Source: Haloarcula rubra
Lineage (GTDB): Archaea; Halobacteriota; Halobacteria; Halobacteriales; Haloarculaceae
DNA length: 64,000 nt
Assembly (NCBI RefSeq): GCF_019599465.1
Contig: NZ_RKLR01000005.1
Location: 186,001-250,000 of the forward strand
Reading direction: 5' to 3'
Part shown: one piece after another, positions 1 through 64,000 of the stretch
Layout: each line of letters begins with the position of its first letter
Numbering within the stretch: position 1 is the stretch's first letter
The notes under the pieces: model-generated
Told to the model about the DNA's origin: nothing
The model's input: the letters and a program-made list of their open reading frames with translations, nothing else
Databases searched by the model: none
Program-made: the position numbers and the translations under genes

Positions 1-836
1 ATGCCGCCGGCGTGGGAGAGGTCCGGTTGAATCAGGTCGACGGCGCCGTCCTCGAACACCTCCTTGTAGTCCCATCGGGAGAACATCCGCTCGCCCGTCG
101 CGATGGGGATGGTCGTGTGGGCGGCGATGTCCGGCAGCGCCTCGTTGTGTTCGGGCAGGACCGGTTCCTCGACGAACATCGGTTCGTGCGGTTCCAGCGC
201 CTTCGCCAGTCGCTTCGCCATCGGCTTGGTGACCCGGCCGTGGAAGTCGACGCCGATGTCCACCTCGTCGCCGACGGCCTCGCGCACCTCCGCCAACCGG
301 GTGACCGCTGCCTCGACGGTGGCGGGGTCGTCGATGCGTTCTATCTCCGGCGTCGCGTTCATCTTCAGGGCCGTGAAGCCGGCGTCGACCTGTTCGCGGG
401 CCTGTTCGGCCACGTCCGAGGGCCGGTCGCCGCCGATCCACTGGTAGACACGGATGCGGTCGCGGGCGGCGCCACCGAGCAACTGGTGGACCGACGCCCC
501 GAGTTGCTTGCCCTTGATGTCCCAGAGCGCCTGGTCGATGCCCGCGATGGCGCTCATGAGGACCGGGCCGCCGCGGTAGAACCCGCCGCGGTACATCGTC
601 TGCCAGTGGTCCTCGATGTTCTCGGGGTTCTCCCCGAGCAGGTAGGTGTCCACGAGCTCCTCGACGGCCGCTTCGACGGTGTGCGAGCGGCCCTCGACGA
701 CGGGTTCCCCCCAGCCGACGGTGCCGTCGGCCGTCTCGAGACGGAGGAAGAGCCACCGGGGCGGGACCTCGAACAGTTCGTAGTCGACGATTCGGTTCGC
801 GTCGCCGCCGTCCGTCCGTACGGTGGTGTCGGTCAT
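1..836 (-). CDS. dgoD: D-galactonate dehydratase (enolase superfamily), partial
   Basis: The first 278 residues are present; the C-terminal part lies beyond the window edge. The enzyme dehydrates D-galactonate to 2-dehydro-3-deoxy-D-galactonate in the De Ley-Doudoroff route of galactose breakdown. The sequence follows bacterial DgoD closely: GWGEPVVEGR (41-50), YRGGFYRGGPVLMSAIAGID (82-101) and the three metal ligands D197, E223 and E249, spaced 26 and 26 residues exactly as in E. coli DgoD (183, 209, 235). The ATG at 836-834 is the first in frame and gives the family's N-terminus. A GH42 beta-galactosidase lies upstream on the same strand, which fits galactoside use. A TATA-like ATTAAATA (reverse strand, near 965-974) and three dyads lie in the 5' region. 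Confidence 0.9.
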   Translation of the reverse strand, partial: MTDTTVRTDGGDANRIVDYELFEVPPRWLFLRLETADGTVGWGEPVVEGRSHTVEAAVEELVDTYLLGENPENIEDHWQTMYRGGFYRGGPVLMSAIAGIDQALWDIKGKQLGASVHQLLGGAARDRIRVYQWIGGDRPSDVAEQAREQVDAGFTALKMNATPEIERIDDPATVEAAVTRLAEVREAVGDEVDIGVDFHGRVTKPMAKRLAKALEPHEPMFVEEPVLPEHNEALPDIAAHTTIPIATGERMFSRWDYKEVFEDGAVDLIQPDLSHAGG

Positions 837-978
837 CGGTGAAGGAACTGGAACGTCGCGGTAGTCGTCACCGAGTCGTCCCGCTGTCGCCGGGTTACTG
901 ACTGTCCGGAACCACACGAAGCGAGTGATGGTGTCGGTGTCATCGTCCGTCGGTTCGTGGATGCCGTATTTAATCGTT

Positions 979-988
979 GTGTCGACAC
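979..988. promoter_or_regulatory. Perfect palindrome GTGTCGACAC at dgoD promoter
   Basis: A 10-bp perfect palindrome sits immediately upstream of the best TATA candidate for dgoD (reverse strand ATTAAATA near 965-974). That position is where an archaeal activator or the BRE would lie. The role is inferred from position only. Confidence 0.35.
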
Positions 989-1010
989 GAGCGTCCGCAG
1001 AGCGGCGTGC

Positions 1011-1029
1011 CGTTCACGGTATGCGAACG
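1011..1029. promoter_or_regulatory. Operator-like dyad, copy 1 (CGTTCAC-N5-GCGAACG)
   Basis: Seven-base arms with a 5-nt spacer and one mismatch to perfect symmetry. The same arms and spacer recur at 1104-1122 and 1292-1310 in the dgoD upstream region. This is probably a transcription-factor site for the galactonate gene. Confidence 0.5.
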
Positions 1030-1103
1030 CGAGGATGGTTCACACGGAACCGGTGCGCCACGGCACCTCGGTCGCCGTCGAGACGGCCGCCCCTCGAACC
1101 TCG

Positions 1104-1122
1104 CGTTCACGATGTGGAAACG
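1104..1122. promoter_or_regulatory. Operator-like dyad, copy 2 (degenerate)
   Basis: CGTTCAC, a 5-nt spacer, then GGAAACG: the left arm is identical to the other copies and the right arm has two changes. Its centre is 93 bp from copy 1 and 188 bp from copy 3, roughly one and two multiples of the same distance. Confidence 0.4.
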
Positions 1123-1291
1123 GATGGCGGACGTGAACGTGACACGGACTCGTCTGTCGATACCTCGTCGAGACGCGGGACAGGGGAGAAAACGACCGCA
1201 CCGGGCGTGAGGGCATAGACGACGAGCCTCCGAGCGAGTACTAACAGAGGTACCCGTGTTATCGCGCTCCCGCGGGGAACAGGAGCACCAG

Positions 1292-1310
1292 CGTTCACGA
1301 AGTGTGAACG
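1292..1310. promoter_or_regulatory. Operator-like dyad, copy 3 (perfect arms)
   Basis: CGTTCAC-gaagt-GTGAACG has perfect 7-bp arms. Together with copies 1 and 2 and isolated half sites at 1038-1043 and 1133-1138, the GTTCAC hexamer occurs six times in about 300 bp. Confidence 0.5.
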
Positions 1311-1653
1311 GCTCCGAGGGAACGTGACGTACCGGTTTGGCGAGGGAGTCGATGGGACAGACCGACGACCGAGTGGCGCGAGTAGTCTGATTTCTTACTA
1401 TCACAGCTATATTTTATAATGATACGACATACCGGACACGGATAATCGAGTTTTTCGACGTTTTCCCACTCACTGCATCGACTTTGCTCTCGATTTATCG
1501 TGAGTAGAGAGAGACCAGTGTCGTCCTCGAATCGACAGCCCTCTATCGTCATACTCGAGGCTTACGATACTTCTAAACCGAATTTTCTCTCATAATTTCC
1601 CGAGACGTGGTGGAACAGTCAGATTTCTTTGTATTGTGCTGAGTTCTATTTCG

Positions 1654-3648
1654 CTAGTACTGTTCGAGCCCGACCGCATCGAGGGGCGACTCGACCACGG
1701 CCACGTCGTACGCGCCGACGGTGTCGTCGCCGACGACGAACGCGGCGTCGGCCGGCACGGCGAGCGACCGTGGCTCGCTCGTGAAGTTGGTGACCCACGT
1801 GTAGCCGTCCCGCTCCGCGGCACGCACGCCGTCGGGGAACGGGGCCGTGTGGGCGACGCCCGCGGCCGCTAGCAGGTCCTCGACGAGGGCGTCCGCGAGG
1901 CCCGCGCCGGGCCAACACCCGACGGTCGTGACGGTGCCGTCGCCGGCGCCATCGTGGACGACGGCGGGTTCGTCGGCCGCTTCGCCACTCCGGTACCGGC
2001 CCCGCGTCTCGGCGGTCGTCGGGTCGAGCCACCCGGCCCACGTCCGGAACTCGTAGGCCCCACCCCGGTAGTCGACGGCGGTGTCGAACTGCTCGGGGAG
2101 GCTCTCGTGGCGAGCGACGCGCGCCCCCGCGAGGTCCGCCAGCGGCCCGGGCGCCAGCGTCTCGTGGAGTTGGTTGTACGGGTCCTTCTCGCCGGTGCGC
2201 GCACCGAGCAAGAGGTGGCCACCGTTCTCGACGAACGCGGTGAGGTGGTCGGCGAGGCCCTCGCCCGCGAGGTACAGCGTCGGCGCGACGGCGGCCGCGT
2301 AGCCGTCGAGGCCGGTCGACGGGGGCACGACGTCCACCTGCACGCCGCGGGCCCGGAGCGCGTCGTAGTACGCCCGGAGGTGCGACCAGTAGTGCCAGTC
2401 CGGGGAGTGCGGTTGCGTCTCGGTGGCCCAGAGGCTCTCGTAGTCGTGGAGGAGGGCGACGGGCGCGTCGACGGGCGCGAGGTCGAACAGTTCGGGCGCG
2501 GTGGCGGCGGCGTCGTGGTACCCCCGGTCCGGGCTCCCGTCCTGCTTGCGGAGGCCGGCGTGGTACTGTTCCTGCCCCTCGCGACAGCGGCGCCAGCGGA
2601 AGTACAGCACCGCGTCCGCGCCGTGAGCGACGGCGTGGTGAGCCCACAGTCGCATCGCCCCCTCGCCGGGTTGGGGCACGTGGGGCGGCCAGTTCACGTC
2701 GCCGGGTTGCTGTTCCAGTACCCAGAACGGCGCTCGCTTGGCCCCGCGGTAGACGTCGTGGTTCATCCCGATTTCGTCGGGGTCGCCGGCCCGCAGTTCG
2801 TCGGTGGTGGGTGCGCCGGGCCGGCGGTCCTGTACGAACCCCGTGGGGTAGGAGTCCCACCCGAGGAAGTCGAGGTCGTCGGCCAGCGAGTAGGCGTCGA
2901 GCGTCGGGAAGTCGCCCATGAAGTTGTGCGTGACGAACCAGTCGTCGTTGGCCTCGCGAATCAGGTCGGCGTGCAGGCGGTTGTACTCGACGACGCTGTC
3001 GTTGGCGAATCTGTAGTAGTCCAGCAGGCGCGAGGGGTGGTGTTCGGCCGGCGTCGGGCCCGGCGGGTCGACCGACTCGAAGTCGGGGTACTGCTGGCTC
3101 CAGAAGGTGTTGCCCCACGCCTCGTTCAGCGTCTCGACGTCGCCATACGTCGATTCGAGCCACTCGCGGAACGCCGCCGCGCAGTCCTCGCAGTAACACC
3201 GCACGGTACGGTGACAGCCGTACTCGTTGTCGGCCTGCCACCCGACGACGTGCGGGTCGTCCGCGTAGCGCGCCGTCATCTCGCGGACGATGCGTTCGGT
3301 CTCCTCGCGGTAGGTCGGCGAGTTGAAACAGGTGAACCGGCGGCTCCCCCACTCGCGGGGGGTCCCGTCAGCGTCGGCCTGCCGAATGTCTGGGTGTTCG
3401 TCGACCAGCCACTTCGGCGGCGTCGCCGTCGGCGTACACAGCACGGCGTCCATGCCGTGGTCGCCGACCAACTCGACGGCCTCGTCCAGCCACGCGAAGT
3501 CGAACTCGCCGCGTTCGGGTTCGACGCGCGCCCACGAGAACTCGGCCATGCGGACGTACTCCAGTCCCGCCTCGGCCATCTGTTCGACGTCGGTCGCCCA
3601 GCGCTCGCTGGGCCAGTGTTCGGGGAAGTAGCAGACTCCGAGTGACAT
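1654..3648 (-). CDS. GH42 family beta-galactosidase
   Basis: A 664-residue glycoside hydrolase family 42 enzyme that releases galactose from beta-galactosides. The (beta/alpha)8 domain carries the acid/base E142 in WQADNEYG and the nucleophile E312 in FWVLEQQPGDVNW. C108, C151, C153 and C156 match the zinc-binding cysteines of Thermus A4 beta-galactosidase (106, 150, 152, 155). A beta-galactosidase trimerisation domain and a C-terminal beta domain follow. I chose ATG 3648 because MSLGVCYFPEHW is the family's N-terminus; the frame stays open upstream but is arginine-rich there. There is no signal peptide, so action is probably cytoplasmic on imported oligosaccharides. Its nearest downstream neighbour is D-galactonate dehydratase. 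Confidence 0.95.
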   Translation of the reverse strand: MSLGVCYFPEHWPSERWATDVEQMAEAGLEYVRMAEFSWARVEPERGEFDFAWLDEAVELVGDHGMDAVLCTPTATPPKWLVDEHPDIRQADADGTPREWGSRRFTCFNSPTYREETERIVREMTARYADDPHVVGWQADNEYGCHRTVRCYCEDCAAAFREWLESTYGDVETLNEAWGNTFWSQQYPDFESVDPPGPTPAEHHPSRLLDYYRFANDSVVEYNRLHADLIREANDDWFVTHNFMGDFPTLDAYSLADDLDFLGWDSYPTGFVQDRRPGAPTTDELRAGDPDEIGMNHDVYRGAKRAPFWVLEQQPGDVNWPPHVPQPGEGAMRLWAHHAVAHGADAVLYFRWRRCREGQEQYHAGLRKQDGSPDRGYHDAAATAPELFDLAPVDAPVALLHDYESLWATETQPHSPDWHYWSHLRAYYDALRARGVQVDVVPPSTGLDGYAAAVAPTLYLAGEGLADHLTAFVENGGHLLLGARTGEKDPYNQLHETLAPGPLADLAGARVARHESLPEQFDTAVDYRGGAYEFRTWAGWLDPTTAETRGRYRSGEAADEPAVVHDGAGDGTVTTVGCWPGAGLADALVEDLLAAAGVAHTAPFPDGVRAAERDGYTWVTNFTSEPRSLAVPADAAFVVGDDTVGAYDVAVVESPLDAVGLEQY

Positions 3649-3808
3649 ACTCGCTCGGGCGCGGCGGCGTGGCATACGTCTTGCCCCCGAGGACGGCGAG
3701 GCCCGACGCCGTCGGCGCGTCCCGGAATCCGCGCAGAACCGGACGTAGAGTGCCTGATAGAGGATTTCTAGTCGGCGAACCGGCACACTGTCGGCAGAAA
3801 TCACACCG

Positions 3809-3814
3809 TTTTAA
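3809..3814 (+). promoter_or_regulatory. TATA box of the sulfatase-fold gene
   Basis: TTTTAA is centred 27 bp before the ATG at 3839, the spacing of a leaderless haloarchaeal transcript. It supports the chosen start. Confidence 0.6.
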
Positions 3815-3838
3815 CGTCGTCGCGGAGATGGTCCCAGT

Positions 3839-5341
3839 ATGACCGACACGGACGGGTCGAACGTGCTTTTCGTCGTACTGGACACGGTCCGGAAGGACCG
3901 ACTGTCCGTCTACGACCCCGACATGGAGACGACGCCACGGCTGGCCGAGTTCGCCGAGGAGGCCGCCGTCTTCGAACAGGCCGTCGCGCCGGCCCCGTGG
4001 ACGCTCCCCGTCCACGCCTCGCTGTTCACCGGGAAGTACCCCAGCGAACACGAGGCCACGCAGGAGAACCCCTACCTCGAGGGGTCGACCACGCTCGCGG
4101 AGTCGCTGTCGGCGGCGGGCTACGACACCGCCTGTTACTCCTCGAACGCGTGGATCACGAGTTACACGAACCTCACCGCCGGGTTCGACGACCACGACAA
4201 CTTCTTCCAGATAATGCCCAGCGAACTCCTCTCGGGCCCGCTGGCGACCCTCTGGAAGACGATGAACGACAACGACACCCTGCGCGGGGTGGCCGACCGA
4301 CTCGTGCAGGTCGGCAACAAGATTCACGAACACCTCGCGGAAGGTGGCGGCGGCGACACCAAGACGCCACAGGTCATCGACAAGACCATCGACTTCGTCG
4401 ACGAGAGCGACGAATTCTTCGCGTTCATCAACCTGATGGACGCCCACCTCCCCTACCACCCGCCCGAGGAGTACGCCGAGGAGTTCGCGCCCGGCGTCGA
4501 CTCGACGGAGGTGTGTCAGAACTCGAAAGAGTACAACTGCGGCGCCCGGGACATCGACGACGAGGAGTGGGCCGACATCAAGGGCCTCTACGACGCTGAA
4601 CTGGCCCACATGGACGACCAACTGGACCGCCTGTTCTCGCACCTGAAAGAGACCGGGCAGTGGGAAGAGACGACTGTCGTCGTCTGTGCCGACCACGGCG
4701 AACTGTTCGGCGAACACGGCCTCTACGGCCACGAGTTCGGCATCTACGACCCGCTGGTGAACGTCCCCCTGATGGTCAAACACCCCGACGTCGAACCGGG
4801 TCGGGACGAGGAGACGGTGGTCGAACTGGTCGACCTCTACCACACGGTGCTGGACGCGGCCGGTGCCGAGGGCCGCGGCGAGCGACTGGAGGCGGCCCGC
4901 TCGCTCCTCTCGGCGGACTACCGCGAGTTCGCGGGCGAGATCGGCGGTATCCCGCGCGGCGACGTCGGGTTCGTCGAGTACCACCAGCCAGTCGTCGAAC
5001 TGCGCCAGCTAGAGGGGAAGGCACAGGCGGCGGGCATCGAACTGGACGAGCAGTCCCGGTTCTACTCCCGGATGGGCGCGGCCCGCACCGCCGGCGAGAA
5101 GTACATCCACTGTACGCGCATCCCCGACGAGGCCTACGACGTGGCCGAGGACCCCGGCGAGACGGAGAACCTCGTCGGCACCGACGACGAACCCGACCAC
5201 CTCGAAGACGCGCTGTGGGAGTTCGTCGACTCCGTCGACGCCGACTGGCCCGACGAGGCCGACGGCGCCGACGGCGAGGTCCTAGACGAAATGGACGACG
5301 ACACCAAAGACCGCCTGCAGGACCTCGGATACATCGACTGA
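3839..5341 (+). CDS. Sulfatase-fold (alkaline phosphatase superfamily) enzyme with Thr in place of Cys
   Basis: A 500-residue soluble protein of the sulfatase branch of the alkaline phosphatase superfamily. Metal-site motifs are present: VVLDTVRKDRLS (12-23) and CADHGELFGEHG (near 280). The signature C/S-x-P-x-R that sulfatases convert to formylglycine reads T55-L-P-V-H here, followed by the usual ASLFTG. Thr is the nucleophile in the related phosphoethanolamine and phosphoglycerol transferases, so transfer or cleavage of phosphate esters is as likely as sulfate hydrolysis. It is followed after one base by a flippase-like membrane protein, so a role in cell-surface glycan or lipid modification is inferred. 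The acidic C-terminus ends DDTKDRLQDLGYID. Confidence 0.85.
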   Translation: MTDTDGSNVLFVVLDTVRKDRLSVYDPDMETTPRLAEFAEEAAVFEQAVAPAPWTLPVHASLFTGKYPSEHEATQENPYLEGSTTLAESLSAAGYDTACYSSNAWITSYTNLTAGFDDHDNFFQIMPSELLSGPLATLWKTMNDNDTLRGVADRLVQVGNKIHEHLAEGGGGDTKTPQVIDKTIDFVDESDEFFAFINLMDAHLPYHPPEEYAEEFAPGVDSTEVCQNSKEYNCGARDIDDEEWADIKGLYDAELAHMDDQLDRLFSHLKETGQWEETTVVVCADHGELFGEHGLYGHEFGIYDPLVNVPLMVKHPDVEPGRDEETVVELVDLYHTVLDAAGAEGRGERLEAARSLLSADYREFAGEIGGIPRGDVGFVEYHQPVVELRQLEGKAQAAGIELDEQSRFYSRMGAARTAGEKYIHCTRIPDEAYDVAEDPGETENLVGTDDEPDHLEDALWEFVDSVDADWPDEADGADGEVLDEMDDDTKDRLQDLGYID

Positions 5342-5342
5342 C

Positions 5343-6368
5343 GTGACCTCGGACAGCGCCGCCCTCGACTTCGCCGACCGGCGAACTGTCGCCCAGATAG
5401 TGCTGGGCTTTGCCGTCGCGGGGCTGGTCGTCTACCTCCTCGTCGACTTCGTCGGGACGGCCGACGTCGTCGCTGGACTCCTCCGGGCCGACCCCGGGTG
5501 GATGGCGCTAGCTTGCGTCTCGACGGCGCTGTGTCTCACCGCGTGGGGGAAGGCGTGGCAGATAGTGCTGGGCGTCGCCGGCATCGACGAGTCGTTCTCG
5601 CGGCTCGTCGTCACCTACTACGCCGCGACGTTCGCCAACTACGTCACGCCGCTGGGACAGGCCGGCGGCGAACCGTTCATCGCCTACGTCCTCTCGCGGG
5701 ACACCGAGGCGAGCTATCAGGACAGCCTCGCGAGCGTCGTGACGGCGGACCTGCTGAACCTGTTCCCGTTCGTCACGTTCGCCGGCGTCGGCTTCGCGGC
5801 CCTGCTGTACGGGAGTTCGCTCCCGGAGGCCATCGAACCGCTCGCGGGCGGCCTCGTCGTCCTCTCGGTGGGCGTCCCCGTCGTCGCCGCCGTCGGCTGG
5901 CGGTTCCGGAAGCGACTCGGGAAGGCGCTGCTCGACGCCGTCGCGCCGCTGGCCAGCAGGACGCCTCGCGTCTCCCTCGTCGGCCTGCGAGAGCGACTGC
6001 GCGAGACCGAACAGGCATTCCAGCGCATCGCTCGCGACCGCCGCGCCCTCGTGCAGGCGCTGTTGTTCTCGTACGTCGGGTGGGTGTTCTTCGCGCTGCC
6101 GCTGTACTTCTCGGCGCAGGCCATCGGCGCCGACCTGACGCTCCTGCTCGTGTTCTTCGTCGTCCCGGCGTCGACGCTGGCCGGACTGGTCCCCTCGCCG
6201 GGCGGGTCCGGCGCCGTCGAGACGGCGCTGGTGGTCCTGCTCGTCGCGCTGACGAGCGTCGGCCAGACGGACGCGACGGTCGTCGCCATCCTCTATCGGG
6301 TCGCCAGTTACGTCTTCGCGCTCGTGCTGGGCGGGGCGGCGGCACTGTACGTGCTCAAGCGGAACTAG
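5343..6368 (+). CDS. UPF0104/LPG synthase TM-like flippase family membrane protein
   Basis: A 341-residue integral membrane protein with about eight hydrophobic segments. It belongs to the lysylphosphatidylglycerol synthase transmembrane (UPF0104, YbhN/AglD-like) family: the FANYVTPLGQAGGEPF motif near residue 95 and the LVPSPGGSGAVE motif near 280 are typical. Members assist export or transfer of lipid-linked groups. The GTG start lies one base past the stop of the sulfatase-fold gene, so the two are translationally coupled and probably act in one surface-modification step. The precise substrate cannot be read from the sequence. Confidence 0.85.
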   Translation: MTSDSAALDFADRRTVAQIVLGFAVAGLVVYLLVDFVGTADVVAGLLRADPGWMALACVSTALCLTAWGKAWQIVLGVAGIDESFSRLVVTYYAATFANYVTPLGQAGGEPFIAYVLSRDTEASYQDSLASVVTADLLNLFPFVTFAGVGFAALLYGSSLPEAIEPLAGGLVVLSVGVPVVAAVGWRFRKRLGKALLDAVAPLASRTPRVSLVGLRERLRETEQAFQRIARDRRALVQALLFSYVGWVFFALPLYFSAQAIGADLTLLLVFFVVPASTLAGLVPSPGGSGAVETALVVLLVALTSVGQTDATVVAILYRVASYVFALVLGGAAALYVLKRN

Positions 6369-6427
6369 CGGCGGGCCGGTCACGAGACACCACCGGCACC
6401 GGAGAACCTCACCAACTAATCCACGCA

Positions 6428-6454
6428 GGCGGGACTAAGAGGGGATTCTCTGGC
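6428..6454 (+). repeat. Haloarchaeal short repeat, copy 1 (divergent GGGACTGAAAGGGG family)
   Basis: GGGACTAAGAGGGG followed by a CTCTGGC end matches the pattern of the copies near 15.8 kb and 53.0 kb at most positions. It lies between two convergent genes, so a terminator role is possible here. Confidence 0.5.
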
Positions 6455-6501
6455 AGTTCGTGGGTGGTCTGGTCGTCGTGTGTGGTTCGGGTCGTTCGTT
6501 C

Positions 6502-7617
6502 CTAGGCCGTGTTGTGCTCGACGAACGTCGGCCGCCAGTTCGCCAGCTTGCGGATGTCCCGGCCCGCGACGCGCCAGTCGCCGTCCGGCGGGACGGGCGA
6601 GACTATCATCGTCGTCGGGGTCGCCAGCGGTCGGAGCGGGAGGCGCTGGTCGCTGTGGAAGCCGAAGGCCGCGAGCAGGTCCCGTGGCATCGAGTCGCCC
6701 CGCACCGCGACCACCGTCGAGTCGGCGTGGTCGGCCAGCACCCGGTCCAGCAAGGCCGGGAGTGCCCGGTCCCGTTCGGCGTCGCCGACCAGCGGAACCA
6801 CGTCGGCGACGTTGGTGACCGTCTGCCCGTCCGACTCTTGCGTTCCGGTGACGACCCCGGCGACTGGCTCACCCCCGAGGCGGGCGGTGTAGGCCGTGTA
6901 CTCCCAGGTCGGGTTTCCGAAGCGGTAGTCGAAGAACTGCTCGTCGCGGTAGGCGTGAATCTCGCTGGGGGGTCGTCGCCGGTAGAGGCGGGCCAGCGTC
7001 GCCGCCGGTATCTCGGTGTGTCGAGCGACGCTCACCTCGTCGGGGACGTCGACGCGCCGGCCGCGCGCCCCGAGGTACGTTCGGGCGGCCAGACGGCCGG
7101 CAGTCGCGGCGACGCGATTCGCCACACGGGCGTAGGCCGCCGGGTCCTGCACGCGGTAGTAGGTGGTGTGTTCGCCGGCTATCTCACAGCCCTGTTTGGC
7201 CAGGCCCGCCGTCGTCATCGGGTTGGGCACGTTGAACGTGAACTCGACGCCGGCGTCGGCGTAGTCCTCGAACAGGCGCTCGCTCGTCCGACTGAACAGG
7301 CCCTGTCGGCGGTGGTCCTCGTGGACCATCGTGTCACAGGACTGGATGGCGGTGTGGTACGTGTCCCCCGCCCGCATCTGGAAGGCGAGGTTCGGTCGCG
7401 CCCCGACTATCTCGCCGTCGCGTTCGGCGACGACGATGGGCGCCTCCGGGAGGTACGGGTTGTCCGCGAACTTCCAGTCGAACCACTCGGCGGAGAACCC
7501 CGAAAAGACGCGGTCGTGCAGCGTCAGGAACCCCTCGCGGTCGGCGGGCCGGTACCAGCGAATCGTGTAGTCGTCGGTCGACCGGCTCCGTTCGACGGTC
7601 GTCGTCTCAGTCGGCAT
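6502..7617 (-). CDS. GNAT family N-acetyltransferase
   Basis: A 371-residue protein with an N-terminal GNAT domain (IRWYRPADREGFLTLHDRVF from about residue 18). The acetyl-CoA loop is HEDHRRQGLFSR near residue 115, after a CDTMV strand. The second half resembles the Eis-like two-domain acetyltransferases, but the substrate is unknown. ATG 7617 is chosen because it gives the compact GNAT N-terminus; it overlaps by 11 bp the end of the small cysteine protein upstream, indicating one transcript. Earlier starts would add arginine-rich sequence that belongs to another frame. Confidence 0.85.
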   Translation of the reverse strand: MPTETTTVERSRSTDDYTIRWYRPADREGFLTLHDRVFSGFSAEWFDWKFADNPYLPEAPIVVAERDGEIVGARPNLAFQMRAGDTYHTAIQSCDTMVHEDHRRQGLFSRTSERLFEDYADAGVEFTFNVPNPMTTAGLAKQGCEIAGEHTTYYRVQDPAAYARVANRVAATAGRLAARTYLGARGRRVDVPDEVSVARHTEIPAATLARLYRRRPPSEIHAYRDEQFFDYRFGNPTWEYTAYTARLGGEPVAGVVTGTQESDGQTVTNVADVVPLVGDAERDRALPALLDRVLADHADSTVVAVRGDSMPRDLLAAFGFHSDQRLPLRPLATPTTMIVSPVPPDGDWRVAGRDIRKLANWRPTFVEHNTA

Positions 7618-7831
7618 CGGTGAGGTCGAGGCCGGGGACCAACTGGTCGCTGTCGAGGTGGTACCGCTGGTACACCGCACAGTGTGTCTCGTGGTCGAAG
7701 TCCGCGCGGTCGTTGCACAGGTCGGCCGCCATCGGGGACACGAACGCCTCCTGTATCTCACAGTAGGGCCGCTCGTGGTCGAACGAGTGCTCCCCGTCGG
7801 CGTCGCGGTAGTCGAGATGTGGGCAGACCAT
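7607..7831 (-). CDS. Small conserved cysteine protein
   Basis: A 74-residue acidic protein with four cysteines spread as CPH (3), YC (24), LC (39) and HC (50), plus several histidines. This suggests a bound zinc or iron-sulfur centre. I do not recognise a named family. It overlaps the start of the acetyltransferase gene by 11 bp, which supports it being real and co-expressed. Its function is unknown. Confidence 0.7.
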   Translation of the reverse strand: MVCPHLDYRDADGEHSFDHERPYCEIQEAFVSPMAADLCNDRADFDHETHCAVYQRYHLDSDQLVPGLDLTDAD

Positions 7832-7956
7832 CGACGTGAACGACAGGTTCGGTGTGTTTGGTTATGGACGCCATTCTTCCGCTAGCAGTTTGTTACCCGC
7901 CGTCTTCGTCAGATAGCTGTGTCGTAACGAAGTACCGAACGGTGTGAGACTCACGA

Positions 7957-8823
7957 GTGTCATACGACGACTACCACCGGCAGAAGAAGGTCATCGTCAC
8001 CGTCGCCACCACGGGGGCGGTCCACGGCAAGGACGCGAACCCGAACCTGCCCGAACAGCCAGAGGAAATCGCACAACAGGTGGCGGCCTGCGAGGACCTC
8101 GGTGCGTCTATCGCCCACGTCCACGGCCGGAACGAACACGGCGAGAACGACGCGACGCGCTTGCAGGAGGTCAACGACGCGATTCGCGACCACTGCGACG
8201 ACATCATCGTCCAGAACACCACCGGCGGGCAGAGTCCCTACGAGCGCCGGGTCGCGGGCATCCGGACCGACCCGCCGCCGGAGATGGCCTCCCTCGATTT
8301 GGGCCCGTTCAAACGGGACAAGCACATCATCACGAACCACACCCGCAACAACATCGAGCGCCTCGCCGTCGAGATGCAGTCGAAGGGCATCAAACCTGAA
8401 CTGGAGGTGTTCAACTCCGGCCAGCTCGCCGAGGTCAAACGCCTCGTCGACGAGGGACTGGTCGAGGAGCCCCCGTACGTCAACCTCATCTTCGGCGGGT
8501 CGTTCACGCCCGCGAACCCGCGGACCCTGCTCACGATGGTCGACAACGTCCCCGACGGCGCGGAGTTCAACGTCCTCGCCATCGGGCCACACCAACTCCC
8601 GCTGACGACGATGGCGGTCCTGCTGGGAGGGCACGTCCGCGTCGGGATGGAGGACAACCTCTACTACCGCCGCGGCGAGAAAGCACAGAGTAACCAGCAA
8701 CTCGTCCGCCGGACCGTCGAGATTATCGAGCGACTCGACCGTGAGGTGGCGACGCCCGCCGAGGCCCGCGAGATGCTCGGCATCACCCGGCAACAGGTCG
8801 AACAGCCTGCCGACGGGGACTGA
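7957..8823 (+). CDS. Beta-keto acid cleavage enzyme (BKACE, DUF849 family)
   Basis: A 288-residue TIM-barrel enzyme of the BKACE family, which cleaves a beta-keto acid with acetyl-CoA. 3-Keto-5-aminohexanoate cleavage enzyme (Kce) of lysine fermentation is the best-known member. VIVTVATTGAVHGKDANPNLP at the N-terminus, the zinc-binding AHVHGR (53-58) and the ELEVFN and LIFGG strands fit. The late GHVRVGMEDN motif carries the conserved glutamate. The start is GTG 7957. It stands alone between divergent and convergent neighbours, so the substrate in this organism cannot be deduced. Confidence 0.88.
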   Translation: MSYDDYHRQKKVIVTVATTGAVHGKDANPNLPEQPEEIAQQVAACEDLGASIAHVHGRNEHGENDATRLQEVNDAIRDHCDDIIVQNTTGGQSPYERRVAGIRTDPPPEMASLDLGPFKRDKHIITNHTRNNIERLAVEMQSKGIKPELEVFNSGQLAEVKRLVDEGLVEEPPYVNLIFGGSFTPANPRTLLTMVDNVPDGAEFNVLAIGPHQLPLTTMAVLLGGHVRVGMEDNLYYRRGEKAQSNQQLVRRTVEIIERLDREVATPAEAREMLGITRQQVEQPADGD

Positions 8824-8888
8824 GCCGCGCCGGTAGCGGGCCGCGCCGACCGAGTAACAGGTGGCTACCGACCTCTCGCCGTCGTCTC

Positions 8889-9785
8889 TCACCGCTCGCG
8901 TTCGGACCCCGTTCGCGTCTCCCACAGCGTCACCAACCGCGTCAGGGTCTCGTTGACCGGCACCGGCGTCGTCGCGGCGTCGACGACGTAGCCGTTGATA
9001 GCGGCGATCTCCGTCCGCCGACCCACCTCGACGTCCTGCAACATCGACGAGCGGTTGGCGGCGGTGTCGCGGATCACGCGCTCGGCCAGCGAGACTGCCC
9101 GGTCGTCCGAGAGGTCGACGCCCCGTTCGCGGGCGACGCGGGCCGTCTCGCGGGCGGCGTCGGCGGCCAGCGTCCGACCGGGGCCGTCGGCCAGCGCGCC
9201 GTTCTCGACGCGGGCCAGCGCCGTCGTCGCGTTGATGGCCGCGTTGACGGCCAGTTTCTCCCAGAGACGCGTCGGCATGTCCGTCGCCACCGTCGTCTCG
9301 ACGCCGGCTGCCTCGAACGCCGTGCCTACGTCCTCGGCCGCCGCCGAGGGGCCGCCCTCGCGGGCCCCCAGCACCACCTCGCCGCGCCCGGTGAAGTCGA
9401 CCCGACCCGGGTCCACGAGGTTCGCGCCGTAGGTGCAGGTGCCCGCGAGCACCGGACAGTCCAGTTCGGCCGCCAGCGTTCCCTCGTTCCCCATCCCGTT
9501 CTGGACCGAGAGGCACGCCTCCAGCGAGCAGTCTGCGAGCGCCGCCGCGGCGTCGGCGGTGTCGTAGCTCTTGACCGTCACCAGCGCGAGGTCGGCGCCC
9601 GCCGGCGGGTCGGTGTCGGCCGCCGGGTCGACGTGGAAGGACTCGGTGCCGACCACGTCCAGTCCCGCCCGCCGGACGGTCCCGACGTGTGGCTCCCGAC
9701 CGACCAGCGTCACGTCGTGTTCGCGGGCGAGCAACCCGCCGAGGAGGCTGCCGAGACTGCCCGCACCGACGACGACGATGTCCAT
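8889..9785 (-). CDS. panE: 2-Dehydropantoate 2-reductase
   Basis: A 298-residue NADPH-dependent ketopantoate reductase that makes pantoate for coenzyme A. The Rossmann motif VVVGAGSLGS is at residues 4-13. K72 in VTVKSYD, N96 in VQNGMGN, and the catalytic K177-x3-N181-x3-N185 series match E. coli PanE (K176, N180, N184). The C-terminal domain keeps SSMLQDVEVGRRTEI with the substrate-binding Ser and Glu. ATG 9785 gives the usual MDIVVVGAG start. Confidence 0.92.
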   Translation of the reverse strand: MDIVVVGAGSLGSLLGGLLAREHDVTLVGREPHVGTVRRAGLDVVGTESFHVDPAADTDPPAGADLALVTVKSYDTADAAAALADCSLEACLSVQNGMGNEGTLAAELDCPVLAGTCTYGANLVDPGRVDFTGRGEVVLGAREGGPSAAAEDVGTAFEAAGVETTVATDMPTRLWEKLAVNAAINATTALARVENGALADGPGRTLAADAARETARVARERGVDLSDDRAVSLAERVIRDTAANRSSMLQDVEVGRRTEIAAINGYVVDAATTPVPVNETLTRLVTLWETRTGSERER

Positions 9786-9866
9786 ACGCCACCGGAGGGC
9801 AGGGTCGTACAAAAGCGTTCCAGCGCGGACCGCCAGCCACAACACCACGCGCCGCGACTAGCGGGT

Positions 9867-10430
9867 ATGGACGAGACGAACCCCGAGTCGGACGCCGACC
9901 GGATGGCCGAGGCCATCGAAGCCGTCGGCGTCGACCGCCTCACTGACGCCATCGTCGACGCGTGGGAGCGGGCCGGACTCGACACCGGCGCGCCGACGTG
10001 GCCCGACGACGAGCCACGGTTCCGGGTGCGCCAGCCCGCGGAGGCCACGGACGCCCGCGTCGACGTCCTCGCGGGGGTCTTGGACGCCACCCCACGCGAC
10101 GCCGAGACGACGTTCCTCTACCTCGACGTGGGCCGGCGCGCGGACGTCACCGGCCGCCCGCGCTTCGAACTGGAGACGCTCTCGGGCCACCCGGACGTCA
10201 CCGTCGCCGACGACCACACCGCCGGCACCGTCCCGTTCTCGGCCGAGACGTTCGAGGCCGTCGCCACGCTGGCCGACGAGGTGGCCTATCTCGTCGTCCG
10301 GGACGCAGACGGCGATGCCCTGGTCGAGTGGCGCGAGGAGACGGTCCGCTTTAGCGTCCCCGAGGACGCGCTGACGGCGGTGACGACGGGACTCGACGCG
10401 GGCACGGCCGACCGCGTCGAACGGGACTGA
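9867..10430 (+). CDS. Conserved haloarchaeal protein of unknown function
   Basis: A 187-residue, very acidic soluble protein starting MDETNPESDADRMAEAIE. It has no membrane segment and no cofactor motif that I can see. The middle part alternates beta strands (TTFLYLDVGRR, FELETLSGHPDVTV, EVAYLVVRDADGDALVEWRE). Codon use and acidity match the neighbours, so it is a real gene. It diverges from panE. Confidence 0.7.
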   Translation: MDETNPESDADRMAEAIEAVGVDRLTDAIVDAWERAGLDTGAPTWPDDEPRFRVRQPAEATDARVDVLAGVLDATPRDAETTFLYLDVGRRADVTGRPRFELETLSGHPDVTVADDHTAGTVPFSAETFEAVATLADEVAYLVVRDADGDALVEWREETVRFSVPEDALTAVTTGLDAGTADRVERD

Positions 10431-10460
10431 ACCGCGAGAAATCGGGGTTCGGGGCGCCGC

Positions 10461-10763
10461 TCAGTCCTCCTGCCAGTAGTAAATATCCTCTTTCGGCGCG
10501 CCACAGGACGGGCACTCCTCGGGAAGTTTCTCTATCTGCCCCATCTCGCCACACTCCCAGCAGCGCCACATCAGTTCCGCCTCGCCGGCCTTGCCGGTCG
10601 AGACGTGTTCGCTGGAGAGCGCCTCGATGCCCTCGTCGACGGTCACGTAGAAGCCGTGCTCGTCGAACCCCCGTATGGTCCCGATTTCGTTGCCAGCGTC
10701 GTCGTACACCGTCTGACCGAACGCGACCTTGTTGCTCTCGGAGCCCGTGGACATGTCGCTCAT
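10461..10763 (-). CDS. PRC-barrel-like plus rubredoxin-type zinc ribbon protein
   Basis: A 100-residue protein. Residues 15-50 (GQTVYDDAGNEIGTIRGF) look like a PRC-barrel beta domain. The C-terminal CWECG and CPSCGAP pairs (from residue 68) form a rubredoxin-like zinc or iron ribbon ending EDIYYWQED. Such short ribbon proteins are common in haloarchaea, with unproven roles in electron transfer or protein binding. It lies just downstream of metX on the same strand. Confidence 0.75.
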   Translation of the reverse strand: MSDMSTGSESNKVAFGQTVYDDAGNEIGTIRGFDEHGFYVTVDEGIEALSSEHVSTGKAGEAELMWRCWECGEMGQIEKLPEECPSCGAPKEDIYYWQED

Positions 10764-10797
10764 ACAGACTAGTAGTCGCGTCGAAGTGTGTTAAAGA

Positions 10798-12003
10798 CTA
10801 GCGTGAGAAGAGGCTGTTGTGGACCGGCGCGAAGTCCGACGGTTCCTCGGCGCTCTCCTGCGTGTCGGAGATAGCGTTCCCGTCGAGCCCTTCGTCGAGG
10901 AAGTCGGCCAGCGGCGGGCCGACGCTGTCGGGTTCGACGAGGAAGGCGTCGTGGCCGTAGTCGGAGTCGACGACGTGGTGGGCGACGCCGGTGTCGGTCT
11001 CTCGCAGGGCGTCGGCGAGTGCCTCCGACTGCTGGGTCGTGAAGTGCCAGTCGCCGGTGAACGACATCACCAGCGCCGTGCCGTCGAAGGCCGCCAGCGC
11101 GTCGGCGTCGCCCTCGAACCCCGAGGAGAGGTCGTAGTTGTCCATCGCCCGCGTCAGGTAGAGGTAGCTGTTGGCGTCGAAGCGCTCGACGAACTTCGAG
11201 GCGTTGTAGTCCAGATACGACTCCACGTCGCGGTACGGGAAGAAGCGCCCGGCGGGGTCCGTGGGGAACGCGCGTTCGGCCTCTCGCGTGGCCGCGCGGC
11301 GGCCGAACCGCCGCTCCATGCTCGACTTCGAGAAGTACATCACGTGGCCGAGTTGTCGAGCGAGCGCCAGTCCCTCGTCGGGGTGTTCGCCGTCGCCGTA
11401 GTAGTCGCCGCCGTTCCAGTGCTCGTCGGTCGTGATGGCTCGGCGAGCGATGCCGTCGAGCGCGAGACACTGCGGGTCGAGGCGAGGGGCGGCGGCGATG
11501 GGGACTATCTTCTCGACGTGGTCGGGGTGGCGTTTCGCCCACTCGAGGACGTTCATGCCGCCGACGCTGCCGCCGACGACCGCGTAGAGCGCCGGGATGC
11601 CCAGTTCGTCCAGCAGGCGTCGCTGGGCCTCGGTCCAGTCGGCGACCGTGACGGGGGGGAAGTCCGGACCGTAGGGCTCGCCCGTCTCGGGGTTCTCGCT
11701 GGAGGGGCCGCTGGACCCGTAACACGACCCGGGGACGTTCACACAGACGACGAAGTACTCTTTGGTGTCGATGGCCTTCCCCGGCCCGACGATGTCGTCC
11801 CACCACGCGTACGCCTGGTCGCCCTCCTCGAACCGGCCCCGCGAGGCGACGTGTGCGCTCCCTGTCAGGGCGTGACAGACCAGCACCGCGTTGTCGCCCT
11901 CGAACTCGCCGTACGTCTCGTAGGCCAGTTCGAGGTCGGCGATGGTCTCACCGCACTGGAACTCGAACTCGCCGAGCGAGACGGTCTGTGACTCGACGCT
12001 CAT
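10798..12003 (-). CDS. metX: Homoserine O-acetyltransferase
   Basis: A 401-residue alpha/beta-hydrolase-fold acyltransferase that activates homoserine with acetyl-CoA for methionine synthesis. [15 protein letters not shown] (38-52), the oxyanion and substrate segment [14 protein letters not shown] (89-102), the nucleophile S146 in [14 protein letters not shown], and the late [13 protein letters not shown] holding the catalytic Asp and His are all present. Its ATG overlaps the stop of metY (ATGA), so the two are one operon in pathway-reversed order. The other reading frames open over this region are shadows. Confidence 0.94.
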
Positions 12004-13286
12004 GTGGCACGCTCGATGGCGTCGTCGATGTCGGCCACGACGTCGGCCGGGTCCTCGATACCGACGCTCATCCGGACGAGGTCCGGGCTGACGCCGCTCG
12101 CGCGCTGTTCGTCCTCGGAGAGTTGGGCGTGGGTGGTCGAGGCGGGGTGGATGACCAGCGTCTTCGCGTCCCCGATGTTCGCGAGGAACTGCGCCAACTC
12201 GGTCTCCTCGCAGAACCGTCGGCCGGCGTCGTACCCGCCTTCGAGACCGAACGTGACGACGCCGCCGAACCCGCCCTCTAAGTACGTCTCGGCGAGGTGG
12301 TGGGTCTCGTGGCTCTCCAGTCCGGGGTAGGTGACCCACGACACATCGGGATGGTCCTGTAGGTGTTCGGCGACGGTGAGCGCGTTCGAGCAGTGTCGCT
12401 CCATCCGGAGCGAGAGGGTCTCGCTGCCCTGCATGGTCGCCCACGCGTCGAACGGTTTCTGGCCGTCGCCGAGCGCGCGCAACCCGCGCTGGCGGGCGGC
12501 CATCGAGAACGCACGGTCGCCGAACCGCTCGGCGAAGTTCGCGTCGAACGCCGGGTTCTGGCCGCCCATCTCCGGGTACTTCTCGGGGTACTCGCCCCAC
12601 GGGAACGACCCGCCGTCGGCGAGGACGCCGCCGATAGTCGTGCCGGACCCGTGAATCCACTTCGTCGTCGACTCCCAGACGATGTCGACCCCGTGGTCCA
12701 GCGGTCGACAGAGCGCCGGCGTCCCGAACGTGTTGTCGACGAACAGGGGGACGCCGTGGTCGTGGGCCACCTCGGCGATGGCTTCCAGCGGCGGTACGAC
12801 CAGCGAGGGGTTCCCGATGGTCTCACAGTGGACGTAGGCGGTGTCGTCGTCGATGGCGTCGGCGTAGGCGTCGGGGTCTAAGGTGTCGACGAAGCGGGTG
12901 TCGATACCCCGTCGGCTGGCGGTGTTCGCGAGGTAGGAGTGCGTACCGCCGTAGATAGAGGAGGCCGAGACGACGTTGTCGCCGGCCGACGCCAGCACCG
13001 TCGTCGCGGCGTCGAGCGCGGCCATCCCGGACCCGGTGGCGACGGCGTCGACGGCGTTCTCCAGCGACGCCAGTCGGTTTTCGAGCATCCGTACCGTCGG
13101 GTTGTCGAACCGCGAGTAGACGTTGCCGTCGTCCTCCAGGGCGTAGCGGTCGGCGGCCGTCTCCGCGTCCTCGAAGACGTACGAGGAGGTCTGATAGATG
13201 GGCGGAGCACGCGCCCCGGTCGCCGGGTCGGGGTCCTCCTGTCCGGCGTGGACGCATCTCGTCCCGAATCCGTAGCGGTCGGTCAT
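12000..13286 (-). CDS. metY: O-acetylhomoserine sulfhydrylase (aminocarboxypropyltransferase)
   Basis: A 428-residue PLP enzyme of the Cys/Met metabolism family that makes homocysteine from O-acetylhomoserine and sulfide. The PLP lysine is K209 in [20 protein letters not shown] (57-64), VATGSGMAA (82-90) and the late [16 protein letters not shown]-type motif (here [16 protein letters not shown]) are typical. The length and the long middle segment [10 protein letters not shown] fit MetY rather than the shorter MetB/MetC. The start ATG 13286 lies about 30 bp after a TATA box. It forms an ATGA overlap with metX. Confidence 0.94.
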
Positions 13287-13313
13287 GTGCAGTATGCATA
13301 TATCTCTACGCAT

Positions 13314-13319
13314 CTATAA
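13314..13319 (-). promoter_or_regulatory. TATA box of metYX
   Basis: On the reverse strand the sequence reads TTATAG, centred about 30 bp upstream of the metY ATG, giving a leaderless or nearly leaderless transcript. Confidence 0.55.
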
Positions 13320-13428
13320 CCACGAGTTACGGCAAAACTCTCCCCGTGTGGTACGGTAGCGCCTCTGGACGCGGCGGCGAGGACCGTCCTCGGAGGATAC
13401 AAACCGCTGGCACCGGAAGGGGGAGTCG

Positions 13429-13701
13429 ATGACCGACGACGACACGGTTCGGTGCTGGCTGGTCGAACGCTCCAGTTACGGCGACGAGCGGATGGTGACG
13501 CTCGTCTACGCCACGCCCGAGGGCGACCGCCACGTGACCAAACAGTTCTCGACGAACCTCCTGATGAAAAAGCGCGTGACCGCCGCCATCGACGTCGAAC
13601 CCGCTCGATTGGAACCGGTCGACGAGACGGAGACCCGCGAACGGTACGCCACCGAGGCAGAGCGGATGGCAGGCTCCCACAGCCCCGACGAAGAGGTCTG
13701 A
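13429..13701 (+). CDS. Conserved small haloarchaeal protein
   Basis: A 90-residue protein beginning MTDDDTVRCWLVERSSYGDE. It is a mostly beta N-terminal half (MVTLVYATPEGDRHVTKQFS) followed by a charged helix. I cannot assign a function. Codon use and acidity are normal, and an ABC transporter follows on the same strand 72 bp later. Confidence 0.65.
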   Translation: MTDDDTVRCWLVERSSYGDERMVTLVYATPEGDRHVTKQFSTNLLMKKRVTAAIDVEPARLEPVDETETRERYATEAERMAGSHSPDEEV

Positions 13702-13773
13702 CGGCGTCTCGGCGCGCTACCGACCGGTCTATAACACGAAAGACTATACCGGAGGCCGGCACAAGCGGCGCGT

Positions 13774-14697
13774 ATGACCGCCATCGAACTGGACGGCGTC
13801 CGCAAGGAGTTCGGGGACGTCGTCGCCCTGAACGGAGTGGACCTCACGGTCGAGGAGGGTGAGGTATTCGGCTTTCTCGGCCCGAACGGTGCCGGGAAGT
13901 CGACCACCATCAACATCCTGCTCGACTTCGTCCGCCCGACGGCGGGGTCCGCGACGGTCCTCGGTCACGACGTCAACGAGGAGTCGAAGGCCATCCGCGA
14001 ACGAATCGGCGTCCTCCCCGAAGGCTACGACGTCTACGAGCGCCTGACCGGGCGCGAACACGTCGAGTTCGTCGTCGAGTCGAAGGACGCCGACGACGAC
14101 CCGATGGAACTGCTCGAACGGGTCGGCGTCGCCGACGCCGCCGACCGGCGGGCCGGCGGCTACTCGAAGGGGATGAAACAGCGACTGGTGCTGGCGATGG
14201 CGCTCGTCGACGAACCGGACCTCCTCATCCTCGACGAACCGACGACGGGGCTGGACCCCAACGGCGCGCGCAAGATGCGTGACCTCGTGCGCGAGGAGAG
14301 CGAACGCGGCGCCACCGTCTTCTTCTCCTCGCACATCCTCGGGCAGGTCGAAGCCGTCTGTGACACCGTCGGCATCCTCCAGGACGGCGAACTCGTCGCC
14401 AAAGACAGCGTCGAGGGCCTCCGGGCGGCCGCACAGGGCGACATGAAACTCGTCGTCACCGTCGGCGACACGGACGGCCTCGACGCCGCCATCGAGGACG
14501 TGCGCGCCCTCCCCGAAGTGTCCAGCGTGCGAGCGGACACCGACCGCGTCACCGTCAACTGTGACGGCGACGCGAAGATGACCGTCCTCAACACGTTCGA
14601 GGAGTCCGGCGTCGCCGTCGAGGACTTCGAGACCCAGGAGGCGTCGCTGGAGGACCTCTTCAGCGCCTACACCGAGCAACAGGAGGTGGAGGTATGA
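13774..14697 (+). CDS. ABC transporter ATP-binding protein
   Basis: A 307-residue ATPase subunit of an ABC-2 type exporter. Walker A is GPNGAGKST (near residue 37), the signature is YSKGMKQR, Walker B is LLILDEPTTGLDP and the H-loop is SSHIL. A C-terminal extension of about 85 residues with a beta fold is typical of this exporter class. A TATA-like element (ACTATACC at 13743-13750) lies 27 bp before the ATG. The next gene starts inside its stop codon (ATGA), so the product pairs with that permease. The substrate is unknown. Confidence 0.9.
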   Translation: MTAIELDGVRKEFGDVVALNGVDLTVEEGEVFGFLGPNGAGKSTTINILLDFVRPTAGSATVLGHDVNEESKAIRERIGVLPEGYDVYERLTGREHVEFVVESKDADDDPMELLERVGVADAADRRAGGYSKGMKQRLVLAMALVDEPDLLILDEPTTGLDPNGARKMRDLVREESERGATVFFSSHILGQVEAVCDTVGILQDGELVAKDSVEGLRAAAQGDMKLVVTVGDTDGLDAAIEDVRALPEVSSVRADTDRVTVNCDGDAKMTVLNTFEESGVAVEDFETQEASLEDLFSAYTEQQEVEV

Positions 14698-15719
14698 GCA
14701 CCGCCAGCGAGGGCGGCCTCGCCGGGCTGGACCGTCTGCTCAGGAACACCTTCGAGTGGTACACCGTCTCGAAGAAGGAGTTCAAGGACGCCATCCGGTC
14801 GAAGGGGCTGTGGCTGCTGGGGCTCATCTTCACGACGGCGTTCATCGCCCCCGTCGCGCTGGCGCTGTACTTCGACATCGGCGTGAGCCAGCAGGGGCAG
14901 GGACTGGGGATGCAACTCCTGCTCTCGCAGGTGTACCTGAACATGGTGACGTTGCTGTTGCCTATCGTCGCCATCTTCCTCGGCTTCGCCGCCATCTCGA
15001 AAGAGCGCACGTCGGGGTCGCTGAAGCTACTGCTGTCTCTCCCGCACTCCCGGAAGGACGTCATTATCGGGAAGGTGCTGGGCCGGTGTGCCGTGCTGGG
15101 CGTGCCGCTGGTCGCCTCGCTGGCCATCACTGCCGTCTTCCTGACGGCGTCGCGACTCACGTTCAAACCCGAACTGTTCGGCCTGTTCTCGTTCTTCACG
15201 GTGGTGTTCGCGCTGGTGTTCGTCGCCATCGTCGTCTCCATCTCCGGGGCCTTCGAGAAGAGCCTCTGGTCGGGCGCCGCGAACTTCATCGTCTACTTCT
15301 ACTTCACGTTCCTCTGGAACGCCGGCGCCAACGGCGTCGGGAACATCCTCTCGAACGAACTGGGCGTGACCGGCGCCATCCGCTGGCACGTCGTCTTGCT
15401 GTTGAAACTCGTCAACCCGAATCAGGCCTACAAGACCCTCGTCAACTCGATGCTCGGGTCCGGCGAGGCCCCCGCGCTGTCGGCCCGCTACGGGATGTTC
15501 AGTCAGGGACAAGAGGCGAGTCGCACCATCTGTGCCGACGTCCTCAACGGCGCCCCACAGGCCCAGGAAGGGGTCTTCGGCACCATCGTGACCTGCGCGC
15601 CCGGGTCGGGGTCCCTGCCGTTCTACTACTCCGACCCCGCCGTCGTCGTGTTCATGCTCACGTGGATCGGCATCGCCGCGAGCATCAGTTACTACACGTT
15701 CAACCTCGCGGACCTGTAA
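14694..15719 (+). CDS. ABC-2 type permease
   Basis: A 341-residue membrane subunit. After a short cytoplasmic N-terminus ending VSKKEFKDAIRSKG it has about six hydrophobic helices. The FAAISKERTSGSLKLLLSLP loop (near residue 97) is the coupling segment seen in NosY-like ABC-2 permeases. A long extracellular stretch (about 240-310) contains cysteines near CADVLNG and VTCAPG. It overlaps the ATPase gene by four bases. Confidence 0.88.
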   Translation: MSTASEGGLAGLDRLLRNTFEWYTVSKKEFKDAIRSKGLWLLGLIFTTAFIAPVALALYFDIGVSQQGQGLGMQLLLSQVYLNMVTLLLPIVAIFLGFAAISKERTSGSLKLLLSLPHSRKDVIIGKVLGRCAVLGVPLVASLAITAVFLTASRLTFKPELFGLFSFFTVVFALVFVAIVVSISGAFEKSLWSGAANFIVYFYFTFLWNAGANGVGNILSNELGVTGAIRWHVVLLLKLVNPNQAYKTLVNSMLGSGEAPALSARYGMFSQGQEASRTICADVLNGAPQAQEGVFGTIVTCAPGSGSLPFYYSDPAVVVFMLTWIGIAASISYYTFNLADL

Positions 15720-15769
15720 TCGGGTTCGTCGCTTCGGCGTTTTCGATAGCGGCTCGGGACCGCGACGAA

Positions 15770-15898
15770 CCGCCAGAAAGCCCCCGGCCGCTGGCGGTCG
15801 CTGCCCGACATATCCTCGTTCGCTTCGCTCGCTCGGATAGAGGTCGCGCAGGCGACTGCCCGTCGGCGCCAGCGGACGGCCCCTTTCAGTCCCACCCT
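15770..15898 (-). repeat. Haloarchaeal short repeat, copy 2 (long form)
   Basis: On the minus strand it starts with GGGTGGGACTGAAAGGGG (15897-15880), identical in 18 bases to copy 3 at 52990-53007. It ends with GGGGGCTTTCTGGC near 15785-15772. Between these ends lie about 95 nt with inverted segments that the other copies lack. It fills most of the gap between the convergent ABC permease and ligA genes. Confidence 0.6.
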
Positions 15899-15942
15899 GT
15901 GGACGGTTCATTAGCCAGAACTCCGGTCACCGGAGACTGTCG

Positions 15943-18069
<2,127 letters not shown>

Positions 18070-18098
18070 TCAAAACGGCTCCGCTCCGGCGCGCCCGC

Positions 18099-19211
18099 CT
18101 ACAGGTCCGCGACGTCTTCGATGGCGTCGGTGAGTTCCTCGATGCTCTCGACGGTGTGTTCGCCCATGTGGCCGATGCGGAACGTCTTCTCGCCGAGTTG
18201 CGACCCGTAGCCGTTCGAGAAGACCATGTCGTACTCCTCGGAGACGGCCTCGATGGTCGCGGCGACGTCGATATCCTGCGTGTTCTCGATACAAGAAACC
18301 GTCTGGGAGCGATACCCCTCCTCGGCGTAGAGGTCGAAGTGCTCGCGGGCCCAGTCGTGGACGTACTCGGTCATCTCCGCGTGGCGCTGGTCACGACCCT
18401 CGTGGGTCTCTTCGAGCATGTACTTCATCTGCTTGCGGTAGGCCAGCATGACGGGAATCGCGGGCGTGGAGTGAGTCTGCCCTTTCCGGTCGTAGTAGTC
18501 CAGACAGCGCTGGAAGCCGCCGTACCACGACGCCGACTCCGTGTCTACTTCGCGGTCGTAGGCGTCGTCGCTGACGACACAGACCGCGAGGCCGGGCGGC
18601 ATGGCGAAGGCCTTCTGGGTCGAGGCGAAGATGACGTCGATATTGTGCTCGTCGATATCGACGTAGTCGCCGCCGAGCGCGGAGACGGCGTCGACGACGA
18701 AGTAGGTGTCCGGGTACTCCGCGACGACGTCGCCGATCTCCTCGATGGGGTTGCGGACGCCGGTCGAGGACTCGTTCATCACGGTCGCGACGACGTCGTA
18801 GTGCTTGTCGCTCTGCTCTAGGGTCTCGCGAATGTCCTCGGGTTTGATGGCCTGTCCCCACTCGTACTCGAGGCGGTCGACGTCCTTGCCGAGTCGTTCG
18901 GCGACGTTCGCGTGGCGCTCGCTGAAGCTCCCGCAGGTCGGGACGAGGATGTTCTCGTCGACGAGGTTGAGCGTCGAAGCCTCCCAGAACTCGGTCCCGG
19001 AGGCCGTGAGGATGATGACCTCGTTGTCGGTGCCGAGGAACTCCTTGGTGTCCTCGACGATGGTCGTGTAGAGGTCGGTCATCCGGTCCATACGGTGGCC
19101 GAACATCGGTTGGGCCATCTCCTGGACGACGTCCTCGCGGACTTCGGTCGGGCCGGGAATGTACAGCGTCTTGTCGGGATAGTCGTCTGTGTACTCGCTT
19201 TTCTTGGTCAC
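18099..19211 (-). CDS. Class V aminotransferase (alanine-glyoxylate / serine-pyruvate type)
   Basis: A PLP enzyme of about 370 residues in the AgxT/SPT-like group. Features are TLYIPGPTEVREDV at the N-terminus, FGHRMDRM, and the PLP-binding STQKAFAMPPGLAV with its lysine. The C-terminal RIGHMGEHT segment is also typical. I prefer GTG 19211 (MTKKSEYTDDYPDK); GTG 19220 is possible. The GTG overlaps the stop (GTGA) of a 14-codon frame beginning ATG 19252, which could be a leader peptide or the true N-terminus after a frameshift. Substrate choice (alanine, serine or phosphoserine) cannot be read here. Confidence 0.88.
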   Translation of the reverse strand: MTKKSEYTDDYPDKTLYIPGPTEVREDVVQEMAQPMFGHRMDRMTDLYTTIVEDTKEFLGTDNEVIILTASGTEFWEASTLNLVDENILVPTCGSFSERHANVAERLGKDVDRLEYEWGQAIKPEDIRETLEQSDKHYDVVATVMNESSTGVRNPIEEIGDVVAEYPDTYFVVDAVSALGGDYVDIDEHNIDVIFASTQKAFAMPPGLAVCVVSDDAYDREVDTESASWYGGFQRCLDYYDRKGQTHSTPAIPVMLAYRKQMKYMLEETHEGRDQRHAEMTEYVHDWAREHFDLYAEEGYRSQTVSCIENTQDIDVAATIEAVSEEYDMVFSNGYGSQLGEKTFRIGHMGEHTVESIEELTDAIEDVADL

Positions 19212-19252
19212 GGCTGGCACCTGATAGGTGGAGTCTCGTCGTCGGCAGTCAT
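19208..19252 (-). CDS. Possible 14-codon leader peptide before the aminotransferase
   Basis: An ATG-started frame MTADDETPPIRCQP ends in TGA that overlaps the GTG of the aminotransferase (GTGA). The composition looks haloarchaeal. It may be a translated leader that couples initiation, or chance. Confidence 0.25.
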   Translation of the reverse strand: MTADDETPPIRCQP

Positions 19253-19277
19253 GGTAGTTTTGATACCGGTGTGAGCG

Positions 19278-19796
19278 TCACCGGCTCAACCGACGAACGG
19301 CGAACAGAACCAGCCCCGCGTACAGTATCGGACCGAACAGGTCGGTGACGGCGACGACAGTGAACCCGGACAGGAGGGCCGCTGCGACCCAGAGCACCAG
19401 CGGCGCCACGGCCAGTGCGGTGCCGCCGTCTCGAATGGCGTCCGCGGCGGAGGGCTGGCGGGTCGCATAGAGGCCGACGCCGGCGACGGCCGCCAGATAG
19501 AGGAACGTCACGCCCGACGGCGAGACCATCGGGAGGGTCACGAACGCGACGACGGCCAGCACGACGCCGACGACTCTCGGGCCGTCCTCGTGGCTCTCGA
19601 ACGTCCGGCCGATAGCTCTGGCGTCCCCGGATTCGAGCGCCGAGCGGAGGCCGGTCGGCTCGTCGAGGCCGTGGCCGACGACGCGGCCCCCGTCGGCCTC
19701 GACCGGTTCGGCGAAGTCCTGCCCGCAGTGCATACACCACGTCGCCGTCGCACTCACCTTGCCGTCGCAGTGCGGACAGCGGGGGTCGCTCACCAT
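19278..19796 (-). CDS. Zinc-ribbon membrane protein
   Basis: A 172-residue protein. The N-terminus has a double CxxC zinc ribbon, CPHC (7-10) and CMHC (21-24), followed by an acidic linker. Four hydrophobic segments start at about residue 75 (VVGVVLAVVAFVTLPMV, TFLYLAAVAGVGLYA, LAVAPLVLWVAAALLSG, ILYAGLVLFAV). This architecture is frequent in haloarchaea and has no assigned function. It lies upstream of the aminotransferase on the same strand. Confidence 0.75.
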   Translation of the reverse strand: MVSDPRCPHCDGKVSATATWCMHCGQDFAEPVEADGGRVVGHGLDEPTGLRSALESGDARAIGRTFESHEDGPRVVGVVLAVVAFVTLPMVSPSGVTFLYLAAVAGVGLYATRQPSAADAIRDGGTALAVAPLVLWVAAALLSGFTVVAVTDLFGPILYAGLVLFAVRRLSR

Positions 19797-19875
19797 ACCT
19801 GTCTGTCGGGGCGCTGACGAAATAGCCGTTTGGGATGGGAGAGCATTGAAATCGCTCGGTCGGCATACACGGTGT

Positions 19876-20496
19876 ATGGACTGGGTCGAACGGGCCGGTG
19901 ACCTCCTCTACGACGGGGAGTCGATACGGGAGCACGTCCGGGTGGGCGACGGTGGCGTGGTCGTGACGAGCCACCGGCTGCTGGCGTTCACGCCGGACCG
20001 CGACGGGCCGAACTTCCGGCAGGTCGACCGGCCGAACGTCGAGGGCGTCGACAGACGGAGCGCCGGGAATGCCGACTTCCTGGAACAGGGGGTGAAGGCG
20101 CTCGTCGCCGGCGTCGTACTCGTCGTGGCCGGGCAGATGGTCAGCCTCGACGGCCTCGTGGCGGGCGTCTCGCTGGACGGCGTCGGGAGCGCCGGCGCGA
20201 TGGGGCTGGGCGGGATGCTCGGACTCTTACAGGGGCTTCTCCGACTGCTGGCGCAACTGGACGACATCATGACGCTGTTCGGCGGACTGGCGCTGGCGCT
20301 CGCCGCCGTCGTCCTCGGCGTCTACCTCTGGAGCCGCGAGGCGGTGCTCGTCGTCTCGGTGGCCGGCGGCGACGACGTCGAACTGTCGGCACCCGAGGAC
20401 GACACCGTGCTGGAGCGGATTCGGGCCGCCGTTCGCCCCGACGGGCCGTCGTCCGCCGCCAGCGAGCCCCCGGTCACGGACGACCCGCTGGCGTGA
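19876..20496 (+). CDS. Haloarchaeal membrane protein with N-terminal PH-like domain
   Basis: A 206-residue protein. The N-terminal 60 residues (GDLLYDGESIREHVRVGDGG, VVVTSHRLLAFTPD) resemble the short PH-like strand pattern of haloarchaeal membrane proteins. Two long hydrophobic segments follow (about 73-120 and 135-160), then a cytoplasmic beta segment and a disordered tail. ATG 19876 gives MDWVERAGDLLYDGE. The function is unknown. uvrC follows 33 bp later on the same strand. Confidence 0.7.
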   Translation: MDWVERAGDLLYDGESIREHVRVGDGGVVVTSHRLLAFTPDRDGPNFRQVDRPNVEGVDRRSAGNADFLEQGVKALVAGVVLVVAGQMVSLDGLVAGVSLDGVGSAGAMGLGGMLGLLQGLLRLLAQLDDIMTLFGGLALALAAVVLGVYLWSREAVLVVSVAGGDDVELSAPEDDTVLERIRAAVRPDGPSSAASEPPVTDDPLA

Positions 20497-20529
20497 CGTT
20501 CAACTCCGCCGAGCGCTAACCCCGAGGCG

Positions 20530-22266
20530 ATGGATCCAGACGGCGTGCGTACGCGGGCGGCCGACCTCCCCCGAGAGCCCGGCGTCTACCAGTTCGAAGA
20601 CGACGAGGGCCGGGTGCTGTACGTCGGGAAGGCCGTCGACCTGCGGGACCGGGTGCGCTCCTACGCCGACCCGCGGAGCCGCCGCATCGCGAAGATGGTC
20701 GACCGGGCGGCCGTCGTCGACTTCGCGGTCACGGACACGGAGACGCAGGCGCTCCTGCTGGAGGCCAATCTGATAAAGCGCCACCGGCCGCCGTACAACG
20801 TCCGGCTGAAAGACGACAAGTCCTACCCGCTGGTCCAACTCACCGACCACGCCGTCCCGCGCATCGAGGTGACCCGCGACCCCGACGACGGCGCCATCGT
20901 CTACGGCCCGTTCACGGACAAGGGGCGCGTCGAGACGGTGGTGAAGGCCCTGCGGGAGACGTACGGCCTGCGGGGGTGTTCCGACCACAAGTACAGCACC
21001 CGCGACCGGCCCTGTCTGGACTACGAGATGGGCATCTGTACCGCCCCGTGCACCGGCGAGATTAGCGAGGCCGACTACGCCGCCGACGTCGAGAGCGTCG
21101 AGCGGTTCTTCGAGGGCGAGGTGGGGGTGCTCGCCGACCCCCTGCGCCGGGAGATGGCGGCCGCCGCCGAGGCACAGGAGTTCGAGCGTGCGGCGAACCT
21201 GCGGGACAGACTCGGTGCCGTCGAGGCCCTCCACGGCGAGGGCGACGCGGCGGTCAGCGACGCCGGCGGGGCCGCCGCGACGGACGTACTCGGCGCCGTC
21301 GTCGAGGGCGACCGGGCCGTCGTCGCCCGCCTCCACGCCGAGGGCGGGAAACTGGTCGAACGGGAGCGCCACACCCTCGACGCCCCGGACGGCGAGGGAC
21401 CCGCGGGCGTCTATCGGGCGTTCATCACCCAGTACTACGCCGAGCGGGACCTGCCCGGTACCATCCTCTGTGCCGAGGACCCCGCCGACGCCGAGATAGC
21501 GCGCTGGCTCGACCGCGAGGGCGTCGAGTTGCGAGTGCCCGGCGCCGGCCGCGAGGCGACGCTTGTCGACCTCGCGCTGAAGAACGCCCAACAGCGCGGC
21601 GGTGCCGACGACGCGGTCGGGGCGCTGGCCGACGTGCTGGGTATCGACCGCCCCCGCCGCATCGAGGGGTTCGACGTGAGCCACGCGCAGGGCAAGAGCG
21701 TCGTCGGGTCGAACGTCACCGTCGTCGACGGGGGCGCCGAGAAGTCGGACTACCGCCGGAAGAAGCTCACCGAGCGCAACGACGACTACGCGAACATGCG
21801 CGAACTGATTCGCTGGCGGGCCGAGCGCGCCGTCTCGGGCCGCGACGACCGCCCAGACCCGGACCTGTTGCTCGTCGACGGCGGCGACGGACAGCTGGGC
21901 GCGGCCCGCGACGCTCTCGCCGAGACTGGGTGGGACGTCCCCGCCATCGCGCTGGCGAAAGACGAGGAACTGGTTATCACACCGGAGCGCGTGTACGACT
22001 GGGCCGACGACGCCCCGCACCTGCACCTCCTCCAGCGCGTCCGCGACGAGGCCCACCGCTTCGCGGTGCAGTACCACCAGACGCTCCGGGACGAGGTGTC
22101 GACGGCGCTGGACGACCTGCCCGGCGTCGGGCCGGAGACGCGCAAGCGACTGCTCCGGCGGTTCGGGAGCGTCGAGAACGTCCGCGAGGCCTCGACGGAC
22201 GAACTGACGAGCGTCGACGGCGTCGGCGCGGCGACGGCGGAGACGATTCGCAGTCGGTTGGGTTGA
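20530..22266 (+). CDS. uvrC: Excinuclease ABC subunit C
   Basis: A 578-residue nuclease subunit that makes both incisions in UvrABC nucleotide excision repair. It has the GIY-YIG domain ([19 protein letters not shown] near 17-35), four-cysteine elements CSDH...[13 protein letters not shown], the UvrB-interaction UVR motif (near 210-230), the RNase H-like endonuclease domain ([30 protein letters not shown]) and a tandem helix-hairpin-helix C-terminus ([18 protein letters not shown]). uvrB lies in the same window at 57-59 kb. A copy of the 30-bp element begins in the uvrC stop codon. Confidence 0.96.
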
Positions 22267-22293
22267 TTCTGTATCGCGGTGAGAGATTTATCG
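22265..22293 (+). repeat. 30-bp element, copy A (plus orientation)
   Basis: GATTCTGTATCGCGG, a 7-nt variable part, then TTTATCG. It matches copy B in 25 of 29 positions in the opposite orientation, 755 bp away outer end to outer end. TTTATCG resembles the TATA boxes of this genome, so this may be a promoter firing into the gene-free stretch, or a terminal inverted repeat. Confidence 0.6.
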
Positions 22294-22989
22294 CGTGCTG
22301 TGGGCGGGGCTGCGTGAACCGGCGCCGTAACGGGATTCTCGTCCGAAACCGGTCGAATCGGTGACTACTTCGCCGACGCGGCGACCCTGTCGATAGTCGA
22401 AGGAGCGACGAGACGCCCGTCACCCCGGCCGGCGTGAGGCAGTCGTAGTCCGGCGGGCGGTTCTCGACGGCACGGTGCCGACCGGTGCGAGGCCGACGCG
22501 GCGGTCGACGGGCGCCGAGTCGGACCCGCCAGTACTGGCGCGTCGGTCGAGTGTCGGGAGCACCCACGATCGGTCTCGTGGACGGCGAACCGGCGGAGCG
22601 ACGCTGTCGACCCGACACGGGAGTGGCCCATCGGCGAGTCGGTGGGTCGGTCTGCCCTGCGAAGACGGCGTGCGACCCGCCGGGAGAACGACACGCCGGC
22701 GCCGTCGCCGATACGGCTAGCGCGCCGCCCGTCGGACGTAGCGCGCACGAACGCGAGCGTCGGTGGCGCGTCGCGCGGACGACGTCAACGGGACAGGGGC
22801 CTCGCGACCGCCGCCGCGGCGGTTTCGCCCCGGTCCGGCGGGTGAGTCCACTGGGCGGATGCGGGCCCGCCTGCAGCGACAGCCCGTCGTGCCGGTCGGT
22901 GTCCGACGACTTCTGACGAGCGGTTTCAGCCACGCTCGTAGCACTCTCGTGCGTTTCGGAGTGCCGTCGTCGAGCCGGTGGCCGGTACA
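22294..22989. other. Gene-free stretch between facing 30-bp elements
   Basis: About 700 bp with no credible coding frame: the open frames on both strands are arginine-rich and lack the acidic bias of real genes here. I find no tRNA or SRP RNA signature (no GGAAGGGAGCAG-type helix 8 loop). It could hold an unknown RNA read from either bounding element, or be the decayed interior of a small mobile element. Confidence 0.5.
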
Positions 22990-22990
22990 C

Positions 22991-23019
22991 GATAAACTTC
23001 TATCCGCGATACAGAATCC
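22991..23019 (-). repeat. 30-bp element, copy B (minus orientation)
   Basis: On the minus strand it reads GATTCTGTATCGCGG, 7 variable nt, TTTATCG. Fifteen consecutive bases are identical to copy A. It points back toward copy A and away from the M48 protease gene that follows. Confidence 0.6.
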
Positions 23020-23096
23020 CTTCTCGCGGACCGCCCCGGACCTGCGACCCGACTGTAACAGAAGGCGTTTCGGCGTCCCGCCCGTACGCTCGGTCG

Positions 23097-24038
23097 ATGG
23101 ACGCAGGTCGGCGGGTCGCACTGGCGGTGCTCGGCGTCGCGTCGCTGGTGACGTACGCCGCGGCGGCGGTGGTCGGGTATCGGGTCCTCCGTGCGGTGTG
23201 GGCGTCACGGCCGTCACCGGTGGTACTGGCCGGGGCGCTCGTCGGGACGGCGGTCGTCCTCGGACTGCTGAGCTACTGGTCCGGGACGACGCGGCTGAAA
23301 CGGTCACTCGACGCGGTGGTCCTTCCGCGGGCGCGCGCCCCCGAGACGTACCGTCGGTTCGACGCCCTCACCGAACGGATGAACGCGGGGACGCCGACGC
23401 TACTGGTCGCTCGGTTGCCGGTCCCCAACGCCTTCGCAGTCGGCGGGTTCGGGGCGGCCGTCGTCGTCGACCGACGGCTGTTCGCCTATCTCTCGACCGA
23501 CGAGATGGAGACGTTGCTGGCCCACGAACTCGCCCATCTGGAGCGCCGCGACGCGCTGGTCCAGACACTCGCCTACAGCCTCACACAGGGGCTCGTCGCC
23601 GTCGTCGGCGTGGTGCTGTTCCCCGTGGTCGTCCTGACCGGCGGCCTCGCGCGGGCGTGGGCGCTGGTCCGTGGCGACCCCGCTAGCTGGTCCCGGTCGT
23701 GGCTCGCCCGGACCCAGCGCACCGCACTCCGAGTTGTCGCGCTGTTGGGACTGGCGGTGACGCTGGGCGTGCTGGCGTACTCCAGACGACGGGAGTGGGC
23801 GGCCGACGACCGGGCCGTCGAGGTGACCGGGAAACCGCTGGCGCTCGCCCGCGCGCTCCGGACGATAGAGCGCGTCTCGGCCCCGGGTCTGGGACCGTTG
23901 ACGCCGCTGTACGTCCACGGCGACGAGGACGGGCCGCTGTCGGACCTCCTGTCGACGCACCCGCCGATGGACGACCGGGTGGAGCGCCTCGTCGAGCGGG
24001 CTCGGTCACGGCAGTCGCTCGGGCCGCGACGGCCCTGA
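23097..24038 (+). CDS. M48 family metalloprotease (HtpX-like)
   Basis: A 313-residue membrane zinc protease. Two N-terminal hydrophobic helices (about 7-30 and 42-62) precede the catalytic domain. HELAH (143-147) provides two zinc ligands and the active-site Glu. REWAADDRAVE supplies the third ligand, and two further hydrophobic segments lie between them. NAFAVGGFGAAVVVDRRL is a typical M48 strand. HtpX-like enzymes degrade damaged membrane proteins. The gene ends directly against the convergent next gene, with stops in adjacent codons. Confidence 0.88.
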   Translation: MDAGRRVALAVLGVASLVTYAAAAVVGYRVLRAVWASRPSPVVLAGALVGTAVVLGLLSYWSGTTRLKRSLDAVVLPRARAPETYRRFDALTERMNAGTPTLLVARLPVPNAFAVGGFGAAVVVDRRLFAYLSTDEMETLLAHELAHLERRDALVQTLAYSLTQGLVAVVGVVLFPVVVLTGGLARAWALVRGDPASWSRSWLARTQRTALRVVALLGLAVTLGVLAYSRRREWAADDRAVEVTGKPLALARALRTIERVSAPGLGPLTPLYVHGDEDGPLSDLLSTHPPMDDRVERLVERARSRQSLGPRRP

Positions 24039-24971
24039 TTACCCCGAGAGGAGGTCCGACAGCGTCCGTCGGAGGTCCGCACTCCCCGGACTCTGTGGCA
24101 CCTGTGCGAGGACGTCCCGCCGGAGGCCCGACAGCGCCTCGTCGACGCCGAGCGTGTCCAGCCGATGACCGTGTTTCAGCGCGACCCGCGGCGAGACGTC
24201 GAACAGGAGGTCCTGCTTGCCGATGGTCGAGTGCGTGATGGCGAGCGTCTCGACGGCGTTCTCGACGAACCGGGCGCGGGCGTCGGGGTCGCCGACGCCG
24301 TCGAGGGACGCGACCAGCAGGCCTTCGAGACGGTCGGTGCGGTCCTGTAACGCCGGCGGTGCGTCGAGGACGGTGGTGCCGTCCGGCTGTTCCGGGGTCA
24401 TGCTGTCGCGGGGCGCGTACGAGAGGACGGCGCCGCTGACCGGTTCCGTGGCGTCGGGGAGCGGCGACGTCAGGCGCTTCGAGGGCCGCGTGTCGGTGAA
24501 CACGACGAGGGCGTTGGCCGGGTCCCCCGACACCGGGTCGCCGTCGCCCGTCGACTCGGGTGGCTGGTCGTACCCTCGCCGGAGCGCCTCGCGGAGCGTC
24601 CCCGGAATCGGACCAGTGTCGCCGCGGAGTTCGACGTGGACGACCACCGGGCCGTCGGCGCTCCGGTCGATGACGCGCCACAGCGTCGCCACGCCGTCGC
24701 GGGCGAGCGCAGAGAGTCGGACGCACGGGCAGTCGCGGTCGGCGGCGAGCAGTCTCGCGAGCGTGATGCCGCGCCAGCCCGTGAGGTCGGGGACGTAGAA
24801 CCACGGGACGGCGTGAACGGGGCCGACGGTCGGGTCGCCGGCACCGGGGCCGAAGCGGTCGGGGACCGAGGCGAGGTAGGCGTCGAGCGTCCGGCGTTCG
24901 GGGGCGAAGTAGTCGCCGACGGCGGCCGGGAGCGTCGTGTCGAGGTGGCAGTGCTGTGGAACCGGAGCCAT
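24039..24971 (-). CDS. Conserved haloarchaeal protein of unknown function
   Basis: A 310-residue soluble protein that I do not recognise. It starts MAPVPQHCHLDTTLPAAVGDYF. A beta-rich centre (HAVPWFYVPDLTGWRGITLARLL, GPVVVHVELRG, NALVVFTDTRPSKR) is followed by a helical C-terminus (ENAVETLAITHSTIGKQDLL). No Walker motif or metal motif is evident. The overall strand-helix order is reminiscent of a P-loop or regulator fold, but this is not supported further. Confidence 0.6.
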   Translation of the reverse strand: MAPVPQHCHLDTTLPAAVGDYFAPERRTLDAYLASVPDRFGPGAGDPTVGPVHAVPWFYVPDLTGWRGITLARLLAADRDCPCVRLSALARDGVATLWRVIDRSADGPVVVHVELRGDTGPIPGTLREALRRGYDQPPESTGDGDPVSGDPANALVVFTDTRPSKRLTSPLPDATEPVSGAVLSYAPRDSMTPEQPDGTTVLDAPPALQDRTDRLEGLLVASLDGVGDPDARARFVENAVETLAITHSTIGKQDLLFDVSPRVALKHGHRLDTLGVDEALSGLRRDVLAQVPQSPGSADLRRTLSDLLSG

Positions 24972-25010
24972 GTGTCCACGTATCGGACCGGCGGGTGGAA
25001 AACGGTGGCT

Positions 25011-25316
25011 CTAGTGGACCTGCCGTGTCTCTGCGTCGTAGTCGACGAGGTCGGTGGCGGCCAACCGGGGGAGGTGGTTGTGGTGGAGTGCGATGGCCGC
25101 GCGTTCGACGGCCGCCGAGTCGGCCGTCTCCCGTTCAGATTCACGGGCCGCGACTTCCGTCGCTAGTTCGTCGAGGTGGACCGGGCCGACCCGGTCAGAG
25201 AGCACCTCGAGAGCGATGCGACGACGCTCGTCTGTCAGGAGTCGGTGACGGTCGCTCTCGGTCAGTTCGACCGTTCCGGCGAGGTCACCGTCGGAGTCGC
25301 TGAGTATCTGAGTCAT
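25011..25316 (-). CDS. DUF7344-like winged-helix protein
   Basis: A 101-residue protein with the haloarchaeal ArsR-like short winged-helix layout. A DRHRLLTDERRRIALEVLSD helix pair and HLDELATEVAARE precede an ALHHNHLPRLAATDLVDYDAET recognition helix and wing. Such proteins are probably DNA-binding regulators. It is divergent from the large Bat-type regulator at 25558, with 241 bp between starts. ATG 25316 is chosen; the upstream extension is arginine-rich. Confidence 0.8.
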   Translation of the reverse strand: MTQILSDSDGDLAGTVELTESDRHRLLTDERRRIALEVLSDRVGPVHLDELATEVAARESERETADSAAVERAAIALHHNHLPRLAATDLVDYDAETRQVH

Positions 25317-25527
25317 GGGTCGTAGCGCCAATCCGGTCGGATGGAGGCGTACACGGTGCAACGAACTATGCGGGCGTAAGCGTGGCCTAGAAGATTTTAG
25401 GTCGGTACTGACGATAGCGCGCGATTCCGACGGCGAGCGGCGCCGTCTCGCCCGCGAACGTTCACACACGGCGACAGAACGCGGACACCGACCGGCGGGA
25501 CGGGACGACGACTCCGCCGGCGGAGGG

Positions 25528-25534
25528 TATAATT
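25528..25534 (+). promoter_or_regulatory. TATA box of the first Bat-type regulator
   Basis: TATAATT is centred about 27 bp before the ATG at 25558, giving a leaderless transcript and fixing the start. Confidence 0.65.
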
Positions 25535-25557
25535 GGGTAGCGCTGTTACCCGGGTCC

Positions 25558-28500
25558 ATGGCTGGACAGTCGCTGACCGAGAGTCTCCGGGAGACGCTGG
25601 CGTTGTTCGACGGGACGGGGACGCCGTTGACGACCACGGAAGCGGCCGACCGCCTCGACCTCGGTCGGCGGAGTACCTACGACCGCCTCGACCGACTCGT
25701 CGACCGCGGTCGGCTCGACACGAAGAAGGTCGGAGCGAGCGCGCGAGTCTGGTGGCGGCCGCCGTCGGACGACCCCGTCGACGAGACGGACGCGGCACGC
25801 GTGTTAGAGACGGCGCCCGTCGGACTGGTCGCCGTCGCCGCCGACGGGACCGTCGACCGGGTGAACTCGCGTGCGCGGGCCACGCTCGACGTCGACGAGT
25901 CGGCCGAGTCGGCGGCGACGGACCTGCGGTTCTACGACGAGGACGGCGACCCCGTCCCGCCGGCAGACCACCCCGTTCGGACGGTCCTCGACGACGACAC
26001 GCCCGTCAGCGACCGGTTACTCGAGCACGAGACGCCGGACGGGACCCGCCGGTGGGTCCGGGTCAGTGCGTCGCCGAGAGCCGACGGCGGCGCGGTCCTC
26101 GCCTGTACGGACGTGACCACCCTGCGGCAGACACAGAGCGAACTCGAACGGGAGCGCGAACAGTTCGCGGACGAACTGCGGGAGATGGTCGACCGAATCG
26201 ACGACGCCTTCTTCGCGCTGGACGAGTCGTGGCAGTTCACGCAGGTCAACGACCGGGCCGCGACGCTGTTGGACAGCCCGGCCGACGAGTTGGTCGGCGA
26301 GCGCGTCTGGGAAGTGTTCCCGGAAGCGGCCGACTCCCGGTTCCAGACCGAGTACGAACTGGCATTCGAGACGCAGGAGTCCCGGTCGTTCGAGGCGTAC
26401 TACCCGCCGCTCGCGACGTGGTTCGAGGTCACCGCCTACCCGTCCGAGACCGGTCTCTCGGTGTACTTCCGCGACGTCACCGACCGCAGGAGACGCGAAC
26501 GAGAACTGGAACTGTACGAGGCCATCGTCGAGACCGTCGACGACGGCATCTACGCGGTGGACGACGACGGGGAGTTCGTCCTCGTCAACGAGCAGTTCTG
26601 TGACCTGACGGGCTACGAGGAGGCCGAACTCCTCGGGGCGGACGCGACGACGGTCCACAGCGAGGCGATTTCACAGCGAGCCCGGACGATGGCCAGCGAG
26701 GTCGTCTCGGACGACCGGGACGTCGCGCAACTCGAACTCGACGTCCGGACGAGTGACGGCGGCGCCGTCCCCTGTGAGGCTCGCTTCTCGCCGTTCCCCG
26801 TCGACGACGGGGTCGGCCGCTGTGGCGTCGTCCGGGACGTCTCCGACCGGCTCGAACGGGAGGCCGAACTCGAGCGGCGAGTCCACCAGCAGGAGGTCGT
26901 GACCGACCTCGGCCAGCGAGCGCTCGCCGACCGGAACGTGGACACTCTGATGCGGACGGCGACCGAACTCGTCGCCGAGACGCTCGACAACGAGTACTGC
27001 AAGGTACTGGACCTCGACCCGGCGACCGACGAACTGCTGCTCAGAGAGGGCGTCGGCTGGGACGACGGACTGGTGGGGTCGGCGACGGTGTCCGCCGTCG
27101 CCAACGACTCGCAGGCGTCCTACACGCTGGCGTCGTCCGCCCCCGTCGTCGTCGAGGACCTGACGACGGAACGGCGCTTCAGCGGCCCCGACCTGCTGAC
27201 GGACCACGACGTCCGGAGCGGTATCAGCGTCATCATCGGGCCGCGGGACGACCCGTGGGGGATTCTCGGGACCCACGACACCGCCGACACGACGTTCACC
27301 GAGCACGACGTCAACTTCGTCCAGTCGGTCGCGACCATCCTCGCCTCGGCCATCGCGCGCCGCGACGACGAACGGGAACTGGTCGACCGGCGGGCGGAAC
27401 TGCGCCGGCGCGAGCGAACGCTACGGCGCGCCCACGAGATTATCGCCGACTCGGACCGGTCGGTCGAGGAGCAGATCGAGTCGCTCCTCGGCGTCGTCCG
27501 CGAGACCGTCGGCACGCCGTACGCGTCCCTGTCACACGTGCAGGGCTCCGACTACGTCTTCGAGTCGGTCGACGCACCGGCCGACGCGGACCTCGGAGCG
27601 GGGGACGTCGTGCCGCTCTCGTACACGAACTGTGACCGGGTCGTCTCGACGGCGGAGACGCTCGTGCTCGAAGACGTCGAGCGGGACGCGCCCGAACTGG
27701 CCGACAAGGCCGGGAACGCGGAGTGGGGCATCTCCTGTTACCTCGGTGCGCCGGTCACCGTCGACGACGCCGTCTACGGCACCTTCTGTTTCTACGGCAT
27801 GGAGCCCCGGACGGAGGAGTTCTCCGACTGGGAAGTCGCGCTGGTCGACCTGCTCAGCAACTGGGTGGGTAGCGAACTCGAACGCCAGCAGCACGTCGAA
27901 CTCCTCTCGGCGCTCAACGGCCTCAACGAGGTGTTCAACGAGATTACCACGGCGGTCGTCGAGCAGTCGACCCGCGAGGAGATAGAGGAGACGGTGTGTC
28001 ACCACCTCGCGAACTCGGCGTCCTACCAGTTCGCCTGGGTCGGCGAGGGTGACAGCGGCTCACAGCGGGTCGTCCCGCGGGCCGAAGCCGGTGCCGAAGA
28101 CTACCTCGACGGGCTCGAGATATCCGTCGACCCGGACGACGAACGGGGCGGAGGGCCGACCGGCGAAGCCATCCGGACGGGCGAGATACAGACGGTCGGC
28201 GACGTCAGGACGGCGGACGACTACGAGTGCTGGCGGGACCGGGCCGAAGCGCACGGCGTCCGGGCGTCGGCCGCCGTCCCCATCGTCCACGAAGACACGG
28301 TGTACGGTGTGTTGAACCTCTACACCGGCCGAGAGAACGCCTTCGAGGGACGGGAGCGCGTGGTCGTCGAGCAACTCGGTGAGGTCGTCGGCCACGCTAT
28401 CGCCGCCACACAGCGGAAACAGGCGCTGATGAGCGACGAAGTCGTCGAACTGCAGTTCCACATCCCCGACGTCTTCGAGACGCTCGACGTCGACGCCGGG

Positions 28501-29094
28501 ACCTGTGGCACCGTCACGCTCGACCACGCGATTCCCGTCACCGACGACGAGTACGTCGTCTACGGGTCGGCGACGCCGGACGCCGTCGAGAGCGTCCACG
28601 CCATCACCGACGCCATCCCACACTGGGAGTCGGTGACCTTCCGGGACGACGGGACCGATTTCGAGGCTCGGCTCTCGGAACCCCCGGTGCTGTCGGTCGT
28701 CGCCTCCGTCGGCGGGTTCGTCGAGTCGGCCGTCGTCGAGGACGGTGACTACCGGATGACGATTCGCGTCTCGCCGACCGTGGACACACGCCGGATAATC
28801 GACGTCGTCACCGACGCCTATCCCGGGGCGCAACTCCTCAAGCGTCGACAGCGGACCCGAGACGACGACGACCGCCTCCAGCGGGAACTGACCGAGGCAC
28901 TCACCGACCGCCAGCTAGCCGCCCTCGAAGCCGCCTACCACGGCGGGTTCTTCGAGTGGCCGCGGGACGTCTCCGGGCAGGACGTGGCGGACTCGCTGGA
29001 CATCGCCGCGTCGACGTTCCACCAGCACCTCCGGAAAGCGGAGCGCAAGGCGTTCGACTACATCCTCTCGTCGGCGATGCCGGCGAGCACGTGA
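25558..29094 (+). CDS. Bat-type multi-sensor transcriptional regulator (HTH-PAS-GAF-HTH10)
   Basis: An 1178-residue cytoplasmic regulator. Order: an N-terminal winged helix (about 5-65, TTEAADRLDLGRRSTYDRLDR), three PAS domains (about 80-190, 205-320 and 325-440), three GAF domains (about 465-605, 640-780 and 800-950), then the bacterio-opsin-activator domain (about 960-1110). A C-terminal HTH-10 (LTDRQLAALEAAYHGGFFEWPRD) closes it. Members such as Bat sense redox or light through PAS and GAF and switch target genes. No histidine-kinase or transmembrane part is present. A second paralogue follows 118 bp downstream on the same strand. Confidence 0.88.
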   Translation: MAGQSLTESLRETLALFDGTGTPLTTTEAADRLDLGRRSTYDRLDRLVDRGRLDTKKVGASARVWWRPPSDDPVDETDAARVLETAPVGLVAVAADGTVDRVNSRARATLDVDESAESAATDLRFYDEDGDPVPPADHPVRTVLDDDTPVSDRLLEHETPDGTRRWVRVSASPRADGGAVLACTDVTTLRQTQSELEREREQFADELREMVDRIDDAFFALDESWQFTQVNDRAATLLDSPADELVGERVWEVFPEAADSRFQTEYELAFETQESRSFEAYYPPLATWFEVTAYPSETGLSVYFRDVTDRRRRERELELYEAIVETVDDGIYAVDDDGEFVLVNEQFCDLTGYEEAELLGADATTVHSEAISQRARTMASEVVSDDRDVAQLELDVRTSDGGAVPCEARFSPFPVDDGVGRCGVVRDVSDRLEREAELERRVHQQEVVTDLGQRALADRNVDTLMRTATELVAETLDNEYCKVLDLDPATDELLLREGVGWDDGLVGSATVSAVANDSQASYTLASSAPVVVEDLTTERRFSGPDLLTDHDVRSGISVIIGPRDDPWGILGTHDTADTTFTEHDVNFVQSVATILASAIARRDDERELVDRRAELRRRERTLRRAHEIIADSDRSVEEQIESLLGVVRETVGTPYASLSHVQGSDYVFESVDAPADADLGAGDVVPLSYTNCDRVVSTAETLVLEDVERDAPELADKAGNAEWGISCYLGAPVTVDDAVYGTFCFYGMEPRTEEFSDWEVALVDLLSNWVGSELERQQHVELLSALNGLNEVFNEITTAVVEQSTREEIEETVCHHLANSASYQFAWVGEGDSGSQRVVPRAEAGAEDYLDGLEISVDPDDERGGGPTGEAIRTGEIQTVGDVRTADDYECWRDRAEAHGVRASAAVPIVHEDTVYGVLNLYTGRENAFEGRERVVVEQLGEVVGHAIAATQRKQALMSDEVVELQFHIPDVFETLDVDAGTCGTVTLDHAIPVTDDEYVVYGSATPDAVESVHAITDAIPHWESVTFRDDGTDFEARLSEPPVLSVVASVGGFVESAVVEDGDYRMTIRVSPTVDTRRIIDVVTDAYPGAQLLKRRQRTRDDDDRLQRELTEALTDRQLAALEAAYHGGFFEWPRDVSGQDVADSLDIAASTFHQHLRKAERKAFDYILSSAMPAST

Positions 29095-29212
29095 CGGGAA
29101 CCCCTGCTCGCACGGCCACGGCGCCCCGTCGACGGTGGCTATCGCTCACCGGCGACGGGGGCTAGAGAGATAGGCCCGGCTCACTTCCACGTGGAGACCA
29201 AACGCTAGATAC

Positions 29213-32131
29213 ATGAGTATCGATCAGGAGCAATCGCCGCTCCGTCTCCTCTACGTCGGGTCCGGGTCGCTGTGGTCGGACGAGTCGGCGTCGCTACTCG
29301 CGGACGCCGGCGAGTCGCAGACCGAACTCACGGTGGAGACGGCCGCGGCGGCGCTCGAACTGGTCGAACAGCAGTCGCTGGCGGCCGTCGTGGCGCGGTA
29401 CGACCTGCCGGACGGCGACGGCGTCTCGTTTCTCTCGGACTGTCTCGACGCCCAACCGGGGCTGGTCACGATTCTGGTCGCCGGACAGAGTTCCCAGTCG
29501 CTCATCGACCGGACGTTCGAGGCCGGCATCGACGAGTTCGTCCACGACACTGGCCCGGAGAAGCGTCGGCTCCTCGACCACCACCTGCGGTCCTATCTCG
29601 GTGCCGGCGAGACGACGCGCGACACCGAGGACAGCGGGCGGTTGCTGGGCCGCCTGCAGTCGGAGACGACCCTCGGCGAGGAGCGGAGCCTCACCGACCG
29701 CATCCTCGAGACCAGTCCGGTCGGCATCGTCATCGTCGACGCCGACGACACCGTCCGCTACATCAACGACCGGGCGGCCGACATGCTCGGTATCGACGGG
29801 TACGACGGCCCGCTCGTGGAGACGGCACTGGACGTCGACGTGCTGTCGTTCGACGGTGACGTCGAGGGCGACGACCGGCGACCACACCAGCGCGTCGTCG
29901 AGGACGGCGTGACGGTCCGCGGCGAGGCACGCGTCGCCGTCGACGGGCAGACCCGGTGGCTCTCGGTCGCCGGGGCGCCGCTCTACGACGCGGACGGGGC
30001 GGTGAGTTCGTCGGTGTTCTCGCTGGAGGACGTCACCGACCAGAAACAGCGCGAGCGCCGCCTCCAGCGACAGGAGGCCGTGATGCAGATCGTCGACGAC
30101 GGCCTGTACGCCGTGGACGACGAGGGGCGGTTCGTCGCCGTCAACGACGCCTACACCGACCTCGTGGGGTACGACCGCGAGACACTGCTGGGTCGCCCGG
30201 CCAGCGAGTTCTTCGAGACGCGCCTCGTCGAACAGGCCGACGACCTCCAGTCACACATCGAGTCGGACGGCCGCGAGAGCGTCACGCTCGAAGCCGTCCT
30301 GACCACCGCGTCGGGCGAGCAGGTGCCGGTGGAGGCCCGCATCTCCCTGTTCGAACTCGACGACGGACGCCACGGCCGGGCCGGCGTCGTCCGGGACATC
30401 AGCGACCGCAAACGTCGCGCGGAACGGCTCGCCAGCCTCAACGAGGTCGGACAGGCGCTGACGACCGCCGAGACGGCCGAGGCGGTGGCCGACATCGTCG
30501 TCGAGGGGGCACGGGAGATACTGGCCCTCCCGCTGACCGCCGTCGAGTACCACGACGAGGCGACCGGACGGCTACGCCCGGCCCGGCGGACGGCGGCGCT
30601 GGAGTCGCTCGTCGGCGACGGACCGCTGTTCACCTCCGAGTGGGGGTGCCCGTGGCAGGTCTACGCCGAGAGCGAGGGGCGCGTCCTCGACGATTTGAGC
30701 GAGACGGCGATGGACGCCGACGAGACACCACTGGAGAGCGCGATTCTGCTCCCGATGGGCACCCACGGCGTCTTCGTCGCCGGGGCGACCGAGCCCCACG
30801 CCTTCGACGACACCGACGTGATGGTCGCGGAGATTCTCGTCGCGAACGCCGTGGCCGCCCTCGACCGGGTCGACCGGGAACGGGAACTGCGGGCGACGAC
30901 GGCCGAACTGGCCGACCACAACGAGTCGCTCCACCACCTCAACCGCCTCAACGACATCATCCGGAGCCTCACGCGGGACCTCACACAGGCGTCGACGCGT
31001 GCGGACGTCGAGACGGCCGTCTGCGAGCGACTCGCCGACGCCGACCCGTACGTCTTCGCGTGGGTCGGCGAACAGCGGGCGAGCAGCGACGACGTCTCCG
31101 TGCGCGCGAGTTCGGGCGACGACGACGGCTATCTGGACTGGCTCGCCGACGCAGAGCGACCCGCGACCGGCGAGACGCCGACCGAACGAGCCATCAGTAC
31201 CCGCGAACCGGTGGTCCAGAACAGCCTCCACGCCGACCCGCCGCTGGCGCCGTGGCAGACACAGGCTCTCAGACGCGGCTTCGACGCCAGCATCGCCGTG
31301 CCACTGACCTTCCGCGAGACGGTGTACGGCGTCCTGCACCTCTACGCCGACGAGGCCGGCGTGTTCGACGAGATGGAGCGGGCGGTGCTGGGCGAACTCG
31401 GGGGGATGGTCGGGTACGCCATCAACGCCATCGAGCGGAAGAAGGCGCTGGTCAGCGACGCCGCCGTCGAACTCACCTTCAGCGTCGACGACCCCTCGAT
31501 TCCGCCGTTCGAGTTCGCCGCCCAGACCGGCAGCGAGTTCGAGTTCGACGAACTCGTCCAGCACAGCGACGGGACCGTCCGGGTGTTCTTCACCGTCAGC
31601 GGGGCCGACCCGGACGCAGTCTACCGGTACAGCGAACGGATACCGTCCATCCACCAGCTCTCGTTGCTCACCGAACGCGAGGACACGTGTCGCTTCGAGG
31701 CGCTGGTGGGTGACTCCGGGTTCCTCGCCGACCTCGTCTCCTACGGCGCACACCCGACGGCGATGACCGCCAGCGCCGACGGTGGTCGAGTGAGCGTCGA
31801 GTTGCCCCAGAGCGGCGACGTGCAGGCGTTCGTCCGGATGTTCCTGGAGCGGTACGAGGGAAGCGAACTGGTCGCCAAGACCGAGCGGGAACGCTCCGTC
31901 CAGACGCCGGCCGAGTTCGAGGCGAACTACCGGGACCGACTCACCGAACGCCAGCGGGAGGTGCTGGAGACGGCCTACTTCAGCGGGTTCTTCGAGTGGC
32001 CCAGAGACGTCAGCGGGCAGGAGTTGGCGGCGATGCTCGACGTCTCCCAACCGACCGTCAGCCGGCACATCCGGACCGGCGAACGCGAACTGTTCGGCCT
32101 GATATTCGACGACGAGGAGACGCGGGGCTAG
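29213..32131 (+). CDS. Bat-type regulator with receiver-like N-terminus
   Basis: A 972-residue paralogue of the preceding regulator. The first 125 residues resemble a response-regulator receiver (LRLLYVGSGS, then VARYDLPDGDGVSFLS with a candidate phospho-Asp). Two PAS domains (about 155-275 and 280-400), two GAF domains (about 405-560 and 590-740), the bacterio-opsin-activator domain and an HTH-10 (LTERQREVLETAYFSGFFEWPRD) follow. The first acidic residues usual in receivers are missing from LYVGSG, so phosphorylation is doubtful. It is probably regulated together with its neighbour. Confidence 0.86.
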   Translation: MSIDQEQSPLRLLYVGSGSLWSDESASLLADAGESQTELTVETAAAALELVEQQSLAAVVARYDLPDGDGVSFLSDCLDAQPGLVTILVAGQSSQSLIDRTFEAGIDEFVHDTGPEKRRLLDHHLRSYLGAGETTRDTEDSGRLLGRLQSETTLGEERSLTDRILETSPVGIVIVDADDTVRYINDRAADMLGIDGYDGPLVETALDVDVLSFDGDVEGDDRRPHQRVVEDGVTVRGEARVAVDGQTRWLSVAGAPLYDADGAVSSSVFSLEDVTDQKQRERRLQRQEAVMQIVDDGLYAVDDEGRFVAVNDAYTDLVGYDRETLLGRPASEFFETRLVEQADDLQSHIESDGRESVTLEAVLTTASGEQVPVEARISLFELDDGRHGRAGVVRDISDRKRRAERLASLNEVGQALTTAETAEAVADIVVEGAREILALPLTAVEYHDEATGRLRPARRTAALESLVGDGPLFTSEWGCPWQVYAESEGRVLDDLSETAMDADETPLESAILLPMGTHGVFVAGATEPHAFDDTDVMVAEILVANAVAALDRVDRERELRATTAELADHNESLHHLNRLNDIIRSLTRDLTQASTRADVETAVCERLADADPYVFAWVGEQRASSDDVSVRASSGDDDGYLDWLADAERPATGETPTERAISTREPVVQNSLHADPPLAPWQTQALRRGFDASIAVPLTFRETVYGVLHLYADEAGVFDEMERAVLGELGGMVGYAINAIERKKALVSDAAVELTFSVDDPSIPPFEFAAQTGSEFEFDELVQHSDGTVRVFFTVSGADPDAVYRYSERIPSIHQLSLLTEREDTCRFEALVGDSGFLADLVSYGAHPTAMTASADGGRVSVELPQSGDVQAFVRMFLERYEGSELVAKTERERSVQTPAEFEANYRDRLTERQREVLETAYFSGFFEWPRDVSGQELAAMLDVSQPTVSRHIRTGERELFGLIFDDEETRG

Positions 32132-32209
32132 CTATCTAGCACCCGTCCGGCGTTCGGTAGTATACTCTTATCGAGAGCGGCTATGCGGGTAGGACGCGTC
32201 TACTACAGT

Positions 32210-32509
32210 ATGAACTGTCCCACGCCCTCATCGACCGCCAACGACGCCGACGCGCTGGTCGTCGCTATCACCGAAGCGATAGCCGCGAAACGCGGCGTCG
32301 ACCCGATAGACCTCCCCCCGTTGAACGACTACGTCGACGTCGACGCCCTCGCGTCGCTGTTCCCCGCAGGAACCGATAGCCGAGCGACACACGGCCACGT
32401 TCGCTTCGAGACGGCGAACTACGAGGTGTCCGTCTATCACGACGGGACGTTCGACGTCAGACCGCTGGACGACCCCGTCTCGGGCGCCGCGTACCGGGAG
32501 CGACGATAG
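32210..32509 (+). CDS. HalOD1 output domain protein
   Basis: A 99-residue stand-alone HalOD1 domain: LVVAITEAIAAKRGVDPIDL, PLNDYVDVDALASLF, then VRFETANYEVSVYHDGTFDV. HalOD1 is a haloarchaeal output domain often found with PAS/receiver systems, consistent with the two sensor-regulators upstream. I place the start at ATG 32210, because a TATA-like TATACTCTTA (32160-32169) would put the transcript start downstream of the earlier ATG at 32183. Confidence 0.82.
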   Translation: MNCPTPSSTANDADALVVAITEAIAAKRGVDPIDLPPLNDYVDVDALASLFPAGTDSRATHGHVRFETANYEVSVYHDGTFDVRPLDDPVSGAAYRERR

Positions 32510-32512
32510 CCG

Positions 32513-32668
32513 ATGATGGCGAACAGTGACGCGCCCGAACCGCCGGATTTGGACCGGTATCGCGCCATCGAGTACCGGAGCGAGAACGGTCTGGTGACCA
32601 TCATCCAGGACACCGAGAACGAGGCGGCGTGGGTGCAGTCGGACGTCAGAGAGGAAGTCCGTCGGTAA
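32513..32668 (+). CDS. Small DUF7331-like haloarchaeal protein
   Basis: A 51-residue protein MMANSDAPEPPDLDRYRAIE... continuing into NGLVTIIQDTENEAAWVQSD and ending VREEVRR. The Tyr-rich start, the strand-turn-strand core and the AWVQSD motif match short haloarchaeal proteins often found beside HalOD1 genes. It starts three bases after the HalOD1 stop, so it is in the same operon. The function is unknown; the family name is from memory. Confidence 0.7.
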   Translation: MMANSDAPEPPDLDRYRAIEYRSENGLVTIIQDTENEAAWVQSDVREEVRR

Positions 32669-32716
32669 CCGACACCAGCGGTGCCGCCCTCGGAGTGACA
32701 CGATAGCCACACTGCC

Positions 32717-32746
32717 GATTCGATATAGCGTAAAAGAGTTTATCGG
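32717..32746 (+). repeat. 30-bp element, copy D (plus orientation)
   Basis: GATTCGATATAGCG, a short variable part and TTTATCGG. It lies just past the stop of the alpha/beta hydrolase gene and points at it, in mirror orientation to copy E at the other end of that gene. Confidence 0.5.
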
Positions 32747-32797
32747 CCGACCGGAGAGCGGGGTCGCCGAATCGGCACCCGTCGACAGAAGCGTGCT

Positions 32798-33640
32798 TTA
32801 CCGCCCCGAGACGGCCGATTCGACGTGAGACGCGACGGCGTCGGGGTTCTCTCGCGGCGCCCAGTGCGCACAGTCGTCGAGGACGTGGAGTTCGGCCCCG
32901 GGGATGGCGTCGGCGGCGCGTTCGGCCCAGTCGACGGGGAACAACTCGTCGTGGGCACCGTGGAGCAAGCGAGTGGGGACACCCACGTCCCCGTACCGGT
33001 CGGTGAACGTCGTCCGGTAGCCGTGACGGGTCACCTCGGCGTCGCGGAACCGCCGGAACGCCGCCCCTGCGGTCGGCCGCTGGACCTCCTCGTAGACGGC
33101 GTCGACGGCGGCCTCGGGGAGCGCATCGAGGTCGTGGACGATACCGTCGAGGCTGGCCCGCGTGAGGCGACGGCTCCGCCGGAAGGCCGCGATGGCGAGG
33201 CGGTTGCACACCTGCACCCGCGCGAGGAGAAGCGAGAGGCGGCCGTTGGGCAGGTCCCGCCCGAGGCCGAACGGGTCGATGGGGACCAGCGTCTCGACGA
33301 GGTCCGGCCGGTCCAACGCGAGTTGGATGGCGACCCCGCCGCCCAGCGAGAGGCCGACCAGCGTCACCGGGCCGCAGTCCAGCGAGTCGAGCAGCCCCGC
33401 GACTATCTCGGCGTGGCGCGGAATCGAGTAGGTGTCCTCGGCCAGTTCGCTCTCGCCGTAGCCGAGCAGGTCCGGCGCGACGACCCGGTGCTCGGGCGTG
33501 AGGCGGTCGACCACCGGCGGCCACGAGACGTGTGCCGCGTCGATGATACCCCCGTGTAAGAGGACGACGGGTCGGCCGTCGCCGGCCGTTCGGTAGTGGA
33601 TGCGCGCGCCGTCGACCGTGAGCGTCTCGTCGGCGATCAT
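32798..33640 (-). CDS. Alpha/beta fold hydrolase
   Basis: A 280-residue hydrolase with nucleophile S98 in VGLSLGGG and oxyanion region VVLLHGGIIDAAHVSW. The catalytic Asp in LLHGAHDELFP and His in DDCAHWAPRENP are also present. It resembles the esterase, haloperoxidase and C-C hydrolase group; the substrate is unknown. ATG 33640 gives the family's MIADETLTVDGARIHYR start. It is bracketed by two facing copies of the 30-bp element, of which the one at 33752-33782 is a plausible promoter with a leader of about 90 nt. Confidence 0.88.
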   Translation of the reverse strand: MIADETLTVDGARIHYRTAGDGRPVVLLHGGIIDAAHVSWPPVVDRLTPEHRVVAPDLLGYGESELAEDTYSIPRHAEIVAGLLDSLDCGPVTLVGLSLGGGVAIQLALDRPDLVETLVPIDPFGLGRDLPNGRLSLLLARVQVCNRLAIAAFRRSRRLTRASLDGIVHDLDALPEAAVDAVYEEVQRPTAGAAFRRFRDAEVTRHGYRTTFTDRYGDVGVPTRLLHGAHDELFPVDWAERAADAIPGAELHVLDDCAHWAPRENPDAVASHVESAVSGR

Positions 33641-33727
33641 GCCCGGTGGTCGACGGCCACCCACTGAAGGGTTTCGTCGATGCGACCGACGACGGCGGTT
33701 TCGGGAACGCTCGGGCGTTTTCGTAGC

Positions 33728-33743
33728 GGATTCTGTATCCCGG
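33728..33743 (+). repeat. Half copy C of the 30-bp element
   Basis: GGATTCTGTATCCCGG differs from the first 15 bases of copies A and B at one position. It faces copy E and shares with it the central CGATAAATCG, forming a 54-bp near-palindrome. Confidence 0.5.
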
Positions 33744-33751
33744 GGTAGACA

Positions 33752-33782
33752 GCCGATAAATCGCACTTCGCTATACGAAATG
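33752..33782 (-). repeat. 30-bp element, copy E (minus orientation)
   Basis: On the minus strand it carries ATTTCGTATAGCG, a variable part, then ATTTATCGGC. It is oriented toward the alpha/beta hydrolase gene, so as a promoter it would serve that gene. Confidence 0.5.
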
Positions 33783-33873
33783 TGCTATTCGACGCTTCGA
33801 CCGTGGCGTCGGACCGAGGCCGAATGGCAGGAGTACCGTCGGGAGCGGCGTCGAGGGCGAAGTGCGCGAGCGG

Positions 33874-34770
33874 TCACTCGCCGGCCGTGCCGGACGCCGC
33901 CTCGATTTCGCGTGCGCGTTCGAGGACGAGGGCGTCGTCGACGTGGTCCAACAGTCGCCGCTGACCGCGTTCGGTCCGTGCCGCTATCTCCGCCTCGGAG
34001 ACGTACGTCGCCAATCGACGGTCGATGGCCTCCGCCCGGAGTTCGACACGTCGCTCGTCGGCGAGGCCGTGGTCCTCGGGGAGGCGGCGGTCGAACCACT
34101 CGCGCCACCGGTCTCGGTCGTCCCACTCCTCGTCACGCGCGCTCTCGGGGCGGACCCAGTCGTAGTGGTCCGCGACGGCGTCCGGGTAGCCACGCTCACG
34201 ACGGGCGTGCGCGACGAGTTCGAGTGCGGTGCGGGCCCCGCGCCCGGCGGCGACGATGGCCTGCCGGTCCGTCTCGTGGGACGGCGAGGCGACGTACAGG
34301 CCCTCGACGGGCGTCGTGCCGTCGTGGTCGGCGTACGAACGGTCGAAGCGCTCGCGTTCCTCGCCGTCGTACTCGTGGCGCTCGAACATCGCGCCGTCGT
34401 CGAGCGGACGGAGGTACGCGCCGTCGTACCGGGTCGCGGCGAGGACGTACCGCGTCGTGACCGCGTGGCCGTCCTGTGTCCGGACGACGAACCCGTCGCC
34501 ACCGTCTGCGCGCTCGACAGACGAGACGAGGTCCGGGACGACCGTCCCACCCGCCTCCTCGACGTGGTCGTGCATCAGTGCGTACAGCGTCTCGACGTCG
34601 ACGCCGGCGGGGAACCCGAGATAGTTCTCCAGATAGGCACACTGCTTGAGCGAGGACCGCCCGCGGTCGAAGACCACCGTATCAAGCCCGTCGCGAGCCA
34701 GAAAGACCGCGGCCGAACAGCCGGCCGGGCCGCCGCCGACCACGACGACGTCGCGGTCGTAGTCACTCAC
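33874..34770 (-). CDS. FAD-dependent oxidoreductase, thioredoxin-reductase-like
   Basis: A 298-residue flavoprotein with the FAD-binding motif VVVVGGGPAGCSAAVFLARDG (residues 8-28) and the VVFDRGRSSLKQCAYLENYLGFP segment of the thioredoxin reductase-like group. A second conserved strand, GLYVASPSHETDRQAIVAAG, closes the FAD site. No CxxC redox pair is visible and the separate NADPH domain is reduced, so it is not a normal thioredoxin reductase. The C-terminal third is highly charged and helical. Its role is unknown. Confidence 0.8.
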   Translation of the reverse strand: MSDYDRDVVVVGGGPAGCSAAVFLARDGLDTVVFDRGRSSLKQCAYLENYLGFPAGVDVETLYALMHDHVEEAGGTVVPDLVSSVERADGGDGFVVRTQDGHAVTTRYVLAATRYDGAYLRPLDDGAMFERHEYDGEERERFDRSYADHDGTTPVEGLYVASPSHETDRQAIVAAGRGARTALELVAHARRERGYPDAVADHYDWVRPESARDEEWDDRDRWREWFDRRLPEDHGLADERRVELRAEAIDRRLATYVSEAEIAARTERGQRRLLDHVDDALVLERAREIEAASGTAGE

Positions 34771-34921
34771 GGTGGGTCACCTCGTCCCGTCGAACCGCTC
34801 TCAGGTTGCCTTCCATACGGGGGACACCCGGCTACCCGAACATACCGTTTGTGATTTTTTGGCCGCCCTAAAACGCGTCGTAGAGGACTGCGACGGACGG
34901 CCGACACCGAGACGGCGACGG

Positions 34922-36124
34922 TCAGCCCCGTGAGTCGGTGCCCGTCACCGACAGGACGGCGTCGGTGATGCCGTCGGCTCTGTCGACGAGGACGCTCCCG
35001 ACGACGCTCATCACGAGGACGTAGCCGACGGCGAACGCGGGGATGACGGAGCCGAGTCTGCCGGTGCCGATGCTGGCCGCGAGTGCGACGAGGACCAGCG
35101 AGAACTCCCCGCGCGGAACCAGTCCGAGGCCGACGCGGAGCGAGCGGCGCTGGTCCAGCCCGTACACCCGACCCGAGAGGGTCCCGCTGAGGAGTTTCCC
35201 GGCCGTCGTCGCCACCACGGCCACCGCGAGGAGGCCGGCGACGCCCGCGAGCAACGTCACGTCCGTCGAGAGCCCGATGGCGAAGAAGAAGACGGCGGCG
35301 AAGAGGTCCCGGGCCGGCGCGACGATGTGTTCGATGCGCTCGACGTGGGTCGTCTGACTGAGGCCGGTGCCGAGGAAGAAGGCGGCGACGGCCTCGCTGA
35401 CGCCCAGTGCCAGCGCCGCCCCGGCGACGACGGTGGTCAGCCCGACGACTCGCAGGACGAACTGTTCGTCCGACCCGGTCTTGAAGAAGCGCTCGAACCA
35501 CCCGGCGCCGTACCACGCGACGACCGACAGGCCCCCGAGGAAGAGGAAGGCGACGCCGACGGAGGTGGCCGCCGCTCGCAGACCGCCGCCGCCGGTGATG
35601 GCCGCCAGCAGGGCGAGGTAGACGGCGATGAGGATGTCCTCGAACACGAGGGTCCCGAGGATGGGACTGGACTCCTCGTTGGCTATCCACCCCGTCTCGA
35701 TGAGCGACTTCGTGACGACGGCCGACGAGGAGATGTAGACGATGCCCGCGAGGAACAGCGTCTCGACGAGCGTCCACCCGAAGGCGAGGCCGATGGCCGC
35801 GCCGATGCCGAAGTTGACGACGAAGTCCAGCACACCGACGGCGGATATCTTCCGGCGGTCCCGGAGCAACTGGTCGACACTGAACTCCAAGCCGAGAAAG
35901 AACAGCAGGAAGACGACGCCCAGTTCCGCCAGTACGTCGATGACCTCCCCTTCGTTGACGAGGGCGACGGGGACGCCGAACAGCGCCGTCGGTGCGTTCG
36001 GCCCCAACAGGACGCCGACGAGGATGTACGCCGGGATGACCGAGAGGCCGATACGCCCCGCCAGCATGCCCGCGAGGGCGACGCCGGTGACGGCGATACC
36101 GACTTCCAGCAGTAACTCAGCCAT
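34922..36124 (-). CDS. CPA2 family K+/H+ antiporter membrane subunit (KhtU-like)
   Basis: A 400-residue membrane protein with about 12 hydrophobic helices of the monovalent cation:proton antiporter-2 family. AYILVGVLLGPNAP, FFLGLEFSVDQLL, the ion-site segment LGTLVFEDILIAVYLALL and a late GLVPRGEFSLVLVALAAS are family marks. It lacks a TrkA-N domain of its own; a separate regulatory subunit is encoded directly upstream with an 8-bp overlap, as in KhtTU. It probably exports K+ or Na+ under ionic stress. Confidence 0.88.
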   Translation of the reverse strand: MAELLLEVGIAVTGVALAGMLAGRIGLSVIPAYILVGVLLGPNAPTALFGVPVALVNEGEVIDVLAELGVVFLLFFLGLEFSVDQLLRDRRKISAVGVLDFVVNFGIGAAIGLAFGWTLVETLFLAGIVYISSSAVVTKSLIETGWIANEESSPILGTLVFEDILIAVYLALLAAITGGGGLRAAATSVGVAFLFLGGLSVVAWYGAGWFERFFKTGSDEQFVLRVVGLTTVVAGAALALGVSEAVAAFFLGTGLSQTTHVERIEHIVAPARDLFAAVFFFAIGLSTDVTLLAGVAGLLAVAVVATTAGKLLSGTLSGRVYGLDQRRSLRVGLGLVPRGEFSLVLVALAASIGTGRLGSVIPAFAVGYVLVMSVVGSVLVDRADGITDAVLSVTGTDSRG

Positions 36125-36608
36125 CGTCGTCGGGGGCCACCAAATCTTCGAGTGCCGACTGCTCGTCGCGGGTCCCTAGCGTCACGAGGATGTCGCCCGG
36201 GGTGATGGTGTCCTCTGGGTCCGGGTTCGGGAGCGTCGTCCCGTCGCGCTGGATGGCGATGATTGACGCCCCGGTCCGCTGTCGGACCTTCGCGTCGGCC
36301 AGCGTCTGGCCCGCGAGCGGCGAGTCAGACTCGACGTCGACCCACTCGATGATGGCGTCGCCCAGCGGCACGTCCACCGAGTCCGTCTCGACTGGCTGGA
36401 AGTACGCGCCTTGCAGAATCGCCCCCACCTCGCGGGCCTGTCGACCGCCGAGCGTGAAGAGGCGGTCGGCGTCGACGTCCGGCCCGTCCTTGTGGAACAC
36501 TTCGCGTTTCCCGTCGTGGTGGATGACGATGACGAGTCGTTCGTCGCCGTCGAGTTCGACCTCGAACTTCTTGCCGACGCCGGGAACGTCTGTCTCGTAG
36601 ACGGTCAT
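36117..36608 (-). CDS. RCK_C (TrkA-C) regulatory subunit of the antiporter (KhtT-like)
   Basis: A 163-residue cytoplasmic protein. The N-terminal half (MTVYETDVPGVGKKFEVELD, LVIVIHHDGKREVFHKD) and the C-terminal RCK_C domain (AIIEWVDVESDSPLAGQTLA, RTGASIIAIQRDG, GDILVTLGTRDEQSAL) match KhtT. RCK_C domains bind nucleotide ligands and gate the partner antiporter. The gene overlaps the antiporter gene. ATG 36608 lies about 26 bp after a TATA-like CTTATCTCG (minus strand, 36628-36637). Confidence 0.88.
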   Translation of the reverse strand: MTVYETDVPGVGKKFEVELDGDERLVIVIHHDGKREVFHKDGPDVDADRLFTLGGRQAREVGAILQGAYFQPVETDSVDVPLGDAIIEWVDVESDSPLAGQTLADAKVRQRTGASIIAIQRDGTTLPNPDPEDTITPGDILVTLGTRDEQSALEDLVAPDDDG

Positions 36609-36709
36609 ACCGGTGTAACCACCCCGAACGAGATAAGCGTCGGGCCGCGAGGCGGGTGACCACAAGCTATTAGTGGTCGCGTTCCATCGTCAAGACAACA
36701 ATAGTTTGG

Positions 36710-36733
36710 CTAAATCAACCTGGCTTGATTTAG
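36710..36733. promoter_or_regulatory. Cobalamin-locus dyad operator 1
   Basis: CTAAATCAA, a 6-nt spacer cctggc, then TTGATTTAG: perfect 9-bp arms ending 15 bp before the ATG of the CbiX-like gene. The core CAA-N6-TTG with A/T-rich outer arms recurs in the three other cobalamin promoter regions. Confidence 0.65.
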
Positions 36734-36747
36734 TCGGCAGAGAACCC

Positions 36748-37524
36748 ATGCCTCACGACACACTCCTGCTCATCGGTCGAGAGACTGCCCGCGCGACGAC
36801 CGCGTTCGAGACGCACGCCCGGCGGCTCCGGGACCGTGCCCTCGTCGACGACGTTCGGTTGCTGACCTACGGCGAGGAGCCACGTCGGACGCTGACCGAG
36901 GCCGTCGCCGACCTCGACACGGACCGGGTCGTCGCCGTCCCACTGACGGTCGCACACGACCACGTCACGCTCCAGACGGTGCCGACGCTGTTGCGTGACG
37001 CCGACGCGACGGTCCGGTACTGCGAACCGGTCGGCCGGAACGCACTCGTGACCGCCGCCGTCGAGGCCCGGGCGGCCGCGGCCGCCCCGACCGACGCCGG
37101 GACGTCGGTGGCACTGGTCGCGGCGGGGTCGAGTAGACGACCCTACCAGCGACAGGTCACGGAGTACCACGCCGAACGGCTCCGCCGACGGTCGTCGTTC
37201 GGCGAGGTCGTCCCCTGCTACCTGCGGCAGAACCCGACGGTGGAGTGCGTCCGGTACAACCTCACCGGCGACCACGCCGTCGCGGTGCCGCTGTTTCTCA
37301 CCGAGTGCCCCGCGACGACCGACCACGTCCCCGAGAAGCTCCAGCTCGACCGGGGCGGGCTGGCGTACGCGGCCCCGCTGGGCGACCACGAACACGTCAC
37401 GGAGGCCATCGTCTCGACCGTCGAGACCGAACGCGCTCTCGACACGGGTCCGACGCCACAGACCTTCGAGGAGACGTTGACAGCGACGGCACGCGCGATG
37501 GCGACCGACGGCGAGGGTCGCTAG
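36748..37524 (+). CDS. CbiX-like protein lacking the catalytic histidines
   Basis: A 258-residue protein built like two CbiX lobes. Where CbiX has GHGSR at the first lobe this has LLLIGRETARATTAF, and the second lobe reads VALVAAGSSRRPYQRQ. The chelatase histidine of the GHG motif is therefore absent from the first lobe and replaced by Ala in the second. The general fold and the PLFLTECPATTDHVPEKL end fit the family. It may bind a tetrapyrrole or metal without inserting it. It has its own dyad operator and ends convergently with cbiE (4-bp overlap). Confidence 0.75.
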   Translation: MPHDTLLLIGRETARATTAFETHARRLRDRALVDDVRLLTYGEEPRRTLTEAVADLDTDRVVAVPLTVAHDHVTLQTVPTLLRDADATVRYCEPVGRNALVTAAVEARAAAAAPTDAGTSVALVAAGSSRRPYQRQVTEYHAERLRRRSSFGEVVPCYLRQNPTVECVRYNLTGDHAVAVPLFLTECPATTDHVPEKLQLDRGGLAYAAPLGDHEHVTEAIVSTVETERALDTGPTPQTFEETLTATARAMATDGEGR

Positions 37525-38279
37525 GCGCGCCGGACGACGAGCACGGAGAGGTCGGAGAAGGGCGTGTCGCCCGCACCGTCGCCGCCGGCGTGGTCGGCGA
37601 GCGCCGACAGGGTGGTCTCGGTGCTCGCCTCGTCGTCGTGTGTCAGTCGCTCGTAGACGATGGCCGTGAGGTCGGGGGCCGCGCCCGCGTCGAGGAGGTC
37701 GGCGGCGACGTCGCCGGGCATCACGTCGTAGGGACGGGGCAACACCAGCAGGTGGCGCTCGCCGACGTCGCGGCGGAGTCGCTCGCGGTCGGCCGAGAGG
37801 TCGCCGCTCTTGTGGAGCGTGACGAACGTCGCGTCCTCCATCGGCGTCCGCGCACGACTCGCCGCCATCTGGAGCGACGAGATACCGGGGACGACCCGGA
37901 CCGGCGCGTCGACGGCGCGCTGGACCTTCCCGACGAACTGGTAGCCCGAGTGGTTCGGGTCGCCCATCAGGACGGCCGCCCCCCGCTCGCCCGCGGCAAC
38001 GCGGTCGGCGAACGTCGCCAGCGTCGCGCCCTCGTCGCGGTAGCCACAGGTCAGCAGGTCGGCGTCGGTGCGGGCGGCGACGAACTCGACGACCGTCTCG
38101 AACCCGACGACCACGTCGGCCTCGCGGATGGCTCGCTCGCCCCGTGGCGTGAGGTATTCGAGGTTCCCCGGCCCGATGCCGACGGCGTGAACCGGGTCGG
38201 CGGCGTCGGGGTCCTCCGGGGCCGCGGCCGCGAACGTCGCCGGGTCGGGTCCCGAATCGAGGTCGTAGTCGTCAGCCAT
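37521..38279 (-). CDS. cbiE: Cobalt-precorrin-7 (C5)-methyltransferase
   Basis: A 252-residue SAM-dependent tetrapyrrole methylase. HAVGIGPGNLEYLTPRGERAI (from residue 31) is the first SAM loop, VLMGDPNHSGYQF the second, and VRVVPGISSLQMAASR the third. The LHKSGDLSADRERL and LLVLPRPYDVMPGDVAADL segments fit CbiE, which methylates C5 and works with CbiT (C15). It is the last gene of the cobN-cbiC-cbiE operon and overlaps cbiC by 8 bp. The acidic 30-residue N-terminal tail is a halophilic addition. Confidence 0.92.
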   Translation of the reverse strand: MADDYDLDSGPDPATFAAAAPEDPDAADPVHAVGIGPGNLEYLTPRGERAIREADVVVGFETVVEFVAARTDADLLTCGYRDEGATLATFADRVAAGERGAAVLMGDPNHSGYQFVGKVQRAVDAPVRVVPGISSLQMAASRARTPMEDATFVTLHKSGDLSADRERLRRDVGERHLLVLPRPYDVMPGDVAADLLDAGAAPDLTAIVYERLTHDDEASTETTLSALADHAGGDGAGDTPFSDLSVLVVRRA

Positions 38280-39010
38280 CGAGGTCGACCGCTCCCTCGC
38301 GAACGTCGCTCGCGACGTGCACCAACTCGTTCGTGAGTCCCGCGGCCAGTCCGGAGCCGCCGCGACGGCCGACGTTCGTGATGGCCGGGACGCCGTGGTC
38401 GGCCGCCACGTCTCGGAGCCGTTTCCGGCTCTCGGCGGCCTTCACGAACCCGACCGGCGTGGCGACGACGACGGCGGGCCGGGTCCCGTCCTCGATGCAG
38501 TCGGCCAGCGCGAGCGCCGCCGTCGGTGCGTTACCCACGACGGCAATAGAATCGTCGTACACGCCTTCTCTGTCGATTTCGAGGACCGAGGCGGCGGTCC
38601 GGGTCATCCCCGTCTCGGCCGCGAGGTCGGCCCCGTTGCCGATGGCCTTCCGGACCGGGCAGTCGTGGCCCCGGCCGGTGATACCGGCTTTGACCATCGT
38701 GATGTCGGTGACGATGGGCGCCTCGTCGAGGACCGCACGCGCGCCCGCCCGGACCGGTTCGGCGTCGTCGGTGCCGGTGAAGCGGACGAGGTGCTGGAAC
38801 TCCGGATCGCCGGTCGCGTGGACGGCCTTCTGTCGCATCCGGTCGGCCAGCGTCTCGTCGAGGACCAGTTCGCGCACGCGGTCCATCGACGTCTCCGCGA
38901 TGTCCATCGCGTTCTCGGTGGTCGCGCCGAGGTCGGCGTAGTCCTCGAACTCCGTCCCGTCCTCGGCGGCTTCGCCGCCTCCGTCTCGCGAATCCTCCGG
39001 ATTCGCGCTC

Positions 39011-39021
<11 letters not shown>
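38272..39021 (-). CDS. cbiC: Cobalt-precorrin-8 methylmutase
   Basis: A 249-residue precorrin-8X methylmutase that moves a methyl group from C11 to C12 to give cobyrinate. The catalytic His is in KAVHATGDPEF. DITMVKAGI, AVVGNAPTAAL, and VVVATPVGFVKAAESR are family motifs. ATG 39021 is preferred over an adjacent GTG. The start overlaps the end of cobN by 11 bp. The first 25 codons contain two hairpins and encode an SANPEDSRDGGG-type tail not needed for the fold. Confidence 0.93.
38965..38979. repeat. Hairpin in cbiC 5' coding region
   Basis: GGCGGC-ttc-GCCGCC, a perfect 6-bp stem with a 3-nt loop inside the nonconserved N-terminal tail of CbiC. Confidence 0.5.
38987..39007. repeat. Hairpin at the cobN-cbiC junction
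   Basis: CGCGAATCC-tcc-GGATTCGCG, a perfect 9-bp stem close to the cbiC start. It is likely to form in the mRNA and may tune translation of cbiC relative to cobN. Confidence 0.55.
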
Positions 39022-43024
<4,003 letters not shown>

Positions 43025-43050
43025 AAAGTTGTTAAACTCCCGTTTGCTCT

Positions 43051-43070
43051 AATACAAGTATGATTGTATT
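43051..43070. promoter_or_regulatory. Cobalamin-locus dyad operator 2 (cobN / chelatase divergent promoter)
   Basis: AATACAA-gtatga-TTGTATT, perfect 7-bp arms. It starts 27 bp upstream of the cobN ATG and covers the ATG (43060) of the divergent chelatase gene, so one bound protein could block both transcripts. Confidence 0.7.
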
Positions 43071-45129
43071 CGGTACGGGCAAAAAAGCTTCGCAGGGGCC
43101 GTCGTTCGAGGCCGTGGTCGGCCAACGGGACCTCAAGGACGGACTGCTGGCAGTCGCCGCCGACGATAGCCTCGACGGGTTGCTGATTCGCGGCGAGAAG
43201 GGCACCGCGAAGTCGACGACGGTGCGGGCGCTGGCGGACCTGCTGCCGAGCCAGCGGGTCGTCGCCGACTGCCTGTACGGCTGTCCGCCCGACGACGCCG
43301 ACCGGCAGTGTGCGGACTGTCGGGAGCGTGCCGACCCGCCAGTCGAGGAGCGGTCGGTGCCGCTCGTGACCCTCCCGCTGGGCGCGACCCGGGACAGGGT
43401 GGTCGGGACGCTCTCGGTGGCCGACGCGCTGGCCGGCGAGTACGAGTTCGACGCTGGCCTGCTGGCGCGGGCCAACCGCGGCGTCCTCTACGTCGACGAG
43501 GTGAACCTGCTGGACGACCACCTCGTGGACGTCCTGCTGGACGCGGCCGCCAGCGGGGTCAACCGCGTCGAACGCGACGGCGTGACAGTGACTCACCCCG
43601 CCGAGTTCACGCTCGTCGGGACGATGAACCCCGAGGAAGGCGAGTTGCGTCCGCAACTCCGCGACCGCTTCGCCCTCCAGACCGAGGTCACGGCCTGCGA
43701 GGCCGTCGAGGACCGCGTGACTATCATCGACCGTGCGCTGGGCGACGACGACGGTTCGGAGCCACGAACCGAGGCCGACCGCTCCCCCCGCGAGCGCCTG
43801 TTGACGGCCCGTAACCTGCTCGCCGACGTCACCCTCGCCCGCGAGTTCCGCGAGCAGATAGCCGAACTCTGTCGGGACGCCCGACTCGACGGCCACCGCG
43901 GCGACATCGCGACGGCGCGGGCGGCACGGGCCTTCGCCGCGCTCGACGGACGGACCACGGTGCTGGAGTCCGACGTGGAGCGGGCCGCCGAGTTCGCGCT
44001 CCCGCACCGCCTGACCTCCGAGCCGTTCGAGGAACCGCCGGACGTCGACGACGTCCTCGACGACCACTTCGAGGACGAGGAGGGAGAGAGCGAGACGGAC
44101 GAGGCAGAGAGCGACGGTGCGAGCGACGACGGGGAGTCCGACGCCGAGGCCGACGAGGGCGACGGGACGGACGAGTCGACCGGCGACTCGTCTACCGACG
44201 ACGACGGTCACGGGGACGACGCCGGCGGCAGTCCGGACGAGAGCGACCGGGACGGGTCACCAGCGCCCGCCGAGGGCGACGGTGATGCCGACGGCGACGA
44301 CGAACGAGAAGGCGACGACGAGGACACCGAAGAGGCGGCCCCGCCACTGCTCCCCGGGCAGTCTCGCGCGTCGGTCGGGGACAGCGACGCGCCGACGATG
44401 GACGCTCCCTCGGTCGACACCGACGGCGGCACGGCGAGTGGCCGAGCGAACGCGACCGGAACCGACCGCGGGGCGACGGTGCGGACGGAGCGCGCCGACT
44501 CCGAGCACGATGTGGACGCCGCGGCCTCTGTTCGGGCGGCGGCCAGACGCGGCGCGGACGGGGTCGAGTCCCGGGACCTCCGGCAATCGGTCCGCGCGGG
44601 CGACGCCGAGACGCTGGTCGTCTTCGCCGTCGACGCCAGCGCGTCGATGCGGCCGGCGATGCGGGCCGCGAAGGGGACGGTGATGGAGTTGCTGAAAGGC
44701 GCGTATCGGGCCCGCGACGCGGTGGCGTTCGTCACCTTCGCCGGCGAGGACGCCGACGTGGTGTTGCCGCCCACCGACAGCGTGACGCGGGCGGCCCGCC
44801 ACCTCAAGGACCTGCCGACCGGCGACCGGACGCCGCTCCCGGCAGGTCTGCGGACCGCGAGCGAGGTGGTGGCCCGAGCGGACCCGGACGCCGCCGTCGT
44901 CGTCCTCGTGACCGACGGCCGGGCGAACGTCGCCGAGGGCAGCCCGGTCGGTGAGACCCGCGAGGCGGCGCGAACGCTCGACGCAGTCGCCGACCGGACG
45001 CTCGTCGTCGACGCGGGAGACGACGGGCGCGCGGGGGTGACCGACCTCGTCGCCGGCGAGACGGCCGCCGACGTGGTCCCGCTGTCGGCACTCAGCGCCG
45101 AGTTCGTCGACGCCGCCGCCGACCGGTGA
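43060..45129 (+). CDS. ChlI/ChlD-type chelatase ATPase and VWA subunit for cobalt insertion
   Basis: A 689-residue fusion of an AAA+ domain and a von Willebrand A domain, as in BchI plus BchD. It is the likely motor for CobN. Walker A is GEKGTAKST (45-53) and Walker B is GVLYVDEVNLLDD. A four-cysteine insert C71-x3-C75-x8-C84-x2-C87 may bind zinc. Sensor GTMNPEEGELRPQLRDRF follows. Residues about 330-450 are an extremely acidic linker, then the VWA domain with the MIDAS motif DASAS (near 527). The start ATG lies inside dyad operator 2, so the transcript must be leaderless or nearly so. Confidence 0.9.
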   Translation: MIVFGTGKKASQGPSFEAVVGQRDLKDGLLAVAADDSLDGLLIRGEKGTAKSTTVRALADLLPSQRVVADCLYGCPPDDADRQCADCRERADPPVEERSVPLVTLPLGATRDRVVGTLSVADALAGEYEFDAGLLARANRGVLYVDEVNLLDDHLVDVLLDAAASGVNRVERDGVTVTHPAEFTLVGTMNPEEGELRPQLRDRFALQTEVTACEAVEDRVTIIDRALGDDDGSEPRTEADRSPRERLLTARNLLADVTLAREFREQIAELCRDARLDGHRGDIATARAARAFAALDGRTTVLESDVERAAEFALPHRLTSEPFEEPPDVDDVLDDHFEDEEGESETDEAESDGASDDGESDAEADEGDGTDESTGDSSTDDDGHGDDAGGSPDESDRDGSPAPAEGDGDADGDDEREGDDEDTEEAAPPLLPGQSRASVGDSDAPTMDAPSVDTDGGTASGRANATGTDRGATVRTERADSEHDVDAAASVRAAARRGADGVESRDLRQSVRAGDAETLVVFAVDASASMRPAMRAAKGTVMELLKGAYRARDAVAFVTFAGEDADVVLPPTDSVTRAARHLKDLPTGDRTPLPAGLRTASEVVARADPDAAVVVLVTDGRANVAEGSPVGETREAARTLDAVADRTLVVDAGDDGRAGVTDLVAGETAADVVPLSALSAEFVDAAADR

Positions 45130-45143
45130 GGTGAGGCGGAAGT

Positions 45144-45163
45144 TTTACAACCTTACTTGTTCT
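45144..45163. promoter_or_regulatory. Cobalamin-locus dyad operator 3 (cbtBA)
   Basis: TTTACAA-ccttac-TTGTTCT, symmetric in the TACAA/TTGT core, overlapping the TTTTAC TATA-like element and ending 20 bp before the cbtB ATG. A second, overlapping dyad TACTTG-N9-CAAGTA lies at its right side. Confidence 0.6.
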
Positions 45164-45182
45164 GTTAGCAAGTAGAATTTCA

Positions 45183-45371
45183 ATGCAGGCAACCGACGAC
45201 AGCGTCTCCAACCGCATCGAACGCGCCAGAGCCAGTCTCACCGGCACACAGGTCGCCGTGGCGCTCGCGCTAGTGGCCGCGCTCGGCTTCACGCTCCTGT
45301 TCGTGCAGGACCCGATGCTCCACGACTCGCTGCACAACTTCCGCCACAGCGCCGGCATCACCTGTCACTGA
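45183..45371 (+). CDS. cbtB: Cobalt transporter small subunit CbtB
   Basis: A 62-residue protein with one hydrophobic helix (VAVALALVAALGFTLLFV) and the C-terminal histidine-rich metal site HDSLHNFRHSAGITCH typical of CbtB. It works with CbtA in cobalt uptake. The stop and the cbtA ATG share one base (TGATG). Confidence 0.93.
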   Translation: MQATDDSVSNRIERARASLTGTQVAVALALVAALGFTLLFVQDPMLHDSLHNFRHSAGITCH

Positions 45372-46078
45372 TGGCGACCGACCACCTCGAACGCGGCGCG
45401 CTGGCCGGCGTCGCCGGCGGCCTCGTGTACGGCCTGTTCGTCGCGACGGTCGGCAACAGTTTCACCGCCGGTCTGGAGACGTTCGAACACGGCCACGGCG
45501 GGAGCGGCCCGGTCGTCTCGGGGCTGACGACGACGATCACGAGCGTCGGCGGCGGCGTTTTCTGGGGACTGCTGTTCGGCGTCGCCGTCTTCGGTATCGG
45601 GTACTACTTCCTCGAACCGGCGCTGCCCGGCACCGGAGCGACGAGACGGCTGGCGCTCGCCGGCGCGGGCTTTCTCACCGTCTCCGGCGCGCCGTGGCTC
45701 GTCCTGCCGCCACAGCCTCCGGGCGTCGAGCAGGCTCTGTCGACGGAGACGCGACTGGCGTGGTACGGCGGCCTGATGCTCGCCGGGGCGCTGGTCGCCG
45801 TGGCCTGTGGGGTCGCGTACCGGAGAGCGTCCTCCCGCTCCCGGCCCGTCACCGTCGCGGCGACGCTCGCACCGCTCGCGTTGCTGGCAATCCCCGTCGT
45901 CCTCTCCCCAGCGAATCCCGTCCACGGCGACGTGCCGGCGGCGCTGGTCGCGGCCTACCGCTGGACGGTCGTGTTCGGGCAGTCGGTGCTGTGGGGGACG
46001 CTCGCGGCTGCTCACACGTGGCTGGGTGAGTCGGCGACGACCAGCGTCGACACCGACTACCCCGCGACGGCGGACTGA
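45371..46078 (+). CDS. cbtA: Cobalt transporter subunit CbtA
   Basis: A 235-residue membrane protein with five or six hydrophobic segments. The N-terminal RGALAGVAGGLVYGLFVATV, the histidine-containing ETFEHGHGGS loop and PWLVLPPQPPGVEQ are CbtA marks. It is predicted to import cobalt for the cobalamin pathway encoded around it. It is translationally coupled to cbtB and ends one base before a convergent small zinc-ribbon gene. Confidence 0.92.
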   Translation: MATDHLERGALAGVAGGLVYGLFVATVGNSFTAGLETFEHGHGGSGPVVSGLTTTITSVGGGVFWGLLFGVAVFGIGYYFLEPALPGTGATRRLALAGAGFLTVSGAPWLVLPPQPPGVEQALSTETRLAWYGGLMLAGALVAVACGVAYRRASSRSRPVTVAATLAPLALLAIPVVLSPANPVHGDVPAALVAAYRWTVVFGQSVLWGTLAAAHTWLGESATTSVDTDYPATAD

Positions 46079-46079
46079 A

Positions 46080-46247
46080 TCAGTTCTCGGCGGCCAGGTC
46101 GGCCCCGCATTCGGGGCACTCCTCAACGTCGTCCGGGACCGACTCTCCACAGGCCGGACACTCCGGGGTCCGGTGGTCCTCGGCCGCCTCGCTGGCCGTC
46201 TGTTTGAACTTCTCGACCTCTCGACCCGCCTTCTCGAAGAAGCCCAC
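46080..46247 (-). CDS. Small double-CxxC zinc-ribbon protein
   Basis: A 55-residue protein started by GTG 46247: GFFEKAGREVEKFKQTASEA, then CPACG (30-34) and CPECG (44-48). The amphipathic helix plus zinc ribbon design is common in haloarchaea. It is convergent with cbtA. The function is unknown. Confidence 0.7.
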   Translation of the reverse strand: MGFFEKAGREVEKFKQTASEAAEDHRTPECPACGESVPDDVEECPECGADLAAEN

Positions 46248-46345
46248 GCTAGGCACCTCCGGTCGCGTCGTCGTCGGTCGTCGGACTGTCCATATCTCGG
46301 CAACGGACGGTAGCGGCAAAAGGTTCGGGTCGGTCGGTGCGAGCG

Positions 46346-47572
46346 TCACTCGATGGAAAACCGGTGCAGTCGATACGCACCGCGTTCGCGGCCCTCGTCG
46401 TGGTAGACGACGGGTTCCTCGACGGCGACGACAGTCCCGTCGTCGACGGCCGTCGCGGTGACGACGCCCGCCGTGTCGTGGGTCGCCACTCGACCGGCGA
46501 GCGTGTCGTAGACGCGGACTGCGTGGGCGTCGGGGTCGCGGTCCCGGAAGTGCTGGGCACCCGGCACGGCGACCAGCGAGTCGTCGCTCCCCAGACCGCT
46601 CGCGAACCCGCCGACTGGGCCGGTCCACCGCTCTGTTCCTTCGAGGGAAACACCGACCGCGGTGTGTTCGCGGGGGTGCCTCGCGTCCGTCTCGCGCCCC
46701 TCCTCTGGATAGGTGTTGCCCGTCACGAACACCGCACCGTCGTGGGTCGCGTGAACGTGGTTCGGATAGGCGTACACCGTCTCGCCGTCCACGTCCCGCG
46801 GCGTCGCCAGCGGGACGCGCCAGCGTTCGGCACCGCCCGCTTCGAGGCGGTAGCCACAGTAGTCGCCGTGGCTCGTGACGACGGCGCCCGAATCGAGGAG
46901 CGTCACGTCGCCGACCCGGCGCTGGCCCTCGGTACCGGGGTCCCACATCCAGCGTGGCGTCCCGTCGCCGGCGTCGAGGACGGCGAGGCCGTGCTGGTGG
47001 TCGCCGGGACAGCGGTTGTACGCCACCGCGAGACGCCCCTCGCGGACCGACAGGGCGATGGGGGAGGCGTCGGTCCGGTAGGTCCAGTCGATATCGCCGT
47101 CGGGTGCGAACGTGTAGACGACGCTCTCGAAGGTGCGCTCGCCGTCCGACCCCCGTTCGTAGCGGCGCGCGGCCGCGTACAGTCGGTCGCCGTCGCTCGC
47201 GAGGCTGGCGACGAACGGCAGGAGAAAGCGCGTCTCGTTCTGTGGCGTGCCCACGTCCGCGCGCGTCTCGTAGCGCCAGCGGACGCGTCCGTCTGCGTCG
47301 TGACAGCGTATCTCGCCGCGGGCGCTGCGCTCGCCGACGACCCAGCCACGTCCGAACCGTTCCGCCGCGACGACGCTCCGCTCGCCGTCGCTCTCGTGGT
47401 GCCACCGGACCGTCGGGCGCGTCTTCGAGACGTCGACCGCACGCAGGTCGCCGTCTGCGGTGCCGACGAGTGCGGTGCCGTCCGCGACGGCGACAGCGGA
47501 GCGGCGGCCCTGTTGGCGAGAGCGTGCCGGCGCCACCGCTCCCAGCGAGACGGTCGGCGCGTGTTCACTCAT
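46346..47572 (-). CDS. PQQ-like beta-propeller repeat protein of the cbi operon
   Basis: A 408-residue protein made of seven or eight beta-propeller blades with recurring tryptophans (VRWRYET, DIDWTYRT, PRWMWDPG, ERWRVPLA, ERWTGPVG). There is no signal peptide, so it stays in the cytoplasm, unlike most PQQ enzymes. Its start overlaps the DUF3209 gene by 8 bp, making it the last gene of the long cbi operon. A scaffold or binding role for a corrinoid intermediate or enzyme complex is an inference only. Confidence 0.8.
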   Translation of the reverse strand: MSEHAPTVSLGAVAPARSRQQGRRSAVAVADGTALVGTADGDLRAVDVSKTRPTVRWHHESDGERSVVAAERFGRGWVVGERSARGEIRCHDADGRVRWRYETRADVGTPQNETRFLLPFVASLASDGDRLYAAARRYERGSDGERTFESVVYTFAPDGDIDWTYRTDASPIALSVREGRLAVAYNRCPGDHQHGLAVLDAGDGTPRWMWDPGTEGQRRVGDVTLLDSGAVVTSHGDYCGYRLEAGGAERWRVPLATPRDVDGETVYAYPNHVHATHDGAVFVTGNTYPEEGRETDARHPREHTAVGVSLEGTERWTGPVGGFASGLGSDDSLVAVPGAQHFRDRDPDAHAVRVYDTLAGRVATHDTAGVVTATAVDDGTVVAVEEPVVYHDEGRERGAYRLHRFSIE

Positions 47573-47936
47573 CGACGGGGAACGCCTCGTGGAGGACGTC
47601 GTGGGCCTCGCCCAGCCCCACGAGGACGTCCTCGCCCTGCGTCGTCAGCCGTTTGACCGCTCGTTCGGCGTCGCGCACCGCGACGAGGCGGCCCCGGAGG
47701 TAGTCGTACTCGGGGTCGTCGCTGTCCGTACGTGCGATTTCCTCCTCTAAATCGACGAGCGCCGCGTCGAGGTGGCGCTCGACGTCGGCCAGCGTGTCGG
47801 CGTCGGCGAGCGCCTCGATGGGGCCGCTCATGTGGCCCTCCAGTTCTTGTTCCGCGTGCTGGCGCGCGTGGTCGTCTTCGGTACCGAGAACGTTCATGAG
47901 GCCCAGTCTGAGGGCCTCGATTTCGTAGCAGCTCAT
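47565..47936 (-). CDS. DUF3209 family protein
   Basis: A 123-residue, all-helical acidic protein. It starts MSCYEIEALRLGLMNVLGTE and has helices HARQHAEQELEGHM and VERHLDAALVDLEEEIAR. DUF3209 proteins are found in archaeal and some bacterial cobalamin gene clusters without a proven role. The His and Cys near the N-terminus could bind metal. It sits between cbiX and the beta-propeller gene in one operon. Confidence 0.85.
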   Translation of the reverse strand: MSCYEIEALRLGLMNVLGTEDDHARQHAEQELEGHMSGPIEALADADTLADVERHLDAALVDLEEEIARTDSDDPEYDYLRGRLVAVRDAERAVKRLTTQGEDVLVGLGEAHDVLHEAFPVDE

Positions 47937-47942
47937 AGTGTA

Positions 47943-49166
47943 TCAGAGCGTCTGGTCGACTAACTCGCTCACGATTCGGTCGCGGTCCAGATGCGACGAG
48001 ACGATACCGTCGGCGTCGTCCTCGCCCACGCCGCCGTACCAGACGCCGTCCGGGTAGACGGCGACCATCGGCCCCTCGCCACAGCGACCCAGACAGGACG
48101 ACCGGGTGATGCGGGCGTCGCACTGGTCGCTGTCGCGGGCGGCCTGCCGGAGGCGTTCGAGGACGGCGGGCGCGCCGTCCTGCGCGCAGGTCTGGTTCGT
48201 ACAGACCGCGACGTGTTTCTCCGGGGGGTCGTGGACGTGCGGGTCGTCGTCGACGTCCTCACGGTCGGCGTGTTCGGCCTGATGGGTCAGCGCCCGGAGC
48301 ATGGCACGGGCGCCGCCTTGGTCGGCCTCGTATCCGTCGAGTTCCACCTTGTACTTGCAGGTGTCACAGGACATCTCGACGCTCCCCGTCCGCGCTTCCT
48401 GCCAGCGGTCGCCGAGCACGTCGAGCAGGCGCGGGTCGGTGCCGAGGGGTTCGCCGTAGGCGACGTCGACGTAGGGGTACTCCTCGTCGAACTCGTCGGC
48501 CCCGTCCTTGATGCGCCCGGTCAGCACGCCGTCGCCGAGCATGTACGGCAGGACGACGACGGCGTCGGGCCGGGTCTTCGCGAGGTCGTGGAGCGTCTCG
48601 TCCAACAGCGGTTCGGTGACGCCGACGAACGACGCCTCGACCCGCGAGAACGCTCGCCCCTCGTACAGCAGGCGAGCGAGTTTGTGGACGTCGGCGTTGG
48701 CGTCGGGGTCCGACGACCCGCGGGCACACAGCACCACGGCCACGTCGTCGGCCTCGCGGTCGACGCCCAACTCGGCTTCGACGGCGGCCGCCCGGTCGTC
48801 CAGTAGGTCGAGGATGGCCGGGTGGACGCCCAGATGCGCGCCGTTGTCGATGGTCAGGTTCGGATGGGCCTCGCGGGCCTGCTGGACCGCCAGCGGCACG
48901 TCGTTCTTGACGTGGCTGGCGGCAAAGAGGGAGAGGTGGACGACGGTCACCTGCGACACCGTCGAGGCCAGCCCCGCGATGGCCTCGTCGATGGCCGGCT
49001 CGGCCAGTTCGAGGAAGGCGGCGTCGACCGGGATGCCCAGTCGGCCTTCGAGGGCGGCCGCGAGTTCACGCACCTGTTCGTTGGACTTCTCGCGCCGGGA
49101 GCCGTGGCCGGCCAGCAGGACCGCTTCGTCGTCGAGGCCGTCGGGGGAAGTGGTCGCTTCGCTCAT
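47943..49166 (-). CDS. cbiX: Sirohydrochlorin cobaltochelatase CbiX fused to a 2Fe-2S ferredoxin domain
   Basis: A 407-residue long CbiX. The first lobe has the catalytic VLLAGHGSRREKSNEQ (16-31) and the second VVLCARGSSDPDANADVHKL, where His is replaced by Arg. After EMSCDTCKYKVELDGY a C-terminal thioredoxin-like 2Fe-2S domain contributes VAVCTNQTCAQDG and SSCLGRCGEGP. It inserts cobalt into sirohydrochlorin at the start of the early-cobalt route. It overlaps the next gene upstream by four bases (ATGA). Confidence 0.92.
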   Translation of the reverse strand: MSEATTSPDGLDDEAVLLAGHGSRREKSNEQVRELAAALEGRLGIPVDAAFLELAEPAIDEAIAGLASTVSQVTVVHLSLFAASHVKNDVPLAVQQAREAHPNLTIDNGAHLGVHPAILDLLDDRAAAVEAELGVDREADDVAVVLCARGSSDPDANADVHKLARLLYEGRAFSRVEASFVGVTEPLLDETLHDLAKTRPDAVVVLPYMLGDGVLTGRIKDGADEFDEEYPYVDVAYGEPLGTDPRLLDVLGDRWQEARTGSVEMSCDTCKYKVELDGYEADQGGARAMLRALTHQAEHADREDVDDDPHVHDPPEKHVAVCTNQTCAQDGAPAVLERLRQAARDSDQCDARITRSSCLGRCGEGPMVAVYPDGVWYGGVGEDDADGIVSSHLDRDRIVSELVDQTL

Positions 49167-49822
49167 CGGACTCTCTCGACGCTCTTTCGGAGCTTCCGCC
49201 GTCGACTCGGCGCGAACAGCCCCGTGTTTTCGCTCCCTTCGTAGAGCCAGTCGGCCAGTGCGGGGACGGCGTCGTCGTCGACGCCGAACCAGTAGCCCGA
49301 CGAGGCGTCGGCGAGGCCGTCGTACGGCGCGTCGACGGGGGCGCTGTCGAGGAGCGACTGGACGGTCCGGAGGAGACGCTCGTCTTCGTGGACGAACGAG
49401 ACGCCCACCGCCGCGTCGTCAGACTTGAAACACACCGTGCCACACCCCTCCAGCAGCCCTCGGAGGAGTTGTCGGCCGTGGGCGGCGAGCGTGTCGAAGC
49501 GGTAGCCGCCGGCCGCCCCGTCGAACGGGAGACCCAGCGCGGCGCTGGCCCGGTCGGCGAGGCCACCGAGGACCTGCACCGTGTACTCGTCCTCGGTCCG
49601 GGTTATCGACGTGTCGTGGGCGTACGCGCGCTCGACGATGCGGTGGTCGGCCCGTTCGGCGCCAGCGATAGCGGCGAGTCGTCGGGCCGCCGTCTCGTCG
49701 CTCGTCCTGACGGTGACACAGTCGTCCTCACACTCCCCGTCTGCGGCGACCCGGCCCCAGAAGTACGCCGTCTCCGGGTGGGCCGCCAGCAGGTCGCTCG
49801 GCGCGCCGGTCTCGATGCTCAC
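49163..49822 (-). CDS. LAGLIDADG-like protein embedded in the cbi operon
   Basis: A 219-residue protein with two homing-endonuclease-like helices: TAYFWGRVAADG (18-29) and LLRGLLEGCGTVCFKS (near 117-132). Each is followed by strands as in LAGLIDADG enzymes. The first keeps the acidic D28; in the second the acidic residue is Cys, so nuclease activity is doubtful. The C-terminus PSRRRKLRKSVERVR is unusually basic for this organism. Four-base overlaps with both neighbours show it is a regular operon member, not an inserted element. I infer a domesticated DNA- or RNA-binding or enzyme-accessory role. Confidence 0.65.
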   Translation of the reverse strand: MSIETGAPSDLLAAHPETAYFWGRVAADGECEDDCVTVRTSDETAARRLAAIAGAERADHRIVERAYAHDTSITRTEDEYTVQVLGGLADRASAALGLPFDGAAGGYRFDTLAAHGRQLLRGLLEGCGTVCFKSDDAAVGVSFVHEDERLLRTVQSLLDSAPVDAPYDGLADASSGYWFGVDDDAVPALADWLYEGSENTGLFAPSRRRKLRKSVERVR

Positions 49823-50079
49823 GGTTCCACCTCCTCGGTCGCGGCGGCCGTCTCGGTCTCTCCGTCGGCGTCCGTGACGGCGATGGCGTCAAGCGGACAG
49901 GCGGCGGCCGCCTGCTCGGCCGACTCGCGCCGGTCGTCGTCGAACGTCGCGGTGACGGCTTCCGCGTCGTCGACTTCGAGACTGGCAAGTCCCTCGCCGT
50001 CCTCCACGAACCGGTCGTCGCGCACGAGACAGGCGAACACGCCGTCGCAGGCCTCGCGGTCGATAGTGATTCGGTACAT
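49819..50079 (-). CDS. 3Fe-4S/4Fe-4S-type ferredoxin
   Basis: An 86-residue ferredoxin: C11-x5-C17 in CDGVFACLVR and C61-P in AAAACPLDAI, with the usual second cysteine position taken by Val. This pattern usually carries a 3Fe-4S cluster. An acidic tail follows. Its place between cbiH1 and the LAGLIDADG-like gene, with a four-base overlap with the latter, suggests it supplies electrons to a cobalamin step such as CbiH ring contraction or CbiG. Confidence 0.85.
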   Translation of the reverse strand: MYRITIDREACDGVFACLVRDDRFVEDGEGLASLEVDDAEAVTATFDDDRRESAEQAAAACPLDAIAVTDADGETETAAATEEVEP

Positions 50080-50081
50080 GC

Positions 50082-51044
50082 TCAGTAGTCGTACTTCGTC
50101 TCGTAGCCCCGCGGCGTGACCATCCGCTCGTCCCAGACGTAGGTGTCCTCGTTGCCGACCAGCAGCGTGGTCGTCATGTCAACGAGGTCCGTCTCGCCCA
50201 GTTCGGGGAGGTCCCCCAGGTCGACGATCTCGACCCGTTCGTCCTCGCGGCCGGCGGCGTGGACGACGCCGACCGGCGTCTCGGGGTCGCGGTGTTCCAG
50301 CAGAATCTCGCAGCACTTCTGGTAGTTCTCGCGGCGCTTGCGACTCCACGGGTTGTAGATGGCGATGGTGAACCCCTCCTTGGCGGCGGCGTGGAGCCGT
50401 GACTCGATGGTCGGCATGTCCGTGAGGTGGTCCGACAGCGAGATGGAGACGGTGTCGTTGACCAGCGGCGCGCCGACGCGGGCGGCACACGACTGGGCCG
50501 CCGGGACGCCCGGCACGACGTCGAAGTCCAGCATCGACGCCGTCGCGCCCTTCGACTCGACGATTTCGAGCGCGAGACCGGCGAGCGCGTAGACGTTCGG
50601 GTCGCCACTGCCGATGATGGCGACGTCGTTGCCGGCGAGCGCCCGGTCGATTGCCTCCTCGGTTCGGGAGACTTCGCCACACATCGGCGTGTCGTAGATG
50701 TCGTCGGCGCTCTCAGTGATGTCGTCGGGGAGCAGGTCGACGTAAGTCGTGTAGCCGACGATGTGCTCGGCGTCGGACAGGGCGGCCTTCGCGCGGGCGG
50801 TCATCCCCTCCGGTTGGCCGGGGCCGAGGCCGACCGCCACGAGGCGGCCGGGGTCGGCGTCGAAGTCGTCGACGGTGGCGCCGACCTCCTCCTCGTCGGC
50901 GTCGTCGGTGGACGCCCCGCACCCGCTACTGCTCGACGACGAGGACGACGCGCCACACTTCGACGTGGTGTCCTCTGTGGCCTCGGTCTGTCGGTCGGTC
51001 GTCGATGCTCCGCAGGTCGTGGTGTCGGTGTCGTCAGTACTCAT
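50082..51044 (-). CDS. cbiH: Cobalt-precorrin-3 (C17)-methyltransferase, copy 1, with CGAS tail
   Basis: A 320-residue CbiH/CobJ methylase that methylates C17 and contracts the ring. GRLVAVGLGPGQPEGMT, AIIGSGDPNVYALAG, DVVPGVPAAQSCAARVGAP and IAIYNPWSRKRRENYQ are family motifs. An N-terminal tail of about 60 residues carries three CGAS repeats separated by Thr/Ser/acidic runs. Ordinary homologues lack this tail, which may hold a metal or Fe-S centre. It lies next to a second cbiH, four bases apart. Confidence 0.9.
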   Translation of the reverse strand: MSTDDTDTTTCGASTTDRQTEATEDTTSKCGASSSSSSSSGCGASTDDADEEEVGATVDDFDADPGRLVAVGLGPGQPEGMTARAKAALSDAEHIVGYTTYVDLLPDDITESADDIYDTPMCGEVSRTEEAIDRALAGNDVAIIGSGDPNVYALAGLALEIVESKGATASMLDFDVVPGVPAAQSCAARVGAPLVNDTVSISLSDHLTDMPTIESRLHAAAKEGFTIAIYNPWSRKRRENYQKCCEILLEHRDPETPVGVVHAAGREDERVEIVDLGDLPELGETDLVDMTTTLLVGNEDTYVWDERMVTPRGYETKYDY

Positions 51045-51047
51045 GGC

Positions 51048-51965
51048 TCAGAAGTCCTCCACGTCACGCCCGCCGCGCGGGGTGACGAGAAACTCGCGGT
51101 AGTCGTTCTCCCAGACTTCGGTCTCGTGGGTGCCGACGAGGATGGACGACCCCATCCCGCCGACCTTCTCGTCGTGGTCGGGCAACGCGCCCAGCGTCGT
51201 GATGGTCTGTGTCTCGCCGTCGACGTTGCGGCCGGCCTCGCCGCGGCCGGCGTCGTTGACGATGGCGGCGGGGACGTCGTCGGCCCGTTCCTCCCGCAGG
51301 ACCGAGACGGCCCGTTCGTAGTCGCGCCAGCAGTTGTACAGGACGACGACGAATCCCGAAATAGCGGCCGCCCGGAGTTTCTCCTCGATCTCGTCCCAGC
51401 CGCGCCACTTGTCCGACAGCGAGACGGTACAGAAGTCGTTCGAGAGGGGCGCGCCGAGGTTGGCCGCCCCGCCCAGCGCCGCCGTCACGCCGGGGACGAT
51501 TTCGATGGGGACGTCGCCGGCGTCCTCGGCCTCGGCCATCGTGAAGAGGAGGTCCGACTTCCCGTAGACGTTCGGGTCGCCGCCGGAGACGTGGGCGACG
51601 TCCTCGCCGTCGCGAACGCGCTCGAAGGCCTCACGGGCCAGTTCGACCTGCCGCCCCATCGAGGACCGGACCAGCGTCTGGCGGGTGCCGTCGGGGCGTT
51701 CGAGGACGGTCCCCTCCTCGTCGACGCCGGTGTCGGCACTGGCCTCGACTTCGGCGCTCTCCGGCGGGAGCGTCCCGTCTCGCCGGAGGAACTCCTGATA
51801 CAGGTTCGACGCGACGACGCAGTCGGCGGTGCGGACGACCTGCTTCGCTCGCTGGGTCATGTCGTGGGGCAGGCCGGGGCCGATGCCGACGACCGAGAGC
51901 GTGCCGTACGCCGACCGTCGGGCGTCGGTCGTGGTCGCGGCCGACGCCTCGTCGGCCTCGCTCAT
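51048..51965 (-). CDS. cbiH: Cobalt-precorrin-3 (C17)-methyltransferase, copy 2
   Basis: A 305-residue CbiH/CobJ-type methylase: LSVVGIGPGLPHDMTQRA, HVSGGDPNVYGKSDLL, IEIVPGVTAALGGAANLGAP and VVVLYNCWRDYERAV. It shares the general pattern with copy 1 but differs through much of its length, so the two probably have separate roles, for example methylation and lactone formation. ATG 51965 overlaps the cbiG stop (ATGA). Confidence 0.88.
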   Translation of the reverse strand: MSEADEASAATTTDARRSAYGTLSVVGIGPGLPHDMTQRAKQVVRTADCVVASNLYQEFLRRDGTLPPESAEVEASADTGVDEEGTVLERPDGTRQTLVRSSMGRQVELAREAFERVRDGEDVAHVSGGDPNVYGKSDLLFTMAEAEDAGDVPIEIVPGVTAALGGAANLGAPLSNDFCTVSLSDKWRGWDEIEEKLRAAAISGFVVVLYNCWRDYERAVSVLREERADDVPAAIVNDAGRGEAGRNVDGETQTITTLGALPDHDEKVGGMGSSILVGTHETEVWENDYREFLVTPRGGRDVEDF

Positions 51966-52933
51966 TCGCCTATCGCCACCGTTACCGCCTCGTCGTAGCG
52001 CGTCTTCTCGGCCAGCAGGTCGTGGTCGCGGCCGCCGGCGATGGCCGACGCCTCGGCGATGCCCGGCCAGCCGATGAGTTCCTTCGACCGCGAGGGCGTC
52101 GGCCCCTCGAACTCCTCCAGCGTCTCCTTCTCGAAGGCGACGACGCCGAGGTCCCACGCCTCGGCGGCGGCGAGCATCCCCTCCTCGTCGGCCTTGCGGG
52201 TGCCGGTGGCGACGAAGTCGACGTCACTTCGGTCGCGGCCGGCCTCGTCGAGGGCGCGGTCCCACGCGGCGTGGAACTGCTCGACGTCGGCCCCGGCGAC
52301 GCTCCCGGTCCCGAGGACGACGCCGTCCTCGCCGTTGCGCTTCAGGACGGTCACGTCGTCGTCGACCAGCACCGCTCGCGGGCCGTCGAGTCGCTCGACG
52401 GGGCCGAGTTCGTCGTCCAGCACCGCGAGGTTCGTCGCCACCGTCGAGTCGCCGTTGACAACGTGGGAATCGAGGGCCTTCGCCTGCTTCTCGACGCCCT
52501 GCTTGCCCGCCGCCTCGCTGGCGGTGGTCATCGCCGGCACCGCACCCATGGAGGCGAGGTCGTCGGCGACCTGATTCGCGCCGTGGTGGCCGCCGGTGAT
52601 GGGGATGGCCCACGTCAGTTCCTCGTCGACGACGCAGATGGCGGGGTCGTCCCACTTGTCGTCCAGCAGGTGGGCGGTCTTGCGCATCGCGATACCGCTG
52701 GCCATCAGGCCGACGAAGCAGTCGTACCCGCCCCAGTGCTCCTCGAAGACGTCGCCGTGGTACGCCAGAATCTCGATGGAGTCGTAGCGGTCGCCGATGC
52801 CATCGGCGATTTGCTGGGCGGTGTCCATCTTCCGCTCGAAGGCGACGATGGCGATGTCTTCGGCCACCTCGCCGTCCGAGTCGGGCGCTTTGCAACTGTT
52901 CGAACTGCTGTCTGTGTCGTTGTCCGTGCTCAT
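51962..52933 (-). CDS. cbiG: Cobalt-precorrin-5A hydrolase
   Basis: A 323-residue CbiG, which opens the ring lactone and releases acetaldehyde. The N-terminal domain has FVGLMASGIAMRKTAHLL, the linker WAIPITGGHHGANQVADDLA, and the C-terminal domain VATGTRKADEEGMLAAAEAW. ATG 52933 is chosen; the 25-residue leader DNDTDSSSNSCKAPDSDGE is low-complexity and contains a cysteine, recalling the CGAS tail of CbiH. It is separated from cbiF by 108 bp that contain a short repeat. Confidence 0.92.
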   Translation of the reverse strand: MSTDNDTDSSSNSCKAPDSDGEVAEDIAIVAFERKMDTAQQIADGIGDRYDSIEILAYHGDVFEEHWGGYDCFVGLMASGIAMRKTAHLLDDKWDDPAICVVDEELTWAIPITGGHHGANQVADDLASMGAVPAMTTASEAAGKQGVEKQAKALDSHVVNGDSTVATNLAVLDDELGPVERLDGPRAVLVDDDVTVLKRNGEDGVVLGTGSVAGADVEQFHAAWDRALDEAGRDRSDVDFVATGTRKADEEGMLAAAEAWDLGVVAFEKETLEEFEGPTPSRSKELIGWPGIAEASAIAGGRDHDLLAEKTRYDEAVTVAIGE

Positions 52934-52989
52934 GAGAACCTCTCGGCCGGTGACGCAACCGCACGTGGCTGCCGGCCGGTCAGCCACGC

Positions 52990-53017
52990 GGGTGGGACTG
53001 AAAGGGGGCTTTCTGGC
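52990..53017 (+). repeat. Haloarchaeal short repeat, copy 3 (compact form)
   Basis: GGGTGGGACTGAAAGGGG (52990-53007) runs directly into GGCTTTCTGG. The first 18 bases are identical to the minus-strand copy near 15.9 kb. It lies inside the cbi operon, between cbiF and cbiG, so it is not confined to convergent gene ends. Confidence 0.6.
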
Positions 53018-53041
53018 TGTACGCGGTAGCGGTGGACCATC

Positions 53042-53911
53042 CTAATCGTCGGCCTCCCCCGTCGAATCGGAACGGTTCGCCCAGTCGCCGTAGAGGAACG
53101 ACCGCTCGTAGTCCTCGCCGCCGACGGCGTCGCCGATAACGACCATCGCGGAGGCGCGGTAGCCCGCCGCCTCCAGTTTCTCGCCGATGGTGGCGATAGT
53201 ACCCTCCACGACGTCCTCGTCGGGCCACGAGGCGTGGTACACCGCCGCGACGGGCGTCTCGGGGTCGTGACCGTCCGCCAACAGTCGGTCCATCGTCTCG
53301 CTGACGGCGTGCGTTCCCAGATAGATACACGTCGTCACGTCGCCCATGCCGACGAACTCCGAGATGTGGTCCTCGTCTTCGCTCAGGGTCTTCCCCTGCG
53401 GGCGGGTGAAGGCGACGTGGTTGGCCACCTCGTTGAGCGTCAACTGCGTCCTGAGGGTGGCACTCGCGGCGAAGGCGCTCGTGACGCCGGGGACGATGTA
53501 GGTCGGGACGCCCTCGTGTTCCAGCGCGTCCATCTGCTCCAGCGCGGCGCCGTAGATGGCAGGGTCGCCGCTGTGGAGGCGGACGGCCGTCTCGCCGGCC
53601 TCGTAGGCGTCCCGCATCAGCGGAATCAGCTCCTCTAAGTCCTTGCCGATGGAGGTCACCGTCTCGGCGTCGGCGCAGTACTCGTCTAAGAGTTCGCTGT
53701 TGACGAGCGACCCCGCGTGGACCACGAGGTCGGCGTCGGCGAGCAGTTCGCGCCCGGCGACGGTCAGCAGGCGCGGGTCGCCCGGCCCGGCACCGACGAA
53801 GGGAATCCCCTCCTGTTCGTCGCCGGCGCTGTGGTCGTACACCCGGTCGTCGCGGTTGCCGGCGACCGAGTCGATGGCCTCCTGCGGGTCCGTCTCTCCG
53901 GCGTCGCTCAT
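53042..53911 (-). CDS. cbiF: Cobalt-precorrin-4 (C11)-methyltransferase
   Basis: A 289-residue SAM methylase: IPFVGAGPGDPRLLTVAGREL (from residue 36), VVHAGSLVNSELL, AVRLHSGDPAIYGAALEQ and YIVPGVTSAFAASA match CbiF/CobM. The first 35 residues are a halophilic tail. It overlaps cbiL by four bases (ATGA). Confidence 0.94.
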   Translation of the reverse strand: MSDAGETDPQEAIDSVAGNRDDRVYDHSAGDEQEGIPFVGAGPGDPRLLTVAGRELLADADLVVHAGSLVNSELLDEYCADAETVTSIGKDLEELIPLMRDAYEAGETAVRLHSGDPAIYGAALEQMDALEHEGVPTYIVPGVTSAFAASATLRTQLTLNEVANHVAFTRPQGKTLSEDEDHISEFVGMGDVTTCIYLGTHAVSETMDRLLADGHDPETPVAAVYHASWPDEDVVEGTIATIGEKLEAAGYRASAMVVIGDAVGGEDYERSFLYGDWANRSDSTGEADD

Positions 53912-54702
53912 CGGTCCACCTCGTCACCACAGAGGGCGCTTTCGGACCGTTCCTGTCGCACCAGCGGGTCGGACGCGTAGTCGCCGCCGTCCGAGACCAG
54001 ACCGCTCTCGTCGCTCGCTTCGAGGAACGCGTCGGTCGCCTGTTCGACGCGGGCGTCCGGTCGTTCGGCGTAGGCCAGCGTGTAGTAGTCTCGCTCGTCG
54101 AGTTCGGACGGGTCGTCGGTGACGAGCGTCTCTCCCTGTTCCATGAACAGGCGGCGGCCGTAGGTCACGTCGTAGCCCGCCTCGACGAGGCCAGCGTGGG
54201 TCGCCGGCGCGTCGGTCACCTTGAACAGCACCATGCGGTCGGGGCCGGTCGGCGACTGGCCCGCGTCGGCCTCTCTGAGTGCGAGACTGGCCCCGGCGGT
54301 CACCTCGACGCCCAGTGCCGTCGCGAACGCGGTGACGGCGCTGACACCCGGCACGACTTCGAGGTCGACCTCGGGGTGGAACGCCGCGAGCGTTCGGCGG
54401 AGGTGGCCGAAGGTCGAGTAGACGTTCGGGTCCCCCAGCGTGACGAACGCCGCGTCGCCCTCGCGGGCGGTCGTCGCTATCTCGGCGGCCGCCTCCTTCC
54501 ACGCCGCCCGGAGTTTCTCCTCGTCGCGGGTCATCGGGAAGTCGAGGTCACCGATGCGCGCCTCGGGGACGTGTTCGGTCGCCACCGACCGGGAGAGTCG
54601 GCCGGGCGAGTAGACCACGTCGGCGTCTTCGAGGGCGCGCTTCCCGCGGACGGTGACGAGGTCGGCCTGTCCGGGGCCGAGGCCGACGCCGTAGAGCGTC
54701 AT
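53908..54702 (-). CDS. cbiL: Cobalt-factor II / precorrin-2 (C20)-methyltransferase
   Basis: A 264-residue methylase that acts first after cobalt insertion. LYGVGLGPGQADLVTVRGKRA, VTLGDPNVYSTFGHL, LEVVPGVSAVTAFATALG and VLFKVTDAPATHAGLVEAG are typical of CbiL/CobI. It overlaps cbiT and cbiF by four bases each, so three genes are translated as a coupled block. Confidence 0.94.
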   Translation of the reverse strand: MTLYGVGLGPGQADLVTVRGKRALEDADVVYSPGRLSRSVATEHVPEARIGDLDFPMTRDEEKLRAAWKEAAAEIATTAREGDAAFVTLGDPNVYSTFGHLRRTLAAFHPEVDLEVVPGVSAVTAFATALGVEVTAGASLALREADAGQSPTGPDRMVLFKVTDAPATHAGLVEAGYDVTYGRRLFMEQGETLVTDDPSELDERDYYTLAYAERPDARVEQATDAFLEASDESGLVSDGGDYASDPLVRQERSESALCGDEVDR

Positions 54703-55292
54703 CGGTCGCCCTCCGCCGGGTCGGGTGACCCGCCGTCGGCGGCGACGGCGTCGCTCGCGCTCCCGACGAGCATGTAGACGGGGTTCTGCGAGTCGAAACT
54801 CGTCGCGCCGGCGAGTTCGTAGCCGTGGCTCACCTGAAACTGGACGACCTCCTCCAGCAGGTCGCGGTCGCGGAACGCCTCGGTCGCCGCGCCGGCGACT
54901 TCCAGTCGCGAGACGTTCATCACGACGCGGTCGACGCCCGTCTCGACGGCGTGGTCGAGGACGGCCTCGTAGTTGCGCGACCCGCCCAGAAAGAGCGCGT
55001 CGGCGTCCTCGGGCAGGCCGTCGGGGGCCTCTGCCTCGCGCAACTCGACGGCGGCACTGGTGTCGTTGGTCGCGAGGTTCTTCCGGGTCACGTCGAGACG
55101 GTCGGGCTTCCGTTCGAGCGCGGTGACCCGGCCGGCGCGACGCGCCGCCTCGACGGTCACCGCACCGGTACAGGACCCGACTTCGGCGAAGTGGTCGTCC
55201 GCTGTGAGCGCGAGTTTGCTGGCGAGGACGGCCCGGACCTCCGATTTGGTCGGGCCGGCCTTCGCGTCGTGGGGAAGCGAGACGCGGGACAT
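54699..55292 (-). CDS. cbiT: Cobalt-precorrin-6B (C15)-methyltransferase (decarboxylating)
   Basis: A 197-residue Rossmann-type methyltransferase that methylates C15 and removes the C12 acetate carboxyl. PTKSEVRAVLASKLAL, DHFAEVGSCTGAVTVEAARR (SAM motif) and ADALFLGGSRNYEAVL match CbiT. First gene of the long cbi operon. I use ATG 55292; TTG 55304 and GTG 55295 are less likely. Dyad operator 4 begins 27 bp upstream. Confidence 0.93.
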   Translation of the reverse strand: MSRVSLPHDAKAGPTKSEVRAVLASKLALTADDHFAEVGSCTGAVTVEAARRAGRVTALERKPDRLDVTRKNLATNDTSAAVELREAEAPDGLPEDADALFLGGSRNYEAVLDHAVETGVDRVVMNVSRLEVAGAATEAFRDRDLLEEVVQFQVSHGYELAGATSFDSQNPVYMLVGSASDAVAADGGSPDPAEGDR

Positions 55293-55318
55293 CACGCTAT
55301 ACAACTGCAGTAGCGCCT

Positions 55319-55338
55319 AAAACAATTTTGGTTGTATT
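55319..55338. promoter_or_regulatory. Cobalamin-locus dyad operator 4 (cbi operon)
   Basis: AAAACAA-ttttgg-TTGTATT, differing at one arm base from perfect symmetry and from operator 2. It abuts the TTTTAGG TATA-like element of cbiT and lies 27 bp before its ATG, the same distance as operator 2 to cobN. Confidence 0.65.
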
Positions 55339-55356
55339 AGTGCAAACCGAGGGTGA

Positions 55357-56892
55357 TTACTCGTTCAGGTACCGCCGGCCGTGACGGTACAGCACCGCGA
55401 GGGTCAGACCCCACAGCAGGTGACTGCCGAGCGTCGTTGCGGCGACGTTCGGCAGCGGCGCGGGGATGCCGACGAGTCGGAGCCACAGGGGCATGACGAG
55501 CCCCGCCGCGACCAGCCACAGGGCCACCGCCCACCCGAACGCCGTCCCGTAGTATCGGAGTCGGTCGTCGACCGACGACGGGACGAGTTGGACGAGTCCC
55601 GCGTACGTCAGCCCGAAGACGACGCTGTGGAACTCGTGGGTTATCCAGCCCACCGTGGGGTCCGTCGTCCCGTACAGCGCGCCGATGATGGGGACGGCGC
55701 CGCCGAGATACTGCATCAGCAGTCCCATGACCGCCCCCGCCAGTAGCGACGCGCCGACGACGAGTCCGAGACCACGCCGTGAGAGGCCGTAGGAACTCCC
55801 GGCGTCGGCCCCGGCACCGCCGTCCGTGTCGGCCCGGCGCACCGTCAGCGTGACAGTCGTCCCCGTGTCGTCGACAGAGGCGTCGACGCGCCCGCCGTAA
55901 CTGCCCGCGAGCAGGCGCACGAGGTTCAGTCCGAACCCCGTCGAGCGCTCCGCGTACACCGCGACCTCGCCGCTCTCGACGAGTGCCTGCTGGTCGGCGG
56001 GCAGTCCCGGCCCCTCGTCGGCGACGGCGATGGCGACGCCGGCCTCGTCGGCCGTCACTCGGACCTCCACGGCCGGTGCCTCGGCGTCGTCGTAGACCAC
56101 GGCGTTCTCGACGAGGTGGGCGACGGCGTCCTCCAGTAGTGGGTTCGCCCAGACGGTGACCCCGTCGGCCGCCGACGTGTCGACGGTGATACTCGCCGCG
56201 GGATAGCGGTCCCGGACCGCCTCGACGGCACTCGTCACGCAGTCGGTCACGGGAATCGCGTCCAGCGCGCCGAGCGTGTCGCCGTCGCGGGTGATGTGTT
56301 TCACGTTCTCGACGGTGGTCGCCACGTCGTCGGTCCGGCGCTCGATGGCGGCCGCGGAGTCGGTGTCGTGGGTCCGCTGTAACACCTCGGCGCGGCCGCG
56401 GATGACGGTCACGGCGTTGAGCACCTCGTCGCGGAGGAGTCGCGTCACCATCTCCAGCCGCCCGGTCTGGCGTTCGAGTTGGCGGCGCTGGCGGGCCGCG
56501 TGCCCCGCGTAGACACCCGTGAGCGCACCGCCGGCGCTGCCGCCGATGAGGAAGTTCGCGAGGTAGGTCTGTGAGCGGACCGGGTCCATCGCGAGGTTCG
56601 TGCCGTTGGCGACGAGCGTCAACACCACGAGGACGAACATCGCACCGGTGCCGGCGACACACCACGTGGCTACCGTGCGGACGAACGACCGCTCGAAGTC
56701 GCCCACCACGAGCGAGACGCCGAACACCGAGAGCCCGAGCCCCAGCGCTAGGGGGACGAGACCGCCGACGAAGAACCGGAGTGGGTCGTCGTACGCCGCG
56801 AGCGTGACGGTGAACCGCGTCAGGAAGAAGCCGAGGCCGGCGACGACCAGCCCGCTCGGAGCGAACCGCCGGGAGAGAGACGAGACATCCAT
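55357..56892 (-). CDS. Histidine-kinase-like membrane protein with Asp in place of the phospho-His
   Basis: A 511-residue protein. Four N-terminal hydrophobic segments (about 13-130) precede a coiled stretch, a dimerisation helix LLRDEVLNAVTVIRGRAEVL (152-171), a HATPase domain (N box HLVENAVVYDD, G boxes DEGPGLP and STGFGLNL) and a second membrane domain of about five helices at the C-terminus (from 375). Haloarchaeal kinases read LRHE or LRHD where this has LRDE: the acceptor His is D155 (codon GAC). The ATP-binding part looks intact. It may be a phosphatase, a pseudokinase, or act on a partner. It lies between cbiT and uvrB. Confidence 0.8.
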   Translation of the reverse strand: MDVSSLSRRFAPSGLVVAGLGFFLTRFTVTLAAYDDPLRFFVGGLVPLALGLGLSVFGVSLVVGDFERSFVRTVATWCVAGTGAMFVLVVLTLVANGTNLAMDPVRSQTYLANFLIGGSAGGALTGVYAGHAARQRRQLERQTGRLEMVTRLLRDEVLNAVTVIRGRAEVLQRTHDTDSAAAIERRTDDVATTVENVKHITRDGDTLGALDAIPVTDCVTSAVEAVRDRYPAASITVDTSAADGVTVWANPLLEDAVAHLVENAVVYDDAEAPAVEVRVTADEAGVAIAVADEGPGLPADQQALVESGEVAVYAERSTGFGLNLVRLLAGSYGGRVDASVDDTGTTVTLTVRRADTDGGAGADAGSSYGLSRRGLGLVVGASLLAGAVMGLLMQYLGGAVPIIGALYGTTDPTVGWITHEFHSVVFGLTYAGLVQLVPSSVDDRLRYYGTAFGWAVALWLVAAGLVMPLWLRLVGIPAPLPNVAATTLGSHLLWGLTLAVLYRHGRRYLNE

Positions 56893-56986
56893 AGTGAGCG
56901 TCGACGGTCGGTCACCGACCGACTCGGTTACACGTAGGTAGTTGTATGACTATTGATAAGTGTTGCCCAAAACTGTGCGCCGGTGG

Positions 56987-59053
56987 TCAGAACTCGTCGG
57001 TGCCGGGTGCGGGCACGCCGCCGTCGTCGCTCTCCGGCGCGTCGAGGTCGAACTCCTCGCGCAGGTCGCGGATGCGGTCACGGATGTCCGCGGCGAGTTC
57101 GAACTCCAGATTGTTCGCTGCCTCCTGCATGCGTTCTTCGAGTTGGTCGACGCGGCGGGCGGCCTCGTCCTCGTCTGCCGGCCCGTCGCCGGAGACGTCG
57201 CTGGTGTCGGTCTTGCTCCCGGGGAGGTTCGTCTCGCCGACCGCCTTCTCGATGGTCGTCGGTTCGTAGCCGTGTTCCTCGTTGTACTGTTGCTGGATGC
57301 GACGGCGTCGCTGGGTCTCCTCTATGGCCGACTGCATGGCGTCGCTGCGCTCGTCGGCGTACAGGACGACTTCCCCGTTGACGTTTCGCGCGGCCCGCCC
57401 CATCGTCTGGACCAGCGTGGTCTCCGAACGGAGGAAGCCTTCCTGGTCGGCATCCAGAATCGCCACGAGCGAGACTTCGGGGATGTCCAGTCCTTCACGC
57501 AGGAGGTTGATGCCGACGAGAACGTCGATCTCGCCCAGTCGGAGCGAGCGGATGAGTTCGTGGCGTTCGAGTGTATCGGTCTCGTCGTGCATGTAGGCCA
57601 CGTCGACGCCGGCCTCTTCGAGGAACTCCGTGAGGTCCTCGGCCATCCGTTTGGTGAGGGTGGTGACGAGGACGCGTTCGTCCCGTTCGATACGGTCGTC
57701 GATGCGGTCCATCAGGTCGTCGACCTGTCCGGTGGCGTCGGCCACCTCGACGGCGGGGTCGACGAGGTGCGTGGGTCGGACGATCTGCTCGACGACCTGC
57801 TGGCTCTCCTCGCGTTCGTAGTCGCCCGGCGTCGCGGAGACGTACAGCGTCTGGTCGGTCTTCGCCTCGAACTCCTCGAACGTGAGCGGGCGGTTGTCGA
57901 ACGCGGTGGGGAGGCGGAACCCGTTCTCGACCAGACTCTCCTTGCGGGACTTGTCGCCGGCGAACTGGCCGCGAATCTGCGGGAGCGTCTGGTGGGACTC
58001 GTCGATGACCGTGAGGAAGTCCTCGGGGAAGTAGTCGAGCAGGGTGTAGGGGGCCTCGCCGCTCTCACGGTCCGAGAGGTGGACCGAGTAGTTCTCGATG
58101 CCCGAACAGTAGCCCGTCTCCTGCATCATCTCTAAGTCGAACGTGGTCCGCTCCTCGATTCGCTGGGCGGCGACGGCGTCACCCTTGCGGTCGAAGTAGC
58201 GGATGCGCTGTTCGAGCAGTTCCTCTATCTCCTCGATGGCGCGTTCGAGGCGTTGCTCGGGAATCGAGTAGTGTTCCGCGGGGTGGATGAGCGCGGCCGG
58301 TTCCTCGCGGACCACTTCCCCCTTCAAGGGGTCGACCTTCAGCATCCGGTCTATCTCGTCGCCCCAGAACTCCACGCGCAGCGCGTAGCGGCCGTACATC
58401 GGGTAGATTTCGAGCGTGTCCCCGCGCACGCGGAAGGTGCCCTGCGTGAAGTCGACGTCGTTGCGCTCGTAGTTCAGGTCGACCAGACGGCCCAGCAACT
58501 CGTCGCGCTCTATCTCCTGGCCGACCTCCAGCGAGAGGGACATGTCGATGTAGTTGCGCGGGTCACCGAGGCCGTAGATGGCCGAGACGCTCGCGACGAC
58601 GATGACGTCGTCTCGCGTGAGCAGCGACCGAGTTGCGGAGTGGCGCAGGCGGTCTATCTCGTCGTTGATGGAGGCGTCCTTGTCGATGAACGTGTCCGTC
58701 TGCTCGACGTAGGCCTCGGGTTGGTAGTAGTCGTAGTAGGAGACGAAGTACTCGACGGCGTTGTCCGGGAACAGGTTCCGGAACTCCTCGTACAGCTGGG
58801 CGGCGAGGGTCTTGTTGTGGGCGATGACGAGCGTCGGTTGCTGTATCTCCTCGACGACCCACGAGACGGTGTTGGTCTTCCCCGACCCGGTCACGCCGAG
58901 CAGGGTCTGCTTGTCCATCCCCTGCCGGTAGCCCTCGGCCAGTTGCTCGATGGCCTCGGGTTGGTCGCCGGCGGGGTCGAACGGGGCGTCGACGCGGAAC
59001 TCGCTGTCGGCGTCGGGGCGGTCTATCGAGAGGGGGCCTCCGGCGTCGCTCAT
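56987..59053 (-). CDS. uvrB: Excinuclease ABC subunit B
   Basis: A 688-residue damage-verification helicase of nucleotide excision repair. Walker A GVTGSGKT (53-60), the beta-hairpin region [22 protein letters not shown]-box TVIDESH, motif [11 protein letters not shown] and a C-terminal UVR domain ([19 protein letters not shown]) that contacts UvrC are all seen. ATG 59053 is the family start MSDAGG; upstream, the frame runs into repeat DNA. Confidence 0.96.
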
Positions 59054-59086
59054 TGTGTGGGGGTAGGGTTGGAGAGACTTGAGGCT

Positions 59087-59330
59087 AGCGAGGAGCCGAG
59101 CAGCGCGAGGCTCCTCGATGCGGAACGGCGAACGGAGTGAGCCGTGGAGCGGTAGCGAGGGGCGCGAACGGAGTTCGCGGCCCTCGAAGCGACGCGGTGA
59201 GCACTGCGAACCGCGGAGCAAGAGCGAGGGACCTCGCTTCACTCAGTCCCTCGAAGCGAACGGGGAGCGGAGCGACCCGTGAGCAGTAGCGAGGGCGTCG
59301 GGCGCAGAATTCGGGAAGCCGGAGACGACG
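59087..59330. repeat. Tandem hairpin repeat array upstream of uvrB
   Basis: Units of about 67 bp start with AGCGAGG at roughly 59086, 59154, 59223 and 59288. Each holds a hairpin: CGAGGAGCC/GGCTCCTCG (59089-59117), a 13-bp stem with one mismatch from CGAGGGGCGCGAA (59156-59187), and CGAGGGA/TCCCTCG (59225-59252). The linkers contain GGGAGCGGAGCGACCCGTGA-like sequence, which also occurs inside cobN. Confidence 0.7.
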
Positions 59331-59348
59331 AGCGACCCGCAGACTGTC

Positions 59349-59960
59349 TCAACAGACCGGCTTCGGGTTGACGCCGAGGTCTTCGAGCGTCTCGAAGTAG
59401 TCGTCGTAGGCCGCCGCGACCACGTCGACGGCGGCGCCTTCGGCGGTCTCCCAGTCGGCGTCGTCGGCACACGTCTCCTCCAGCAGATCGGCGGCGTCCT
59501 CGCGCAGGGCCTCGACCTCGTTGCCGGCGCTGCGGAACGTACTCGCCGTCTGCGGGTCGGCCTGTCCGGTGAAGAAACCGGTGAGTTGGCCCTTCGTCTT
59601 CTGGTCGACGAGCGTCCAGCCGACGAGGCCGCCCAGTCGCTCGACGGTGCCGGTCAGGTCGTCGAGTATGTCGTGCATCGCGAACTCGCGGTCGGCCGGG
59701 TCGGCGTCCACGTCGTCCAGTCGGTCGGCGGCGTCTTCGGCGGCGTCGGCGAACAGGTCGCCGGCCGCGCCGTCGCCCTCGTCGGCCCACGCCGAGAACG
59801 TGTCGTGGGCGGCCTGCTCACGGGCGGCGGCGGCCGCGCGCACGTTCTCGGGGTCCATCTCGCCGCGGGTGTCGGCGTACAGCGTCTTCGAGGAGCCGAG
59901 TCGGGAGAGTTCTGTCTGCTGGTCGTCGCGGACGGCTTCGATGAGGTCGTCGGCGGTCAT
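59349..59960 (-). CDS. Haloarchaeal helical acidic protein (rubrerythrin-like layout)
   Basis: A 203-residue, alanine- and aspartate-rich protein beginning MTADDLIEAVRDDQQTELSR LGSSKTLYADTRGEM. Long helices at 40-95 and 95-125 (FAMHDILDDLTGTVERLGGL) resemble a ferritin-like four-helix arrangement, and it ends VNPKPVC. Homologues are common in haloarchaea; some are labelled transcription antitermination protein, which I cannot support from sequence. Metal-ligand ExxH pairs are not convincing. Confidence 0.7.
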   Translation of the reverse strand: MTADDLIEAVRDDQQTELSRLGSSKTLYADTRGEMDPENVRAAAAAREQAAHDTFSAWADEGDGAAGDLFADAAEDAADRLDDVDADPADREFAMHDILDDLTGTVERLGGLVGWTLVDQKTKGQLTGFFTGQADPQTASTFRSAGNEVEALREDAADLLEETCADDADWETAEGAAVDVVAAAYDDYFETLEDLGVNPKPVC

Positions 59961-60000
59961 AGGGGCGACTCCGCCCGGCGCAGGCTTGAAACCGTCGGAC

Positions 60001-60993
60001 CTACCCGTGCCACGCGCCGCGGCGCGTCCGGTAGCTGGCATCGGTGAGACGGTCGGGCAGGCGGTCGTCGCCGAGGACGCCGAGCAGTTGCCGGGCGACG
60101 TGCCAACTGGCCGCCTCGCTGTCGAGGTCGACGAGCAGAATCTCCGCTCGCGTGTACGTCTCGATGGCGCCGTCGCGGTCCGGGTCCGTGCCCTCGACGA
60201 GCAGACATGAGCCGGCGTCGCTCCGGCAGTCACTCGACGCGACGGGAGTCACGACGACGTCGGCCGCGTCGGGGTCGGCGACGAGTTCGGCGGAGACGTT
60301 CGACGGGACGGTGCCGTCGGCTCCCTCGCTCACGTACGCCAGCGCGTAGGCCACTTCCTCGCGGTAGGCCGTCCGTTCCTCGACCGAGAGACTCTCGTTC
60401 CGAACCGCCACGGTCAGCGTCGTGTCGTTCCACGGGACGGGACGCTCGCTGGCGTTCGGTCGCGGGAGGGTCGCCAGCGTGCTCCGGTGGCGCATCACCG
60501 CTCTCGGCGGGTCGCCGTGGCGCAGGCCCAGCAGGTGGCCCACCTCGTGTTCGACGACCAGTCGCGTCGACTCGTCGGCGAAGCCGCGTTTTATCGACAC
60601 CTCGGCCGGCCGGTCGACCCGCGTGGAGGCGTCGAGTCGCGGCGCACACCCCGCGGAGTAGTCGGACCCACCGCAGTCGGTGACCGTCTCGACGAAGGTT
60701 ATCTCGACGTCCGGCGGACCGTCGGCGGGCGTCTCGCCCGGTTCGAGGACGCGGAAGGCCACGTCGAACCCGGCGTACTCGGGGGCGTTGGCCTCCCAGT
60801 AGGCCAGTCCGTCCGCAGCGAGCGCTCGCTCGCGGTCGGTGCCGTCGACGACGACGGTCACCGTCTCGTTGGCGAGCGGGTGGCCTCGCTCGACGAGTTC
60901 CGACGTCGAGTCCAGCGCCTCGGAGGCGGCACTACACCCGGCGAGGCCGCCGAGCAAGAGACACAGCACCAGCGCGATCAGTCGTCGGTCCAT
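60001..60993 (-). CDS. Lipoprotein with matrixin-type zinc protease motif
   Basis: A 330-residue secreted lipoprotein. The signal peptide MDRRLIALVLCLLLGGLAGC ends at lipobox C20. A beta domain (TVTVVVDGTDRERALAADGL) is followed by the zinc motif HEVGHLLGLRHGD (near 175-187), an HExxHxxGxxH metzincin site, plus cysteine pairs CGG/CAP and CRS/CLL for disulfides. ATG 60993 gives the signal peptide directly. It is probably anchored outside the membrane and cleaves an unknown protein. Confidence 0.85.
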   Translation of the reverse strand: MDRRLIALVLCLLLGGLAGCSAASEALDSTSELVERGHPLANETVTVVVDGTDRERALAADGLAYWEANAPEYAGFDVAFRVLEPGETPADGPPDVEITFVETVTDCGGSDYSAGCAPRLDASTRVDRPAEVSIKRGFADESTRLVVEHEVGHLLGLRHGDPPRAVMRHRSTLATLPRPNASERPVPWNDTTLTVAVRNESLSVEERTAYREEVAYALAYVSEGADGTVPSNVSAELVADPDAADVVVTPVASSDCRSDAGSCLLVEGTDPDRDGAIETYTRAEILLVDLDSEAASWHVARQLLGVLGDDRLPDRLTDASYRTRRGAWHG

Positions 60994-61041
60994 CGTCCCG
61001 GAGTCGGGCCTCTCGGCAGTAGTCAGTTGTGGCCAGAGTAC

Positions 61042-61434
61042 GGCTGCGGGGAGTAAGCCCCCTTCTGTTCGGGCCGGCATTCGGCTCAGCGGCCGCGTCC
61101 AGCGCTCGCGCGCGGTACCGGACTACCTGTCGACGCGGCCTTGCACCGGTGAGGATTCGCCGTTCCATCGGTCCGTCGTAGGCGAGGGGCACCGGATGGT
61201 GGCCCTCGATAGCCCTCGGTGGGTTAGCTCTCCCTCGCTTCCGAGGGGCGAGACGGTGTCACCGCCTCGCCACCCGTCGCTCGGGATTCGCACACCTCAT
61301 CGGTCCCACGACGACGTGTCGTTGCTGTTCCATAGCCGACGGTCTCCCGCCCCGGGCTTGCGCCCGGTCACCTGTCCGGCGGGTGGGGGGACTTTCCTCA
61401 TGCCTCTCGGCACGGGGGCCGGCCTCCCGCTGCC
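61042..61434 (-). ncRNA. rnpB: RNase P RNA, archaeal type A
   Basis: On the minus strand the RNA of about 393 nt holds the two universal core motifs: GAGGAAAGTCC (CR-I, 61399-61389) and ACAGAAGGGGGCTTA (CR-V, 61068-61054). Its ends pair as helix P1: GGCAGCGGGAG (61434-61424) with CTCCCCGCAGCC (61053-61042). Inner stems such as the CCGGGCGCAAGCCCGG hairpin near 61370-61355 agree with the type A fold. RNase P trims tRNA 5' ends. Exact ends may differ by a few bases. A TATA box lies 27 bp upstream. Confidence 0.93.
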
Positions 61435-61456
61435 AGTCGTGCGTAGACGATTGCCG

Positions 61457-61464
61457 CCGATAAG
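61457..61464 (-). promoter_or_regulatory. TATA box of RNase P RNA gene
   Basis: CTTATCGG on the minus strand, centred about 27 bp before the predicted 5' end of the RNA. It shows that TTATCG-type sequences serve as TATA boxes in this genome. Confidence 0.6.
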
Positions 61465-61479
61465 ACTTACCACCCGCCG

Positions 61480-62418
61480 TCAGGCCGTCAGCCGGGTCTC
61501 GGTCGGCGCGTCCAGTCCGTCGAGCACGCTCTCGACCACCGCGCGTGCGCTCCACCCGTCCGCGCGGGCCCGCGATAGCGTGAGGTGGTGTGCCAGCGCT
61601 GCCGGCGCGACCCGCCGCACGTCCGCGGTGGTGACTGCGGAGCGCCCGTGGACGCTCGCCCGCGCACGCAAGAGGCCGAACAGTCGGCGTATCCCGGCAG
61701 GCGTGACACCACATTCGACCGCTGGGTGTCGGTGGGTCGCACGGCCGAGGTCGGTGACGAAGCGGCGGTGGTCGTCCCCGACGGCCACCGCGTCGGCACG
61801 TGCCCGCCGTCGCCGTATCGCCGCCAGCGTCGACACCCGCTGGAGTGACGAGGGGACCGAAGCGGCGTCTCGGCGGGGGCGGTCGTCTGCCCGGTCCGGG
61901 TGTGCTATCAGCCCCGACAGCGCGAACCGGTCGTGGCACGCGTCGGAGGTGCGGGCGCTCTCGGAGCGCCCCGGTGTGGCGACGACACAGAACGGGTCCG
62001 GCAGGTCGTGGCGCTCGCCGTCGAGGGTGACCGCTCCCGTCGCCATCGCGTCCTGCAGGACCGACCGGGCGGCGGGTGGGGCCCGACCGTACCCCTCGAC
62101 GACGACCACGTTGGCGAAAATCGGGCCGGGGACGAAGCCGGTGACATCGTCGCTCCCGTTCGCTACCCGTCCGTCGGTGAGAGCCGCCGGGTCGAACTCG
62201 GCGGCGAACTGAACCCGCGAGTACTCGAGGTCCAGCGCCGCGGCGACCCCTCGTGCCGTACGCGCGATGCCGTCAGGGCGGTCCTCGGCCGCCAGAACGT
62301 GGGCATCGGCGACGAGACCGGTCAGTAACGTATCCAGCGTCGCGTTGTCGCTGGGGACGACAGTCGACACTGCATCGACCAACGACTCCGCGTGCGTGGC
62401 TGTCCCAGCGGCGTCCAT
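61480..62418 (-). CDS. Degenerate MoxR-like protein
   Basis: A 312-residue protein that aligns with MoxR AAA+ ATPases by LEYSRVQFAAEFDPAALT, FVPGPIFANVVVVEGYGRAPP and LPDPFCVVATPG. The Walker A of MoxR (GVPGxAKT) is replaced by AEDRPDGIART (44-54, no P-loop lysine), and Walker B LLADEINRAPP reads VVVEGYGRAPP, without the catalytic Glu. ATP hydrolysis is therefore unlikely. A TATA-like CGTATAAGC (minus strand, 62443-62451) lies about 28 bp before the ATG. It is immediately upstream of, and parallel to, rnpB. Confidence 0.75.
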   Translation of the reverse strand: MDAAGTATHAESLVDAVSTVVPSDNATLDTLLTGLVADAHVLAAEDRPDGIARTARGVAAALDLEYSRVQFAAEFDPAALTDGRVANGSDDVTGFVPGPIFANVVVVEGYGRAPPAARSVLQDAMATGAVTLDGERHDLPDPFCVVATPGRSESARTSDACHDRFALSGLIAHPDRADDRPRRDAASVPSSLQRVSTLAAIRRRRARADAVAVGDDHRRFVTDLGRATHRHPAVECGVTPAGIRRLFGLLRARASVHGRSAVTTADVRRVAPAALAHHLTLSRARADGWSARAVVESVLDGLDAPTETRLTA

Positions 62419-62523
62419 ACACTGTTGGGCGAACGGACTCGCTTATACGTACCGTCGGTTACGAACGGTGTGGCCGTCGGCTAGCGAGCGCGATAGAAGA
62501 CGGGATACCGAGCAGGAGCGCGC

Positions 62524-64000
62524 TCAGTCGTCCGAGGGCAGCGGTTCGCCTGCCCCGTTCGTCGGGGCGGGCGAGGACTGCATGTCGTCGTCCTCGGCGT
62601 AGGGGTACCACGTCATCTTCGTGTTGTGCATGTACGGGTCGTGGTAGTCCGTCTCCTCCGGTTCGACGAGGTCGGCGAGGGTGTCCTCGTCGCGGGCCTC
62701 GACGAAGTCGCGGAACGTCTCGCCGTCCTCGCGGCGGTCCTTGAAGTTGTTCACGAGGTTCTCGATAGCGCCGGGCACCTCGTCGGCGGGGACGCGCATC
62801 TCCACCCAGTCGGCGAAGCGCGGGTCCTCGCCGAGGCCGCCGCCCAGACCGATGTCCAGCGCCTCGACCGGTTCGCCGTCCTTGCGCGTCTTCATCCCGC
62901 GCAGGGAGACGTCGGCGATCTGAGGCTGGGCACAGGAGGCCGTACAGCCCGAGAGGTGGATGTGGAAGTCCTCGTGGTCGGCCGGGAGTTCGACGTTGTC
63001 CTTGAGCCAGCGGGCGTAGCGGACCTGCCGGTTCTTCGTCTCGACGATGGACAGCGAACAGTACTCCGTGCCGGTACAGGCGATGGAGCCACGCATGAAC
63101 GGCGAGGGCTCGGGCGAGTAGTCCTCCAGCAGGGGCTCGTTCTTGAGGTCCTCGAGGTTCTCCTCGGGCACGTCCATGATGATGACGTTCTGGCGCTGGG
63201 TCAGTCGGACCTCGCCGGAGCCGTACTCTTCGGCGATGTCCGCGAGTTCCAGCGTGTCGTCGGCGCCCATCCGGCCGACGAGGACGTTCAGGCCGACGTA
63301 GTAGTTGCCGTCGTCCTGTTCGTGGACGCCGACGTGGTCGTCGTGGCCCTCGTTGCCGCCGGAGTTGTAGGTGTACTGGTCGCGCATGTCCTCGCCCGCC
63401 GTCTCCAGTTCGAAGTCGACGAACTCGTCCTGCAGGACCTGTCGCATCTTCTCGGGACCCCACTCGTCCATGAGGAACTTGATGCGGGCGTTGAAACGGT
63501 CGTCGCGGTCACCGTACTCGTTGAACAGCGCGGACATGCCGGCGGCGACGTCGGCCGCCTGCTCCGGGGGCACCCAGACGTCGATGTCGCGGGCGAGGCG
63601 GGCCTCCTTCCGGGAGAGCCCGCCGCCGACGCGGACGTTGAAGCCGAGTTCGCCGTCCTTCTCGGCCGGTTCGAAGGCGAGGTCGTTGATGTCGCCCTGC
63701 CCACAGCCCTCGTCACAGCCGGTGACGGCGACTTTCCACTTCCGGGGGAGGTTCGCGTAGTCGTCGTTGCCCTTGAACGTCTCGTGGAGTTCCTCGGCGA
63801 CGGGCCACGCGTCGATGTGCTCGTGCTTGTCCTTGCCGGCGACCGGACAGCCGACGATGTTCCGCCAGGAGTCACCGCAGGCCTGCTGGGTCGTGAGGCC
63901 GACGGACTCTAGCTTCTCGAAGATTTCCGGGATGTCCTCCAGTTTTATCCAGTGGAGCTGGATGGACTGGCGCGTCGTCCAGTCACAGTAGGCGTCGCCG
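62524..64000 (-). CDS. Siroheme-dependent nitrite/sulfite reductase, partial
   Basis: The visible C-terminal 490 residues; the N-terminus is beyond the window. The frame is open to the edge and reads DAYCDWTTRQSIQLHWIKLE at its visible start. The 4Fe-4S/siroheme ligands are C-x5-C in SIACTGTEYCSLSI and C-x3-C in HLSGCTASCAQPQ. GQGDINDLAF and VRVGGGLSRKEARLA are repeat-domain motifs. It is either a ferredoxin-nitrite reductase for nitrate assimilation or a sulfite reductase; haloarchaeal homologues of this length are usually nitrite reductases. Confidence 0.88.
   Translation of the reverse strand, partial: GDAYCDWTTRQSIQLHWIKLEDIPEIFEKLESVGLTTQQACGDSWRNIVGCPVAGKDKHEHIDAWPVAEELHETFKGNDDYANLPRKWKVAVTGCDEGCGQGDINDLAFEPAEKDGELGFNVRVGGGLSRKEARLARDIDVWVPPEQAADVAAGMSALFNEYGDRDDRFNARIKFLMDEWGPEKMRQVLQDEFVDFELETAGEDMRDQYTYNSGGNEGHDDHVGVHEQDDGNYYVGLNVLVGRMGADDTLELADIAEEYGSGEVRLTQRQNVIIMDVPEENLEDLKNEPLLEDYSPEPSPFMRGSIACTGTEYCSLSIVETKNRQVRYARWLKDNVELPADHEDFHIHLSGCTASCAQPQIADVSLRGMKTRKDGEPVEALDIGLGGGLGEDPRFADWVEMRVPADEVPGAIENLVNNFKDRREDGETFRDFVEARDEDTLADLVEPEETDYHDPYMHNTKMTWYPYAEDDDMQSSPAPTNGAGEPLPSDD

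Follow-up and report, generated by a model that had tools for sequence, protein, structure and literature searches.

A predicted, catalytically degenerate LAGLIDADG protein fixed in the cobalt-early cobalamin operon of haloarchaea

The domesticated LAGLIDADG proteins known to us, WhiA and the intron maturases, act on nucleic acids. WhiA (DUF199) is the nearest precedent for domestication of the kind described below: in its degenerate LAGLIDADG domain the catalytic residues are gone and the DNA surface is altered, and the protein binds DNA through an HTH domain (PMC3781837). The closest solved folds are those of the archaeal intron homing endonucleases I-Tsp061I and I-DmoI (Z 14.8-15.2), both active DNA cutters, and homologous two-repeat domains occur as intein endonucleases in haloarchaeal MCM, RpoA'', TopA and UDP-glucose dehydrogenase. 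In cobalamin synthesis, the His-rich tail of Bacillus megaterium CbiX(L) has been suggested to serve as a store from which metal is delivered, and deletion of the Bacillus CbiX His-rich/Fe-S region left cobalt insertion in vitro unaffected (PMC7689651). Within the Haloferax volcanii cobalamin cluster, HVO_B0055, which lies between cbiX1 (HVO_B0054) and HVO_B0056, is entered as 'function unassigned; no GSP' (PMC8305020); the term LAGLIDADG has no occurrence in the main text of that paper, and HVO_B0055 is not tied to the family there.

The gene described here occupies the same slot in a cobalt-early cobalamin cluster ordered cbiT, cbiL, cbiF, cbiG, cbiH1, cbiH2, ferredoxin, LAGLIDADG gene, cbiX and DUF3209, which is adjoined by cobalt transporter genes (Table 1). 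It is an apparent orthologue of HVO_B0055, an equivalence drawn by position only since PMC8305020 gives no sequence. Its close matches are in named Haloarcula species. The initial annotation had placed the reading frame correctly, and the four-base overlaps it claimed with the downstream cbiX and the upstream ferredoxin gene are both present. Coordinates refer to the window, by which we mean the whole 64 kb stretch of DNA that was analysed.

Table 1. Features of the window that bear on the LAGLIDADG gene and its cobalamin cluster
Feature	Position	Strand	Remarks
LAGLIDADG gene	49163..49822	-	GTG start, 219 aa; predicted domesticated, catalytically dead two-repeat LAGLIDADG protein
LAGLIDADG motif 1 helix, residues 18-29, TAYFWGRVAADG	49736..49771	-	catalytic position D28
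LAGLIDADG motif 2, residues 119-134, LLRGLLEGCGTVCFKS	49421..49468	-	catalytic position C127, second Cys C131
Basic C-terminal helix, residues 206-219	49166..49207	-	conserved; without HTH domain
Ferredoxin gene, single 4Fe-4S (Fer4_15)	49819..50079	-	4-bp overlap with LAGLIDADG gene (49819-49822)
cbiX (cobaltochelatase), C-terminal 2Fe-2S thioredoxin-like domain	47943..49166	-	4-bp overlap with LAGLIDADG gene (49163-49166)
DUF3209 gene	47565..47936	-	same package as LAGLIDADG gene
CbtB, CbtA cobalt transporter genes	45183-45368, 45371-46078		adjoin cobalamin cluster
Dyad AATACAA-N6-TTGTTTT (minus-strand reading)	55319..55338		upstream of cbiT
Perfect dyad AATACAAGTATGATTGTATT	43051..43070		between cobN and chlID
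Third ACAA-N6-TTGT core	45144..45163		upstream of cbtB/cbtA (cobalt transporter)

The LAGLIDADG fold and its relatives

The AlphaFold model of the 219-residue protein (pLDDT 79.9, pTM 0.80) shows two repeats in the topology (αββαββα)2, followed by a C-terminal helix. The two helices that had been read as LAGLIDADG motifs from the letters alone, residues 18-29 and 119-134, have their counterparts in the model as helices 18-28 and 109-127. I-Tsp061I is the best structure match in Foldseek (E 1.6e-7), and Z scores reach 15.2 for I-DmoI, 15.1 for PI-PfuI and 14.4 for WhiA; among the Foldseek and VIA matches listed, the top PDB structures are LAGLIDADG proteins including WhiA. Identity to I-Tsp061I and I-DmoI is 13-15% over the alignment.

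This placement is further supported by profile comparisons. The profile of 65 orthologues aligns by hhalign with an alignment of 37 intein domains over 158 columns (probability 96.7%, E 4.7e-10), and the controls (five column-shuffled profiles, one reversed and seven unrelated cluster proteins) score at most 1.0%. Only five non-orthologous protein matches were found in 293 haloarchaeal genomes, all of them long ORFs bearing inteins (RpoA'', UDP-glucose dehydrogenase, two MCM and TopA, named from their translations), and in those checked the match falls on the intein endonuclease domain. At L065 1773-4463, a UDP-glucose/nucleotide-sugar dehydrogenase gene contains a LAGLIDADG insertion that resembles an intein. 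Pfam LAGLIDADG_3 matches the window's copy at E 0.037, under the cut-off, and 14 of 29 orthologues at E <= 1, with a best E of 2.7e-5. A PDB sequence search with the orthologue profile returned nothing, even at E 10, so the structural link rests on the fold and on the intein profiles.

By predicted fold and by profile, the protein belongs to the LAGLIDADG superfamily and shares ancestry with the homing endonucleases of archaea, both free and intein-borne. The model, the PDB structure matches and the hhalign comparison agree on this, and the fold first suspected from two helices and a basic tail is thus borne out rather than replaced by an unrelated one. Unlike the haloarchaeal inteins, the protein is stand-alone and encoded at a fixed locus, with its catalytic acids lost and its saddle residues replaced. 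WhiA likewise contains a domesticated, degenerate LAGLIDADG domain and carries a C-terminal HTH, whereas the present protein has only a single basic helix after the LAGLIDADG domain, and neither the WhiA nor any HTH Pfam model matches it at E <= 1.

Catalytic positions, selection and operon linkage

The acid that ends each motif helix of a homing endonuclease is not maintained in this family. Residue C127 falls at the second catalytic acid of the inteins (D in 19, E in 17 and N in 1 of 37) and is Cys in 65/65 orthologues, which confirms the earlier remark that one acidic catalytic position had become Cys. The motif-1 acid is D/E in 37/37 inteins; across the 65 orthologues the equivalent position 28 is D in 50, S in 8, A in 3, G in 2 and N in 2, so that the acid is gone in 15/65, with D28 retained in the window's copy. 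Because the motif-2 acid is always Cys and the motif-1 acid is variable (D, S, A, G, N), the protein, judged from its sequence, is not a working homing endonuclease, and the loss of the catalytic acids is a family trait.

Other conserved residues gather around the former active site and the C-terminal saddle. C131 is invariant (65/65), as are Ser142 and Ser175, and Trp178 is nearly so; H69 is also invariant and sits in a low-confidence loop of the AlphaFold model. Polar or charged residues on the saddle side of the C-terminal half average 12% in the orthologues versus 51% in inteins, over nine positions (129, 131, 133, 140, 142, 144, 176, 178 and 180) whose facing was assigned from strand alternation. 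We infer that the protein has lost both DNA cleavage and specific DNA recognition. The basic C-terminus described in the initial annotation is real and conserved, with R207 and K210 kept in 65/65 orthologues and R208 in 62/65. Among Haloarcula-type copies dN/dS is 0.05-0.31, a range that indicates purifying selection on the gene.

The gene is present in 137/293 haloarchaeal genomes (141 with a match, less four whose sole match is an intein). CbiG is found in 143/293, and 136 of these 143 also carry the LAGLIDADG gene; the contig of the single genome with the gene but without CbiG starts at that gene. The order ferredoxin, LAGLIDADG gene, cbiX is kept in 33/34 loci read. No relative was found outside the order among 197 genomes sampled from the phylum. 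The cbi segment with the LAGLIDADG gene is present twice on the Haloarcula rara plasmid CP119786 (L052, L053). The gene is thus fixed in the cobalt-early cbi operon of haloarchaea and occurs almost only with cbi clusters, not mostly outside them, and its earlier description as a regular member of the operon stands.

These data leave next to no chance that the protein is a homing endonuclease that has kept its mobility or activity and is found in the operon by accident. The fold itself and the D28 that remains in the window's copy are compatible with such activity, but the invariance of C127 and the fixed operon slot refute it as a family trait. In place of the intron, intein or mobile setting and sporadic distribution of homing endonucleases, the gene is stand-alone in an identical slot under purifying selection. 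It is present, moreover, in genomes without a LAGLIDADG_3 match, including the window's own genome, in which no protein scores over the threshold. No relatives were found in phages or viral contigs, and the clear matches in the plasmid collection are haloarchaeal records, several of them annotated 'cobalamin biosynthesis protein'. Catalytic loss, a fixed cbi-operon slot and purifying selection all support the domestication argued for in the initial annotation, and we regard the LAGLIDADG identity and domestication of the protein as nearly certain.

Palindromic dyads and the question of a regulator

The core ACAA-N6-TTGT occurs only three times in the 64 kb, each time in a promoter of cobalamin or cobalt genes (Table 1), and most loci with the LAGLIDADG gene have a dyad of the form AATACAA-N6-TTGTATT immediately upstream of cbiT. 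On these sequence patterns, the dyad is a candidate haloarchaeal cobalamin operator. An Rfam search for a riboswitch across the window gave the RNase P match only; this archaeal RNase P RNA lies at 61042-61434 on the minus strand.

The suggestion that the LAGLIDADG protein could be the missing regulator of these dyads is not supported by comparison across genomes. Five gene-less clusters (L125, L126, L127, L168 and L169) keep the cbiT dyad in exact or near-exact form, so its presence is not evidence that it is the operator of the LAGLIDADG protein. Near-matches also occur at cobN/chlID in these clusters. The cbiT element has diverged in G142, a genome that lacks the gene (9/14 positions), and likewise in its gene-bearing congener G255 (10/14). 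Haloarchaea without the LAGLIDADG gene have similar dyads too, located next to nrdA, nrdD and nrdR or upstream of them. These nrd-associated sites (L160 1487, L162 1514, L163 1487, L164 1522 and L155 1539) tie the dyad to ribonucleotide reduction. NrdR was considered as a candidate to control the cbi dyads and set aside, since its model (PF22811) found no match in the genome of the window, nor in most of the other genomes.

A domesticated LAGLIDADG transcription factor that controls the cbi genes by binding promoter DNA, at the dyads or elsewhere, and that might respond to Co(II) or a corrinoid through Cys127 and Cys131, is for the same reasons unlikely. It would have a precedent in WhiA and its fold (PMC3781837), and it is consistent with the basic C-terminal helix, with the conservation of R65, H69 and R75, with the three dyad-bearing promoters of cobalamin or cobalt genes in the window and with the second cob/cbi regulator beside TrmB that was inferred in Halobacterium (PMC3794607). 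However, the dyads persist upstream of cbiT in the five gene-less clusters and by the nrd genes of gene-less genomes, the C-terminal saddle has been stripped of the polar residues of inteins, and the Pfam search detects no HTH family. Even in WhiA the main DNA binder is the HTH and not the degenerate endonuclease domain (PMC3781837).

CbiX architectures and a possible role in cobalt handling

The haloarchaeal cbi clusters that were read fall into two types that differ in their CbiX. Type A clusters carry the ferredoxin gene, the LAGLIDADG gene, a CbiX with a 2Fe-2S domain and without a His tail, and DUF3209. Type B clusters (five genomes) lack the ferredoxin gene, the LAGLIDADG gene and DUF3209, and their CbiX has no 2Fe-2S domain and ends in a His-rich tail with 12-40 His. 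The type B loci, a second kind of haloarchaeal cbi cluster, are the five gene-less loci named above. G142 is an informative exception that retains the ferredoxin, the 2Fe-2S CbiX and DUF3209, with only the LAGLIDADG gene of the package missing. There the slot between ferredoxin and CbiX is filled by a second, His-rich-tailed CbiX (L124 5203-6144), which is absent from four congeners. Because the 2Fe-2S CbiX, ferredoxin and DUF3209 otherwise co-vary with the LAGLIDADG gene, only G142, a single event, isolates it. A remote homologue with 33% identity in G045, a single draft genome and the sole one of its family examined, retains C127, C131 and H69; it is unlinked from cbi and flanked by two Cation_efflux genes and a rhodanese gene.

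The split between types A and B, the replacement in G142, the context in G045 and the storage proposed for the Bacillus His-rich region together make cobalt handling for CbiX the best-supported mechanism. We tentatively propose that the LAGLIDADG protein may be a cobalt-handling partner of CbiX. The former metal site and saddle (Cys127, Cys131, Ser142, Ser175 and Trp178) would bind Co(II), or Co(II) together with a tetrapyrrole; the invariant His69 lies elsewhere. The protein would help CbiX to acquire or insert cobalt, and would take the place of the His-rich metal-storage tail that CbiX carries in gene-less clusters. The fold of Bacillus megaterium CbiX(L) is unrelated to that of the LAGLIDADG protein, and the likeness we infer between them is functional. 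The more specific version, in which the endonuclease site was turned into a cobalt or Co-tetrapyrrole site by the change of Asp to Cys and the DNA saddle into a ligand pocket that feeds CbiX, is somewhat improbable on present evidence. The basic C-terminal helix, together with R65 and R75, could still contact nucleic acid, which argues against the cobalt reading, as does the unimpaired cobalt insertion in vitro by Bacillus CbiX without its His-rich/Fe-S region (PMC7689651).

Its position between ferredoxin and cbiX is also open to other explanations. One holds that the protein is a pathway component that provides, or acts as a scaffold for, one of the absent cobalt-precorrin steps (the CbiD methyl transfer or the CbiJ reduction), for which the adjacent ferredoxin might donate electrons. 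HVO_B0055 and three further unassigned cluster genes have been named as candidates for these gaps (PMC8305020), and the overlap with the ferredoxin gene and the invariant Cys residues are in keeping with a role of this kind. Pfam models of CbiD and CbiJ, however, have no match in 18 haloarchaea, of which six are cbi-positive without the LAGLIDADG gene, and the complementary presence expected of a CbiD/CbiJ substitute is not seen in these 18. Since both cluster types lack CbiD and CbiJ, the gap filler is most simply common to both, and G142 has dispensed with the LAGLIDADG gene alone among the package. A pathway component is accordingly improbable, and the comparison suggests that whatever closes the CbiD/CbiJ gaps is encoded by genes common to clusters with and without the LAGLIDADG protein.

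An assembly or scaffold protein, binding no metal or ligand, could instead join the ferredoxin, CbiX and CbiH enzymes, or serve the 2Fe-2S domain of CbiX. The fixed position, the overlaps with the ferredoxin gene and cbiX, and the association of the gene with the 2Fe-2S CbiX would all follow from such a role, but the gathering of invariant residues at the old active site and the C-terminal saddle speaks against it, and we give it little credence.

A dead LAGLIDADG protein fixed in a vitamin operon beside a metal chelatase would widen the possible fates of selfish endonucleases, and the conversion to a cobalt site, if true, would provide a LAGLIDADG protein that serves metabolism without nucleic acid. 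In the haloarchaeal cobalamin cluster, one gene out of four unassigned ones thereby gains a concrete identity, and the CbiD/CbiJ comparison makes a persistent gap in archaeal B12 synthesis smaller.
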